NCBI RefSeq assembly: GCF_033568475.1
Contig: NC_133122.1
Span: 147,016,861 to 147,080,860, forward strand
DNA from: Henckelia pumila
Lineage: Eukaryota > Streptophyta > Magnoliopsida > Lamiales > Gesneriaceae
Direction of reading: 5' to 3'
DNA length: 64,000 nt
Made by a program: the position numbers and the translations under genes. Position 1 is the first letter of the stretch, and each line of letters opens with the position of its first letter. The notes beneath the pieces are model-generated. The model saw only the letters and a program-made list of their open reading frames with translations. It made no database searches and was not told the DNA's origin. Below, one piece after another: positions 1 to 64,000 of the stretch.

Positions 1-80
1 TTTAATTCTTTTAAGTACTTGTTTAATTGTTAATTACAATAAATTGCCCTAAGATAAGATTAGCAACCCGGGTCCCCACA
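1..80 (+). repeat. 3' end of the 5' LTR
   Basis: These 80 bases align with 6985-7064 at the end of the 3' LTR with one visible mismatch (g/a at base 21). Both end in CCCGGGTCCCCACA, the CA terminus expected of an LTR. Confidence 0.93.
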
Positions 81-85
81 ATAGG

Positions 86-97
86 TGGTATCAAAGC
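86..97 (+). other. Primer-binding site (initiator Met tRNA)
   Basis: TGGTATCAAAGC starts 5 bases after the LTR. It matches the complement of the 3' end of plant initiator tRNA-Met (TGGTATCAGAGC) with one mismatch. This is the usual first-strand priming site of plant Ty3 elements. Confidence 0.85.
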
Positions 98-392
98 ATA
101 AATTTCTGGATTTAGATAGAAATTGATGAGCGGGGTAGTTTGAGTCTGTCTGATTGTTTAATATTGCATGAGAGTACATGTTATATCTGATTATGTGCAT
201 TATCTGCTAGCATGCTTTATATATAGCAATAATTATGTGATTGCATGATTATGTGCTTTTATTGCTACTGCATGCTATATATATGCAATTGTATTCCAGA
301 ATATCCTTAGCATGAGAATGCTTATCAGAGAAGGATGGAATAAATTTCTGCATATTATATTGTTTATGCACTAATCTGTTTGACAATCAGAT

Positions 393-3300
393 ATGCCTCC
401 CCGTAAAGCACCGGTCATTAGACAGCCATTAGTGGTTCCTCCAGCTGAACCAGTACAAGTACCACCGCCAATTGTTGAAACTCAGAATGCATAGGGTAGT
501 ACATCTACTGACCCGTTGGATCCTACTGCTACTCCAATGGAGACTTTGTTAAAGCGATTTCAGTCATTCAAACCGCCAAAACTGAAAGGAACTGAAAACT
601 CAGTTGATTGTGAAAATTGGCTTGAAGATATAGAACAACTATTTGAATCACTTGACTATACAGATGATCGTCGTATCCGACTGGTAATACATCAACTTCA
701 TGAAGTTGCCAAAAGTTGGTGGATTACTACCAAACGGGCATTGGAACAACGAGGTACGATTATCACCTGGACTGTATTTAAAACTGAGTTCTATCAACGT
801 TTCTTTCCAGTCTCCTACAGGAAGGATAAGGGTGCTGAATTTGCCAATCTAAGGCAAGGTAATTTGAATATCGAGGAATATGTGGCCAAATTTTCAAGTC
901 TTTTGAAGTTTGCACCACATATAGCAGCTACTGATGAAGCAATGGCGGATCAGTTTATCAATGGCCTTAATCCAGATGTGTTTATCTTGGTGAACAGTGG
1001 ACGACCAAATACTTTTGCTGATTCCTTGAACAAAGCTAAGGGAGCCGAAGCAGGTATTTTGCGACAAAGAGGAACACCGTTCATTCCACAGCCATTTCCC
1101 CAGCCTGTATCAGCTTTCATTCCACAGAATCCGCCACAGTTTCAGCAAACATCTCCCAGATTTGAGGGAGGAAGCAGTGGCAGAAAGGATTCTAGATTCA
1201 GGCCAAAGGGAAAGCAATTTAAGAAGCCAGGTAGTAGTTCTTCAAGTTCTAGTGGACAGAGACAGTTTGGGGCAGGTCAGAGAACTGGTGAATCAGGAGC
1301 ATTCTGTTTTAAGTGTGGTGGAAAACATTCAAGTGATCAGTGCAAGGGTGTGACAGGTAATTGCAATATTTGTCGTCAACCTGGTCACTATGCCAAGGTA
1401 TGTCCTCAAAGAGCTATAGGTGAAAGTTCTTCTCGACCAATACCTCAGGCCGAAAGGCAATCAGTGCATTCATTTCAGCCTCAGCAACCTCAGCAACAGA
1501 CCAGAGGAGGAGGAAGCCAGACTGTGACTCAACCTCCTAGACAACAGGCTCGAGTTTTTGCACTTACTGAGGAACAGGCACAGGCGGCACCTGACGATGT
1601 CATAGCAGGTAACTGCTTTATTTATGGTTATCCTGCCTATGTTTTGATAGATACAGGTGCATCTCATACATTCATCTCTGAAAAATTTGTTATGATGCAT
1701 TCTTTATCTTCTGAGCCATTGCCTACTGTTGTTTCTATTTCATCACCGTTGGGTGAAGGTATTATATCTGTTCGAATGATTCGAAATTGTGCGTTGCAAT
1801 ATGACGGGAATGTGATTCATATAGATTGTATAGTACTTGGATTATCAGATTTCGATTGTATTGTTGGTATCGACATGTTAACCAAGTACAGAGCAACTGT
1901 AGATTGTTTCCAGAAAGTGGTTCGATTTAGACCAGAAATGGCATATGAATGGAAATTCTATGGTAAGGGTTCTCGAGCCAAGATTCCTTTGATATCTGTG
2001 TTATCTATGACCCGTTTATTGCAGAGAGGGGCGAAAGGATTTCTGATTTATGCAGTCGATGTATTGAAATCCAGTCCAGCAGTAATAGATATTCCAGTTG
2101 TGCATGAATTTGCTGATGTATTTCCTGATGAAATTCCTGGTTTACCTCCAGTACGAGATATAGATTTCAGTATTGATCTAATGCCAGGTACGCAACCAAT
2201 ATCCAAGGCTCCTTACAGAATGGCACCTATTGAATTGAAGGAGTTGAAGGATCAATTGGAAGATTTGTTAGCCAAGGGGTACATTAGACCGAGTGTTTCA
2301 CCTTGGGGTGCTCCGGTACTGTTTGTACGAAAGAAAGATGGTTCCATGCGCTTATGCATTGATTATCGTCAATTGAACAAGGTAACCATCAAGAATAAAT
2401 ATCCACTGCCTAGAATAGATGATTTGTTTGATCAGCTACAGGGTTCAGCTATCTATTCGAAGATTGATTTGCGATCTGGATATCATCAACTGAGAGTACG
2501 AGATGAAGATATTCCTAAAACTGCTTTTAGAACAAGGTATGGACATTATGAATTTATCGTCATGCCTTTTGGTTTAACCAATGCTCCTGCAGTATTTATG
2601 GGATTGATGAATCGGGTATTTCAGAAATATTTGGATGACTTTGTCATTATTTTTATCGATGATATCTTGATCTATTCCAAGAATGTACATGAGCATGCTG
2701 AACATCTCCGACTCATTTTACAGACTTTGAGAGATGAGAAATTATATGCTAAGTTATCGAAATGTGAATTTTGGTTGCAGAAAGTTGTGTTTCTTGGGCA
2801 TATTATTTCTGGTGATGGGATTTCAGTGGATTCAAGCAAGGTCGAGGCAGTATTGAATTGGCCTAGACCTACATCAGTACCAGAAATACGGAGTTTTATG
2901 GGCTTGGCAGGTTATTATAGACGTTTTATCAGAGATTTTTCCAGCATTGCGAAGCCTATTACGCAACTGACTCAGAAGAATAAGCCGTATGTCTGGACTG
3001 AAGCCTGTGAAACTAGTTTCTTGGAGTTGAAGAAAAGGCTTACAAGTGCACCTGTCTTGACGATTCCATCAGGTACAGGTGATTTTGTTGTATATTGTGA
3101 TGCTTCTCACAAGGGTCTGGGTTGTGTGCTTATGCAGAGAGGTCATGTTATCGCTTATGCTTCGAGACAGTTAAAGCCACACGAGACTCGATATCCTATC
3201 CATGATCTGGAGCTTGCCGCTATTGTCTTTGCATTGAAGATATGGCGACATTATCTTTATGGTGAGAAGTTTGAAATCTTTTCAGATCACAAAAGTTTGA

Positions 3301-4975
3301 AATATCTATTTTCGCAATCAAAATTGAATATGAGACAGCGTAGATGGCTTGATTTATTGAAAGATTTCGATTGCGAGATTAAATATTATCCAGGAAAATC
3401 TAATGCAGCTGCGGACGCCTTAAGTAGAAAGGTATGTTCTTTATCCTTGTCTACGATAGGTGTATCTCAAATGGTGGAAGATTGTTGTCTTTCTGGATTA
3501 ATATTTGCAACAGATATGCACCCTATCTGTGTTTGTGCTATACGAGCTGAGCCAGAACTTTTGATACGAATCAAAGAAGCACAGAAAAAGGATCAGAATA
3601 TTCAGAATTCGATTGCTATGGTCAGATCTGGACATCAATCTGAATATCAGGTCAGTGCTGATAATGTGTTATATGTGAATAACAGACTTGTTGTTCCAGA
3701 TGTTTCAGCTTTGAAACAACAAATCTTGAAAGAGGCTCACAGTAGTCGATTCAGTATTCATCATGGTGGCAGAAAAATGTATAATGATTTGAAAATGCAG
3801 TATTGGTGGAAACAAATGAAGTCAGATGTGACTGAATTTGTAGCCAGATGTTTGAATTGCCAACAGGTAAAAGCAGAAAGAAAGAAACCAGGTGGTCTAT
3901 TGCAGAGTCTATCAGTTCCAGAATGGAAATGAGATCACATTTCCATGGATTTCGTTACACAGCTACCACGTTCATCCAGAGGGTGCGATGCCATTTGGGT
4001 GATTATTGATCGTTTGACGAAATCAGCATGTTTTATTCCGTACAGAATGACGTACAGACATGATCAGATGGCAGAAATCTACGTCAGAGAAGTGGTAAGA
4101 TTACATGGTGTGCCTAAATCTATAATTTCAGATCGAGATCCTAGATTTACATCACACTTTTGGCATAGCTTGCAACAAGCTCTTGGTACTCAATTGCATC
4201 TGAGTACAGCTTATCATCCTCAAACAGACGGACAGTCAGAGCGGACTATCCAGACACTTGAGGATATGTTGAGAGCTGTAGTACTAGATTTTGGTACTAG
4301 TTGGCAAGATTCATTACCACTTGCAGAATTCTCTTATAATAACAGCTATCAGACGAGCATTGAGATGGCTCCTTTTGAAGCATTGTACGGAAAGAAATGC
4401 AGATCACCGTTGTACTAGGATGATATCTCAGATGTTCCTGATGTTGGGCCTGATATGATCCGAGAAATGACAGAGAAAGTAAAGCTTATTCAGAAAAGAA
4501 TGAAAACAGCTCAGGATAGACAAGCAAAGTATGCAAATATTAGACGACGACCTCTATCTTTTGATTAGGGAGACAGAGTTTTCTTGAAGATTTCTCCGTT
4601 TAGAGGTACGGTCAGATTTGGAAAGAGAGGAAAGTTATCTTTATTGGTCCATATGAGATTATCAAGAAGATAGGCGATCTTGCTTATCGACTTGCTCTTC
4701 CTCCATCTTTGTCTGGTATTCATGACGTATTCCATGTCTCTATGCTGCGGAAGTATCAGTCTGATCCTTCCCATATTCTTCAGCCTGATGAAGCTGAACT
4801 TGACGAGACTCTTAGTTATTTTGAGCAGCCTATTCAGATTCTTGATCGCAAAGACAAACAGCTCAGAAACAAAATAATTCAGCTAGTCAAAGTTCAGTGG
4901 AGTCGACATGGCATCGAAGAAGCGACTTGGGAGACTGAGTCAGACATGAGACAGAGATTTCCAGAGTTGTTTCAT
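393..4975 (+). pseudogene. Ty3 gag-pol polyprotein, inactivated
   Basis: The ATG at 393 opens a frame beginning MPPRKAP and reaches a TAG at 492-494. The same frame then runs to a TGA at 3930, again from 3945 to a TAG at 4416, and to a TAG at 4566. Near 4640 the reading shifts to the frame that ends at 4978. Landmarks: gag 580-1100; two CCHC knuckles about 1302-1345 and 1362-1403; protease DTGAS about 1648; [11 protein letters not shown] about 2653; RNase H YCDAS about 3094; integrase HHCC finger about 3737-3868; catalytic core 3945-4400; chromodomain-like tail about 4850-4972. Several stops sit where tryptophan or glutamine codons are expected, which fits C-to-T/G-to-A decay. Apart from these lesions the frame is well preserved. 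Confidence 0.9.
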
Positions 4976-5079
4976 TGATGTGAGTTCTTATTTTGTTTTA
5001 TGCTATTTCATTATCTTATGTGTATACAGATTGTCTATACAGCTTGCTTGTGATTTCGAGGACGAACTCATGTCTTAGT

Positions 5080-5089
5080 GGGGGAGAAA
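5080..5089 (+). other. Polypurine tract
   Basis: GGGGGAGAAA directly abuts the TG that starts the 3' LTR at 5090. This is the standard plus-strand priming site position. Confidence 0.85.
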
Positions 5090-7064
5090 TGTAAGGCCCG
5101 AGATTATTTAATTTTAATCCGAGAATATTTAATTTGGGAATATTTAGAGTTTAGAATTAAATTCTAATATTCTTAAATTGGAAAGGATTGAAATTGAATT
5201 AAATCGCTTTTCCGGGGACTGAATTGCAAATAGTCAAAAGTTCAGGGACTAAACTGCAAATATGATATATATATCTCAATTTCCACTTGAATTAAGCTGA
5301 ATACACGTGCATATCAGATTTTGGAAAGGAAAAGAAACAGAGGAATCGTCCAAACCTTCAAGAACTCCATTTTCGTCCCGTTCAAGCTTCGATAACTTGC
5401 GTTCCGGTTATCAAAAATTCCAGATAAATATATATCTGCGATCACAGCTCCGAGACCTTCGATTTGGTACATGTTTTATTCACATATCTCAGATTTTATT
5501 TTTATGTGAAAGATGGAAAATTATGATTTTATCATATATGCGTATATCAGCTGTACCGATCGTGTATTCGCAGACGGTTCGAAAAAAGACTGTCGTTCGG
5601 ATTTTATATGAATTTGGGAAGAATAATTCGAACACTACCATGTTTGATTGATACTGATTTTTATGGTAATGAGATGATATGTTAGAGATTATAAGTTATC
5701 TGGATTGTTGGATTGATTTGGATATTGTTTGGATTGCCGGTTTTAGCCGTTATGTCGTCGATTTGCAAAATGTCAAGACTTTGATATTGTTGATTGAACG
5801 AAGCATGGTTTGAATGGCATCTGATCGTGTTAGTTATTTGATATGTAATTTATCAGCTTTCTATCGAAGTTGCCGAACTCGAGATCTCCGAGTCAAACCG
5901 AGAAGGATTTGAAGCAAGGTTTGCTAGCATTTGCACTTGAGATTGAGTTGAGAAGTGGAGAAACCTTTTGATATGAATTTTCATTGATGTACTTGCAGAT
6001 TTGAAGTACTTTCAAACGTGACATAGAAAGGTATAAATGACAGCAAATCCAGATGGGATAGAACGCTTGAAATAGCTTTCATTTCAAGTATTCCCATGTC
6101 AATCACATACTAGTTTCTTTATATTTCTTATGTGATTATTTGTTTGTACTGCTTTGTTTGCTTATATGCTTAGTTGTTCAAGATGTGTTTTATAGCTTTT
6201 AATGCATACAGCTTATGTTGCATTCATCTTGAACTCCAGCCTTAATAGCACAGAGGGCAGCCATCGCCTAGAGTGCAGATGACGTTTGGAGAGCTGTAGT
6301 GAGTGGCATGGACTGTAAATTTATTTCTAGAGTCAGCTTGACTCATGGCACAGAATATGGATTTATGTTCAGAGCCAGAAGACTCACTATAGTTGTACCA
6401 AAGTCAGAGGACTAAAATACTTGATGCCGCCTCGAATGGGAGTATCGGTGGTTTGATAGTTATTTTATTCCTCGGGATCCCAAAGAACTAAGTTTTATTG
6501 ATATCAGCTTGATAGCCTTCCTTTTGCCATTTGCATTGCATTCACGTTTATTATCTCGCGTTTAAAGTTGTTTATACTGGGATTTTATTCTCACCGGAGT
6601 TATCCGGCTATTGCTTTGTTTTGTATGTGTGCATGGCAATAGGTGGGGCAGGAGCTAGTCAGAAAAGACAAGGATAGCTCGAGATTGAGGCATAGCAAGT
6701 GAGGACACGGGCTTAAGTAGCACGACTTGTACTTTATGTTGTTGAACCATGCTAGAAGTGATACAAGAACTTTGTATATTATGGCTTGAATACATGCTAG
6801 TTTATGTTTATTATGTTTAGAAGCTTGTAAGACGTTATAAGATAGCATGTATTTGATTTTGTAGCATGTATAAAAGATTATGACTTGTTTATCCATTCTT
6901 TGGCAGCAGATTTTTGATAGCATATTCCCCGATCGAGCGAGACCCTGCCTTTTAAAACAAAATTTTTTTTTTAGCTCTTATTTCTTTAATTCTTTTAAGT
7001 ACTTATTTAATTGTTAATTACAATAAATTGCCCTAAGATAAGATTAGCAACCCGGGTCCCCACA
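5090..7064 (+). repeat. 3' LTR of the Ty3 element (1975 bp)
   Basis: It starts TGTAAGGCCCGAGATTA and ends GGGTCCCCACA. The left edge is fixed by the polypurine tract and the right edge by the match to window bases 1-80. The TATA-like ATATATATAT near 5264 could be the promoter. The ORFs inside the LTR show no recognisable protein. Confidence 0.9.
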
Positions 7065-8375
7065 ATTGTATTCCGCTGGTTGGTTTGTTTTAAGACATTA
7101 TTTTTGCTGTTATATTGATTTTTGTATTTTAAGATTTAACTACATAATTAAAAATGTTTAGTAGGTGATCTTGGAGCGGATCACTACAACTTATAAGCCC
7201 TAAGAACTTGTAAGTCATTTTTAATAAGTTTAGCAAAACATTCTTTTAATCAACACATTATAATTCTTATTTCATCCTTGTTTTTATTATTTCTAAAATA
7301 GTTGTTAGCAAGTTTAATTATATTATTTTTCCTTATATATAAAGAATCTACCTCTTAGACACCATTTTTTTTATTACACAAATTGTCCTTATTTGATATA
7401 GATATTATACTTTTGTTTTTTTTGGTTTTTTTAATTTCGACATTTCAAATTACAGTTTAGTCACTCGATAATTTTTAAATTATGATATTACTTTTATTTG
7501 AATATAAATCAAATTAATGACAAAATTATTATACAAGCACGCAACGCGTACATCAATACACTAGTATTTATAAAATAATTTCAATTGTGATGTTATATAT
7601 TGATTTTTTTTAATTTTGGTATTTTATGTTGTCAAATTTCAGTTTTAGTATAGTATTTTAGTTTTTTCATTTTATTATTTTTTCTGACACTGAACTCACA
7701 TGTGCAGTGACACATCAATATTCCAATAAAACAACAAAAAATTGCAAAATTTAAAAATGCATGACTAAAACTCAATTTAAATAATATTGATCAAATTTGC
7801 AAATAGACAAGCATCGAGTACGAAAAATATGCTTGTCATAAAACGTGGATACATACAAATACGGCGATGATACATACTACTTCTACCAATAATTATATTA
7901 AGTGCGGATCAAATTTTCAAACTTCGGGGTAATATTTTATTATTTTAAATCAAAATCAAACTTTCACTGATATCCGAAATATTAATCAAAATTTTTGTAA
8001 ACTTACAATTGAAAAGTTTCATAATTTCTACTATTTTATAATAGCTGAGCATGCTAGAAAAACCATTTTTTAAGGACAGCATCTTTTTTTCTCATTTTTT
8101 TTTCACATGTAGGCTTACTATTTACTCCCTCACTAAATATAACTTCTCTCATCTAAAATATAACTTCTCTCATAAAATCATGTTGATTGTTATTGTGCAC
8201 TTCCTCCACTAAATATAACTTCTCTCATCTAAAATATAACTTCTCTCATAAAATCACGTTGATTGTTATTGTGTTTTACTAGCATTTCATTATATATATA
8301 TTCAGATATACTTGCTTAATTTGAGCATCTATGTTTATTGTTTAATTAGCCAATAGTAAAAAAAATTATTGATCA
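7065..8375. other. AT-rich intergenic DNA, no gene seen
   Basis: There is no coding-like frame. Around 7580-7830, runs such as TTTCAGTTTTAGTAT and TGACTAAAACTCAATTT suggest a decayed copy of the foldback family better preserved at 49414-49725. That assignment is weak. A tandem duplication at 8131-8273 is listed separately. Confidence 0.5.
8131..8273 (+). repeat. Two-copy tandem repeat, 76-bp period
   Basis: The segment starting CACTAAATATAACTTCTC at 8131 recurs at 8207 with about one difference (atcatg versus atcacg). Inside each copy, the TATAACTTCTCTCAT core itself appears twice about 23 bp apart. Confidence 0.85.
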
Positions 8376-8740
8376 CTAAGTCGTGGTTGATATGTGAAAC
8401 TTTATGAGCGGCTTTAATGAATTAACCTTTGCACGTATTGCAGGTTTTCTCCTTTCTTTTGGATTATTGTAAACAAATACGCGACTTTTTTTTTTGTTGA
8501 TGGAGAACTGATGTAAGAAATGTCGAGTCAGTTGTTCCAAGCTACCAATGGTCCTCAAAGTCAGAGATAGTTTGTTGAACCATGCAAGCGCACAACCAGA
8601 TAAGTAGTTTGAAATATTTTTCAATAAGAGCCATCGTTGATGTTATCCAAATATGCCTTCGCATAGAATTTATCAGGATGATCTTGTGGATCATCGGTTC
8701 CTCCATACTCAAGCATGTGATTCTCTTGTCCCACATGAAA
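8376..8740 (-). pseudogene. Retrotransposon gag remnant
   Basis: The minus-strand frame 8376-8624 contains YLSGCALAWFNKL followed by a basic RRKPA-like stretch. This resembles the core of plant Ty3 gag proteins (an A-x-x-W-F segment). An overlapping frame at 8542-8736 carries the upstream part, so at least one frameshift has occurred. No LTR or pol can be tied to it. Confidence 0.5.
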
Positions 8741-9345
8741 AAAAAAATTGTAGAGTTAATTAAAAATGATTTATAATAGGCTACAATGAGCTTCTATAGC
8801 AACTTTGGTTAATAATTTTCGTAAAAACAAGGACGAATACGAATCAATTGCTATGGAGACCCGTTGTGCAATCATGCTTGAGCAGACCTAGGCCCATGGT
8901 ATGATAAAATGTTATCAAAGCCGATCACCAGCATGAACATCGGGAAATAAGTTCTACGAAGGGCAAAGTGCTATATATGTGGGTGGGATCTACCTTTTGA
9001 ACGGACAAAGTGCCACATCACGGAAACCACCTCTAGTCTCTAGATTCTCGATATTGGTGGATCAAGGGGTCAGGTCGCGATGTCACAAGACAAAGTTCTA
9101 TTTCAAGCCACCTCTAGATTCTCGATATTACGAAAGCCACCTCTTGAATAGGAGACACATCTAGATTTCAAGCATTGGTGGATTAAGGGGACATGTCACG
9201 ATGAGGATGTGACATTCTGAATAAAGGGTAATTATAATTTTCCTATCTCACATGAAATAATTGAAGAATTGAGAATTATTTGTAATGAGTTACAATCGAC
9301 TTATATAACAACCTCAGTTAATTATTTTTGTAACATCAAGGGCAA
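8728..9345. repeat. Decayed repeat block with internal direct copies
   Basis: About 100 bp at 8740-8845 recurs in diverged form at 9245-9350 (shared pieces: CACATGAAA, TACAATGAGCTTCTATA/TACAATCGACTTATATA, GGTTAATAATTTT/AGTTAATTATTTT). Between them CCACCTCTAGATTCTCGATATT occurs at about 9108 and again, slightly diverged, at 9035. GGTGGATYAAGGGG..GTCGCGATG also occurs twice. The layout suggests old LTR-derived material, but no family could be named. Confidence 0.4.
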
Positions 9346-9658
9346 ATACGAAGATAATTGGGTTGTATTTCTGCCTGATTTACATTTGGGTTTACCTGTT
9401 TTATCGTTTTCTTGCAACTACTCTAATTATTTTCCGCTTTAGTATTTGTCTTGCAGATAATTGCCTGCTTAATAAGTGTTTAGTATTAAATCTGGGTCAG
9501 ATAGTTATAATCGACTTCATCTTCTTAGTTTGATTTTCTCATTACAAACTTAAACGGGCGGGCTTTTGTTCCAACATTTATCTTCCTTCTACTCATTCCG
9601 TTGGGTGATGAGAGGATGAGCTATATTTAGGATATGCCTTTCCAACATTGCTAGACGC

Positions 9659-10161
9659 CAGAGGCGGCCCTGGGGGAGGGCTACCAGGGATCTGCCCAGG
9701 GCCCAAAAATTTCAAAAAATATTAAGGGCCCAAAATTCTTTATATATTTATATTTATATATCAAATAAAATAATTCTAAAAATAAATCAATTATACCCAA
9801 AATATATATTTTCACAATCTTTTTTGTCGATCAAAATCTCACTCTATACCTATAAAAAAATCTTCTCCGTGAAATTGGTGAAGAGAAAAATCATTGGCCC
9901 ATGTTGTCTTGCAACACTTAGGTTTATATTCCACAATCTCACGAGAAACTTTTTTTCTTCTTATTAGCTCAGGTTTGTTAAATTTTTATTATTGTTATTT
10001 AGTATTTTTTTAGGTATATAATATGCTATCATGAATGATGTAAAAGTTTTTTTTTTTGGAAGAAATAGTTCTCGTGGAAGACAAATTATTGATCCAAAAA
10101 TAAACTTAGGACAAAATTTATAGTTTTGCCTAGGGCCTCTAGACAACAAGGACCGGCTCTG
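9659..10161. mobile_element. Non-autonomous hAT element (503 bp)
   Basis: The termini are CAGAGGCGGCCCTGG (left) and the inverse of CAGAGCCGGTCCTTG (right), matching at 12 of 15 positions. They are flanked by CTAGACGC (9651-9658) and CTAGACGT (10162-10169), an 8-bp duplication with one change. An 8-bp TSD with CAGRGSCGG-type ends is diagnostic of hAT. The inside is AT-rich with no transposase. Confidence 0.85.
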
Positions 10162-10169
10162 CTAGACGT

Positions 10170-10545
10170 TGTTGGGATTCGAAGAACTGGATCTCCGTCT
10201 CAGTTGATGCACGAGCAACCATTTCTTCCACTAGGGACTTCAATGCATTCACGGGGTGATGCATAGTTCTGGCTGTTGTAGAGGAGCGAGAAGCAGGTGA
10301 CCATCCGCATTAGCATTGCGAGAGAGGTGTGTGAATGAGTGTGCATTCTCAAATAACATAAATAATTTTTCCACATACGACATCGAGCTGATGTAGCAGC
10401 AAAAAATATTTAATTGCCATGTCTGACTCTTAAATGATTCCAAGTAGTCGGTGAATAGGAAATTTCGTGGGTTATCACCTATATCACGAACAATGTTAGA
10501 AGCGTCGGGGTTGTCTAACGTAAACACTACGGCACTCAAGTTAGA
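10170..10545 (-). other. Possible degraded coding remnant, unidentified
   Basis: A minus-strand frame of 96 codons (10249-10539) has no clear homologue. The pattern TLDNPDASNIVRDIG loosely recalls the RNase H-like domain of plant LINEs, but catalytic residues are not convincing. The hAT element at 9659-10161 lies just beyond its 3' side. Confidence 0.2.
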
Positions 10546-10559
10546 AATAGTTCAAAGAT

Positions 10560-11397
10560 ATTCATGAAAGTATGGATGCAATCGAGTAAAGCCAAGTCGA
10601 GACAAACTCTTGAATGTTTGAGTCTGACTTGTTTATAATCGAACCGAGATCGAGCTTTATTTAATGAATATATTCATGACTCGTGAGCTTATTTGAACTT
10701 TTATCGAGTCTAAATGAGCTTAATAAATATAAATTTACTTATCCATTTAATTTATTAAAAAATATTTTAAAAAATATATAATATTCGTTGGGTCAAGCTT
10801 GCATAAGTGAGAATGATATTGTGATGAGTGACCTCTTGTAAAGCTCTAGTAGTGCATCGAACTACTGACGTTGTACTGTTTGATCTGGTTGGCGGCCATG
10901 TGGGCTGTAAAATATGGACACCAGATCTTAACGAATAATATTGTCTCTGCTAGGGACATGGCCGACAATAAGAAAATGATAAGATTGATCTCAAAGAGCC
11001 ATGAGACAACTCCAGCAGTAAAGCACGCCCTTTTCCGGACTAATGAGCTTAGCAAACCAACTCATTTGCACCGCCACAAATATAAGAAAATAAAGTTACG
11101 CATTAACAAATAACTAGCTATAATTTTTGGTCCAGCCGTAAACATTTGATCCTAACAAATTTCTTATTAAAATTTATAATTTTATTTTAATAAATAAATG
11201 TAATCGATTTTTATATATTTGTCACGAGTAAAAGTGAAAAATCTATAAATCAAATATCATACTATTATTTTTCATCTAAGAGCTGACTCACGTGCTAACG
11301 AGCCGAATATTGTAAAGTTTGAGTTTGATTCGTTCATCTTAACGAACCTTATTAAACGAGCTCAAATGAGTATCGAACCTCGAATAGCTCAGGATCG
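10560..11397. repeat. Putative inverted-repeat element with GAGCTY-rich ends
   Basis: The left part (10590-10760) and right part (11280-11395) share CGAG/GAGCTTATTTGAAC and AACGAGCTCAAATGAG words in opposite orientation, as in common plant foldback repeats. The middle (10800-11130) is unrelated, so it may be a composite. The Sirevirus TSD starts one base after its right edge. No exact ends were found. Confidence 0.4.
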
Positions 11398-11402
11398 ACA
11401 TG

Positions 11403-12237
11403 TGAAAGAAACGGTGTACGTGGTTGTTATGTAAAATAAGGCAGTGTTGTACTTCGTGTCGTAAAACTAAAGACAACACAGTGCAGCGGAAATTTAAAGC
11501 GTAAATAAAACTCAAGTAATAACTTTTGCACGAGTATAAAACTCGTGCGGGTGCCTTAGGGCTAAATATCACTAGTAAACGTAAGAGTAGTCTTACAAAA
11601 CAATCCTAGTGATTTTACGAAAAATCATTAAATACTAAACTTCTCAACACGTTGAGAAATCAAACTTGCATCCTAAAATACGACAAGGTATAAAAACTAT
11701 TGAATGCAACTCCCGTGGCCTAAATTGAAGAGACAGTAAAAATCTTCGAACAACACTATTCCCACAGTGTTGTCTCTGATGTCTTCAACACGAACGGCAA
11801 CACGGGGACATGCAACAACGATGGTTGCAAACCTTGCTTCAGAATTCTTCAAGATCTTCACTCGAATTCTTCAGAGTATGCGTAGAGTAGTTTTCGTCTG
11901 AAGCCTCACTTTTTCTTGTGCGTAGAAATCTCCTTTTATAGATAATCATCCAAGCTTTGAAGATTTCCTTAGATAGAGTCCTACAAGAATATGTAACAAC
12001 TTTTTAGTAGGAAATAAACTCTATCAATACATGAAAATCAAATCATGATAATATCAATTTATATTTTATCAAATAATCACATTATCACGATATGATTTAA
12101 ACTTTGGCAAATATATCTTTAACATATACGAGATATACATGGAATATTTACCAAATAATCTATCTTGTCTAGAAAGCAAAATCTTTTAATTTCCAATTAA
12201 TTGGGGCCGAAATTTACAAGGAATAAAATTCCTTTCA
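11403..12237 (-). repeat. 3' LTR of the Sirevirus
   Basis: It reads TGAAAGAAACGG...ATTCCTTTCA on the plus strand, with TG/CA ends on both strands. It is about 98.5% identical by eye to 22519-23354. It carries two copies of the nested palindrome (11443-11480, 11766-11805). Confidence 0.95.
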
Positions 12238-12346
12238 ATCTCCCCCTTTTTGCTTTCTGGACAACACAATGCACAAGTATGAGATACTTATAAACTCCCC
12301 CTGAGTTAAAAACTCTTCTCCCCCTGAATTTTAAAGTCCCCCCCTG
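12238..12346 (-). other. Cluster of four polypurine tracts
   Basis: On the minus strand AGGGGGAG-like tracts lie at about 12239-12250 (abutting the LTR), 12294-12302, 12317-12326 and 12336-12346. Several polypurine tracts upstream of the 3' LTR are a described trait of Sireviruses; only the LTR-proximal one must function. Confidence 0.8.
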
Positions 12347-12564
12347 AAGTGTTGTCCCTCATGTCGTAACACGATGGATAACATGAGCAAATACCCATGG
12401 GATTCTTTAATTCGTATATCAGAGCATAAGTGGGGTAGAAGATGTTAGTCTATTTAACACATATATGAGCAATTAAGGCACGTAACTAGAACGAATAAAA
12501 ACAGTTATATTAAAATCAGAATGAAGCAATTAAAATAAAGAAAGGATGAGAGAAGAAACAAAAT

Positions 12565-14568
12565 CTAAATTTGATCACTATCAGAGCTATCTTGATCAGA
12601 GGCTTCATTCTCATCATCCTTAGTCCCAAATGGACCAGCTTCATCTTCATCTTGTGCACTATCTCCCCCTGTTTGGCCAGAAATGCCAAGTTGTCGCCGA
12701 CAATCAGCCAAGACCGTGCTATAGAAGGCAATGTCTTCCTGAGCTTGAGCAATATTTTCCTCGGCACGAGTCATCAGCAGCTGAATGGTGGCAGTGGTGA
12801 ATTCCAGAGAGGTAGGAGTAGGCACTGTTTCTTTAGTGTTGTCTCCCGTGTTGGCAACATCGGGGGCAACACCAGCCATGTCAGCAGCAGGAGTAGGAGT
12901 GGCAGTCCAGGGTAAATCCATTATGCGATTCCCCTTTAGAAGCCCAGCTGCTAACTTCAAAGTCTCAGGCAAATCAGTGAGATCTTCTGTAATATTGCGA
13001 ATGAACGCCTGAGATTCCAAAATGCCATAAATCAGAGATGGGAATGGCAGCTTGGTAGACTTGAGACCTCCATCAGCAAACTGGAGTACCGTCTTGAATA
13101 CCATCTTTCCAAAATTAAAAGGACTCCCAGTCCCAATGGCATATAGAATGACCGCCTGAGGTCTTGTGATAACGGTGGAGTTGGAGGAGGGCGTCCAATT
13201 TCTCACAGCTATCTTGTGCAGCACAGAATAAAATGATGTGAGCTTGGCTGCAGAAAAATGGTCAGAGAACTTTTTGACCATACCTCCAGTGAGAACAGTA
13301 ATCACTTTGTTGATCTTTGGAGGATTTCCTTCATCAACATCTGGGGTTGAGTAGTGAGAGTTGATCATGGCTGGAGTGAACTCGAACAGCCGACCCCGTA
13401 GATACACCAAGCCATACTTTGCAGACTCTGGATCTTCAATGCTTGATGTTAAATTGGCGTAAAATTCCAGAATCACCCTCTTACAGTAGGGTATTACAGC
13501 AACAACTGTAGAATATAGCTGTCGAAGCTTCAAAAAATCAATGAGATTGTACCTATCATAGGAGCGAACATCAATGTTCCTCTCATCCAGTAGACCTCTG
13601 TGAGCAAGGAGAGGCCAAGTTGCAGCAGCATCACCAGAGTAAAACATGAGGGAATGAGCAGCATCCATGTCATAGTCCTCATCAACAGTATTGTTCGTGG
13701 TGTTGACGACACCAACAGCAACACTGGCAGCAGCAGCAAAAACATCCTCTTGATTCAGAGGGTCTTCATCAGCGTCCATACTGGAAACATCCTCAGATTT
13801 TTCTTCTTCTCCAATATCCGCACTCTTATCAGAAGAGTCAGCAACAGAATCGGTAGAGGAGGAAGAGGAGGAATCATGATGTGCTTTGCCTTGTGCAAAC
13901 TCCTCCATTATCTCTGCATCAGGCTCATCATCGGAGATATGAGCAGAGGGAGGAACAGAAGAGGAAGCCTTTCCTTGCTTGAGGCTTTCCAAAATTTGTG
14001 CCAGAGTGGCATCTTCATCCGAATCAGCACTTGCTTGAGGCACAGTAGCTGCAGGGGTGACATTAGAAGGAACACCATCAGAATATTTTGAATCTTCGCT
14101 ATCAGAAGCGGATTCAACTATGGGAGCGGAGGCGGAGGCGGAGGCAGAGGCAGAGGCAGCAGTCGAACCAGAGGGTTTTTTCCTTGCCACAAATTCATAG
14201 TTGGCATCATCAGAATCATCACCGGAGCTGCGGTCTTCTTCAGCCATAGATATGCGTGGACCCTTGTAAAAGCGTTTGGATTGAGTAAAATCAAGGTTGT
14301 ATCCAGCCTTCCTTTTTGATCGGCGAGCCATTGGTGCAGCAGGATTCATCTTATTCAAAACGGAGAAATCAGGAAGATTTTCCACATCAATTGCATTCCC
14401 TGGTTCTCCAGGCATGAGAACAGCGAGAGGAACAGGTTCCATGGGTACTGGAACTATCGGCATAGAAGAAGTGGAAGATGGGTTTTCTGGTGTTGTAACA
14501 CTGGCAGCAACATCAGGCTCTTTGTGGCCCATCTCACTTCGAATATCCTGTGGATCAAATCCTGCCAT
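12565..14568 (-). CDS. Sirevirus envelope-like protein (putative plant transposon protein domain)
   Basis: This intact ORF lies downstream of pol. The open frame begins at 14619, but MAGFDPQDI at 14568 (667 codons) is the more likely start. Residues about 80-310 are acidic and serine-rich, with an alternating Ala-Ser run and a basic RRSKRK patch before them. Residues about 330-560 match the domain of plant envelope-like proteins: YLRGRLFEF, an HKIAVRNWTPS stretch, an ILYAIGTGSPFNFG stretch and FPSLIYGIL. The C-terminus (about 600-640) is predicted helical, then acidic. No clear signal peptide or transmembrane span is visible, so an envelope role is only a family label. Three nested palindromes lie inside it. 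Expression probably needs splicing or a separate promoter. Confidence 0.8.
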   Translation of the reverse strand: MAGFDPQDIRSEMGHKEPDVAASVTTPENPSSTSSMPIVPVPMEPVPLAVLMPGEPGNAIDVENLPDFSVLNKMNPAAPMARRSKRKAGYNLDFTQSKRFYKGPRISMAEEDRSSGDDSDDANYEFVARKKPSGSTAASASASASASAPIVESASDSEDSKYSDGVPSNVTPAATVPQASADSDEDATLAQILESLKQGKASSSVPPSAHISDDEPDAEIMEEFAQGKAHHDSSSSSSTDSVADSSDKSADIGEEEKSEDVSSMDADEDPLNQEDVFAAAASVAVGVVNTTNNTVDEDYDMDAAHSLMFYSGDAAATWPLLAHRGLLDERNIDVRSYDRYNLIDFLKLRQLYSTVVAVIPYCKRVILEFYANLTSSIEDPESAKYGLVYLRGRLFEFTPAMINSHYSTPDVDEGNPPKINKVITVLTGGMVKKFSDHFSAAKLTSFYSVLHKIAVRNWTPSSNSTVITRPQAVILYAIGTGSPFNFGKMVFKTVLQFADGGLKSTKLPFPSLIYGILESQAFIRNITEDLTDLPETLKLAAGLLKGNRIMDLPWTATPTPAADMAGVAPDVANTGDNTKETVPTPTSLEFTTATIQLLMTRAEENIAQAQEDIAFYSTVLADCRRQLGISGQTGGDSAQDEDEAGPFGTKDDENEASDQDSSDSDQI

Positions 14569-15599
14569 TGAACAAAAATTTGAGAGTGAGAGAAGGGTAG
14601 CGTTCGCAGAGAAAAGCAATCGGGAACAAAGAATTGAGAGAAGATGATAATGCCCGATGATTAAAAAAAATATTTATAGAATCCTTATCTCAAACGGTAA
14701 CAAAATCCTAACAAACCCATAATTACCCTGATCCCTGATCTCTCTTCAGTTACAACGGTAACTTTTCTAACGGACGAAAATTAAAAACCGAGATTAAAGA
14801 GATAAAATCCCATAATTAAGGCAATAATCTGAGATAAATATTTCAATCCAAATATTTCAGAATTACCTCCACATCAGCCTAACTCCACTGAACCAAAAAT
14901 CAATCACGAAAATTCAATTTTTTAGTAAATAGGGTAAATCATCAAAATTCATCTATTTAGAACCTTACCCAAAAAACAGAACCCTATTAGAAAAAAAATA
15001 TATGCATGACCTATTTTATGCCTAAACAGAGTGTAACATAAAAATAAAAATGCAATCACAAGCAAAACAATATTTTGACGAGTGTAGTGTTGCCTCTCGT
15101 GTTGCCAACATCAACTCCAACACCATAGTTTTTCTAAAAGCATTTGAGACATACACACTTGATTACCCTTGATAAAGAAAATTTTAGATGTGGTAGCTTT
15201 CACACTAATCGAACAGTCTTCATTGGACTCAATTAGGTAGCTTTTTCCATTTTCTTCCAATTTGAATAAAGTTCGTATTTATGACATTGGTCAACAAACT
15301 TTATAAAAGATTATGACACTGAATTTGCGAAACCACCTTTCACATGGAACAAGAACATGGAATACACGTACATCCCTCCACTACTTAGTGGTTTAGTCAG
15401 AGTCTATTTTGCAAGGGCCAGTGTGTTTCAATAACAGTTTGCAGAAAAACTTGGCATTGAGTGAATCAACGAACCAGAGAATTAAACACCGCACAAACAG
15501 AATGAGTGCAGAATGTCTAGAAAACTAAAAAAAACATGACAAGAAAAACAACAGTGTTGTCGATAGTGTTGTAACACCGAAGACAACACATGCAAGAGA
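14569..15599 (-). other. Non-coding spacer between Sirevirus pol and envelope-like ORF
   Basis: There is no ORF of note here. It contains two nested palindromes at 15086-15124 and 15553-15590, the second only a few bases past the pol stop. A splice acceptor for the envelope-like ORF would be expected here but was not assigned. Confidence 0.6.
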
Positions 15600-18500
15600 T
15601 TATAATGCACACATGCTGAGAGACCTTCGAAGAGTTGAAAATCTCTCATGATCTAATGCTTTAGTAAAGATGTCTGCCAATTGGTTATTGGTTCCAACAA
15701 ACTCCATTTGAATCATTCCTTTTTCTACCAAATCTCGAATAAAGTGATGACGAATGTCAATGTGTTTTGTGCGTGAGTGTTGAACTGGATTTTTTGATAT
15801 ATCAATAGCACTCGAATTATCACAATAAACAATGGGGGGTTCACTCTTAAAACCATAGTTTTCAATCATTTGGTTCATCCAAAGAAGTTGTGAGCAACAA
15901 CTTCCGGCTGCCACATATTCAGATTCAGCAGTCGAAAGTGACACACAATTTTGCTTACGACTATACCATGAGACCAAATTATTGCCAAGGTAAAAACACC
16001 CGCCCGAAGTGCTTTTTCTATCATTCACATCACCAGCCCAATCGGCATCACTAAAACCTACAAGGTTAGTGTTGGTTTCCTTTGTATACCACAATCCCAA
16101 GTCCAATGTACTCGAAACATATTTCAAAATTCTCATGACAGCTTTTAAATGGGTTACCTTTGGATCAGATTTGTATCTAGCACATAAACACACACTAAAC
16201 ATGATATCAGGACGACTAGCAGTCAAATACAAAAGACTCCCTATCATGTTGCGATACATGGTGTTGTCAACACCAGCCGCAACACTGTCTTTTCCTAATT
16301 TTTCACTCGAGCTCATAGGAGTTTTCATGTTCTTAACATTGTCTTTGCAAAAAAATTTCACCAAGTTCTTTGCATACTTACTTTGACAAAGAAAAATTCC
16401 TTCATTTGTTTGCTTAACTTGCAATCCAAGGAAAAAAGTTAACTCTCCTACCATGCTCATCTCGAAAGTAGAAGACATGCATTCAACAAAATTATCAACA
16501 TGTTTTTGGGAAGACGCACCAAAGATAATGTCATCCACATATACTTGACAAATAAGAATTTCACCTTTGGCCTTTTGAATAAAAAGGGTTTTGTCAACTT
16601 CACCTCGTTTGAAGCCAATTTCGAGTAAATACTCGGTCAACCTACCATACCATGCTCGTGGAGCTTGCTTCAAACCATAGAGTGCTTTCTTCAACTTGTA
16701 AACATGATCCAGGTGATGTGGATCCTCAAAGCCTTTGGGTTGCTTCACATACACCTCCTCATTCAAAATACCATTCAAAAACGCACTTTTCACATCCATT
16801 TGATAAAGTTTTATACCCATATGACATGCAATAGCTAGCAATAGTCGGACTGACTCAATGCGGGCAACAGGAGCGAAGGTCTCATCAAAATCAACCCCCT
16901 CAACCTGCGTATACCCTTGAGCAACCAACCTTGCTTTGTTCCTAATGATGTTTCCTGATTCATCGGTTTTATTTTTGAAAATCTATTTTGTACCAATAAC
17001 ATTACCATGATCAGGTGGTGGAACCAACAACCAAAAATCATTTCGGACGAATTGCTCAAGTTCTTCATGCATGGCATTTACCCAAAATTCATCATTCAAA
17101 GCATCATTGACATTCTTGAGTTCAATATTGGAGACAAAACAGGAATGCATTACCTGAGAGTACACAGAACTCATGCATACTAAACCAACCATCTTGCGGT
17201 AGTCAACCTTGTCCTTACCTCGAGTTTGCCTTGTTCCATGCACATCTCCAATAATCTGTGATAAAGGATGATTCTTCTGTATCTTGCTTGGAAGATTCTT
17301 TTCAGTAATCATTTCAGCTTCCTCATTATTTTGGGAATTTTCCTCATGAATTTCTGAAGGAACCAGTGTTGTGTTTGGTGTTGTAACATCTGAGGCAACA
17401 CTGTGTTCTTCGGGAGGAATTTCTAGCAAGCCTTCAACATCATTTTCAGCAGTTTTTCCTTTGAGATCTGCACCATCATCAAAAATGACATTAATGGATC
17501 CCATCATTGTTCTGGTCCTAAGGTTATACATCCTATATGCACGACTATTAGTAGAATAACCAAGGAACAAACACTTATCACTCTTGGAATCAAATTTTGC
17601 TAGGTGATTTCTATCATTCAAAACATAACACACACAGCCAAATATATGAAAATAGTTAAGATTTGGTCTCTTTCCCATGAGTATCTCATAGGAAGTCATT
17701 GAAGAACCACTTCTCAAATAAACCCGATTGGAAATATGGCACGTTGTGTTCAATGCTTCTGCCCAAAATCTTTTGGAGATATTTTTTGAGCTCATCATCA
17801 CCCTAGCCATCTCCTGCAACGTTCTATTCTTCCTTTCGGCAATTCCATTTCTGTTGAGGAGTTTTGGGGCAGAGAACTCTTGTGAGATGCCCTTCTTATC
17901 ACACAAAGAAGAAAACAATGAGTTCTCAAATTCCTTTCTATGATCAGTTCTGATCCTTGCTACAGTCAAAGTATGTAGGTTAGTAATCTTGGTAAACAAC
18001 TTCTTAAAAACATCAAAAGTATCTGATTTTTCTCTAAGAAACCTTATCCATGTAAAACGAGAAAAATCATCAACACATACCAAAGAATACTTTTTACCTC
18101 CATAACTTTCGACTTCCATGGGACCCATCAAATCCATGTGCAAAAGTTCAAGACACCGTGTTGTCCCACAGTGTTGTAACACGAGATGCGCAACACGGGT
18201 TTGCTTACCTTTTTGGCATGCACCACAAACATATGGAGCACCAGTCTTTAGATTTGGAAGACCTCTGACAGCTTCATACTTACTCAGATTCTTTAAGGTC
18301 TTGAAATTCACATGTCCAAGTTTTTGGTGCCATAGACTAAACTCATCAATCTTTGAGTGTCTACATGCCAATTCTTCACATAGTTGGTAGCAGTTATCCA
18401 CTGATCGTGTACCTGTGATAACATAACGATTAACATTATCAAAAACTTCACACGTATTTTTATCAAACTTCACATGCAAATCATCATCACACAGTTGACT

Positions 18501-19064
18501 AATTGAAATTAAATTTGCATTAAGTCCATCAACATGTAAGACGTTGTGAAGCTTTGAAAACCCTTCCACATTGAGTGTTCCTTTGCCAACAATCCTTCCT
18601 TTTGCACCTCCTCCATAGGTCACTCTACCACCATTCTGTTCAAGGTAGTCCGTGAGGTGATCTTTCAAACCTATCATGTGCCGAGAGCTTCCACTATCAA
18701 AATACCAATTATCTGCAGTGTTAGCTTTCAAGGAAGTATAAATAACAAAACATCTAACATCAGGCTTTTGTATCCAGACTTTCTTCATAGTGGGCCTCTT
18801 TCTGCCAGTGTTGCTCTTGGTGTTGGACAACACGGAGGGTAACACTTGCTTAGATTCCCACAACACATAGTCATTTTTAAGCTTACGACAAAAAGTCCTG
18901 ATATGACCAGATTTGAGACAATAGTGACATACAAAAGGAAGCTTCCATTGTTTTGGTTTAGGAACAGAAACATATTTTTCAACAATGAGTTTCTTACCTT
19001 TCGAAGCAGTTGAAGGATGGTTCAAGGAATCATTACCTTCACAAACACTGGTGTTTTGAAGCAT
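15600..19064 (-). pseudogene. Sirevirus pol (protease, integrase, RT, RNase H), one nonsense mutation
   Basis: One frame runs from 19064 to 15600, broken only by a TAG at 16983-16985 where tryptophan is usual. Landmarks: CCHC CHYCLKSGHIRTFC about 18888-18929; protease WYFDSGSSRHM about 18700; zinc-binding integrase head with HQKLGH about 18330; core Asp in DLMGP about 18125; Asp in RTDHRKEF about 17955; Glu in [17 protein letters not shown] about 16525-16550; RNase H with DADWAG and TAESEY. The catalytic residues look intact. The usual N-terminal continuity with gag is broken by the solo LTR at 19066, and the pol ATG at 19064 lies in that insertion's TSD. Four nested palindromes fall within the coding sequence. 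Confidence 0.92.
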
Positions 19065-19065
19065 T

Positions 19066-20910
19066 TGTTGGAAAACGCGGCGATCAGATCAATCAGAATT
19101 GATACCCGGTGCAGCGGAAGTTTAAAAATTTTATATGGAACGATTCCATAGTGGGTATCAAAACCTTACGATTAAATTGTGTGTGTAAAAATTAAATAAC
19201 AATTATAAATTTTTACCTTTAATCTCGAATCGAGATTTTGGACACCAACAGATTGCTCTGCTCTTGTTGTATATCCCTGGAACTGATGGACGAACTGTTC
19301 TTCAATCAGGTCCACGAACGGATATTTAATCCCTCTGATAGATTGCACTAGAAAATCTATCAGAAGTTTCTACGAAGAGATTAACGAATTTGATCCGTTA
19401 AACCAGACTGTAATTCAAAATTCACAGACTGGATTTCCGAGCAGAGGGGAGAGGGGGTCGGCCACTTCAGAGGAAAAATACTAGGGTTTTTCGAAAATTT
19501 TGTGACCTGTTGTGTGTAATTTCTGTACTGCAATAACTTATTTATAATGTAGGCCGCTAACAGCTTAGGGCCCATTAGTCATAAGTTCAAGCCCGACAAG
19601 CAAAGCCCGCATGTTCAGAAATTAATATAAAATTCATCGTGACTCCGATTGATAAACCGATTTCACCAATGTGCACAGAAACCATTTCTGCACCTTTTAA
19701 AGTCAAGATAAATTTTTCTGAATCCGAATTCAGTGATTTCCAAAAATGTCCATCTCTATGTCATTTTAGGAAATCTTACTCCTCTACTCATAATTAAGAA
19801 GTCCAACTTCTTTGTTCATTAAATTTAACTCTTTAAATTTAACTATCTCAACGGGGATTAAAAATCCATTACTCTGTGTGACCCTCAATGGTTCAGGGAT
19901 ACAGCTAGCCGTGGGCTCACAACTCCTTGTGACTCGGAACAACAATTTCGGACTTGCCCATCGAATCATGGTATGAGCGCCTAGCAACATCGCCCCATGA
20001 TTCCCTAGGTATCACTGATAGTGCCTGCAAGAACCAATAGATTTTGGTTAGCGTACAGTACGGTCCCTTCATTCATATATCCCGATCGAATCAACAACCA
20101 TTGGTATATCGAGAGTCGTTCGAGATTCGATAACTATGCAATACATCTTGAAGATCAAATAGTGACATCGCATGTGCTACTAAGAAACCATTTCTTAAAC
20201 CACATCATGTACTCTGGCCAGAGATTCGTCACACTAATATCTCCTCAGATCGCATAGGATATCCACACTCGCAAGTATGTGGTGAATCCTTGACAACAAA
20301 GCATCGACTCCTATATGTGTTGTAACTGTACCCAATCCCGACACCTGATGACCCCAATAGAGTCGGTAAACGAGTCAAAGCACAGTACTAGCATATAGAG
20401 TCTCAATGATGTTTCAAGTAGTAAGGACTAATGGTGTACAACCAAAACCGCGGACTTTATCCACTCGATAAGTGATAACCACTTGGAAAGTCCGGATAGG
20501 GTAGTTCGATCATTCATCATATGAATATCCATTTGCATGCTTCGAACATCTCTATGTTCCTTACCAATAAAACGTGGTACTCTGCATCGCAAATGCTAGT
20601 CTCAAACTCGAGCGATCCTTATCCTTATTATCGGACGGCTCAATCGACTAGGAACAGTTTAGAATACACAGTGACTATAAGATGTGTTTCATGATAGACA
20701 TCTCCATGTTCTATCACATCTTACATACACTCTAGTATATTCAAGGTCTTTATCAAAACAACAATAGTATATCACAATATAACAATATGAAGAAAGATAA
20801 AGTCATTGCCATTAATAAAAGTGTAAATTATATTAAACAAAAGATTGTTTATACAAAGAGTCATCAAAGCCCTTAGCCACAAGTTGGCTCACCGGGCACC
20901 CACTCTTTCA
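19066..20910 (-). mobile_element. Solo LTR (1845 bp) inserted in the Sirevirus
   Basis: It starts TGTTGGAAAACGCGG and ends CCCACTCTTTCA, flanked by a perfect 5-bp duplication GCATT (19061-19065 and 20911-20915). No internal repeat or coding region is present, so it is a solo LTR. A TATAAATA box on the minus strand near 19540-19548 and the U5-like GTGCAGCGGAAGTTTAAA near 19112 suggest minus orientation. The latter nearly matches GTGCAGCGGAAATTTAAA at the same relative place in the host Sirevirus LTR. It is probably a copia-family LTR. It removed the gag-pol junction and supplies the stop codon that now ends gag. Confidence 0.87.
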
Positions 20911-22454
20911 GCATTCACCAGTTTCAAAAACACTTTCTTTAAAACCAAGTCCAAACTTATCATTCTTACCCATAGTCAAAATGGAATCAAGTTTGCTTGA
21001 ACTGGAATTAAATTTATCAAGTGTAGTTTTTGCTCTTTCAAGTTCAGAATTCAGCAACCCTAATTCCATATCTTTCTTACTCATGAGAATTTTCAGTCTA
21101 GCCACAGCAGCTTTCAATTCAGTATTCTCTTTTGTAAGAGTTGTGTTCAACTGATTCCTCTTGTTCCAATCACTGTATAACTCTTCATAGAGTTTTTGAA
21201 TACCTTCCAGAGTATAAGGATCAACTACATGTTCTTCATGATTGCTGGAATTGACAAGGTTAGAAGCAACAAAACAAACAGATTTTTGAATAGTGTTGCG
21301 TCCAGGTGTTGCAACACCGGAGTCAACACCAAGAGGATTAATCTGAAAATTTTTCTTACTCTCCAGTAAAGCAGTAAAAGATATGAGATCTTTCTGTTCA
21401 ACCTTTTCTTGTTCTTCTTTAGAATCATCTTCACTCAGAGAAACATTCATACCTTTCCGAAGGCGATTTGCGCATTCATAAGCATAGTGGCCATATCCCT
21501 TACATTCCCTGCATTGAATGTTATCAAAATTTTTGCTTGAGGACTGAACCTTACTATCATACCTTTGACGAGGTCCTCGAGTATCAGCAGGTTTTTGAGG
21601 CTTCTCTGAAGTAGGCATTCTAGGAAAATTTGAGGATTGTGCACTTTTCACATCCTTATTTTCTTTCATTACCTTGAGATAATCAGTAAATTTCTTCGAG
21701 ATCAAGGCAATAGAATTTTCCTCAAGATCAGAATCCTTTACTTCCTGTTGAACTTCAGCAAAATCATTGTAAACATTGTTAGATACTTGAAAAGCAATAG
21801 ACTTACCTTTCGAGTCATCTTCGGCTTCCAACTCCATCTCATAGGTGCGAAGATAACTAATTAACTCATCCAAACCCATTATAGATATATCTTTTGATTC
21901 ATCTATAGCACAAACCTTGGTGTGAAATCTTTTGGGAACAGAACGAAGCACTTTCGATACAAATCTCTCGTTCAAAATAGGATCAACAAGAATAGATGCT
22001 TCATTAGCAAGGCTCTTCAACCTTCCATTGTATTCCATGATGGTCTCTGATTCCTCCATTCTCATTTTCTCAAATTTTGAAGTTATGAGACGCATCATTG
22101 TCTTCTTGACACTAGCCGAGCCTTCACAGTGGGTTTGTAGTTTCTCCCAAGCATCCCTAGTACAAGTACAAGTACCAATAAGATTAAACATGTGTCATAT
22201 CAACTAAAGTGAACATAGCATTAAGAGCTTTAGCATTATAAATAGCCGCAGTATTCTCTTCGGCTGTCCATTGTGATCTTGGCTTTGGTCCTGGTACATC
22301 ATCATCTCTCATCGGTGGTGTCCAGTCATCAAGAACACGTTGCCAAGCCCTGGACTCAATGGATTGAATATACATGCTCATTTTCAATTTCCAAGGGCCG
22401 TAATTTGCCATCCAAAATAGGTGGACGAATTGCACTTGTGTACGGAGTGTCCAT
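20908..22454 (-). pseudogene. Sirevirus gag, two frameshifts and truncated
   Basis: The ATG at 22452-22454 begins MDTPYTSAIRPPILDG, a typical copia gag N-terminus. Reading shifts frame near 22415 and again near 22195. The long frame 20908-22191 holds the UBN2-type gag core, a CCHC knuckle CRECKGYGHYAYEC (about 21465-21510) and a coiled-coil region with many Lys/Glu (about 21000-21190). The last codons and the stop come from the solo LTR and its TSD. The gag and pol frames differ across the insertion, so a further indel or a natural frameshift existed. One nested palindrome is at 21292-21330. Confidence 0.88.
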
Positions 22455-22503
22455 AACTAACCTGTAACACAAACCAGGAACACACTTAGTAAAGTCAAGT
22501 GGT

Positions 22504-22516
22504 GGCTCTGATGCCA
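22504..22516 (-). other. Primer-binding site of the Sirevirus
   Basis: On the minus strand TGGCATCAGAGCC lies two bases from the inner edge of the 5' LTR. It matches the initiator tRNA-Met complement (TGGTATCAGAGCC) with one change. This fixes the element's orientation. Confidence 0.9.
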
Positions 22517-22518
22517 CG

Positions 22519-23354
22519 TGAAAGAAACGGTGTACGTGGTTGTTATGTAAAATAAGGCAGTGTTGTACTTCGTGTCGTAACACTAAAGACAACACAGTGC
22601 AGCGGAAATTTAAAGCGTAAATAAAACTCAAGTAATAACTTTTGCACGAGTATAAAACTTGTGCGGGTGCCTTAGGGCTAAATATCACTAGTAAACGTAA
22701 GAGTAGTCTTACAAAACAATCCTAGTGATTTTACGAAAAGTCATTAAATACTAAACTTCTCAACACGTTGAGAAATCAAACTTGCATCCTAAAATACGAC
22801 AAGGTATAAAAACTATTGAATGCAACTCCCGTGGCCTAAATTGAAGAGACAGTAAAAATCTTCGAACAACACTATTCTCACAGTGTTGTCTCTGATGTCT
22901 TCAACACGAACGGCAACACGGGGACATGCAACAACGATGGTTGCAAACCTTGCTTCAGAATTCTTCAAGATCTTCACTCGAATTCTTCAGAGTATGCGCA
23001 GAGTAGTTTTCGTCTGAAGCCTCACTTTTTCTTGTGCGTAGAAATCTCCTTTTATAGATAATCATCCAAGCTTTGAAGAATTCCTTAGATAGAATCCTAC
23101 AAGAATATGTAACATCTTTTTAGTAGGAAATAAACTCTATCAATACATGGAAATCAAATCATGATAATATCAATTTATATTTTATCAAATAATCACATTA
23201 TCACGATATGATTTAAACTTTGGCAAATATATCTTTAACATATACGAGATATACATGGAATATTTACCAAATAATCTATCTTGTCTAGAAAAGAAAAATC
23301 TTCTAATTTCCAATTAATTGGGGCCGAAATTTACAAGGAATAAAATTCCTTTCA
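22519..23354 (-). repeat. 5' LTR of the Sirevirus
   Basis: This 836-bp copy pairs with 11403-12237. It carries nested palindromes at 22559-22596 and 22882-22920. The first is more canonical here (CGTAACAC) than in the 3' LTR (CGTAAAAC). Confidence 0.95.
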
Positions 23355-23359
23355 ACATG

Positions 23360-24845
23360 ATTCATTTACATCCTCATCTGAAAGTTAATATATTTATAGA
23401 ATTTTTTTTAAAAAAAATGTCTAGCTAGCTTTGACTTTTGTTGACATAGTGTACTACCTAATTAAATTGAGTTTATAATCTATCAATACTCTTAATTGGG
23501 TTTTTTTTTTTTTTTTTTATTGGTGCTTTTTGTCTTCTTTTCAAGTTTTTACTACAACTCGAGAGACGTGCGTGGGTTCATATATGATTCATTCCATGGT
23601 CATGCTTTGTCAAAATTCCTGCCCCCAGTATCATACTTTTGACTTCTTTCACATATTTGGTGAATCTTTTGTCATGTTCCTTTTTTTTTTTGTCGGACCA
23701 AAAAGCCGTCATAGTTCATTTATTAGTCCTAATGATTCATATGTACATATGCATAGATATAAAAGAAAATAGACCTAAATTTACATAAAATACACATATT
23801 CCAGAAAGGGAGAGATTGATCATAAAATCAAATCAGGATCCTATATAAAATATTAAAATTAACGAACACGTCTATCCCATAATCGAAGAGAGATAATTCC
23901 AAAACCAGTTTCCTAAATTCGCTTATTATTTGTGGATATAAGGATTTTAAATCCATGAATTTCGATTATAGTTTTATTATCAATAATAAAATAATAAATC
24001 AAATCTTAGATTCATGTTCTACGTGTATTTAAATATTAGTTATATAAAGTAGAATAAATTTCAAATGATACTATTATTGGGTGAACTTGAAATTCATCCC
24101 AATTAACATTAAATAATGTATATATGAACATGAAAAATGTGTATTTAAATTTTATGATGTTAGTTCTCTAAACAACAAAAATATATTTGAATTTTCCAAT
24201 ACAAATGCAACCTTAGCTTTTTGTTGGAATTTTTTGGGGCCATAACTGTAATTATAAATGTTTGAATGTCATCAATTAAATAAGTCATAAATTGATGTGG
24301 TCTAATTTAGAATTAAAGAATTGACTTAAGAAATTAATTGTCATGATATTATTGTGTTGATATCATATATGATTTTTCTGATTCGTTGAAGGGCCAAACT
24401 AGAAATAGTGAAAATTTGTTTTTTTTTTAATAATGAAAATTTGTTTAATTATAAAAGAGGTTATGATCCCAATTTTACATAACGACGAATATGTTTTGTT
24501 TTCCATCGACATAATTAACTGTCTGGTTAGAAGGAAAAACTACAAGATTGAAGATCGCTCATAATCGTTCACAAATCATGGATTCTGGTACGATTCCGCA
24601 ATTCTGATTATTATTAGAGTGATTTATTGAGAATTGGATAGAGTTCATGGATTTTTTCTGTTTGAAATATTGAATGCAATTGTTTTCTTCAGTTTTGACA
24701 TTTAAGTTCGTAAAAATGTGATATTAGAGTAATAATAATTTACTACACCAGTACCAGATTTTGACAAATGTTGTTGAAACCGGTAACTCCCACGAGAATG
24801 GACTAAATGTTAACAGTTAAATAATAATTTATTACACCAATACTA

Positions 24846-24907
<62 letters not shown>

Positions 24908-25678
24908 GATAAAAACCAATACTAGATCAACCAACTATATAGACGGATATTTATATATCGAATTTAGAATTTCCCCATCGAAGGAGGTGATATAAGTTTT
25001 TCTAGATGCACGATGCCATTATAAAGTTTAACCTTGGTTAAAAATAATATTATACAAGCTGATCATAACTTTGTAAATCAAACTTTTGGCATATTCAACA
25101 ATATTAATGTAATTGTCCCTTAGCATTAATCAACGTTAATCACCCAACAAAAATTAATATTTTCACATTCTTGAAAACTCTTAGTTGTCAAATGAATAAA
25201 GTGTCGATACGAACAAACAATCTAAAAAAAATTTAATAATAAACGATCGATAATAATAAAATAATAACCTATATCAATCAAATATAAGCGTCTCAAATCC
25301 CATAGATATTATTATTTATTAATTTTTACAAGTAAAAAGTAGGTGCTCTAATTTTTTTAACTTATCATACAACAGTTGTACGATTCCCATACATGCAAAC
25401 CCTTTTTTCCTCTAATTGATCATTTTAATTTTTGACAGCTTGGTCTCCTACTTTTGTTTTGCACTATGCTTCTTTACACTCAAATGTTAAAAAGTTGAGA
25501 TTCCACTGTTTCTATTTGATGATCTCTTGGTTGTATAACTTTTTATAAAGCATCAACATCAACAATCAATCCACAAAAAAAAAAAAAAAATTTAAAAAGA
25601 TTTAAAAAAAACAAATTATGAAAAATTCAAAAAAAAAAATCCCTTAATATACAGTCTGTCCAAGTTGTTCCACACTTA
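23360..25678. other. AT-rich intergenic region, no gene seen
   Basis: There are poly-T and poly-A runs (about 23502-23520, 25576-25590), a long TA microsatellite and no coding-like frame. The short frames here lack homology and codon structure. Confidence 0.6.
24848..24905. repeat. (TA)n microsatellite
   Basis: About 29 uninterrupted TA dinucleotides. The length is likely to vary between individuals. Confidence 0.95.
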
Positions 25679-25690
25679 ATATATATATAA
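25679..25690 (+). promoter_or_regulatory. TATA box of the small secreted-protein gene
   Basis: ATATATATATAA lies about 58 bp before the ATG at 25748, a normal distance for a short 5' UTR of roughly 25-30 nt. An A-rich stretch precedes it. Confidence 0.55.
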
Positions 25691-25747
25691 ACCTTGTTCC
25701 ATCAAAATAACTCACCCTAGAGCTTATCCAACAAAACTACACTAACC

Positions 25748-26191
25748 ATGAGAACCCACTTAATTTCATGGTTCATGATCTTCACCTTGCTTTCACAACT
25801 AATAGCGGCCATAGCTTTCGATCCAAGAAAGTCGAAGTCCGTCGAAACAGGTAAATATACAAGTTTATTATCAATTATCTGATCATACTATTAATTTCTT
25901 ACAGTTAATTATCTATATATATATGTGAAATTTGTTTTGGTATTTTGGGCAGATGCTACAAATTTTCATGTGGGCAAATTAAGCGCGGATATTAATGGGA
26001 AGTATGAAAATGCACAAGGCTTAGGAGTGGAAGTAGTTCATGCAAAGACAGGGACTCAAGGGGGCTCAAATGTCTACAAGAAGCCACCAAAAAGTAACAC
26101 AAGCTGCCATGGATGTTTGCCTGCAAATCTTGCTCAAAGTGTGGCCTTCTGTGCAGGGATTGTTGCCATTTGGCTCTTTCCGTTGGCTTGA
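25748..26191 (+). CDS. Small secreted, probably GPI-anchored protein of unknown function
   Basis: There are two exons, 25748-25850 and 25953-26191, with GT-AG borders (acceptor TTGGGCAG) and a phase-1 junction, giving about 113 residues. The N-terminus is a clear signal peptide (hydrophobic WFMIFTLLSQLIAAIA, likely cut near Ala23). The middle is hydrophilic with two K/G-rich stretches and a KKPPKSNTS segment. The C-terminus is a hydrophobic tail ending WLFPLA, the pattern of a GPI-attachment signal, preceded by CHGC. There is a TATA box upstream. I do not recognise the family. A single C-terminal transmembrane anchor is the alternative. Confidence 0.72.
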
Positions 26192-28253
26192 AAAAAGTAT
26201 TTAATTTATTCACTTTGTTGTATCAAATTGTTCTACAAGTGACCAAATTAACTTGATTTGTGTTAGATGCTAAAACAATTTGGTTTCTCATTTACATACA
26301 AAGTTATTAAAATTGCAATTTTAGTACTGTAAGTTGACATATTTTTTGTTTTAATACTTATAACTTTTCAAGGTTTGGTTATAGTCTAGTAACTTGGATT
26401 TTTTAGGATTTTGGTTCTTTTTTTCATCAATATTACTTATTTGACACCCATACTTTTCTATATGGCTCATTTGACAAAAATTAACACATGTTACACAAAT
26501 TAAAATCCATTACGCAAAAATAAAAGGAAAATGAGAAACCCAATGGCCACCTGATATAATTTATGAAGGATCTATTGGGTATAAATTTATTGTCTATTCA
26601 TTGAAAAGAGATTGAAAAATAATTGGAGGAAAACTTACCTTTTTTTTAATGCAAAATATACCCTTTAAATTTTCCATCCACAATTATTTTTCAATCACCA
26701 TTTTTTTACTCGCAACCATCGTGTTATCTTTCAGGTCACATGGAGAAATACCGGATAATTATTTTCCAACCTCACTTTTTTTTTTAACCTGTTCTCCAAA
26801 ACAGGGGAAATATTTTTACGGTGTCAGTTCAAACTTCACCTAATAAACCCATTTTTTTTTTAATCTTTTCTTTCCAAATATTTTGCTTTCCCGTTATTTC
26901 TAAAGCTCCCAAACAAAGCCTATTAGGGTTCTTGTTCCAATTGATAATCAAGCCTCTATTCTTCTTGCCGTTCACAATTCCAGTTTATTAGCAAAAGAAA
27001 ATCGGCTTATCAAGCAAAAATTCGAATATACAAAGGTAGTACAGACCAAAACAATCATCTCCGCTAATCGCACCCACTGCTACTTTTGCCTCTTTTTTGT
27101 TGCTTTTCGTCGTATCCATATCTTTTTTTTTAATTAATTATTTTCGTTTCTCTTTATTTTGTTTATAATTTGTTTTCTGTTTGTTTTTGCGGTTTACCTC
27201 TGGACTGGCGACTGCTGAAGTCGATGGTAATTTTGTGGGATATGGTGCTGTGGACTTTAAATGTGCTGAAAATTCCTTATGTTCTTCTCGTGGTTCCAAA
27301 TTATTGATGTTCCCCTGTGGTGATTTGCCGATTGTTGAATTTGTCACTCTTCTGTTCCGTTCCAGAAAAGATTTTTGAATTTCCGTATTTCTTTCAACTT
27401 TTGTTAATCAATGAAATCTTTATATAGGCTGGCTGAGATAAGTGAAATTTCTGAAATTGATAGACTATGCTGAATTACTTTGAGGAAACTTATTGATTTT
27501 TCTTTCTTCTGGCATTAATATTGCTAGTATTTTATGAAAAAAGTGCGTATTTATTGCACCTTTCATATGCGTTGAGCCTTCAACTGAGTGCAAGGTGGTG
27601 AATATCATCCAAATTTTTTATAGTACTGGCTGGGACATGATGCTTCGAATTTTCCTTAGTCACTCTTCAGCTTATTGTCTGGTGACAGTAAATTTAGAAG
27701 TAAGATGAATTGAATAACTTCTGGTGTTTTAACAGATGCAAGTTTTGTTTCTTGATGTGAACGTCATCGCCTCAATCAGTACATACGTCTTGAGCGGCTC
27801 TTGGCCGCCACTATTTTGAGGGAAGAAAGATAAAATCTTGATTAAGTCTAATGAACCTCTCCCTCTATCTGTAGTCATTATGGTTTTTATGGTTATAAGT
27901 TTATTTAGGACAAAGTTCTCGGTCCACTTTCTCTAAGTCTACTGGCTATAGATGCATATTATCCATGTCACAATAATTGGTTTTGCGTATTTAATATCTA
28001 AATCCACAACGGTTTTGCTTTCACATGCAACACATTTTTGAAATTGTGATTTTTGCAGCATTTATCGAAACCTATTCAGTATGAGGAAAATATAAATTTC
28101 AAGGAAAGTCTGTAGAGTTTTAATAATTCAAGGCCTTTCGAATCTAGTACTCCCTGTTAATTACTTGGAATGTGAGTATCATATCCATTTCCTTGTGATG
28201 TTAATTTGTTTGAACCAATCATATCTGGTTATGATTCAGTTGAAGTGGTCACC
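26192..28253 (+). other. Intergenic DNA and probable 5' UTR/leader intron of AE7
   Basis: There is AT-rich DNA to about 26850, including a diverged repeat near 26330-26420. A likely AE7 leader follows: AAAG|GTAGTA near 27035 is a candidate leader donor, and TGATTCAG at 28239 is a strong acceptor 14 bases before the ATG. The leader exon boundaries are inferred, not certain. Confidence 0.4.
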
Positions 28254-31215
28254 ATGGTCTCGGAATTGATAAACGCCAACCCTACTGTTTATGAGAAAAA
28301 GGAACGTCGAGCTCGAATCCCACCAGTTGATCTGGATGAATACGCCGTTGAACCGATTGACCAACAAGAAATATTTGATATCCTTTTATTTAATGTAGAT
28401 TTAATTCTTTGGCCCACTGAGCTTTGTTCTAGTATCGATTTGTTTTAAGAATTTGATTTTGGGGGAGCTTTTGGCTGCTTGTAGGGTGTCAAGTTTTTTA
28501 GCCATCTCATAAATATTAAGACACCTCTTGCCTAGAACGTTGTGCCTAAAGCTCTTCTTGATAGACCCATGCATGTTTCACACTTGAGCTTTCTGTTGTG
28601 GCCATCCAAAGAGCTGCTAATATTGATGATCAATGTGTACAAGTTAGTAGTTTAATTCTATGTACATTAGGTGCCCATAGATTGAGTATTACCATCTGGT
28701 TATCAAGAAGTTTGCTTTTTCAAGACACGTGTTGATTTTCAGAAATTTTTTTAATGAAATTATGTTCAGCGAAGATCCTGTTAGTGAGAAAAGGGTTTTT
28801 TTTGTCCCTTTTGGATTCCTTTTCTCCCCAATTCACTAATGTGAGTTGATAAACTTTTTAGTAAATGTTGAACACCACAATATGAAATGAGATTGTTTTG
28901 TGTCCATGGTGTGGAAATTTTGTACTTCTTAATGTTCACACATCATATTAGAGACATAAAAGATCCAGAGCACCCTCATTCTTTGGAGGAGTTGAAGGTT
29001 GTAACAGAAGATTCAATTGAGGTGGATGACAAGCAGAGCTACTTAAGGTAGAAATTCATTTTTTGTTCTGTTTTTTTGCTTTGGTATTGCTATTCTTTTT
29101 CAATCTCATTAAAAAGGGGTTTTCTTCAGGGTCACATTTACTCCAACGGTCGAGTATTGCAGCATGGTCTCGGTAATTGGCTTATGCTTGCGGGTTAAAC
29201 TCATGCGATGTTTGCCGCCTCGATACAAAGTAAGCCTCCATAATTCATTGTTTGGTCCTTATTGATGAATGAGTGGGTGCACAATCATTATTTGTATTTC
29301 GCGATGCCATTCATATGTCGGTTTATGTTTTTAGAAATTGATGTCGAACTTAACTTCGCACATGCAGTTAGGTACATGAAGAAGGAATTTACCCAATAAC
29401 ATACTTGAATCATTACACTATTTTCGAGAATCCTTGTTCTTAAAATTTGAGGCTGCTTCTTAAATCATTATGTTATGATATGGGATTTAATTTGGAGCAG
29501 CACTCCATTCTTTGCTGCAAAGTTTATGTATGACCAGATGTCTTTACAAGCTTCGTTGCATGTCTTTAATTTCTACTGAAAGATGTTGCTGTTCTGGCAT
29601 GTTAAAAAACATTTTACTTTTAGGTTAGCTGTGTATTGTGCCATTCTCAGTTTATCTATCAGTCAATGACTCAATTGGTTTCTGGCTGTTCCTTTATTTA
29701 AAATTTTTCCAGGGTAGCTTTTTCCTTTTTCTTGGGGAAGGTATTTTAGAATCCTTTTTTCCCATGATGCAAGATTATTGAAACCCAGGATAGCCAAAAT
29801 ATTCCCTGTATTTGTTAGTAGTTTCTATTGAGCATTTTTATTGAAATAAAACTTCTACTGAGCATTTTCTATTTTTCCTTGATTGTTTTTCTGACATGTA
29901 GCAAGAAATGCATGTGCTGCCTTAAAACATGTTTCAATGACCAGAATTTTATGTTTTTTCTTTAAGCGTGCGATAGTTGAATTTTAAGACATTATTTGCT
30001 GTTTCAGTTTCCTTTTCTAGTTGGTTTTATTTCACCCAAGTTGTTTCAGAACGGGAAAAAAGAAGAGATTTTCTCACAGCTTGCTCATACTGCTGGTCTC
30101 CAACTTGAGGAATTTTCTCTTCTAAAACATGGTTTAAAATTTTCAGCAACTAAAAAACCGTGTGCGGGGTTTCTTCTTTATTCATGTTAACAATGACGAA
30201 TGGGCTTTGTTGGCGTGAGTGTAAGTATAGATTGATTGAAGTTAGTTATGACATGGAAAGTTATTTGATTCTCTTGACAATGATAATGCTGGAAGTTTGC
30301 AACCGATTTTAATGCTATTTACTTTTCCAATCAAACTTGTAGAAAATGTGTTTTTTTAACTTTGGTAATTTCAACCCTCAAACGCTTGTGATTATTGTTT
30401 GCTGCATTCAATTGTCAATTCATCATGATCTCTAAAACTAATGGCAGTGTCACTTTATTATGTTTCGCAGGTGGACATCAGAGTAGCACCTGGTACCCAT
30501 GCCACAGAAGCTGCAGGTCGCTCTCTCTCTCTATCTCCATTTGAGTGTGTGTGTGTGTGTGTGTGTGTTTTTGTTTTTTTTTTTTTTTGTGGTGGAGCTT
30601 TTGCTGGGGCTACACCTAGAGAACTTCGACTCCATGGTTAAAACGATTGGATCTTGTGGGTCCCACTACTTATTTGAGCATCTAAAATGGTACATTTTGC
30701 CACACTAACATGAGGATTGCTTCCCACATAGCATAGAAAATCTTGGGGTTGGCTGGAGGAGCATTGTGTAATTCTTTGAAAATTCAATATTCGGCACCAT
30801 TAAACATCCTTTCATGATAAGCTTTTAACTTTTAAACCGATACCCAATAAGAATTTATAAAAATTCTGCTGTAGCTTCAATTATTTGGCAATCCCACCAT
30901 TGTTTTGCATCGTATACACGTATTAGCTGCTGGTTTCATCTTTCTTCGCTTAAAGGTGTAAATCTGTCGTATGACTCGTATTGGCCACCATCTTTGGCTT
31001 AAGTTATGGTGCAGTTATTATTCAAATAAAATAGATTAAGCACAATTATTTGATGCTTGCCATTTTTCAATTCTTGGAATATTTATCCAACCTCAGTTTC
31101 TTTGTTCGCAGTGAATAAACAGCTGAACGATAAAGAACGTGTTGCTGCAGCTTTGGAAAATCCCCACGTCGTTGGAATGGTTGAGGAATGCTTGGCACCA
31201 TCTTATGAATATTGA
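28254..31215 (+). CDS. AE7: AE7, MIP18-family cytosolic Fe-S cluster assembly factor
   Basis: Five exons join in one frame of 159 residues: 28254-28377, 28942-29047, 29130-29229, 30471-30516, 31112-31215. The start context CACCATGG is strong. The protein has the family's conserved [25 protein letters not shown] block (across exons 1-2), the PTVE-Y-C-S segment with its conserved cysteine in exon 3, and [15 protein letters not shown] then [17 protein letters not shown] at the end. In Arabidopsis, AE7 acts with CIA1 and MET18 to deliver 4Fe-4S clusters to nuclear and cytosolic proteins; this is known for the family, not shown here. Two features are odd: intron 1 is AT-AC, and the usually conserved His before Cys is Tyr. 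Length is normal (about 157 residues in Arabidopsis). Confidence 0.93.
28378..28941 (+). other. U12-type AT-AC intron in AE7
   Basis: The only in-frame way to join exons 1 and 2 gives the donor ATATCCTTTT and acceptor CAC. The donor matches the U12 consensus ATATCCTT exactly. TTCTTAAT at 28926-28933, about 10 nt before the acceptor, matches the U12 branch-site pattern closely. A GT-AG alternative that keeps the frame was not found. Confidence 0.85.
30546..30590 (+). repeat. (GT)n plus poly-T in AE7 intron 4
   Basis: About eleven GT repeats are followed by TTTTTGTTTT and a T run, 30 bases past the exon 4 donor. Confidence 0.9.
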
Positions 31216-31584
31216 TGAATTTTTGCAAAGCTACATGATTCATGTTTTCTTAGTCATGAAAAGGTTGTTTCATATTTATGTACAAAATAAACACTTGGAT
31301 TGCTATTTGTTAATTCATGCTTACTTTGGTCGGTGGTGAAAACTCGATTTTGTCGACAGACTGCACATCAATCTTATTAGTTTCACATATGAATGAAAGG
31401 ATGCACCATGAGATTTTTTGATAGTATACAAGATAGTAGGATGCACTATGCATTTCACATCTGATCATTGCCGTCGTAAACATAACACCCGAGATGCTGA
31501 CAAGGGTACTCAGATTTAGACGAGCAAAATATGGTTTTTGAAAAAACTTTCTATGTAAACTAAAAAAATACTCGATAGCCCTAA

Positions 31585-32144
31585 GAGCATGCCCAACGGG
31601 CGAGGAATGCTCGAGGAAGTGCATCTTCTTCGTCCGTTTTGATTCCTCTCTCCTCCTAAGGGTGAGGATTTCCCACGTGCGAGATGGAGCAAGAAATCGA
31701 ATCATGGAGAAATATGTTAACGATTCAAGAGTGATTGACATTCAACATCAATATTACATGAAGATGCAAGATTCTTCGAAAAAATTCAATCAATAATTTT
31801 TTTCGTTCGTATTTCATTATATTTTAATAGGTAATTTTTTAAATTTCGTGTATTTTTATTTCATGTCTTTTGTTATTCCATGTATTTTTTTATTTTGTGT
31901 GCTTTTGTATTTCAAGTTTTAAATTTTAATGTGTGTATTTTTAATTTGTTATATTTATGTGCAATTTTATTATGTTTTTAAATAATAATTATTTAATGAA
32001 ATAAAAAAATAATATTTCAACATCACCACTACAACAACCACACAACTTTAAGAAAATACAATGAAGTTATCAACCCTAACATCATCGTATGGTCAAATCA
32101 TCAACTACACCACACTAACTTCCTCACATTGTCGAACATTGCTC
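31585..32144. mobile_element. MITE, probably Harbinger/Tourist-like (560 bp)
   Basis: The ends GAGCATGCCCAAC and (inverted) GAGCAATGTTCGAC are similar only at the tips. They are flanked by TAA (31582-31584 and 32145-32147), a 3-bp duplication typical of PIF/Harbinger. The inside is AT-rich. A second diverged copy is at about 48843-49400. It separates the 3' ends of AE7 and TAM41, and its right end is 78 bp from the TAM41 stop, so it may contribute to that gene's 3' UTR. The superfamily is inferred. Confidence 0.6.
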
Positions 32145-32221
32145 TAACAACTCGTTGCATTCCAACATTTTTTTATCTGAACCATTGTATTCCAACTTAT
32201 GAAGAAGCAAAAAAAGAGCCA

Positions 32222-35200
32222 CTACATCCAAGATTTGCAGGCCTTCAGCATTTTGCTTCCGAGGTATCTTACGCCATGAACGACGCCACCAGTCAACAGA
32301 CCAGCAACAACCTGTCTCGCACTGGAAACTGCAACTTTCCGTCTCAAAATCTTGCGAACGCATTCTGCAACCTCTTCCTTGAAATCGATCGCCACCGTCT
32401 GCGCCGTTCGATCTGCAGAAAGAAGCCTCCTTATCACATGAAATACTTTACGTTACCTTTTGTTTGGTTTTAGTCCTCTATAAACACATTTTTCATCCCC
32501 AGAATGAAACAAACACCATCACTTTATTTTTGGTTTTTTTTTTTCCTAATCAATTTCCACACATTTGAAGCATGTTTCTTACATGCAATTCAACTTTTTA
32601 ACCACTTCTCAAATATATAGTTTATTACTGTATTATACTTCAATCAAATATACTGATTTTATGGTTTTAAAATATCTAAAATTAATTGACATCCACACAA
32701 ATACAAATTCAAATTTATTTAACAATATTTACCAAACAAAATACTTATTAATATACTGTAAAAACTCTGAAAATAATACCAAACATTCTCCTTTTATTTT
32801 CCAAAACTACTTTATATTACGCGAAAACATTTTCCCAAAACATAAATAAAATCAAATACTGCATTCAATCTTGTGAAAATCGTAACAAATTAAAGATCTC
32901 GAGGAAATCAGACATGAAAATTCAACTCAAATGCATTGATTGAATTTGAGGATGTGGTAAAATTGTCATGCCAAATACTAATTAATTAAATTGTTTCTTA
33001 AAAGAGAGAGACATATATTTCATAGGAACCGACTGTCTGAGATGGTCAGAAATCATACCAGTTCCATCAATAATTTTATTTTCTCCAAGTTTAGAACCCA
33101 TGAGACCTCTGAGTTGCCAAGGAAGGGATGATACTAAGGAAGAAACAGTAGACAACTGGCAGTCCTGGTTTGACAAAGAAATAGATAAAATATGTTCACA
33201 GACACCATTACGTAATAACCTCCTAAAAAACCAATGAATTACATAAACTTTAAAAGCACACAAATTAATACACTTCAAATATTGTAAAAGTCTGATAAAA
33301 GTCATAACTCAAACTCATCAGACATTGATGTTTTCAACATGTCTCCTATTTTAAGGAGTTATGTCAATAACTCCTCAGTCCTCAATGCACCATTAACTTT
33401 CAAAATTCCAAGTTCTACATTCAATTATTTCCAAGCTCATACAACATGCACATACATAACAACTCAGTTTGATTAACAAGGGGATAGTAGGATAGTGAAG
33501 AGAAAATCAACTCTTAACCGTGAAAATTAGTTTTATAAACATATCTCAAAGATTTGTTTAACCTGCATTATATTTTTTTGTGCTGAAGATGAGAATCTAA
33601 GCAAGTCCTGGGCAGCATATTCTTCAAGCGTTGGTTTATACATAGTTTGGAATAAATTAAACTGTCCTTGTACAATCTTTTTCACCTGACAAATGGAAAC
33701 AAAAAAAAAAAGAATGTTTACATTATTTTAAGGTAGAAATGGTAACAGCTAAAATGATCTTTTATCTTTCATTATTCGCTAATGTAGCCATTTTTAGAAT
33801 AGCCACGGTGACAAACTCAACGAGACATGATAAAACTTCAAGAACACAACTTTAGATTAGGAGCTCTCTCTCAATTAATATTTAATTGATTATGATATAC
33901 TTATCCTCACTGTATGCTCATAAATTTTAATTGTTGGTTGAGATCAAAATAGCCTGCTAAAACTTTAATGCCTTGCAAGTGGAGGGCTTTTACCATCATT
34001 TATGTAGGACAATTAAATGTGTAGGATTGTATAGATGATTGAAGCGCTAGGGATGCAGTTTCATAAGCATAAGACATGCATGAAATCAAAGTTAAGTTCT
34101 CTTCGAAGTTGATTGTTAGTGTTTTCATCATTTTTACCTTGTTTTTATCCTCTGCAAAAAGCATTCGAATGTCCCCCGTGTATGAGAGACCACATATTTT
34201 GGCATATAATTCCTCCTGCATTTTTGACATATTATACAATAAATGCTTCATGATTTTCCTCACACCAGACAAAAAAATATATAAACGGTAATTGTGATGA
34301 AACCTCACTGAATTTTGAAGGTAAAAGGAGGAGAGCTGCAGAGGTTGCAGCCTTCAAATTTACGGAATTCAGTTCTGCTATACCCAAGGAATCCAAAATG
34401 ATATTAACCTGGAAAATAGAAATTTCTATGATGTCATATGGAAGATATGAATCTAATATGTGTGCCTCTATCTACCTAAAGAATACAACATATTGGGAAA
34501 AGTGGAACTAAAGTGATAAAATAAATGATTGCAAAAATAAAATAAATTAAAAGAATTAGTTAAATATGAATCGTCGACATATTTAATTGCTGTCATACGA
34601 TAATTCACGTAAACGAAAGTTTCATAATTTAACTATGGGAGAAGGCAGAAATGGTACACATACGACTGCACAATCAAATACAATCACAACAATATATCAA
34701 CCCACAAAATAATACAAGCACAGAGTTAGCACTTGAAGAAACAAAAGGAGATAAATGTTTGTTAGCTCAAATAGTCAAATTATAGCTCTCCATGCCATTG
34801 AAAACAATAATATTCTTCCTACAGAATATCCACAAGATACAATTGAGGCGTCCAGATCTAATCCTGTTTTTTTCCAAGTCTTTCAAACACATATTCTCTC
34901 CATTCCATCACTCTTCTTATTTCCTTCATACTCTTCATTGGCAGTGCCCCTTAAAACCCCACAAAATAAATCAAATCTAAAGCAAAAAAGCAACAAAAAT
35001 AATTGCAATGATAACAGAGTTCCAATTCTCAAATTTCTCTTCAACATGTAGCCTTTTGAGAGATACAAGATAGATATTTTTATTTCTTTGACCTAGCTTC
35101 ATCAATGAATTGCAAGAGTAATTTTCAAATTCATACTAGTGACAAATTTTTTTAAAAAGTCCAAATGTTTATAAGTTGTAATTCTTATAACCAAAATATT

Positions 35201-36268
35201 TATTTGTAGTGAACCATTATCAATTACAAAATTTTGAACAAAGAATCAAGTGGCTTGAAAATCCAAGTCACAGTTAGTTATTCAAGAAACCAGAGGAATG
35301 GCCAAAAGCAGGTAACAGTGAGGTGGAAAACGTAATTACTTGCACAGTGGATGATAACTTCACATTAGCACACATGAAAATGGAAAAAAGATAAAAGACA
35401 ACCATGAGAAAGAGAATGGCACACCGGTTTCTGCAGACGGCCACTTAAATAGAACCTCTCCCATCCTAAAACATCCTGAACCAAATCATGCATTCGGACA
35501 ACACCATACTTGAACCTCTAGAAAAGAATTTGCATAAAAATTTCAGAGCAAGTAAACAAAATTATCTGTAAGTAGTTCAAACATCCAAGTATATTTTAGC
35601 ACTCAAAATAATATAGATGAAATAGCCAAGAAATATTTTATCTAATAGAGCTTGTTTACCCTGTCGTTATGAGTTACAAATGGGTTGAAGTGTACGCCAA
35701 CCCCAATATCATCAGCAACATCAGTGATCTATCTAACCAAACATCACGTCAGAATAAAACAACCACCACTCGTGCTTCACCAAGGCACACCATATTTAAG
35801 ACGAGAAGATAAAAGCAGTACCAGTCGTGCTCCACCAAGGCGCACCATCCAAGACGCATAATGGCTCGGATTGTTTTTAAGATTCTTAATTTAAATAAGA
35901 ATATCATCCATCAGCGATAAAAATAAACACATTACAAAATTCAAGACAATGAAGAGATTCTTCGTTTCAAGGAACAATCCGCAATTACCTCTGCATGCCA
36001 TTGCTGGGGGTCTGCCACACCAAGAATGTAATCTATCATGGATGTCTGGAAAAACAAAACAAACATAAAAACCAATGAAGGTGTGTTGTTGGTAACTTCA
36101 AGAAAAGGAAAAGGAAAAGGAAAAGGAAAAGGAAAAGGAAAAGGACAAGGAAAAGGACACCTTGTCCAAATTGTTTGGATGGAGGGAGGACCCATAGATG
36201 CAGCAGAACTCAACTGGAGGAAGAATTTCTAGCAAACTTGTCAGCTCAAGTCTTTTGCCGTTATCCAT
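32222..36268 (-). CDS. TAM41: TAM41/MMP37, mitochondrial phosphatidate cytidylyltransferase
   Basis: Ten exons join to 330 residues: 36161-36268, 35989-36045, 35822-35884, 35660-35728, 35425-35517, 34304-34408, 34138-34215, 33563-33685, 33059-33164, 32222-32412. All borders are GT-AG and all codon phases close. The enzyme makes CDP-diacylglycerol from phosphatidic acid and CTP in the inner mitochondrial membrane, on the route to cardiolipin (family knowledge). Visible motifs: CCIYGSSLHP with the nucleotidyltransferase Gly-Ser, MIDYILGVADPQQWH, HYASWMVRLGGARL, GVGVHFNPFV, KYGVVRMHDL, ERFYLSGRLQKP, MYKPTLEEY and VSSARQVVAGLL at the C-terminus. Length and exon content fit plant orthologues. The N-terminus is short, so mitochondrial import may need an internal or additional signal. 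Confidence 0.93.
36102..36158. repeat. (AAAAGG)n microsatellite in TAM41 intron 1
   Basis: About nine hexamer units, the last ones varied to ACAAGG, sit immediately next to the exon 1 donor. On the transcript strand this is CCTTTT, i.e. a long pyrimidine run after a GT donor. Confidence 0.92.
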
Positions 36269-36989
36269 TCACTATCACTGCTACTTCTCAAAATGCAAAA
36301 ACTGCTACCGTAGTCCGTTTATATATATCTGATGGAAAAGCCCATTTATGTGAATAACTGATACCACAAACTAAAAATACATATTACGTTTGAATATACT
36401 ACGAGAACATTCGTCGAACAGGTTTCGTGCCTGGCTCGTTTTCAAGTTTCAACGATGCATGCATTCACGTTTGCCGATAAGTTATTAGACGAAAAGGGTT
36501 GGCTGTAACAAATAAATCATACAACCAACGTTAGGCAAATAGATTGGGTTGCCATGCCCATGATTGCTAGATGACAATAGAATGAGATATTCACCATTAC
36601 CTAAAGCAATACCAGTGGCAAGCCTTGCCAAGAAATATTCAGACAAAAATGTATGAGACGGCGGGGTTAAATCAAAATCAAGACGCCTTTTAACTCATCA
36701 ATTTCCCCCCGGGCCTTCCACACGCACATGCAAATACATCGACAACACAATTTAATTAATTTTTTTAAGGACTTTTTTTTTACACCTTGTATTTTCCTTC
36801 ATTTGGATTTTCTATTTTATCAATCCAGTTTATTATATTTGTTTTTTAGGTAATTTTAATTTTATTTTCGACCGAAGTGAGACGAAGTCAACATTGATGT
36901 GTCAAATCAACCTTTTCGATTAAAAAAAGGCACGTTGTAGATAACTTTCTAAATCAAACATAAGTTTCAATTTACTCACTATATTTGTC
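36269..36989. other. TAM41 upstream region
   Basis: There is no gene. It presumably holds the TAM41 promoter and 5' UTR. From about 36760 the DNA becomes AT-rich up to the pararetrovirus edge. No TATA box was assigned. Confidence 0.45.
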
Positions 36990-37015
36990 TTTCCGAAAAT
37001 GCTCTTGTCTTTATT

Positions 37016-38447
37016 TTAATCATTATTATTTCTTAAATTATCAAATGTGGAATCGGATTCAAAATCTGATTCACTTGATTCATCAAGATAATAAATATTT
37101 TCATCGTCGGATGAAAATTCAATTGTTTCTACTGGATAGAATCCAATAGTATATATTTCTTCAAGAAGTTTAACTTTATTTTTCTTTTCGTTTCGTTTTG
37201 GACATTCATTTGCATAATGACCTTCTTTATTGCACAATCAACATGTGCAGTTCTTTCCTTTACCTTTTGAGCAATGTGGTTTTTTTATTATCAAACTTTT
37301 TATAAAAAATTTTATAATAAGGTTTTCTGAAGAAATTCCTTCTAAATTTCTTTTTCTTATAGGGAATAAATTTTCTATTAAAAAATTTGTAAGGTTTATT
37401 TAATTTATTATGTTTCTGTCGTTTTAAATGTTTGTGTGACATGTTTGTTTTACAATCGTATTCTTTTACTGTGAATTCCATTTTGTCACAACAAAGTTTA
37501 TTGTTTTGTTTGTAAGATTTGGATATTCTTTTATTTAATGTTACTTCATGAAATTTCTTTGTTATAACATCTTTAATAAATTTAATAGCTCCTCCTAGTG
37601 TTTTGGCATAAACACTAGTTAAGAATTCATCTATTTATTGGTATATTAGGTATTTTATTAAAAATACTTAATTTATAATGCTCTTTTTTATCAGCATCTA
37701 TTAACTGATAATAGTTTGTTTCATAATCACATATAAATTCTTCTAGATAACATAGATTACATAATTTTATATTATCCAGAATAAAAATTGCTCTATTTTG
37801 TTCTATATTTTTTGCTACTAAATTAGCATCATTATTAGAAACTCCTAAAAATTCTTGGTACAAGACATCAACAAATAGTTCGAAATATCGATGTCCTGTC
37901 ATTTCTTGTGGTAGATTAATAATTACTAGGTTTTCAGCCCAAGTTCTTACTGCTCCTACCAGTGTCATTTTTATCATCTCATGAGTTAAAACTTGAATAT
38001 TCTCACTTTTGTCTAATAATGATGTTAATTGAATTTGTACTGATAGTTCATTTGCCCAATGATCTATCTTTGATTTTCTTTCTTTGGCTGTTGAACAACC
38101 TAAATCTAAGATATTATATTTCACAAATCTTGATGTTTTTGATTCTCAAAAATATCTCTAACATCTTTATAAGATCCAGAGTATTGGTCTCTGTTATATT
38201 TAAATTCTTCATCATCTCTTCCACCACTACCTTCTACATTCGTTCGTAGATTTAATCGTGGTCTAGAATCATCTTCATATTCTGATTCTGAAATATCCAT
38301 ATCTCTGTATTGTTCTGATTCCTGATGTGAATGATATAATTCTTCTGTATTTACTCTTATTTGTTCAAAATCAGATGAGTCTGTTTCACTAAACATCTCC
38401 ATACTTATGTTTGCCATAACTAAGGGGATTTCTATACCATGATTCAA
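37016..38447 (-). pseudogene. Endogenous caulimovirid coat protein, broken
   Basis: It is read in pieces: an acidic N-terminal region (38447-38121), a core (38124-37627), a strongly basic Lys/Arg/Phe/Tyr region (37481-37260) and a CCHC zinc knuckle followed by an acidic tail (37237-37016). Acidic start, basic domain, knuckle and acidic end is the standard caulimovirid coat layout. There are frame changes near 38121 and about 37500-37625, and a TGA inside the knuckle just before CNKEGHYANEC. Confidence 0.82.
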
Positions 38448-38682
38448 TTTTGAATGATGGTTCTTCTTCCATTTTCTTTTTTCCTTTATCTATTGGAAGA
38501 ACTTCTTTAAGATAGTTTAATATTTCATTACTATGTCTTTCCTGTTCAATTATTAATCTAGTCGTTGCTAAATCAATATATTCTTTGAAATTCTTCTCTA
38601 ATTCTTGTATTGATAGATTGATCTTATTGATATTATTTTTTAAATCTCCTAGATCTTTTTCTAATTTTATTAAGGACGTCAT
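38389..38682 (-). pseudogene. Small coiled-coil ORF of the pararetrovirus (virion-associated protein-like)
   Basis: The 97-residue frame has heptad-like Leu/Ile spacing over residues 1-65 and a KKKMEEE patch. It overlaps the coat frame by about 60 bp. Its place between movement and coat genes and its coiled coil recall the virion-associated protein. The role is inferred. Confidence 0.5.
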
Positions 38683-38775
38683 TGCGATGAGGTTGATTCA
38701 TTAACAATAGCTTGTTTAATTTTAAGAATATTTTGATTCATGGTTCCAATCTTTTCAAGAATATCTTCATCATTT

Positions 38776-39552
38776 CTAGCAAATGATAATGATCTTCTTG
38801 GTACAGACTGTTTTGTGATTTGGGAGGTCATGTGAACTCCATCTTTTATAGGGATTTATTTTTTCAATAAATGCTTTTCGAGGGTGTTCAATTTTTGTAA
38901 TATTTTCAAACATTCTTTCAACAGAAATAGTTGGTTTTGTTGAAATTATTCCTGTTTGAGAATTATTACTTATTGCTAAACCGACAACATAGTTTATATT
39001 GATCGGATGGTTTCCTGTTAATATAAGATTATTTCTATAAAAGTAATAATCTAATGTTAAAATGTCATTTATGTTTTTATCAAAAAGAGATATATTGTAT
39101 TGTGGATAAATACAAAATTTCATCTTTTTGTAACATAAGTTTCCTTCAATTTTTCCAAGGATAGAATCCTCAAAATTACGTATCCTTTTGTCACGAACTG
39201 TGATTTCAATTGGTGTATCTATTCCTTCTCGGTAGTGAGTTGATACTATTATTTCGATTCCTTCAATGTGAACATATTTCAGTTCAGATCGTTCTTTTTC
39301 ACTGGCTTTTGCCATGATGGTATCAATATCTTGAGTTGTTAATAACTTCAGAGTATTAGACCTTGATTCGTTATTTATTTTACAAGATCGTTCTTTTGTA
39401 CGAATCGAATAATAAATTAAATTTTTTCTGGGATTAATAAAATTTGAAATCTTGCTTAATATTCCTGGTTGGTCTATTAGATTTGTTTTTGAATTAGAAA
39501 ACCCTGTTTTCTGTATCTCAGCAAACTTATTCTGATTAAATATAATATTCAA
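38776..39552 (-). pseudogene. Endogenous caulimovirid movement protein (30K superfamily)
   Basis: An open frame of about 258 codons, still open upstream to about 39640 without an ATG. The central part (VHIEGIEIIVSTHYREGIDT, then DKRIRNFED and a YKKMKFCIYPQY strand) has the beta-rich pattern of 30K cell-to-cell movement proteins of pararetroviruses. It ends abruptly after a hydrophobic run, suggesting a frame change near 38776. The start is uncertain, as the frame lacks an ATG near its expected beginning. Confidence 0.75.
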
Positions 39553-39622
39553 ATTATACTCTTGGTTCTCTTCAGATTTATCAATCTGACTATTTTGATT
39601 TGGAATTGTTACTTCTGTTATT

Positions 39623-39835
39623 TTAACAGATGATAGAACTTCTTAATTTTCTTAAGGCTATTAAAAGCTTTTTTGTTGAATCTATCTGTTCTAATAAATT
39701 CTGAAAATCTTCGAAACTATCAATTGAAGATTGACAATTTTTAAGATGTTTCAAATTGTTTTCACAATTTTCTATATCAAAATTTATATTTTGAGAATAT
39801 AAATTAAAGATATTCATTTTTGTATTTTCATACAT
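39623..39835 (-). pseudogene. Short ORF after the primer site of the pararetrovirus
   Basis: The 70-codon frame, rich in Asn/Lys/Leu and probably helical, lies between the primer-binding site and the movement protein and overlaps the latter's frame. It may be a leader-proximal small ORF or a displaced part of the first viral ORF. Confidence 0.35.
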
Positions 39836-40152
39836 TTTTCATTTAGTAAAAATTGTTACTTTTATTATTTTGTTTTTGTTGATCGGATTTCGATAACAAA
39901 GTTTGTTCTTATTCATAACATATTTTTATGTCTTCAATTTCATCGTTTTCAGAAATTTGAATTATCATTTTTCAGTTGCTTGAAAAATGTTCTTTTTTAT
40001 GATTTTTGAAATAAAAGGTTTGGAGATCTTTTATTTTATTCCATAATTGATCTATTTGACGTAAATCTTTTAGTAAGATTATTTTATCAAATAAATTTTT
40101 AATCTCAATATATAAAGTTAATCCAGACATTAATAATCTGCTTTATTTAATC

Positions 40153-40164
40153 GCTCTGATACCA
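40153..40164 (-). other. Primer-binding site of the pararetrovirus
   Basis: On the minus strand TGGTATCAGAGC matches the initiator tRNA-Met complement at all 12 bases. It marks the conventional origin of the caulimovirid genome map and lies between the leader and the movement protein, as expected. Confidence 0.9.
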
Positions 40165-40978
40165 GGTTGCGGAATTCTTAATTCTTATGAATTTCTCATT
40201 CATGTTCTATGATGTTTTACAGATCTATGAATTTCTCATTCATGTTTTACAGATCTGATTTATTTATAACAGATAAATGTTTTCCGATTAATTTGGTTCC
40301 ATTCATAGGTTATTATTACAAATTTTAGTTGATAAATTGATTCAAATATGGTTAAATCAGAAGTATTCAAACGATATTCATGAAATGTATCATATTCATG
40401 ATCATCTTCTATTTCAAACCAGTTTTTTATTATTAATCTTACATTTCTTATAAAGGACGATGACATGATTAATGTATTTTGACTATTTCTTTAAATTAAG
40501 GGCTGCAGGAGATTTGGGAAGGTTACCTTGATTGAATGAGTCTTGGTTTTGAGCAGAGGCCAAATCCTTGCTTTCCCTTAACGATCACTTGATCAACTGG
40601 TACTTGCTTTATGGATTTCCAGGTTTACTCTAACCATGAATCTTCAATGGTTGACTTCCAACCTTATCCTTCTTACGCCCTGCTTGTTTAGTTATTAGTC
40701 ATAAGGCTTAATTTTGTTTCTGATTTTATGTTTCTTAGTTTTTGATAGTTTTCATATGTCTTATATGAACCAGATTGTAAGAAACTTAAGAAGAGAGAGA
40801 TACTAAAACTTCACTTCTCCATTTACAACACAAACATCTCCTTTTATAGGTGTGGAGAAACACATACAGTAGTAAAAATAAAGGAAGAGGGGGACCATAC
40901 TACATAATGGAAAATAGCTCATTTTACATCTGAGTGGATGCCTTTCACATGTGGTGTGGTCCACGATTTTATTTGTTT
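40165..40978 (-). promoter_or_regulatory. Pararetrovirus promoter and leader
   Basis: CCTATAAAAGGAG on the minus strand (TATA at about 40841-40850) is a 35S-like TATA context. About 650 nt of leader then run to the primer site, with short ORFs (for example 40466-40260) as in caulimovirid leaders. No as-1 TGACG pair was seen. Whether it still drives transcription is unknown. Confidence 0.6.
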
Positions 40979-42197
40979 TTACATTGTGTCACTTTCTGAA
41001 TCACTGGTACATTCGGACCATTTCTTTATTGGTTTGTCTTCTTTGACAGCTGGTTTGTCCTCTTTGACAGATGCTTCTTCTGTCTGAATGGGTTGAAAAT
41101 GTCCACATTTGTGAGTGGAAATCATTGTTCTTAGTCTTTGACATAGCATTTGTTGGGTTTCTCGGGTCATGTCAACTCTTGCTTCATAGATTGGAGCTTC
41201 GAATTGAGCTAACATGACTTGTTCTTTCTTTTGGATTGTCTCCTTGTGTTCAGTGGTTAATTAAATTTTACTGGTTGCAAAATTTATTTTAACCTTTGAG
41301 TTTCCATCAATCTTTCCTGTCTTTGAGATCATGTCAATCAATGTCTTTATTCTTATCTCAGGAAGTGTTGAGATATCCATTACTGGTTTCTCTTCATTTG
41401 ATCCTTCAAATAAGAACTTGTCTTTGTTTTTTCGACATTGAATGTATATCATCGGTTGATAGAATTTGTCATTTTCCCAATCTGGAAGGGTTGAATGAAT
41501 ACTTAATGTTAACACTGGTTCGTCCTTGAAGACTGCTTTCTTGAACTGGATAATACTATTTCTCAGTTGATATGAAAATAGTTCTATCTCTTGATTGTTG
41601 GGACTGACTTCCGCTTAATAATCCATTTGAAAAGAATCTTGCGACTTCATGCGCTAGAGCACCTTGTAGTGTTCTTGCTCTTGATATGCTCTGTGTGTCA
41701 CAAGTTTGTAGCCAAGATCCTGCAGATGGTTTGGCTATTCTCAAATAGTTTAGTGTTTCAAAGAATTCGATTTTGAGTTTTTTTGGAAAATTTGTTTTTT
41801 CAAAAATTGGTTTTTGTGGTCGCAGATTGACCATCTTTCTTTCTCTTGTTTCAAGGGCGCTTTAAAACGTCCTTTCTTCTTTTTCATTTTTCTCGGTGTT
41901 GGCTGTGACCACCGGTTCTTTCTTCTTTTATTTTTCTTTTCCTTTTTCTTTTTCTTTGTTATCAGTGTTGGCTGTGACCACTGATTGTTTTTCATTCATC
42001 TCCATTATTTTGTCAAATGGAGTTGCTAACTTGATTGGTGTTCTTAGTGAGGATGATGATGACGAGGTTGTCATCTTTTCTTTTATCCTCTGAATTTTTC
42101 CATTTATATTCTTTTTCCTTTGTTGAAGAATCTGAATTTCTTCATCTATGTCAATCAATTGTTCTTTTAATTGATCTAATTGCTCAATCCTGCACAA
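40979..42197 (-). pseudogene. Pararetrovirus ORF in the transactivator/inclusion-body position, fragmented
   Basis: Pieces at 42197-41928 (coiled coil then Ser-rich), 41995-41750 (Lys-rich), 41834-41556 (with a TLNYLRIAKPS segment), 41515-41261 and 41215-40979 cover one disrupted gene after RNase H and before the promoter. That is the place of the TAV/inclusion-body gene in caulimoviruses and relatives. Sequence support for TAV itself is limited, so the name rests mainly on position. Confidence 0.5.
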
Positions 42198-42202
42198 GAA
42201 AC

Positions 42203-42206
<4 letters not shown>

Positions 42207-42230
<24 letters not shown>
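42207..42230. repeat. (AT)n microsatellite in the pararetrovirus
   Basis: About 12 AT units lie immediately upstream of the transactivator-position ORF. Confidence 0.9.
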
Positions 42231-42233
<3 letters not shown>

Positions 42234-42357
42234 GGTTAGAAATTTAACTCTTCATCGTGAGTAATTCGGATAGTTTTATTATGCGTATCATTGCATTTAT
42301 GAATTCTTTTGCAAAATTAAACCAATCTTCATGAGATTGATTATTTTACTCATAGAG

Positions 42358-42535
42358 TAATTCATGTTTCTGAATATAAATCCCATTTCATCAATTTATA
42401 TTCCCCATGCTTTCTAAGGCATGTTTGGATGACTTGAAGTCATAAAATAATTCATGTTTTTTAATATAAATCTCATTTCATCAATTTATATTTCCCATTC
42501 TTTCTAAGGAATGTTCGGATGACTCGCAGTCATTT
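42358..42535 (-). repeat. Two-copy tandem repeat (90-bp period) at the 3' end of pararetrovirus pol
   Basis: TTCATGTTTCTGAATATAAA at 42361 recurs at 42451, and the copies stay alignable through AGTCAT with about 10 differences. Ninety bases is 30 codons. The duplication lies just past the RNase H domain. Confidence 0.85.
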
Positions 42536-42611
42536 TCTGGATCACTTAGGATCTCTTTTGTTATTCTGGTACTACGGATAGTATAATTTGGATGAAGTTA
42601 TCTAGTTAATG

Positions 42612-44502
42612 CGTCGGATAATGAATTGTTCGTTCCTTTGACATGCTGGATCTCGAACTGATAATGGTTCAATTCCAATTGTCATCTAATTAACCTTGCT
42701 GCATTTCTCCCTGCATTTCTTGATATTTTTCTTGTCTTGAAATATGTTAAATTCATATTATCCGTTCTTACTAAAACCGATTTAGAAATAAGATAAATCT
42801 CATAATTTCTAATTGTATATATTAAAGCTAATAATTCTTTTTCATTTGAATGATAATTTAGTTGTGCACCTTGAAAAGTTCCTGATGTATAATTACATAA
42901 TTCTTCATTATTCCTAGTAGCTGTTTTAGTAAGTTTTTCTAAATTTCTTTCTCCTGTATAAGCTTTTAAACATGCTCCCCAGTATTCATCTGAGGCGTCT
43001 GTTTCAATTATTATTATGTCTTTATTTGAAGAAAAATATAATTCGGGAAGATTACTAATTATCTTCTTTTTAATAGTATCAATATAATTAGTATCTTCTT
43101 TAGACCATTTCCACTTATAGTCTTGTTTAAGTTTTGCCTGAAGAGGTTTTTTGATTTCTGCAAGTTTCTTAATGTAATTTCCAGAATAAGTTAATAATCC
43201 TAAAAATCTTCTTAATTGATCTTTATCCTTGATTTCACTAGGAAAATCGTGAATTTTCTTAAGTATATGCTGTTGTAAACAATGTTTTTCTTCTTTTATT
43301 TGTAATCCTAAATAATTTATTTTTGTTTTAAACAATTGTGCTTTCTTTTCAGAAAGTATAATTCCATCTTTATGACAAATATCTAATACTGTCATGAGGT
43401 TTTTATAATGTTGATCTAGTGTTTTTGAATAAATTAATATGTCATCTATATAAACACAACAAAAATCTACATATGATTTAAAAGATTCATTCATATATCT
43501 TTGAAAGATACCTGGTGCTTGTTTAAGTCCGAAAGGTAATACAGTCCATTGATACTGTCATTTTAGACAACTGAATGATGTAAGTAATTGTGTTTGTGGT
43601 TCTAGCTGAATTTGCCAGAATCCTGATTTACAATCTAAACTGGAGAAATATTTCATTTCTCCTATATAAGATAGTAAATCATTCTTGTTTGGGATGTAAT
43701 ATTCATCCATAATTGTTGCATTATTTATTTTTCGATAATCAATTACCATTCTTTTCTTATCAGTGTCTTTCTTACTGACATAAAAGGCTGGTGAAGAGTG
43801 TGAACTTTTGCTTGGGATGATTATCTTAAGTTTTAGTAATTCTTGAACATCTTTTTTGAATATTTTTACATCATCATTTTCAGAACAAATATAATGAAAT
43901 TTCTTCATGATTTCTTTTTCATGATTAATTGTTAAAATATTTTCTATTTTTAGTTCTATTGGATTTGTATTTCGTTTATGAAAATTCTTTGTAAATCCTT
44001 CATTTCCTACACGAAATGTTGTTCGTATTTTAGGAATATAAATCATTGATGATCCTTTGTTTAAAGTTATGTGATTTTCAAATTGTGTAAAAGGAAGATA
44101 TTCTCTTAAAAAGTTATTTCCTATTATAATGTCCATTCCTGATTCTATTTGATATATAATGGGTATTACAAATTTTGTTTTCTCAATTTTTATTTTTAAT
44201 TTTTCTGCTACTGTATCAAGCATGATTATTGATCCATCTCCTATTCGAACTTTTAATCATTTATCATATTTCTTCCAATAATGATTTGGAAGTATATGTT
44301 TGCTTCCTAAACACATACTTGCTCCTGTATCAACATAAGCATGTATATGATATGGTTTATATTCTTTGATTTTAATTTGAATTTTTATATTTATACTATT
44401 TGGATTAGTTTTGTTTTTATTATCCATTCTCTCATTTTTTTTAAAGAATTTTAAGAGATAAGGGTATAATTGGTATTTATAAACAAAAGTTTCTCTCTCC
44501 AA
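42612..44502 (-). pseudogene. Pararetrovirus protease-RT-RNase H, three in-frame TGA stops
   Basis: One frame carries aspartic protease (VDTGASM, about 44320), RT (SSLDCKSGFWQ, then YIDDILIYS about 43435-43460) and RNase H (IETDASDEYWGA about 42995-43015; a central Glu in SNEKELLAL; an RTDNMN segment). It is interrupted by TGA at 44257-44259, 43558-43560 and about 42682, with no frame change in 1.8 kb. The sequence after the last stop still reads as the end of RNase H. The RT and RNase H acidic residues are conserved. It belongs to Caulimoviridae, not Ty3: there is no integrase. Confidence 0.9.
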
Positions 44503-44520
44503 GGAGTTGAAAGTAAATTT

Positions 44521-45070
44521 TATTTATGTAGGGATTTATAAATAAGTTATAAATTGGTTTAGGGAGTGATTGGCAATTAACCCTTAAAAAAACTAAAATT
44601 GTCAATTATTAGAATATGTATAACTAAAAATGAAATTTGGATGAAAATAACTAAAATTATCAATATTAGAAGACACATGGTTAAAAGTAAAATTTGAAGG
44701 ACAGATAACAAAAATCATAAAGCGGCAAAATTACAAGATAAACAAACAATTTTCCCATTTCTTGTTTATATTATATCATTTTTATCAGTATTATATCATT
44801 ACCTTAAAATAATGATAAGAAGCTATAAAATATTGATGTATTCAATGTTCCGCAGGAAAAGTGCAATTTTAGTTTCTATATTTTAGTACTATATATAAAC
44901 GTTTTTTTGTTATTAAACATTCTAACACTAAATTTTTATTCGTTAAAACATTTAAAATCATCATAAAATTATTCTTCAAATGATATGGATATAATATATC
45001 AACAAAAAAAAATTAATTACCCAATTAATGAATAAAAACTCAATACTAATATATACTAATTAGGTTAATA
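44521..45070. other. AT-rich flank, nothing recognised
   Basis: No gene or clear element is seen. It borders the pararetrovirus on one side and a Mutator-like element on the other. Confidence 0.5.
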
Positions 45071-45080
45071 TTATTTTAAT

Positions 45081-46437
45081 GAGTTATTTGCACCAAATAC
45101 CTCTGTAAAATATTAAAAAATACAATTCTTCCATGTGAAATTTTAATAGACATCTTTAATCCTAACTTTTTATAAAATTAGCAATTATATGATTGATTGT
45201 TGCGCATGCGCTACTCATGCGACTGAACAACTATTTTGATTTTTTTTGTACCAAATACCCCTTCGAAATATTAAAAATACATATTTTATCCTTTGAGAGT
45301 ATGCTTTTTAAATCTGTTCAACCAATAATACACAAATTTAGTGAGATCCAATTATAAAATATTTATCAAACATTTATTATTTATTTTTATTTTTATTTTA
45401 AATTTATTATTTTTAATTAATTTGTTTGCTAAAAAAATATTATTATTTTATCTTGCTATCATTATTTTATTAAACGCATTTCATTTTTCCAAATTTTCTA
45501 TTAAATATACATTCATAAACAAGGATTTAAATACGTAAAAATACAAAAATATTAAACTAAAATTATTAGTTCAAACATATTATTTTTTCGATTTAAAACT
45601 ATATAATATTGAATCAAAATCTAAATTTTTGAGAAAATGCATTGCACAGTTTGCAATAACTAATAAAAAAATGGTTATAAAAAGATAATATTTACTATTA
45701 ATTCTATATTTAATTGAATAAAATAATATTTTTAATTAAATAACTTTGAAAAATATTAGTTATATATCTTAGTATTAGTTATTCGAAAAAATATATTTTA
45801 ATAGTAAATTTTATTATTATATAACCACTTTATTTTTTATTATTTAATGCAAATTGTGCAATGCATATTTTCGAAAAATAAAAATTTTGGTTCAATACTA
45901 TATAGTCCTAAATCGAAAAAGTATTATGCATGAACTTATCAGTTTGGTTCAATATTTTGGTACTTTTAGGCATTTAAATCTTTATTTATGAATGCATGTT
46001 GAATGGAGAAGTTGAAAACACGAAGTAAGTTTAATAAAATAACGATAGCAATATAAAATAATAATATATTTTTTAGAAACAAATTATTAAGAATAATAAA
46101 TTTAAAATAAAAATAAAAATTAATAAAATGAAAAATGTTTGATAAATATTTCATAATTGGATCTTTATAAAAATTGTATATTATGAATTGAATAGATTTA
46201 AAAATTATATTCTCAAGAGGTCAAATATGTATATTTAATATTCCACAGGGATATTTGGTGCAAAAAATCAAAATGTTTGCCCAGTTGCATGAGTGGCGCA
46301 TGCGCAACAATCACTCATATGAAAGGACACGTGTGCTAATTTTATAAAAGGTTAAGGTTGAAGATGTCTATTAAAATTTCACAGGGTAGAAGTGTGTATT
46401 TTCAATATTTCACAGGGGTATTTGGTGCAAATAACTC
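45081..46437. mobile_element. Mutator-like foldback MITE (1357 bp) with 10-bp TSD
   Basis: The element starts GAGTTATTTGCACCAAATACC and ends with the inverse, GGTATTTGGTGCAAATAACTC. TTATTTTAAT is duplicated exactly at 45071-45080 and 46438-46447. The arms are inverted copies for several hundred bases. Each arm holds the ACCAAATACC terminal motif twice (about 45091 and 45250 on the left; mirrored at about 46252 and 46418 on the right) and a GCGCATGCGC core. Long terminal inverted repeats and a 9-11 bp TSD indicate MULE. No transposase is seen. Confidence 0.87.
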
Positions 46438-47716
46438 TTATTTTAATATACAAATATTATATCCATAACTTTAAGGTTGTGCTTGAACAAAAGTATTTCA
46501 AATTCATGAATTTCAAATGCATTTTTGTTGTTTAGAGAAGTACACCATAAACATCAAATCCACTTCTTTTATGTTTATATGGTAATTCATGATAATTATG
46601 ATGGATTTTAAGTTTATCCAATAAAGTGGTGATTTGAAATCTATTTTAATCCATCTAACTAATGTGTAAATAATTAAGTTATGAATTTAATATTTTTCTA
46701 TGTTTCATTGTTAACACTAAAATTGTGATCGAAATCCATAGATTTAAAATACTTTCATCCAAGCGCAACCTAACATTTTTATGCTCGCTGTTATTTTTCG
46801 TATTTGATAGTGTTTTGAATATAATATATTTAATCTCTAAACTTCAAAAAATACAACATTAGACATTGTTGTTCTTTAACCATAAAATTTACTTGGAGAG
46901 CTAGTTGTGTAATAAATTTGAATGTCCAGAGATTAAAAACGTTGTGTTATAAGAATATTTATGGATCAAGACTATTTTTGTGAGAACCCAAAAATCAGTT
47001 AGGTTAATGGGGAGAAATTTGTCATTTGGACTAAAGAGAACTGGACCAGTTGTGGAAACTATATCAGTCGAGAAAACTGGATTAGTTGAGCTAAGTTCAA
47101 CAGACCATTCAGTTGAGCTACAACTGCTGTTCCAGATTTGTAACTAACACATTAACTCAAAATTATGACAATTAAGGACAATAAATGGGAGCCCAACAGT
47201 GAGATTTCTCCCTATAAATAGCACTCAAATTTCTGATATAGGTTATACGAAATTCTGGCAAAAATACATAAAATTTGAGTGAGTGAAGAGCAGTTGAGCA
47301 AGAAAGCAGTCAGTTGAGCGAGTGTCCAGTTGAGCAAGTGCAGAATAGTTTCAAGAACAACCAAATCAGCTCAGCAATCGACTGTAAGTGGGCTTGTTGT
47401 TTTAAAATCTGATATTATGTTTTAAACCTATTCCAACACGTATGTTTTGTTTTCAAAGCCCGGATTTCAAATATACTAGTTTCTGAATGCACTAAAACTT
47501 GTGAACTAGTGGTAAGAATATATATTCTGAACATTACTGAATTCTGATTACTAGTCTCACCTTGTAGAAGATTATCATATAAGAGACTGGTATCAGTTAG
47601 ACCACGAACTTCAAAAGTCAGTTTAGTACATAAAATTGATTTCTGTTATATATTATTGATAAATACCGAATTATTGTTATGTTATGTTTTGTTCTGTTCT
47701 GTGTTGATACGTATAT

Positions 47717-47919
47717 GTAGGGGTGGGCAATCGGTTCGGGTAGTTCGGGTCCCGACCCGACCCGAAACCGATCGGGTGCAAAATTCGGATAGATCGGGTT
47801 TTTAATCGGGTTCGGGTATTAACCAAACCCGACTAAAACTTAATCGGTTCGGTTTCGGGTAATAAAATACTACCCGAAATACCCGATCGGGTACCCGACT
47901 ATCCAATTATTATTTTTTT

Positions 47920-47980
<61 letters not shown>

Positions 47981-48476
47981 GCTTTGGAATAGGAATAAGC
48001 TCATTAATTTCAATAAATTTGATTGATATTAACCTTCATTTGGAAAACCCGGTCATATTGTAAATTTGGATCAAATGATATTTAAATTTTTTTTTTGAAA
48101 TTGATTTTTTTAAATCTTAATCAAATTATTTTTCATAATTTTTGTTTTTATTTATTATTCATTCTTTCATGGGAAAATCTTGTCGTAATTGGAAACCTAT
48201 GATTCAAATGATTTTTTCATGCTCATTTTTTTTGTTTTTGAAATTGACACTAATAAAAAAAGAGCAAGAAAATTAAAATTATTTTTCTTCATTAGGCACA
48301 AGGTTAAAACCGAACCCGACCCGACCCGACCCGAACCCGATTTAATTGGGTACCCGACTAGTCGAGTACCCGAGGTTGTCGGTTCGGTTTCGGGTAGTGC
48401 AAAACACTACCCGACTAATCGGGTACCCGACCCGAACTACCCGAAACCCGAATTACCCGACCCGTGCCCACCCCTA
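47717..48476. mobile_element. Non-autonomous hAT element (760 bp), CGGGT-rich
   Basis: The ends are TAGGGGTGGGCA and its inverse TGCCCACCCCTA. They are flanked by CGTATATG at 47709-47716 and 48477-48484, an exact 8-bp duplication. Both arms are packed with CCCGAC/CGGGT words that can fold on themselves. A long TA run (about 47924-47978) and AT-rich filler lie between. Confidence 0.87.
47924..47978. repeat. (TA)n microsatellite within the hAT element
   Basis: About 27 AT/TA units. Confidence 0.92.
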
Positions 48477-48842
48477 CGTATATGTATATGCGACACTGTT
48501 AAAATGATTTAAAAGCTGAGATGGTTTCCTTTATTTACTGAGTAATGATCATATCAGTCACCCACCCACCCACCCGAAAACCATCTCAGATAAGAACGAA
48601 GAAAAAACCGAGGAAGATGGACAAATCCAATTTTGTGGCTGGTGAAGACTGATCGTGATTTCTGTTGTTCAGTTTTTAATATTTTAGCCACTGTGTGAGA
48701 CTCTTTTATCTGTTCAGTTTATGAAATCAACTCACATTATTTTTTTAAGCATAGTAAAGACAATGCAAATTCAGTTTATGAATGACAACGCATTTCAGAT
48801 TTATGAATGAATTGACCCCGATTTTGGGACGTGATAATTTTA

Positions 48843-49400
48843 GAGCAGGTACAACGGAAGCCCAACTTCCTTGTCTTCTCAAAGAGTCGAGGAAACCACA
48901 GATAGAAGTTTTCGGTGAAGTTGGCGCGCGGCGAAGTCCTCACCAACTCTTTATATTTCTTTAAAATTATGAGAGATCAACAGCTAGATTAATCTGGCCG
49001 TTATAATTATTATTGAAAATAATTTAATTTTTTGTTAAAAGAATAAAAAAACTGAAAAACATTGTCAATTTTTTTAAAAAATTATGAACTTGTTATTTTT
49101 TAATAACGTGTCAATTTTAATTATGTGTGTTTTTAAATTTAATTATGTTATTTTATAAAAAATTACATGTAAGTTTTAATATTTAATTATGTCATTTAAG
49201 TATGTGTACTTGTATTTTTTCTCAATTTATTTTTTTAAAAATTTAAATGCAAAGTTATTAAATTGAATTAAAAAAATAATATTTTAACATTATCACTGTA
49301 GCATCACCACACCAAAACATACAACAAAATTATCAATGCTAACATCGTCACATAATCAAGTTATCAACTTCATTACATTACATCCTTGGGAATGTTGTCA
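48843..49400. mobile_element. Second copy of the 31585-type MITE
   Basis: It starts GAGCAGGTACAACGG after TTA and is alignable with 31585-32144, best in the last 150 bp (AATAATATTT-AACAT-ATCAC, then AAAATTATCAA-GCTAACATC and ATCAAGTTATCAAC). The right end is decayed, so no TSD can be shown. Confidence 0.5.
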
Positions 49401-49413
49401 GTGTTGAGGTATA

Positions 49414-49725
49414 GGAAAAATTGATTTTTTGGTCCTATAGGTTTGTCACTTTGCGATTTCGGTCCTATATATTTTCAGATTTTAGTTTTAGTCCGCTATC
49501 TTTATTTTTTTGGCAATTTTAGTCATTTTTCCGATGTGGAGCTGACGTGACATCAATTCAATGCTGATGTGGAGCTGACGTGTACAGTGCCACGTCATCA
49601 TTTTCGAAGAAAAAGGACCGAAATTGCCAAAAATCAAAATATGCAAGACTAAAACTGAAATGTGAAAACATAAAGGACCAAAATCGCAAAGTGACAAATA
49701 TAATGACTAAATTTGCAATTTTTCC
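49414..49725. mobile_element. Mutator-like foldback MITE (312 bp) with 9-bp TSD
   Basis: The inverted ends GGAAAAATTG / CAATTTTTCC continue inward (TTTGTCACTTTGCGATTTCGGTCCT against AGGACCAAAATCGCAAAGTGACAAA). TGAGGTATA is repeated exactly at 49405-49413 and 49726-49734. A GCTGACGTG word repeats in the centre. The family is common in plant introns and intergenic DNA. Confidence 0.85.
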
Positions 49726-49734
49726 TGAGGTATA

Positions 49735-51242
49735 TGAACTAAAATTGTAAGATGGATTTTCTAAAATGGTCTTCTTTGAACTACCATAATCAATTTTGGC
49801 TTTTAAGTAAGTTAATTTTTAAAAAATAGTTTTTAATTCCATAAATATCCTTTAAATATTTTTTTTATTAGCTTTCTTTTGAACCCTTTCTATCTACTTA
49901 AACACAAAAACTTATTTATTAAATTTCAAAAGTACAAATTCATAATTAAAATCAGAAAGTTTATATATAAAATAAACAATAAAAATATAGTAACGAATTT
50001 TCTATCAAAATTAATAGTCAAATAAAAATAAATTAGCGTTTTTAAAAAATTATTTAATTAATTAAGAACAATTCTTATTTGAGATCGTTCAGATTAAAAC
50101 ATTATTTTATTTTTAAATAGAAAATAAATAATAATAACAATAATATGTAATAAAAAATAATAAAAATAAAAATAAAAATATTGATGAAGATAAGAGTACT
50201 AACAATAACAAATTAAATAAAAAAATAACATCATTCATAACAAATTAATAATAATCAAATTTATTTTTTAATCATCTAAATTAATTGGTGAATTGTTGCT
50301 CTAAATTTAAAATTGAAATATCGATATGAATAAGAGTTCGTTTGGATTTCATAGACTATTTTTTTATTTTAAAAAAGTGTTTTTTTAAGCTCTAATTTTG
50401 GATTTTAAAAAAACTTTAAATTTGACTTTAAAAAGTATTTTTTTAAGCACTTAAATAACCATCCAAACCCCTTATAGACTAAAAAAAACATTTTTTTAAA
50501 AAAAGAGCTTTTTTGGTCTGGCTTTTGATACGAAACAGGCCTAATTTGAAATATAGAAGAGAAAATTATGATTTTGTACCATAATTGAATTAAACATATT
50601 AGACTAATTCAAAATAAAATAAAATTTTAAGAAAATCAACTAATTAAAAATATTCATGGGTTCATATTATAAACTTACATTTTTTTATAACTATGGAAAA
50701 AAATCTTTATTCTCGAAAAAAAAATATTAACAAATAAGCTCAACATATAACTAAAGAATTTAATTGTCTTAATCTATTTTAGGAGGGTATTTTAGGATTA
50801 TTACAATAAACAAGGTTATATTGTGAAATGTTTTAACACATAGGGCTATTTTTAAAAAGAGTAAAACTCTTGTGAGACAGTCTCATTCGTGAGACGGGTC
50901 AACCCTACCCATATTTATAATAATAAGTAATACTTTTGGAATAAAATGTAATATTTTTTAATGGATAACCCATACAAGAGACCCGTCTCAAAGAAATGAC
51001 CCTTGAGACCGTCTCATAGGAGTGTTTGTCTTTTAAAAATAACCTTTTGAAAAGGGCTAAAATAATTAAATTCTCAAATTGTAATTTTTTTTTGAAATAA
51101 CTAAAATTGTAATTTTTTTTAATATAAATTTAATGTAATTATGATTTATATCACATTTTATCAATAAACTATTTTAAAAAATGGTAATACTTGATACACA
51201 AACAATGACGTGTGTGCCACATTTGTGAAACACAAATTTTAA
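49735..51242. other. AT-rich intergenic DNA upstream of IF-3, with one inverted repeat
   Basis: There is no gene. At 50330-50540, TTCGTTTGGATTTC and ATCCAAACCCC suggest an old MITE. From 50868 to 51036, GTGAGACAGTCTCA and TGAGACCGTCTCA stand near opposite ends of a short foldback repeat (GAGACGGGTC inside, GACCCGTCTC opposite). Confidence 0.5.
50868..51036. repeat. Short foldback repeat (GAGACGGTCTC family)
   Basis: Inverted arms TGTGAGACAGTCTCATTCGTGAGACGGGTC and the roughly complementary GACCCGTCTCAAAG...TGAGACCGTCTCATAGGA enclose AT-rich DNA. No TSD was resolved. Confidence 0.6.
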
Positions 51243-51302
51243 ATGGATAAGATGAAGTGGCTGCATGTGCAGGCCTGATTCCCAAGCTCCTTCCCCTCTC
51301 CA

Positions 51303-54300
51303 ATGGCGGGTCTCTCCACTGCTTTCCACCATCCCTACATCTCCAAACCCCTCAAACCACCCTCTTCTGTACACCTTCTCACAGTCTCTCTCCGCCTCCG
51401 TTTGCCGCCTGTTTCCGGCCCCAACACCATCTCCGCCCGCTACGGAGGTGGTGGCGGGGGCGGATGGGGCGATGGGTCCTCAAGAACGTCCCAGTCAGAT
51501 GATGAGGAAGCCCTCGACTTGTCTTCCATTAGGTTGGTTTAGATTGACTCTATGCTTTGATGTGTTGATGGGTTCTTGTTTTCACCGCCCGTGGACGTGC
51601 TTTAAGGGCGAAAGTTGAGATTTTGATATAGAAATAATTAGTATCCATTGATATTATATGCTCATTTGATTCTTGATTTCGGTGCGGGTGGTTTGAAATA
51701 GGTCAGATTCTGTTAGGCTTATTGATCAGCAGCAGAAAATGGTGAGCTCGGCTGTATTTATCGTGTAATATGTACGTGGAAGATGATTGTGCGCAGGGAA
51801 TATTTATGTTATTTTGTGATTTCTTTAGGTGGGAGTAGTTTCAAAAGCTCAGGCAATCCAAATGGCTGATGATGCTGAGCTTGACTTGGTATGCTATTAC
51901 TCAATCTTCTTGAATCGTTATTTTTCTTCAACTTTTTTTCTTTGCCTAAAAACCTTATCGTGCTAAATTTTAATGTGGTAGGCGCCTTTGATCTTCAGCA
52001 TTGTTCTTTTTACTAGGTATAATTTTCAAATAAGTAGATAAAAAAATTACATTTAGATATGCTGTAATCCACGATTTACCTTGTAGATTAAGGGAATTGA
52101 TCACAAAGTATCTATTGAACAGGTTAGATCAGCTATGCAAATAAATGTCCAACATGGGATCAGAGAATACGATTTTCATTAGTGTAGCCGGTTTAAGATA
52201 AGACAAGCTTGGATTTTTCATTGGTATAAAAAGATACAGCGGTATATCTCAAGTCAAACTGCAACACAACAGTTTTTTTACCTGTAATCTTGAGTGTGAA
52301 CCTGATGTTTCTTTACTCTTTTCCCTTTAAGTAATCTGAGGAAGCTTGCATTCAATCAATTTTCATCTCCACAGTTTATACAGTGTAGGCTTTCAATCAA
52401 TATGGCTTGATTAGGAGATAGACTTCTGTTTAAAAAATTCTCTCAAGTAATGACATTAATGCTAGCATTTTTTTTTGGGTTTTTTGTATATCTTGGAAAC
52501 TATGTTGCTTGTTGTAGAAACTAGAAATACCATACAAACTGTGGAGAGTGTAACTTTTGAACAAGTCAGGCCTGTAGTTTTCTCTTGAACTGCACTACTT
52601 TGTAAGGACACTTAGCAATGATCTACTGATTGATCTTACCACCTACTATCATAATGCCTTCCTGACCCTTCTTTTTGAGTTACATTTTAGAAATTGAAGC
52701 TCCTTTGGGTTTCGAATAAGGGATGCCTGAATCCCCTATTTTAAAGCGAAAAAAAAAAAAAAGAAATTCAGCCAAGATTTGGGGTGTTGATTCATTTTCT
52801 TTTTGCTTGAACAATTTTCTAATATCTCTCCGCACACAAGTCTATGGTTCTTAATCAATTAATTCTGCTAAGCTGCTGCCTGCTGCCATCTTTCCATGAT
52901 GATATTTAACCTGTCAATTTTGTCTAGGCCCTCCCCTCCCCTCCCCTCGCACATTATATTTTATATTTTGTTTTGTGAAATTTCATGTGCATTGTTGTCA
53001 TTGAAGTGCTCTAATAGTTTACTCTCACATCAACTCCTCTTGTTTCATGCAATTGTCTCTGAAGCAACAGATGACGTTTTTCTTCAATTGAGTGCTGTAT
53101 CTTTCAAAAGCGGTAGAGAAAAACAATTAAATCATGACAAGATTGAGGTTTACATTTAATGTCTCTCCTTGTGTTGTGCTCCATGCTTTAGGTGATATTA
53201 TCTCCAGATGCAGATCCCCCAGTTGTAAGAATCATGGATTTCAAGTAAGACCTATATATCCTGGAATCTTGAACTCGCTGGTTAAAAATTATCTGTTCCA
53301 TATACTACTCATGAATCATGATTATGTATTAGATTATAGATAATCATCAATCTATTCATTTTGTGTTGACTTGATTTTTAAGAGTAGAATGTAATTTTGA
53401 TTTAATTACGTATATTACTATCTGACTATTATAGTTGCTATATTTCTTATCCATTTTTGTTACACTGATTGTGAAGGTTGAAGTGCATCTATGTGTTGCT
53501 TTATGACATGCAGTAAATACAGATATGAGCAGCAGAAGAAGAAAAGAGATCAGCAGAAGAAAAGTGCTGGTGAATGCCACCATTGAATTTTCATAACATT
53601 TTATCTCTCTCTTGCATTTAGTAAATTAATTATCGAAATTTTATGCAACTAAATTGATGACTTGAATGGCAGCTAGTCGTATGGACTTGAAGGAACTGAA
53701 GATGGGGTAAGTGATCTTTAGTTCGATTTTCCCCCCAAACTTTAATAATTGGCTAGTTCCTGCTTGATATGGTTTCGATCATTCCACATTCAAAGACAGC
53801 TCAACAGTACTGTTTTCTAATCATTTAAGTGTTAATTTACTTGTCAGTTTTCAAGTAATTTTTTTGAAGTCCCTTTGTAAATTTTTACTCAGTTCAACTT
53901 GGCTTATTTAGTTATAAAGAAATCCTGTAGTTTTTTTTTTCCGTGAAGTGTTTTCACATTCAAGAAAATTATTTTGATAAACTATTTTTCACTCATTAAC
54001 GCTCAGTTTGCTTTTATTTATGGTCGTCATCATATACCCCAAATGAAATTACCTGAAATATGAGGAGGGATTGTGTAGGCTGTCCATGACACGAGGATCG
54101 GCTGGATGCTTGAGAAATTCATCAATGTTTTGATGATGTTTCTCATGGTACACGAAATCCAAACTTGTAATTAAATTAAAACATGAAGATGTAAACAATG
54201 TGGGCAATATCATATCCCTGTTATTCCCTTTTAGAAATGATCGTTTATAGAACAACTATAAACCACTGACTTTTGTCATATATATTACTTGATTCTAGCC

Positions 54301-55037
54301 ATGATTTGACAAATTCCACCTTGGTGTGGATCCCTTTCACTATCTCTTTCTCACTCTCTCTCTCCGTTTTGATGATTTCTATTTGATATTTCTTCATTGT
54401 TGTGGCAGTTATAATATTGATGTGCATGACTATTCCGTGCGTTTGAAAGCAGCACGGAAGTTTTTGAAAGATGGTGATAAGGTTGTGCTTGAAATTCATG
54501 AGCTGGATGTTCCAGCAGTTGAATGCAATTTCTTACATTTAATTACCGTATGATGGATATTTTTGAGTTGATTCCTGCAGGTGAAGGTGATAGTAAACTT
54601 GAAAGGGCGTGAAAATGAGTTCAGAAACAAAGCTATCGAGCTTCTTAGACGGTTCCAAAATGATGTCGGGGAGGTATATTCTGCAACATTCTTTTGCTAT
54701 TCCTAATCAATGTTGTAAATGATGTTCCTCATGAAACAGATTAATACTGAATTTCTTTCAGCAAATACTCTTTCGCAATTTTTGCGTATATACATCTGCT
54801 ATGACATATCTCACCACAACCAATACATGTAGTTTTCTTTATCACGTTCATTTATCATCTTTTTTGCTTCTCCGGTTGTCTTATTCTTAATAGTTTGGAA
54901 TCGAGGAAAACAAAGATTTTAGAGACAGGAACATTTTCATAGTGTTGGTACCAAACAAGGTCGTTGCACAGAAATCTCAAGAACCGCCAGCCAAGAGAGA
55001 AAACCCATCAGAGTCTGAAGTCTCGGCTGGTGTTTAA
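51303..55037 (+). CDS. Chloroplast translation initiation factor IF-3
   Basis: Nine exons join to 260 residues: 51303-51532, 51702-51741, 51829-51888, 53192-53244, 53514-53569, 53673-53706, 54409-54481, 54581-54673, 54894-55037. All are GT-AG and in frame. Residues 1-60 are Ser/Pro/Leu-rich and end in a Gly-rich run, a plastid transit peptide. The IF3 N-domain follows (VRLIDQQQKMVGVVSKAQA, then VVRIMDFNKYRYEQQKKK), with the linker and the C-domain (DYSVRLKAARKFLKDGDKVKV, then FRDRNIFIVLVPNK). It keeps the two 30S subunits/50S subunits apart and helps choose the start codon in plastids (family knowledge). A short upstream ORF (ATG 51243, stop 51276-51278) lies before the start. The tail is Glu/Ser/Pro-rich, as in plant IF-3. 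Confidence 0.93.
52929..52948 (+). repeat. (CCCCT)n in IF-3 intron 3
   Basis: Four CCCCT/CCCTC units form a short pyrimidine tract in the long intron. Confidence 0.85.
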
Positions 55038-56343
55038 GCTCATTCAAAGAAATGAAGTATCCTCACCTGCCACAATACAAACAGGTATTGTACCGAACCA
55101 AGGTTCTTACAAGATCCTCTGCTCTTGTGTATATAGATGTCACAGCACTGAAGCATAAGATTGTGTACAAACTTGCATACAGAAGCAGTCATTAATCAGT
55201 ACTCGAGCTTGATTCTGTACTACACTTGTTATACGTAGAAACCAAGATGTAAATTTGTGTTTTTGTGCAGTTAATATAAGTAGCCTTCGTGTTTTTCTAT
55301 ACGACTTATAGGCACGTGTTATCAGTTATGTGTGCATAACAAGTGTTATTTTTTTTAAGAATCAAGCAAGATATCCACAAGCTGTAGCATCGTTGTTGAT
55401 TATTAAAATACATGCTCAAGATTTTAATTAGGTGTTCTATCGTTGTCGGCGGTTGTACAGCGACGATAGGATGGAGAGAGTTGAGATGAACAGGATGTTT
55501 GCCCTGTCTCTGAAGTGAATAATGATTGATTTGGTGACAATTTAGCGTGGAATAAGCACTAAAAATCACTACAAAACTCAAAAACTCGGTTCCGATCTGA
55601 TTAAACTCCAGTAGTTGGCATGATTGATTATGTTGTTTGATTTGTTTGTAATGTCTTCCTTGTGCATTTCTTGTTTCATTTGGAAGTTCTGGCTTTTATC
55701 AACTTCTCTTCATGATAACTTTTATGTTTGGTGCATTTCAAACTCGATTTTTAGATATGATTAATGGACGATCGATTTACCATGGTGGATATTTTATTTT
55801 ATTTTTTATGTTTAGTTGGCAAAGATTTGTTATAACTTGAATTCAAAATCTCGTCTTAACTTGATATCTTACTACTGGAGAAGCTGTAAGTTATGTAGAG
55901 CGCTATAGCGCATTTTAGAGAGTGAGCATTACGTAGCGCTTCTTCCTTTGCGGTATGCACAAATTACGCTGTTTGGGCCAGAACTCAAAGGCCCAAATTG
56001 GACAGATTTATGTAGTTTTGGATCGTGCAGAAACTTGTCTCGTTCTATCCAATTTTATCCAATTTCCGTAAGAATGGGGAACTTATTTTTTCTCCATCGG
56101 ATAAGGAAAGAATATCTCGATAATTTTTTTATGTTCAAAATTTTGTCTAAAAATATATGTTTTATTGTTTTTTTTAAAAAAAATACTATTTAGAAATTTA
56201 TATGTATAAAATTTAAAAAAAATTCAATTATAAACATATAATATTTAAATATTATGGATAATGCTTCAATATTTTTTTTATAAAACTAAAATAATTTGTC
56301 ACTATTTTATAATAATTTAAAAAAAATATTTACAAACTTATAA
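55038..56343 (+). other. IF-3 3' region and AT-rich DNA
   Basis: The IF-3 3' UTR probably runs to about 55290 (AATATAAG near 55274 is the only poly(A)-like word seen). No further gene is seen. Palindromic GCGCTATAGCGC lies near 55901 (TAGAGCGCTATAGCGCATTTTAGAG). Confidence 0.5.
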
Positions 56344-56671
56344 TTTGTTTGTTTGTTTGTTTGTTTGTTTTTTTTTTTTTTTTACGTGACAACACGCATT
56401 TGCTACTTTTCGATGCACACTGGATAAAATCCCGCACTAACGCAATAGCTTGCAATCTAAGCTAACAGGTAAGCCACATTAGACAAATCATGTGCGACAG
56501 GCTAGTCCAAGAAGGTGTTGCTTGGGGTAATCGAACTCCTAGGCTAGTCCAAGAAAGTATTGGTAGGGAAAATCGAACTTCTGAATTTTGGCCAAATACC
56601 TGTTGGTAGGAGAAATCGAACTCCTAAACTCAGGTCAAGTGCTCATTTACTCCACCGACTAGGACACCCTT
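56344..56671 (-). mobile_element. tRNA-derived SINE with three B-box-like units
   Basis: On the minus strand it starts AGGGTGTCCTAGTCGGTGGAG (A-box-like) at about 56671 and has GGAGTTCGATTTC (B-box-like) about 50 bp on. It ends in poly(A) followed by (CAAA)n (plus-strand TTTG repeats 56344-56367 then T run to about 56383). TCGAAC recurs at about 56531, 56573 and 56616, about 42 bp apart, within similar flanking sequence. No TSD was resolved. The SINE family was not identified. Confidence 0.65.
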
Positions 56672-58875
56672 TTGAGGCATCTTTGTTGATAAGTATCTTG
56701 GAAGAAAATATTTGTACGTACGCATTTATTAGATTTTCAGGAAGTTTGAAGTTTAAAAATTTATTGCTTATTTTAATTGAAGAAAATATTCAGAAATTAA
56801 AAGGAATAGAAACACAGAAAACAATAATCAGCTCATTCATAATGTGGAACAATTGTTAAATGGGATCCTCGCATAAACTTTGTTTGAGGGTAAAGTGTAA
56901 ACAAGCTCAATCGTCATAGACTCATATACTTTAGGATAGCTCAAGGATTAATTATATTCAATTATTATCCTATTATTTTCGGTAATCATTACGTTCAAAT
57001 ATTAAAACTATAAGACACCGTTCTGTCAGCCGTATTACTAATTAATATACATATAATTCATCTCATCTCATCCCACGTTCTTCTCATCATATTAGTTATT
57101 CATAATTAACTATTTATTTTACATCAATCAAATCATTAATTATTTATCTCACATCAATCAAATCATTGAACTCAAATTACTATATTACCTCTTATAAATA
57201 ATATAAATTTTATTTTATTTATTGTTAAAAGGACAAAATAGTCATTTAACATTTTTATATAAAATTTAATCAATCAAATCAAATCAACCATAATCTATCA
57301 ATTAAATCCAATACTATTTTAACTATCATTTTTTATTTATTTTTTATTACATTATATTACTTATCTATATATTACTCATACCATACCTCAAACCAAACGA
57401 TGCTTTAATAGTATTGAATATTTAGGCTGCGTTTACTTGCCTTGATAAACGAGGGATAACATTATTAATACCGACTAATCCTATGTTTAGTTACAAAATT
57501 GAAAATCATTATAAATCCTTAAGCCGTTAATAATGAGATTTAGAAATGATTTTTAATCTTAAATTTTAGAAGAGATTATAAATTTGTACATGGTGAAAAG
57601 AGAAAAAAAAAATCAATCCCAAATTAATCCATCAAACTAAACATATTATTATTTTTCCATAACCACTTCATATCCTATCAAATTATACTAATAATCACAT
57701 TTTAATCTATCCTTTTACAATCTCATCTTTTAAAGTAATTAAACAATGTATATCAAATAAAATCTAATGTAATATTTTTATTTTTTATTTTTATTTTTAA
57801 ACGAGAGAAAAAAAAACGCACATATTTATTTGGGGATTGAAATGAATACATGATAATTATATAGCATTAATCGTCTTCAATTTATGACATTCTTTTCCAT
57901 GTGTATTTGAAACACATAATTACAAAATAAAATTATGAAATAATTAATTAGGTAAGATCAATCAAAACACCAACCCTTCATTTAATTAAACTATCAAATG
58001 TCGCAGCTTTCTAAATCTAATCTAAAATCTAAAATCCAAATAAGCAAGATCTAGCTCAAACTTGTTAGATGTTACATGTAAGGGCATTGCCTTGACATAC
58101 ATCTAATGTTGACATTTATCAATACATTTGAGGTCCACTATTTTTTAGTGAACCTCATATATATTGATGAATGATCACTCTTAATTAGATATATTATGTG
58201 GATAGTATTTTTATAAGTAGCATGAAATGTTCTCCTCAACTTTAACAAGTATTACAACCTTTGCCTCCATCTTTGTCTTTAATGGATATAGCAATCATAA
58301 ATATCGAAGCTTTTGACAATAATGACCTAGATCTAAAGCCTAGACCCAAAAATTAAAACACTTTATCCAACAAACAACTTGGACACCTGAAAATGATTTG
58401 GTATGTTTCCAAAAAAAAAATAAAATAACAATAATCAATTGGTATAAAATAGAGTAATCTTTAGCTAATGATTGATGATTTATTGAGTAAAATGCCATTA
58501 TTAACAAGTTAGATTAGATTCCAAAAAGAAAAAAAAAAGTTAGATTTGTGTATAAGTTTATCTAGCATCACACCGCAATCAAAATACAATAACTATAATC
58601 AGTGACAGACTTAATTTCAAGAACACATACTCTAATAACATTTACGATTCAAGGTCAAATAACCATATGCATAAATTCATAAACTCATGTGCTAATTTTT
58701 TTTTCAAGTCGAGCTCGAATAGAGTGCTGCACGTGGTCGACCGTGCCCCCAACGAAAACCATAAAGGGTGCTACTCATGTTATTGAGAATAATCTTGAGC
58801 TAATGGTTGATGATTTATATGCAAAGACACCATCATTAACAAGTTAGATTTATGTAAGTTAATATATAGATTGGT
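56672..58875. other. AT-rich intergenic region
   Basis: There is no coding-like frame. Near-duplicate words CATCAATCAAATCATTAATTATTTATCTCA and CATCAATCAAATCATTGAACTCA occur around 57120-57175. GGCTGCGTTTACTTGCC near 57425 resembles a transposon end, but no partner end was found. Confidence 0.5.
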
Positions 58876-59081
58876 CTATGCTACACCGGGAGAGGTACAC
58901 CTTATTTTTCTCTAGATGTTCGCGCGAACATCATGTGAAAAAACCAAAAAAATTATTGATGAGGTCCACATGTTTTTTTTCTCAGTGAGATGTTCACGAA
59001 AACATCTAGTGTTTTTTAGAGTGATGTTCGCGCATCTGAAAAAAACACTAAAGGGGGTGTATCTCTCCCGGTGTAACATAG
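58876..59081. mobile_element. Short foldback element with internal GATGTTCGCG motifs
   Basis: The inverted ends CTATGCTACACCGGGAGAGG and (inverse) CTATGTTACACCGGGAGAGA delimit about 206 bp. Inside is a perfect 18-bp palindrome GATGTTCGCGCGAACATC at 58915-58932. Related GATGTTCACGAAAACATC (58989-59006) and GATGTTCGCGCATC (59021-59034) follow. No TSD was assigned. Confidence 0.65.
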
Positions 59082-59711
59082 AATATCCCGTTAATATATA
59101 GCATGACACTCTCAGTCAAAATGTAATATTAACATGTAATCAGTGACATGCTTAAAAATTTGAGGAGAAAATTTAATAGAATTTCAAGGAGTAATCTTAA
59201 TTTTTTAAAAAAGAAATTACACAAAATCTTAATTTTCTTTTGCTTGAGCGAGGGAGAGGTGATCACCCTACTTTGATGGATCTATTCTCGGTTATTTTAC
59301 TACTCGATTTAATATTTTTTATATTATTATCAACTTTAAGTTTTTTTTATATAATAACTTAAGCCCAGCCCAAAGAGTATACTCTAAAAAATATACATGA
59401 ATCCATAGAGTGGTCTCTTGGTGGGGTGGGAATAGTTGTAAAGGAAGGCAGAAGGGAGAGATCTAAAGGTGGTTGAAACAGAAGAAGCTTAACTTGGAGG
59501 CAATGGAGACTCTGCAACCAACAGAAATATACTCCAAATGTTGCCTTCATTAGGTGGGCAAAATAGACAAGAAAGTGATACAAATTCTGCCCTAGCCACC
59601 AAAAATGATGTATTAAAAAGAACCCTTTACCATATATTCATTCCATTGCAACTCACCTCCATTTCCTTGTACTCTCAACACACAGACAAAATTTTACCAG
59701 CATCACCGGCT
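59082..59711 (+). other. Putative CesA7 promoter and 5' UTR
   Basis: TATATAATAAC near 59348 is the best TATA candidate, about 360 bp before the ATG. The 5' UTR would contain the A/C-rich stretch 59470-59700. No gene is seen. Confidence 0.4.
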
Positions 59712-62700
59712 ATGGAAGCCAGTGCCGGTCTTGTTGCTGGTTCTCACAACCGGAACGAGTTAGTTGTCATCCATGGCCACGAAGAGGTATGCAACGTTAC
59801 CTTGCTTTTCTGCATGCAATTACAAAGCAAAACATTCACCCTATTCAATGAGAAAATGTCTCATATGTTTTCTGGTATTTGCTAACATACATAAAACGGT
59901 TCGCTTTGGTCGAAGCAAAACCATAGTTTTCATTAGGGTCAGCAAGAAATGTTACTCTAAATGGATTTTGCAGCCTAAGACACTGAAAAACCTGAATGGA
60001 CAAGTCTGTGAGATATGTGGGGATGCGGTCGGGCCAACGGTGGATGGCGAACTCTTCGTGGCATGCAACGAGTGTGGTTTCCCAGTGTGCCGGCCGTGCT
60101 ACGAGTACGAGAGAAGAGAAGGCAATCAACTCTGCCCTCAGTGCAAAACCAGATATAAACGTCTTAAAGGTTTGGTTTACGCACCAAACTAGCACTCTTT
60201 CATTCACGACAAAAGCAAACTTGCATATTTCTTGCATGCTGCAATTAAAAGACATATTGCACGTAACCAATAAAGACAATTTGAATAGCATTTAATTCAT
60301 ATTCAAGATTAGCTGATTTGAACCAAGCTTCAATATGTGAAACGGTTCCAACGGAACCAAAATTATTTTGTTTGATAGCTTGCAAACTCAAATATATCAT
60401 TAACTATTTATAAATATAACTGAAAATTTTATGGATTCTTCCTCTAATCTTATAACAAGACTCTAGTTGATATCAAGCTCAACGTAAAGCATACGTGACT
60501 CAATTCGGTCACCAGTGAAAATTATTGAGGCAATATTGCAAAAAAAGGAACTTTTTTCTTTTGTTTTTCGTTTTTTATGACAGAGAATACTTATTCAACA
60601 AATACTTTATGAAAATGAAACTCAACTTCTATCTTCGAACTCAGGATCAAATTTAAACCTGGGAATCCAAGTCTTTTGGGATGTCTCGTAAATTTTTACT
60701 ACACTATCGTCCTCTGATACTTGATTTTAAGGGAGTCCGAGGGTCGAGGGAGATGATGATGAGGAAGACATCGACGACATTGAACATGAATTCAACATAG
60801 ATGAGCAAAAGAAGAATACCGATATCGCTGAAGCCATTCTCCATGGGAAGATGAGTTATGGAAGAGGTCCAGAAGACGAGGAAAACACTCAATATCCGGC
60901 TGTCGTAGCCGGTGGTCGCTCCCGTCATGTAAGAACAATTTCACCACAGTATATCTCTTTTCATATTTTCATGCTGTAACTTTCCGAGTGTGATACAGCA
61001 CCTCTTTGCCAAGAGAAGTTACTCTTGTTGCCTTGTGTAAAAATGAAGGTTAGTGGAGAATTTCCGATTCCAAGTCATGCTTACAGTGGAGATCAAATGA
61101 TGGGATCCTCTCTGCACAGACGCGTGCATCCATATCCAGTCTCCGATGAAACAGGTAAAAAGAACTGGTGTAGAAACATTTGAAGACTCTGTTGAAAAAT
61201 GAAATTTTGTAGCAAATTTTGCATTTGTGAACTCCAAATTGCAGGAGGTGCAAGATGGGACGATAAGAAACTGGAGATGGGTTGGAAAGAAAGGATGGAA
61301 GATTGGAAAATGCAGCAAGGAAATCTGGGGCCTGAATATGATGACTCCGCTGATCCGGAAATGGCCATGTATGAGTTCAATATTTCTTTTCGTTGTTGGC
61401 TCTGTTACAAACTATACTCTAATGGAGTTTCAAACCGTTTGTATGCACGAAATGCAGTTTAGATGAAGCAAGACAGCCGCTGTCAAGAAAAGTGCCAATT
61501 GCTTCAAGCAAAATTAATCCTTACCGAATGGTGATCGTGACTAGGCTGGTGGTGCTGGCCTTCTTTCTTCGTTACCGAATCTTGAATCCCGTGCATGATG
61601 CACCTGGCCTCTGGCTCACTTCAATTATTTGTGAAATCTGGTTTGCTTTATCATGGATTCTCGATCAGTTCCCAAAATGGTTCCCCATTGATAGGGAGAC
61701 CTATCTTGATCGCCTTTCCCTCAGGTAAGAAGTAAACACAAGCACAAACTAAAACTAAAACCTTGCAAGATAAATAATCGTAACATGAAAATATAACCTC
61801 CACTTTATACATTAAGCCAACAACATCCACCCTTCTAAAGAAGAAAAAGAAAAAAACAAAAGGAAAAGGAAAAATAGGACACAAGCACAGAAAGTAGCAA
61901 CACTTGGCAACACTTGAATAATATTCAGTTGCTTCCACAGTGACATGCTTAACATAAAAAGTAGTTTGCGAAAGATCATGACGGTAAAACATTAAATATT
62001 CTCAATACTACATGTTTCGCATAAGTTCTATGTTGGGAACTGTCTATATATTATATGGGTATTTCGTGAACTTGTAAATTTTAACAAATTTTGATGCAGG
62101 TATGAAAGGGAGGGTGAACCAAACATGCTAGCTCCGGTTGATATATTTGTCAGTACAGTAGATCCCATGAAGGAACCACCTCTTGTTACAGCCAATACGG
62201 TTCTCTCAATACTTGCAATGGACTACCCTGTTGACAAAATCTCATGTTATATATCTGATGATGGTGCTTCAATGTGCACCTTTGAAGCACTATCAGAAAC
62301 AGCAGAATTCGCTCGAAAATGGGTTCCTTTTTGCAAGAAGTTCTCTATAGAACCTCGAGCACCGGAGATGTATTTCTCGGAGAAGGTTGACTATTTGAAG
62401 GATAAAGTGCAGCCAGCTTTTGTGCAGGAGCGAAGAGCTATGAAGGTATAATCTCAAACTATATAATTTGCTCATCCTGAGGACTATAAAACAATCAGAA
62501 AGTTACAAAAGCTAATTATCATGTGTAACAGAGAGAATATGAGGAATTCAAGGTCAGAATAAATGCACTGGTTGCGAAAGCCACTAAAGTTCCTCCTGGA
62601 GGATGGATAATGCAAGATGGGACTCCATGGCCAGGAAACAACACTAAGGATCATCCTGGTATGATTCAAGTCTTTCTAGGCCAAAATGGAGGCCTTGATG

Positions 62701-64000
62701 TGGAAGGACATGAACTTCCTCGCCTAGTTTATGTTTCTCGTGAGAAGAGGCCAAGTTTTCAGCATCACAAAAAAGCTGGTGCCATGAATGCCCTGGTAAA
62801 TATCATCACTACACCATAACTTTTAGCTTTCCATGTCATCCATGTGGCAACATAATGGTCAGAGCATGTAGTAAGAATCCTTCATCATTATGATTATTCT
62901 TACGCCACAAAATCCGCAGATTCGAGTTTCTGGAGTTCTCACCAATGCTCCGTTCATGTTGAACTTGGACTGTGACCACTACTTAAATAACAGCAAGGCC
63001 GTAAGAGAGGCGATGTGTTTTTTGATGGATCCTCAGGTTGGAAAGAAGGTTTGCTACGTCCAATTCCCTCAGAGGTTTGATGGGATAGATAAACATGACA
63101 GATATGCCAACAGAAATACAGTCTTCTTTGATGTAAGTCTCTGCAAAAACAGTGAAAAAATATCAACACTTCTTAACTGAGCAGTAAAGATATGAAAAAC
63201 AGCAACAGCTTTTCACCCACAATCAAGTGAATTAGATGATAATCATCTTCTAACTTGCAGATCAACATGAAAGGTCTAGACGGTATTCAAGGTCCAGTTT
63301 ATGTTGGGACAGGATGTGTCTTTAGAAGACAAGCTTTATATGGCTATGAACCTCCCAAGGGTCCTAAGCGTCCAAAAATGGTAAGCTGTGATTGCTGCCC
63401 ATGCTTTGGACGCCGCAAAAAGCTTCCAAAATACTCTAAGAACGATCTCGATGGAGGGGCAAACGTTCAAGGTTATTTGAAGCCATTGCATTTTTAGTCA
63501 TTAAGATTGTCGTAATTTTCACATGTTGATAGATTAAGATAATTAATTTATGTTCCAATCCACTGAAACATAAGAACCTGCATCTCTTCGAAACAGGATT
63601 TGAGGAAGACAAGGAGATATTAATGTCGCAGATGAATTTTGAAAAGAAATTTGGACAATCACCAATATTTGTGACATCGACCTTAATGATTGAAGGTGGT
63701 GTCCCACCTTCCTCAAGCCCAGCAGCTTTGCTAAAAGAAGCCATTCATGTCATAAGCTGTGGTTATGAAGACAAGACAGAATGGGGTTCTGAGGTACTGC
63801 GGACATCCCTGAATGAGTCGCATATTATTATTCCCTACAACTTTACAGCTTTTCTAATTTATGCATCATGGACATGCAGCTGGGTTGGATTTATGGCTCT
63901 ATCACAGAAGACATCCTCACGGGATTCAAGATGCATTGCCGCGGTTGGCGATCCATTTACTGTATGCCTAAAAGGGCTGCATTTAAGGGTTCAGCTCCAA
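59712..64000 (+). CDS. CESA7: CesA7/IRX3-type secondary-wall cellulose synthase catalytic subunit, 3' partial
   Basis: Twelve exons are visible: 59712-59786, 59974-60169, 60732-60928, 61049-61154, 61245-61368, 61458-61724, 62100-62445, 62532-62795, 62920-63132, 63261-63471, 63597-63793, 63880-64000 (cut by the window). All are GT-AG and in frame. The start [21 protein letters not shown] matches CesA7-class proteins. The N-terminal RING-type zinc finger (CEICGD...[12 protein letters not shown]...CPQC) comes first. Two transmembrane helices lie in exon 6. SDDGASM (first catalytic Asp) and DCDHY (the substrate-binding Asp pair) are present, then the class-specific region [12 protein letters not shown]. 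The TED and QxxRW motifs lie beyond the window. It makes beta-1,4-glucan from UDP-glucose at the plasma membrane with CesA4 and CesA8 (family knowledge). Confidence 0.95.

Follow-up and report, generated by a model that had tools for sequence, protein, structure and literature searches.

A nested palindromic DNA word conserved within gag and pol of a Sirevirus-like copia retrotransposon in Henckelia pumila

What keeps a long palindromic word in place at point after point along a retrotransposon, inside its genes as well as outside them? The element raising this question lies in a 64-kb stretch of the Henckelia pumila genome (the window) and runs on the minus strand. Its Pfam domains follow one another as gag, Pol_BBD/pre-integrase/integrase and RT, the copia order gag–protease–integrase–RT; this order and its extra ORF mark it as a copia retrotransposon bearing hallmarks of Sireviruses. 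The 3′ LTR (11399–12238) and 5′ LTR (22515–23355) share 98.45% identity over 841 columns. A primer-binding-site-like stretch, read by eye, sits just inside the 5′ LTR (about 22501–22514), and two polypurine-tract-like copies lie upstream of the 3′ LTR (12239 and 12662). Between the LTRs are a gag ORF (20908–22194; Retrotran_gag_2, E 1.1e-16), a protease/integrase ORF (16983–19088; rve, gag_pre-integrs, SH3_retrovirus and Pol_BBD) that an in-frame stop ends before RT, and an RT/RNase H ORF (15600–16982; RVT_2, E 5.1e-66). An extra ORF with a PF20167 domain (12565–14673; E 3.7e-24) occupies the env-like position between RT and the 3′ LTR, a Sirevirus trait that is often but not always present. 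The element also carries a 1.85-kb insertion at about 19066–20910.

The repeated unit is a 36–39 bp nested palindrome of four half-sites, mostly GTGTTG-N6/7-GTGTTG-N0/1-CAACAC-N6/7-CAACAC. Scoring the four hexamers (maximum 24 letters) and calling a copy full at ≥20/24, we find the motif, within 1–2 bases, at all 15 positions listed in the initial annotation; 13 copies are full, and a scan of the 64-kb window gives no further site scoring ≥19. The split first described, four copies in LTRs, three in internal non-coding DNA and eight in ORFs, is as claimed. The 3′ LTR holds copies at 11444–11479 (21/24) and 11767–11803 (22/24), and the 5′ LTR at 22560–22595 and 22883–22919 (both 22/24). The non-coding copies lie between the extra ORF and the 3′ LTR (12349–12384, degenerate at 19/24), in the linker upstream of the extra ORF (15087–15123, 23/24) and directly past the RT stop codon (15554–15589, 23/24). 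Among coding copies, that in gag is perfect (21293–21329, residues about 289–301, 24/24). The protease/integrase ORF has three, at the gag/protease junction (18808–18845, residues about 82–94, 23/24), at the start of the integrase core (18158–18196, residues about 299–311, 23/24) and between the integrase and RT domains (17366–17401, residues about 563–575, 22/24). The RT copy (16261–16285, residues about 233–245) has three good half-sites and reaches the threshold with a fourth at an odd distance (16246). The extra ORF contains copies at 13688–13724 (residues about 317–329, 22/24) and 12836–12872 (residues about 601–613, 23/24) and a partial one comprising the inner pair and one outer half (14490–14513; position 14489 in the initial list).

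None of five shuffled versions of the window (first-order Markov) contains a full motif (best score 19), and GTGTTG-N0-12-CAACAC, the inner pattern, matches exactly 5 times where 0.03 are expected. The copies are dispersed along the element (mean gap 685 bp) and, after subtracting the insertion, more evenly than random (CV 0.38, P 0.0001 for 15 sites; CV 0.44, P 0.0025 without the partial site). The claim that no gap exceeds about 1.3 kb stands with all 15 sites (largest gap 1,267 bp, P 0.04) and falls without the partial one, on which it depends because the gap then becomes 1,399 bp (P 0.07). Across the H. pumila genome, a strict palindromic pattern gives 271 matches and two other patterns 1965+1977 and 1486+1466, the reversed control giving 0 in each case.

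Copies in relatives occupy the same places. We fetched 19 loci picked for carrying the motif, two of which (L085 and L086) only flank L084; L083 was omitted from counts because it overlaps L082, and L092 has three exact half-sites with no site reaching 20. Of the 30 coding copies in these loci, 28 fall on the seven coding sites of the window and occupy matching residues in gag, integrase, RT and the extra ORF. Eight further perfect sites, selected for differing spacers, all fall within sequences matching the same element group, and none of the sampled loci shows a copy outside it. A shared peptide was discounted as the source of the motif: of the seven coding copies, one is read in a different frame and another in a mixture of frames.

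Three comparisons were chosen independently of the motif: back-translated protein rows, a protein tree and 10 RT relatives. The tree comprises 85 of the available proteins, chosen on coverage and span, plus the window, and none of its rows was chosen as a named Sirevirus or bears such a label; the matches listed are 120 of 4,152. On back-translation the motif is encodable in 24/25 tree rows of one Henckelia/Primulina clade and in 0/60 others. Primulina carriers are identified through back-translated proteins, the genome DNA compared being that of H. pumila. DNA related to RT is found neither in the viral_contigs collection nor among phages. In the 10 RT relatives, the site in the post-RT linker (15554) reaches 21 in 10/10 and the RT-ORF site in 6/10. 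A three-half-site pattern occurs in 73 viral stretches, none of them listed with two separate places. As far as sampled, in loci and proteins, the motif is confined to one element group. At the RT site and the integrase site at residue 299, motif-free rows align over the same residues (EKGKSVDQSLYRS versus a 26-residue stretch versus VAHLVLQHCGTTR, for rows with and without the motif), supporting at these two sites the earlier suggestion that the word was built by substitution and not by insertion. These rows are BLAST alignments, and one protein may count twice among them.

A sequence-level role had been proposed, and conservation at the DNA level supports it. Against relatives, coding half-sites show identity of 0.773 (third positions 0.738), far above spacers (0.516; 0.371) and flanks (0.601; 0.484). 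Removing every site that matches the locus-picking pattern, which costs all 8 alignments of site 18808, leaves half-sites at 0.748 (third positions 0.753), spacers at 0.557 (0.429) and flanks at 0.603 (0.488). Non-coding DNA gives 0.916 for half-sites, 0.677 for spacers and 0.784 for flanks, in a comparison that keeps the sites used for picking loci. Individual sites vary: at 18158 half-site conservation shows no excess over the flank (0.66 versus 0.72), and at the RT site alone, in the 10 RT relatives, half-sites and spacers do not differ significantly (p 0.15). Half-sites are kept, third codon positions included, and within-motif spacers are not, which makes selection on the DNA word itself likely. 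Between copies, half-sites are 0.90 alike and spacers only 0.37–0.41, a contrast at odds with recent block copying, which was rejected. The word looks like a second, DNA-level code within conserved retrotransposon enzyme genes, one that has outlived much protein divergence.

What might read such a code? The reading we prefer, with a probability of about 0.4, is that the words of this Gesneriaceae group are bound by an oligomeric protein from the PF20167 ORF, which would coat the element against host silencing. The four-half-site words would be dispersed docking sites in LTRs, linker, gag, integrase, RT and extra ORF; an oligomeric DNA-binding protein would occupy them; the predicted binder is the element's own PF20167 protein; and the bound protein would counter silencing by analogy with the VANC proteins of VANDAL transposons. 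Their symmetry, four equal half-sites and weak arm covariation suggest that a protein likely binds them as double-stranded DNA. An element-encoded binder would fit the lack of copies outside the group in our sample and the presence of the PF20167 ORF. A narrower form, in which a PF20167 tetramer or dimer pair sits on nested palindromes whose half-sites are free of CG and CHG in gag, integrase, RT, extra genes and LTRs and so keeps a 10-kb body open, is more tentative still. The hexamer GTGTTG/CAACAC contains no CG and no CHG site within its six letters, so such methylation could reach a half-site only at its edge, via the next bases.

Several features of the candidate itself weigh against this prediction. 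A Pfam search recognizes no DNA-binding domain in the extra ORF, structure prediction of its PF20167 piece (from 9 sequences) has a pLDDT of 37.7, and the sole match in a sequence search of solved structures (up to E 5) is an adhesin fragment (E 0.008). No site scoring 21 or more could be encoded by the Castilleja homologue (31% identity), and the extra ORF may therefore be older than the motif. In favour of an element-encoded binder, a sunflower Athila element is described as having an ORF that partly resembles PF20167 and has a predicted nuclear signal (PMC11728184, in the part available).

Host RAV AP2 domains target CAACA, which is present in the half-site. The element could therefore exploit a host DNA-binding protein, such as a factor of this RAV/AP2 type or a protein that shapes chromatin or nuclear architecture, to aid its transcription, the import of its cDNA or its placement in chromatin. 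The presence of copies in the LTRs and linker, and not in ORFs only, would suit such a factor, and the palindromic boxes of other Sireviruses have been discussed as possible nuclear-factor sites (PMC2829016, as excerpted). We consider this unlikely, though the strongest of the rivals: the sampled sites, few as they are, all lie in one element group where other elements might be expected to share them, and a promoter role would leave the sites in gag, pol and the extra ORF unexplained.

Less probable again is that integrase or Gag recognizes the sites on double-stranded cDNA so as to pack it, bring it into the nucleus or shield it from self-integration. The fairly even spread over the whole length suits a coat on cDNA, and the four half-sites are alike, as on double-stranded DNA; yet we know of no integrase or Gag that uses internal palindromic sites of such kind.

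Hairpins in the genomic RNA that serve as scattered signals for packaging or dimerization now seem improbable, and the RNA-structure option of the initial annotation has lost support. Nested stems are possible in the copies, and RNA folds of 13 copies give z from −0.70 to −4.39 (below −3.5 in five), as expected of palindromes. In 93 distinct copies the letter profiles of all four half-sites are near-equal. The inner pair is complementary in 9/10 two-sided changes, which a hairpin or a common G-to-A preference could each produce. The outer arms show 73 one-sided against 9 two-sided changes, complementary in 3/9, and G–U-tolerated and A–C changes there stand at 30:33; in the inner arms they are 20 versus 41 (p 0.010), opposite to the hairpin expectation. 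Spacers have no self-complementarity beyond column bias (permutation fraction 0.19), and inner halves are mostly 0–1 bases apart, which also speaks against a hairpin. The covariation tests are limited in power because all compared copies score 20 or more. With neither clear covariation nor G–U bias in the outer arms, the data favour double-stranded DNA sites, and the hairpin was dropped as the main reading. A functionless 36–39 bp block spread by conversion, template switching or shared protein sequence is very improbable, being largely contradicted by half-site conservation in coding and non-coding DNA and by third-position conservation raised only in half-sites within the motif, despite spacers more alike between copies than when shuffled, somewhat so on the right (0.41 versus 0.30) and slightly on the left (0.37 versus 0.33).

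Plant DNA transposons offer parallels to the proposed coating by a PF20167 protein. In En/Spm, TnpA binds many inverted half-sites in subterminal repeat motifs and affects methylation; the resemblance lies in those many half-sites, but TnpA sites are subterminal only. VANDAL elements are likewise DNA transposons, of the Mutator-like kind. Among retrotransposons, the motif shares with the repeated-motif (RM) boxes of Sireviruses the form of multi-copy, dyad-symmetric palindromes in LTRs and linker near an env-like ORF. RM boxes, as the available part of Bousios et al. 2010 (PMC2829016) describes them, are 10–20 bp long and, Tnd-1 excepted, built on a CGG-CCG core; they cluster in LTR and linker, and two elements have a few at the start of the env-like ORF. 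The present motif differs in length, in its four half-sites, in its GTGTTG/CAACAC core and in extending into gag, integrase and RT. A search of the element for CGG-CCG palindromes whose arms span at least 4 bases finds none, and the motif is not one of those published Sirevirus boxes. The VANC system of VANDAL transposons is the anti-silencing precedent with a known binder (Hosaka et al. 2017, PMC5735166; Sasaki et al. 2023, PMC10398659; both in part). VANC21 words (YAGTATTAY, 9 bp) are CG-free, tandem and mainly non-coding (PMC5735166). In both cases an element-specific word is repeated along a plant element with an extra protein; here the word is a nested palindrome, dispersed, at fixed coding sites of a retrotransposon, and its binder is a candidate. 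Published Sirevirus palindromes and VANC targets, in the sources as available, are mainly non-coding; this motif is not. The word's conservation within gag and pol is a testable case for an anti-silencing or DNA-coating system, with an exact bait ready for a binding assay, and PF20167 extra ORFs, that of the sunflower Athila element included, become candidate DNA-binding proteins. If the reading is correct, PF20167 proteins gain a function, and this would be, to our knowledge, the first anti-silencing system of such kind run by a retrotransposon.

The window forms part of an 884.7-Mb genome taken to be that of H. pumila, a species for which PMC10627561 reports a genome. Within it the element has minus-strand orientation and is bounded by a 5′ LTR (22515–23355) and a 3′ LTR (11399–12238) sharing 98.45% identity. 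Its internal region holds gag, protease/integrase and RT, plus an extra ORF carrying a PF20167 domain. An in-frame stop (16983–16985) divides the integrase ORF from the RT ORF, so the window copy is broken; stops are also present in many RT relatives within the H. pumila genome. The gag and protease/integrase parts are separated by a 1.85-kb insertion (~19066–20910), a member of a repeat family given that three compared loci (L094, L095 and L101) hold similar sequence, and plausibly the solo LTR named in the initial annotation. Two polypurine-tract-like copies occur at 12239 and 12662 (minus strand); such multiple tracts have been described for Sireviruses. Elsewhere, 45068–46449 aligns with its reverse complement (81%) and so makes up an inverted repeat (arms ~0.69 kb) that is perhaps a fold-back element, and a smaller one lies at 49413–49726 (73%).

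The nested palindrome claimed at 15 sites is borne out by scoring against GTGTTG, GTGTTG, CAACAC and CAACAC: 13 sites match at least 20 of 24 letters, one scores 19 and one is partial, with a top score of 19 in the Markov-shuffled window (n = 5). Genome-wide, the strict four-half-site pattern has 271 matches and the three-half-site pattern 1965 + 1977, reversed controls giving 0 for both; the mirror three-half-site pattern has 1486 + 1466 (control, 0). Profiling 93 distinct copies scoring ≥20, from 19 loci and the window, reveals a single letter profile common to all four half-sites, with an almost invariant TGTT core and variable first and last G, changing mostly to A. The outer-to-inner distance is 12 in 56 and 63 copies (either side) and 13 in 31 and 25; the inner halves are separated by one base in 61 copies and by none in 25.

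At least one site scoring ≥20 is present in 16 of the 19 loci (L082, L084–L101); L085 and L086 are flanks only, and L092 has no site scoring 20. As loci were chosen by motif matches, presence of the motif there is expected; its position is not. Mapped to the window proteins, 28 of 30 coding copies fall at seven positions (gag 295; integrase ORF 88, 304–305 and 565–569; RT 240; extra ORF 323 and 607), in aligned stretches of 39–71% protein identity (81–89% for L097). The remaining two map to extra-ORF residue 111. These are in L089 (~7212) and L094 (~4349), and the window copy lacks this site. Turnover of sites may occur in the variable N-terminal part of the extra ORF, as opposed to the fixed sites of gag and pol.

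Within coding motifs, half-site identity to relatives is 0.773 (754/976; 0.738 at third codon positions), against 0.516 for spacers (266/516; 0.371), 0.601 for flanks within 60 bases (0.484) and 0.656 for the rest (0.500). Of 44 site alignments, 18 match the pick pattern; without these, overall/third-position values are 0.748/0.753 for half-sites, 0.557/0.429 for spacers and 0.603/0.488 for flanks (third positions, half-site versus flank, p = 2e-11, although p values overstate certainty because sequences of common ancestry are not independent). Shared ancestry has the smallest effect on comparisons of half-sites with spacers of the same motif. Half-sites exceed flanks at six of seven coding sites, site 18158 showing no excess (0.66 versus 0.72). 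Where residues are unchanged, codon identity across the whole motif is 0.69 versus 0.56 outside, and motif residues are slightly less conserved than those outside (0.53 versus 0.57). Fifteen LTR and linker alignments (≤92% identity, motif-picked loci), covering four of five non-coding sites, give 0.916 for half-sites (327/357), 0.677 for spacers (130/192) and 0.784 for flanks.

Ten RT relatives were chosen by protein similarity (85–91% identity) regardless of motif. The linker site after RT scores ≥21 in all ten and the RT site in six; at the RT site, half-site identity is 0.972 versus 0.909 for the rest (p = 0.001), with no significant difference between half-sites and spacers at this one site (p = 0.15).

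A hairpin in sense RNA would favour G-U-forming changes and paired changes. Among 88 oriented copies (five non-orientable ones excluded), outer arms carry 30 G-U-tolerated and 33 breaking changes (p = 0.80), and inner arms 20 and 41 (p = 0.010), opposite to this expectation. Two-sided changes number 9 in the outer pair (expected 6.3; 3 complementary; 73 one-sided) and 10 in the inner pair (expected 6.4; 70 one-sided), change detectable in both tests being limited by the score cut-off of 20. Nine of the ten inner changes are complementary, a hint toward a hairpin, but a shared G-to-A preference would also yield this result. Spacers within one copy show no complementarity exceeding column bias (fraction 0.19, 11 copies). 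These results fit a double-stranded DNA site whose four half-sites are equal.

How much of the motif a given protein could encode was judged by back-translation (cut-off 21; background in Gesneriaceae proteins, 1.5–2.7% of positions). Rows for this and for an 86-row integrase tree came from similarity listings, one giving 120 of 4152 matches, so carriers may also exist elsewhere. Among matches listed, the gag site (~289) reaches ≥21 in 10/10 Henckelia and 26/28 Primulina alignments, the only rows aligned there; integrase-ORF site 82 in 9/10, 27/28 and 0/12 other rows; site 299 in 6/7, 31/34 and 0/62 (eight scoring 20); and site 563 in 9/10, 21/30 and 0/34. The RT site (~233) does so in 0/1 Primulina (score 20) and 0/18 other rows (top 19), extra-ORF site 317 in 2/2 Henckelia, 1/1 Primulina and 1/2 others (P0004; Castilleja scores 17), and site 601 in 2/2 Henckelia, again among matches listed. 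P0004, an extra-ORF homologue (43% identity) on a 2610-base contig, could encode two motif-like sites (score 22) and may widen the motif's range.

In the tree, carriers group together in one 26-member clade (support 100/99), within which Primulina and Henckelia are intermingled. Of its 25 non-window proteins, 24 score ≥21 at one or more sites and the last scores 20; outside it none of 60 rows reaches 21, the nearest (P0024 and Salvia P0035) included. Non-carriers align across the same residues at the RT and integrase 299 sites, which suggests that the motif arose there by substitution. Eight further perfect sites on one contig, picked for differing spacers, all lie inside DNA related to the element group, which L090, L091 and L101 (few or no coding matches) also match; no motif outside this group was seen in this small sample. 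Primulina is placed within core Didymocarpinae. Henckelia is counted outside that group in PMC10627561, where the group's allopolyploid origin is dated near the Oligocene–Miocene boundary; the motif, if vertically inherited, may hence date back roughly 20 million years.

With four equal half-sites, nested inverted order and one-base gap tolerance, the motif resembles a binding site for a tetramer or a pair of flexibly linked dimers. Cover of the whole element is even, coding parts included (spacing CV 0.38), which suits a protein acting along the element body more than a promoter factor. The candidate binder would be the extra ORF protein, whose basic stretch (RRSKRKAG; RRSKRQAG and RTSKRQAG in two relatives) resembles, by eye, a nuclear signal; a sunflower Athila ORF, partly PF20167-like, is predicted nuclear in PMC11728184. 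The six half-site letters contain neither CG nor CHG.

The published Sirevirus palindromes, as described in PMC2829016, differ from this motif in core, length and place, and the strings GTGTTG and CAACAC are absent from that paper's main text. A literature search, largely outside subscription papers, gave no description of this motif among the matches listed, nor of comparable sites within the coding regions of retrotransposons. By analogy, VANC, the anti-silencing protein of VANDAL transposons, is the best precedent; for it PMC5735166 describes element-specific words recruiting an element-encoded protein that induces methylation loss throughout the transposon. Transposon-specific repeated DNA words are a known kind; the present one is of large size and nested form, and is built into conserved genes.
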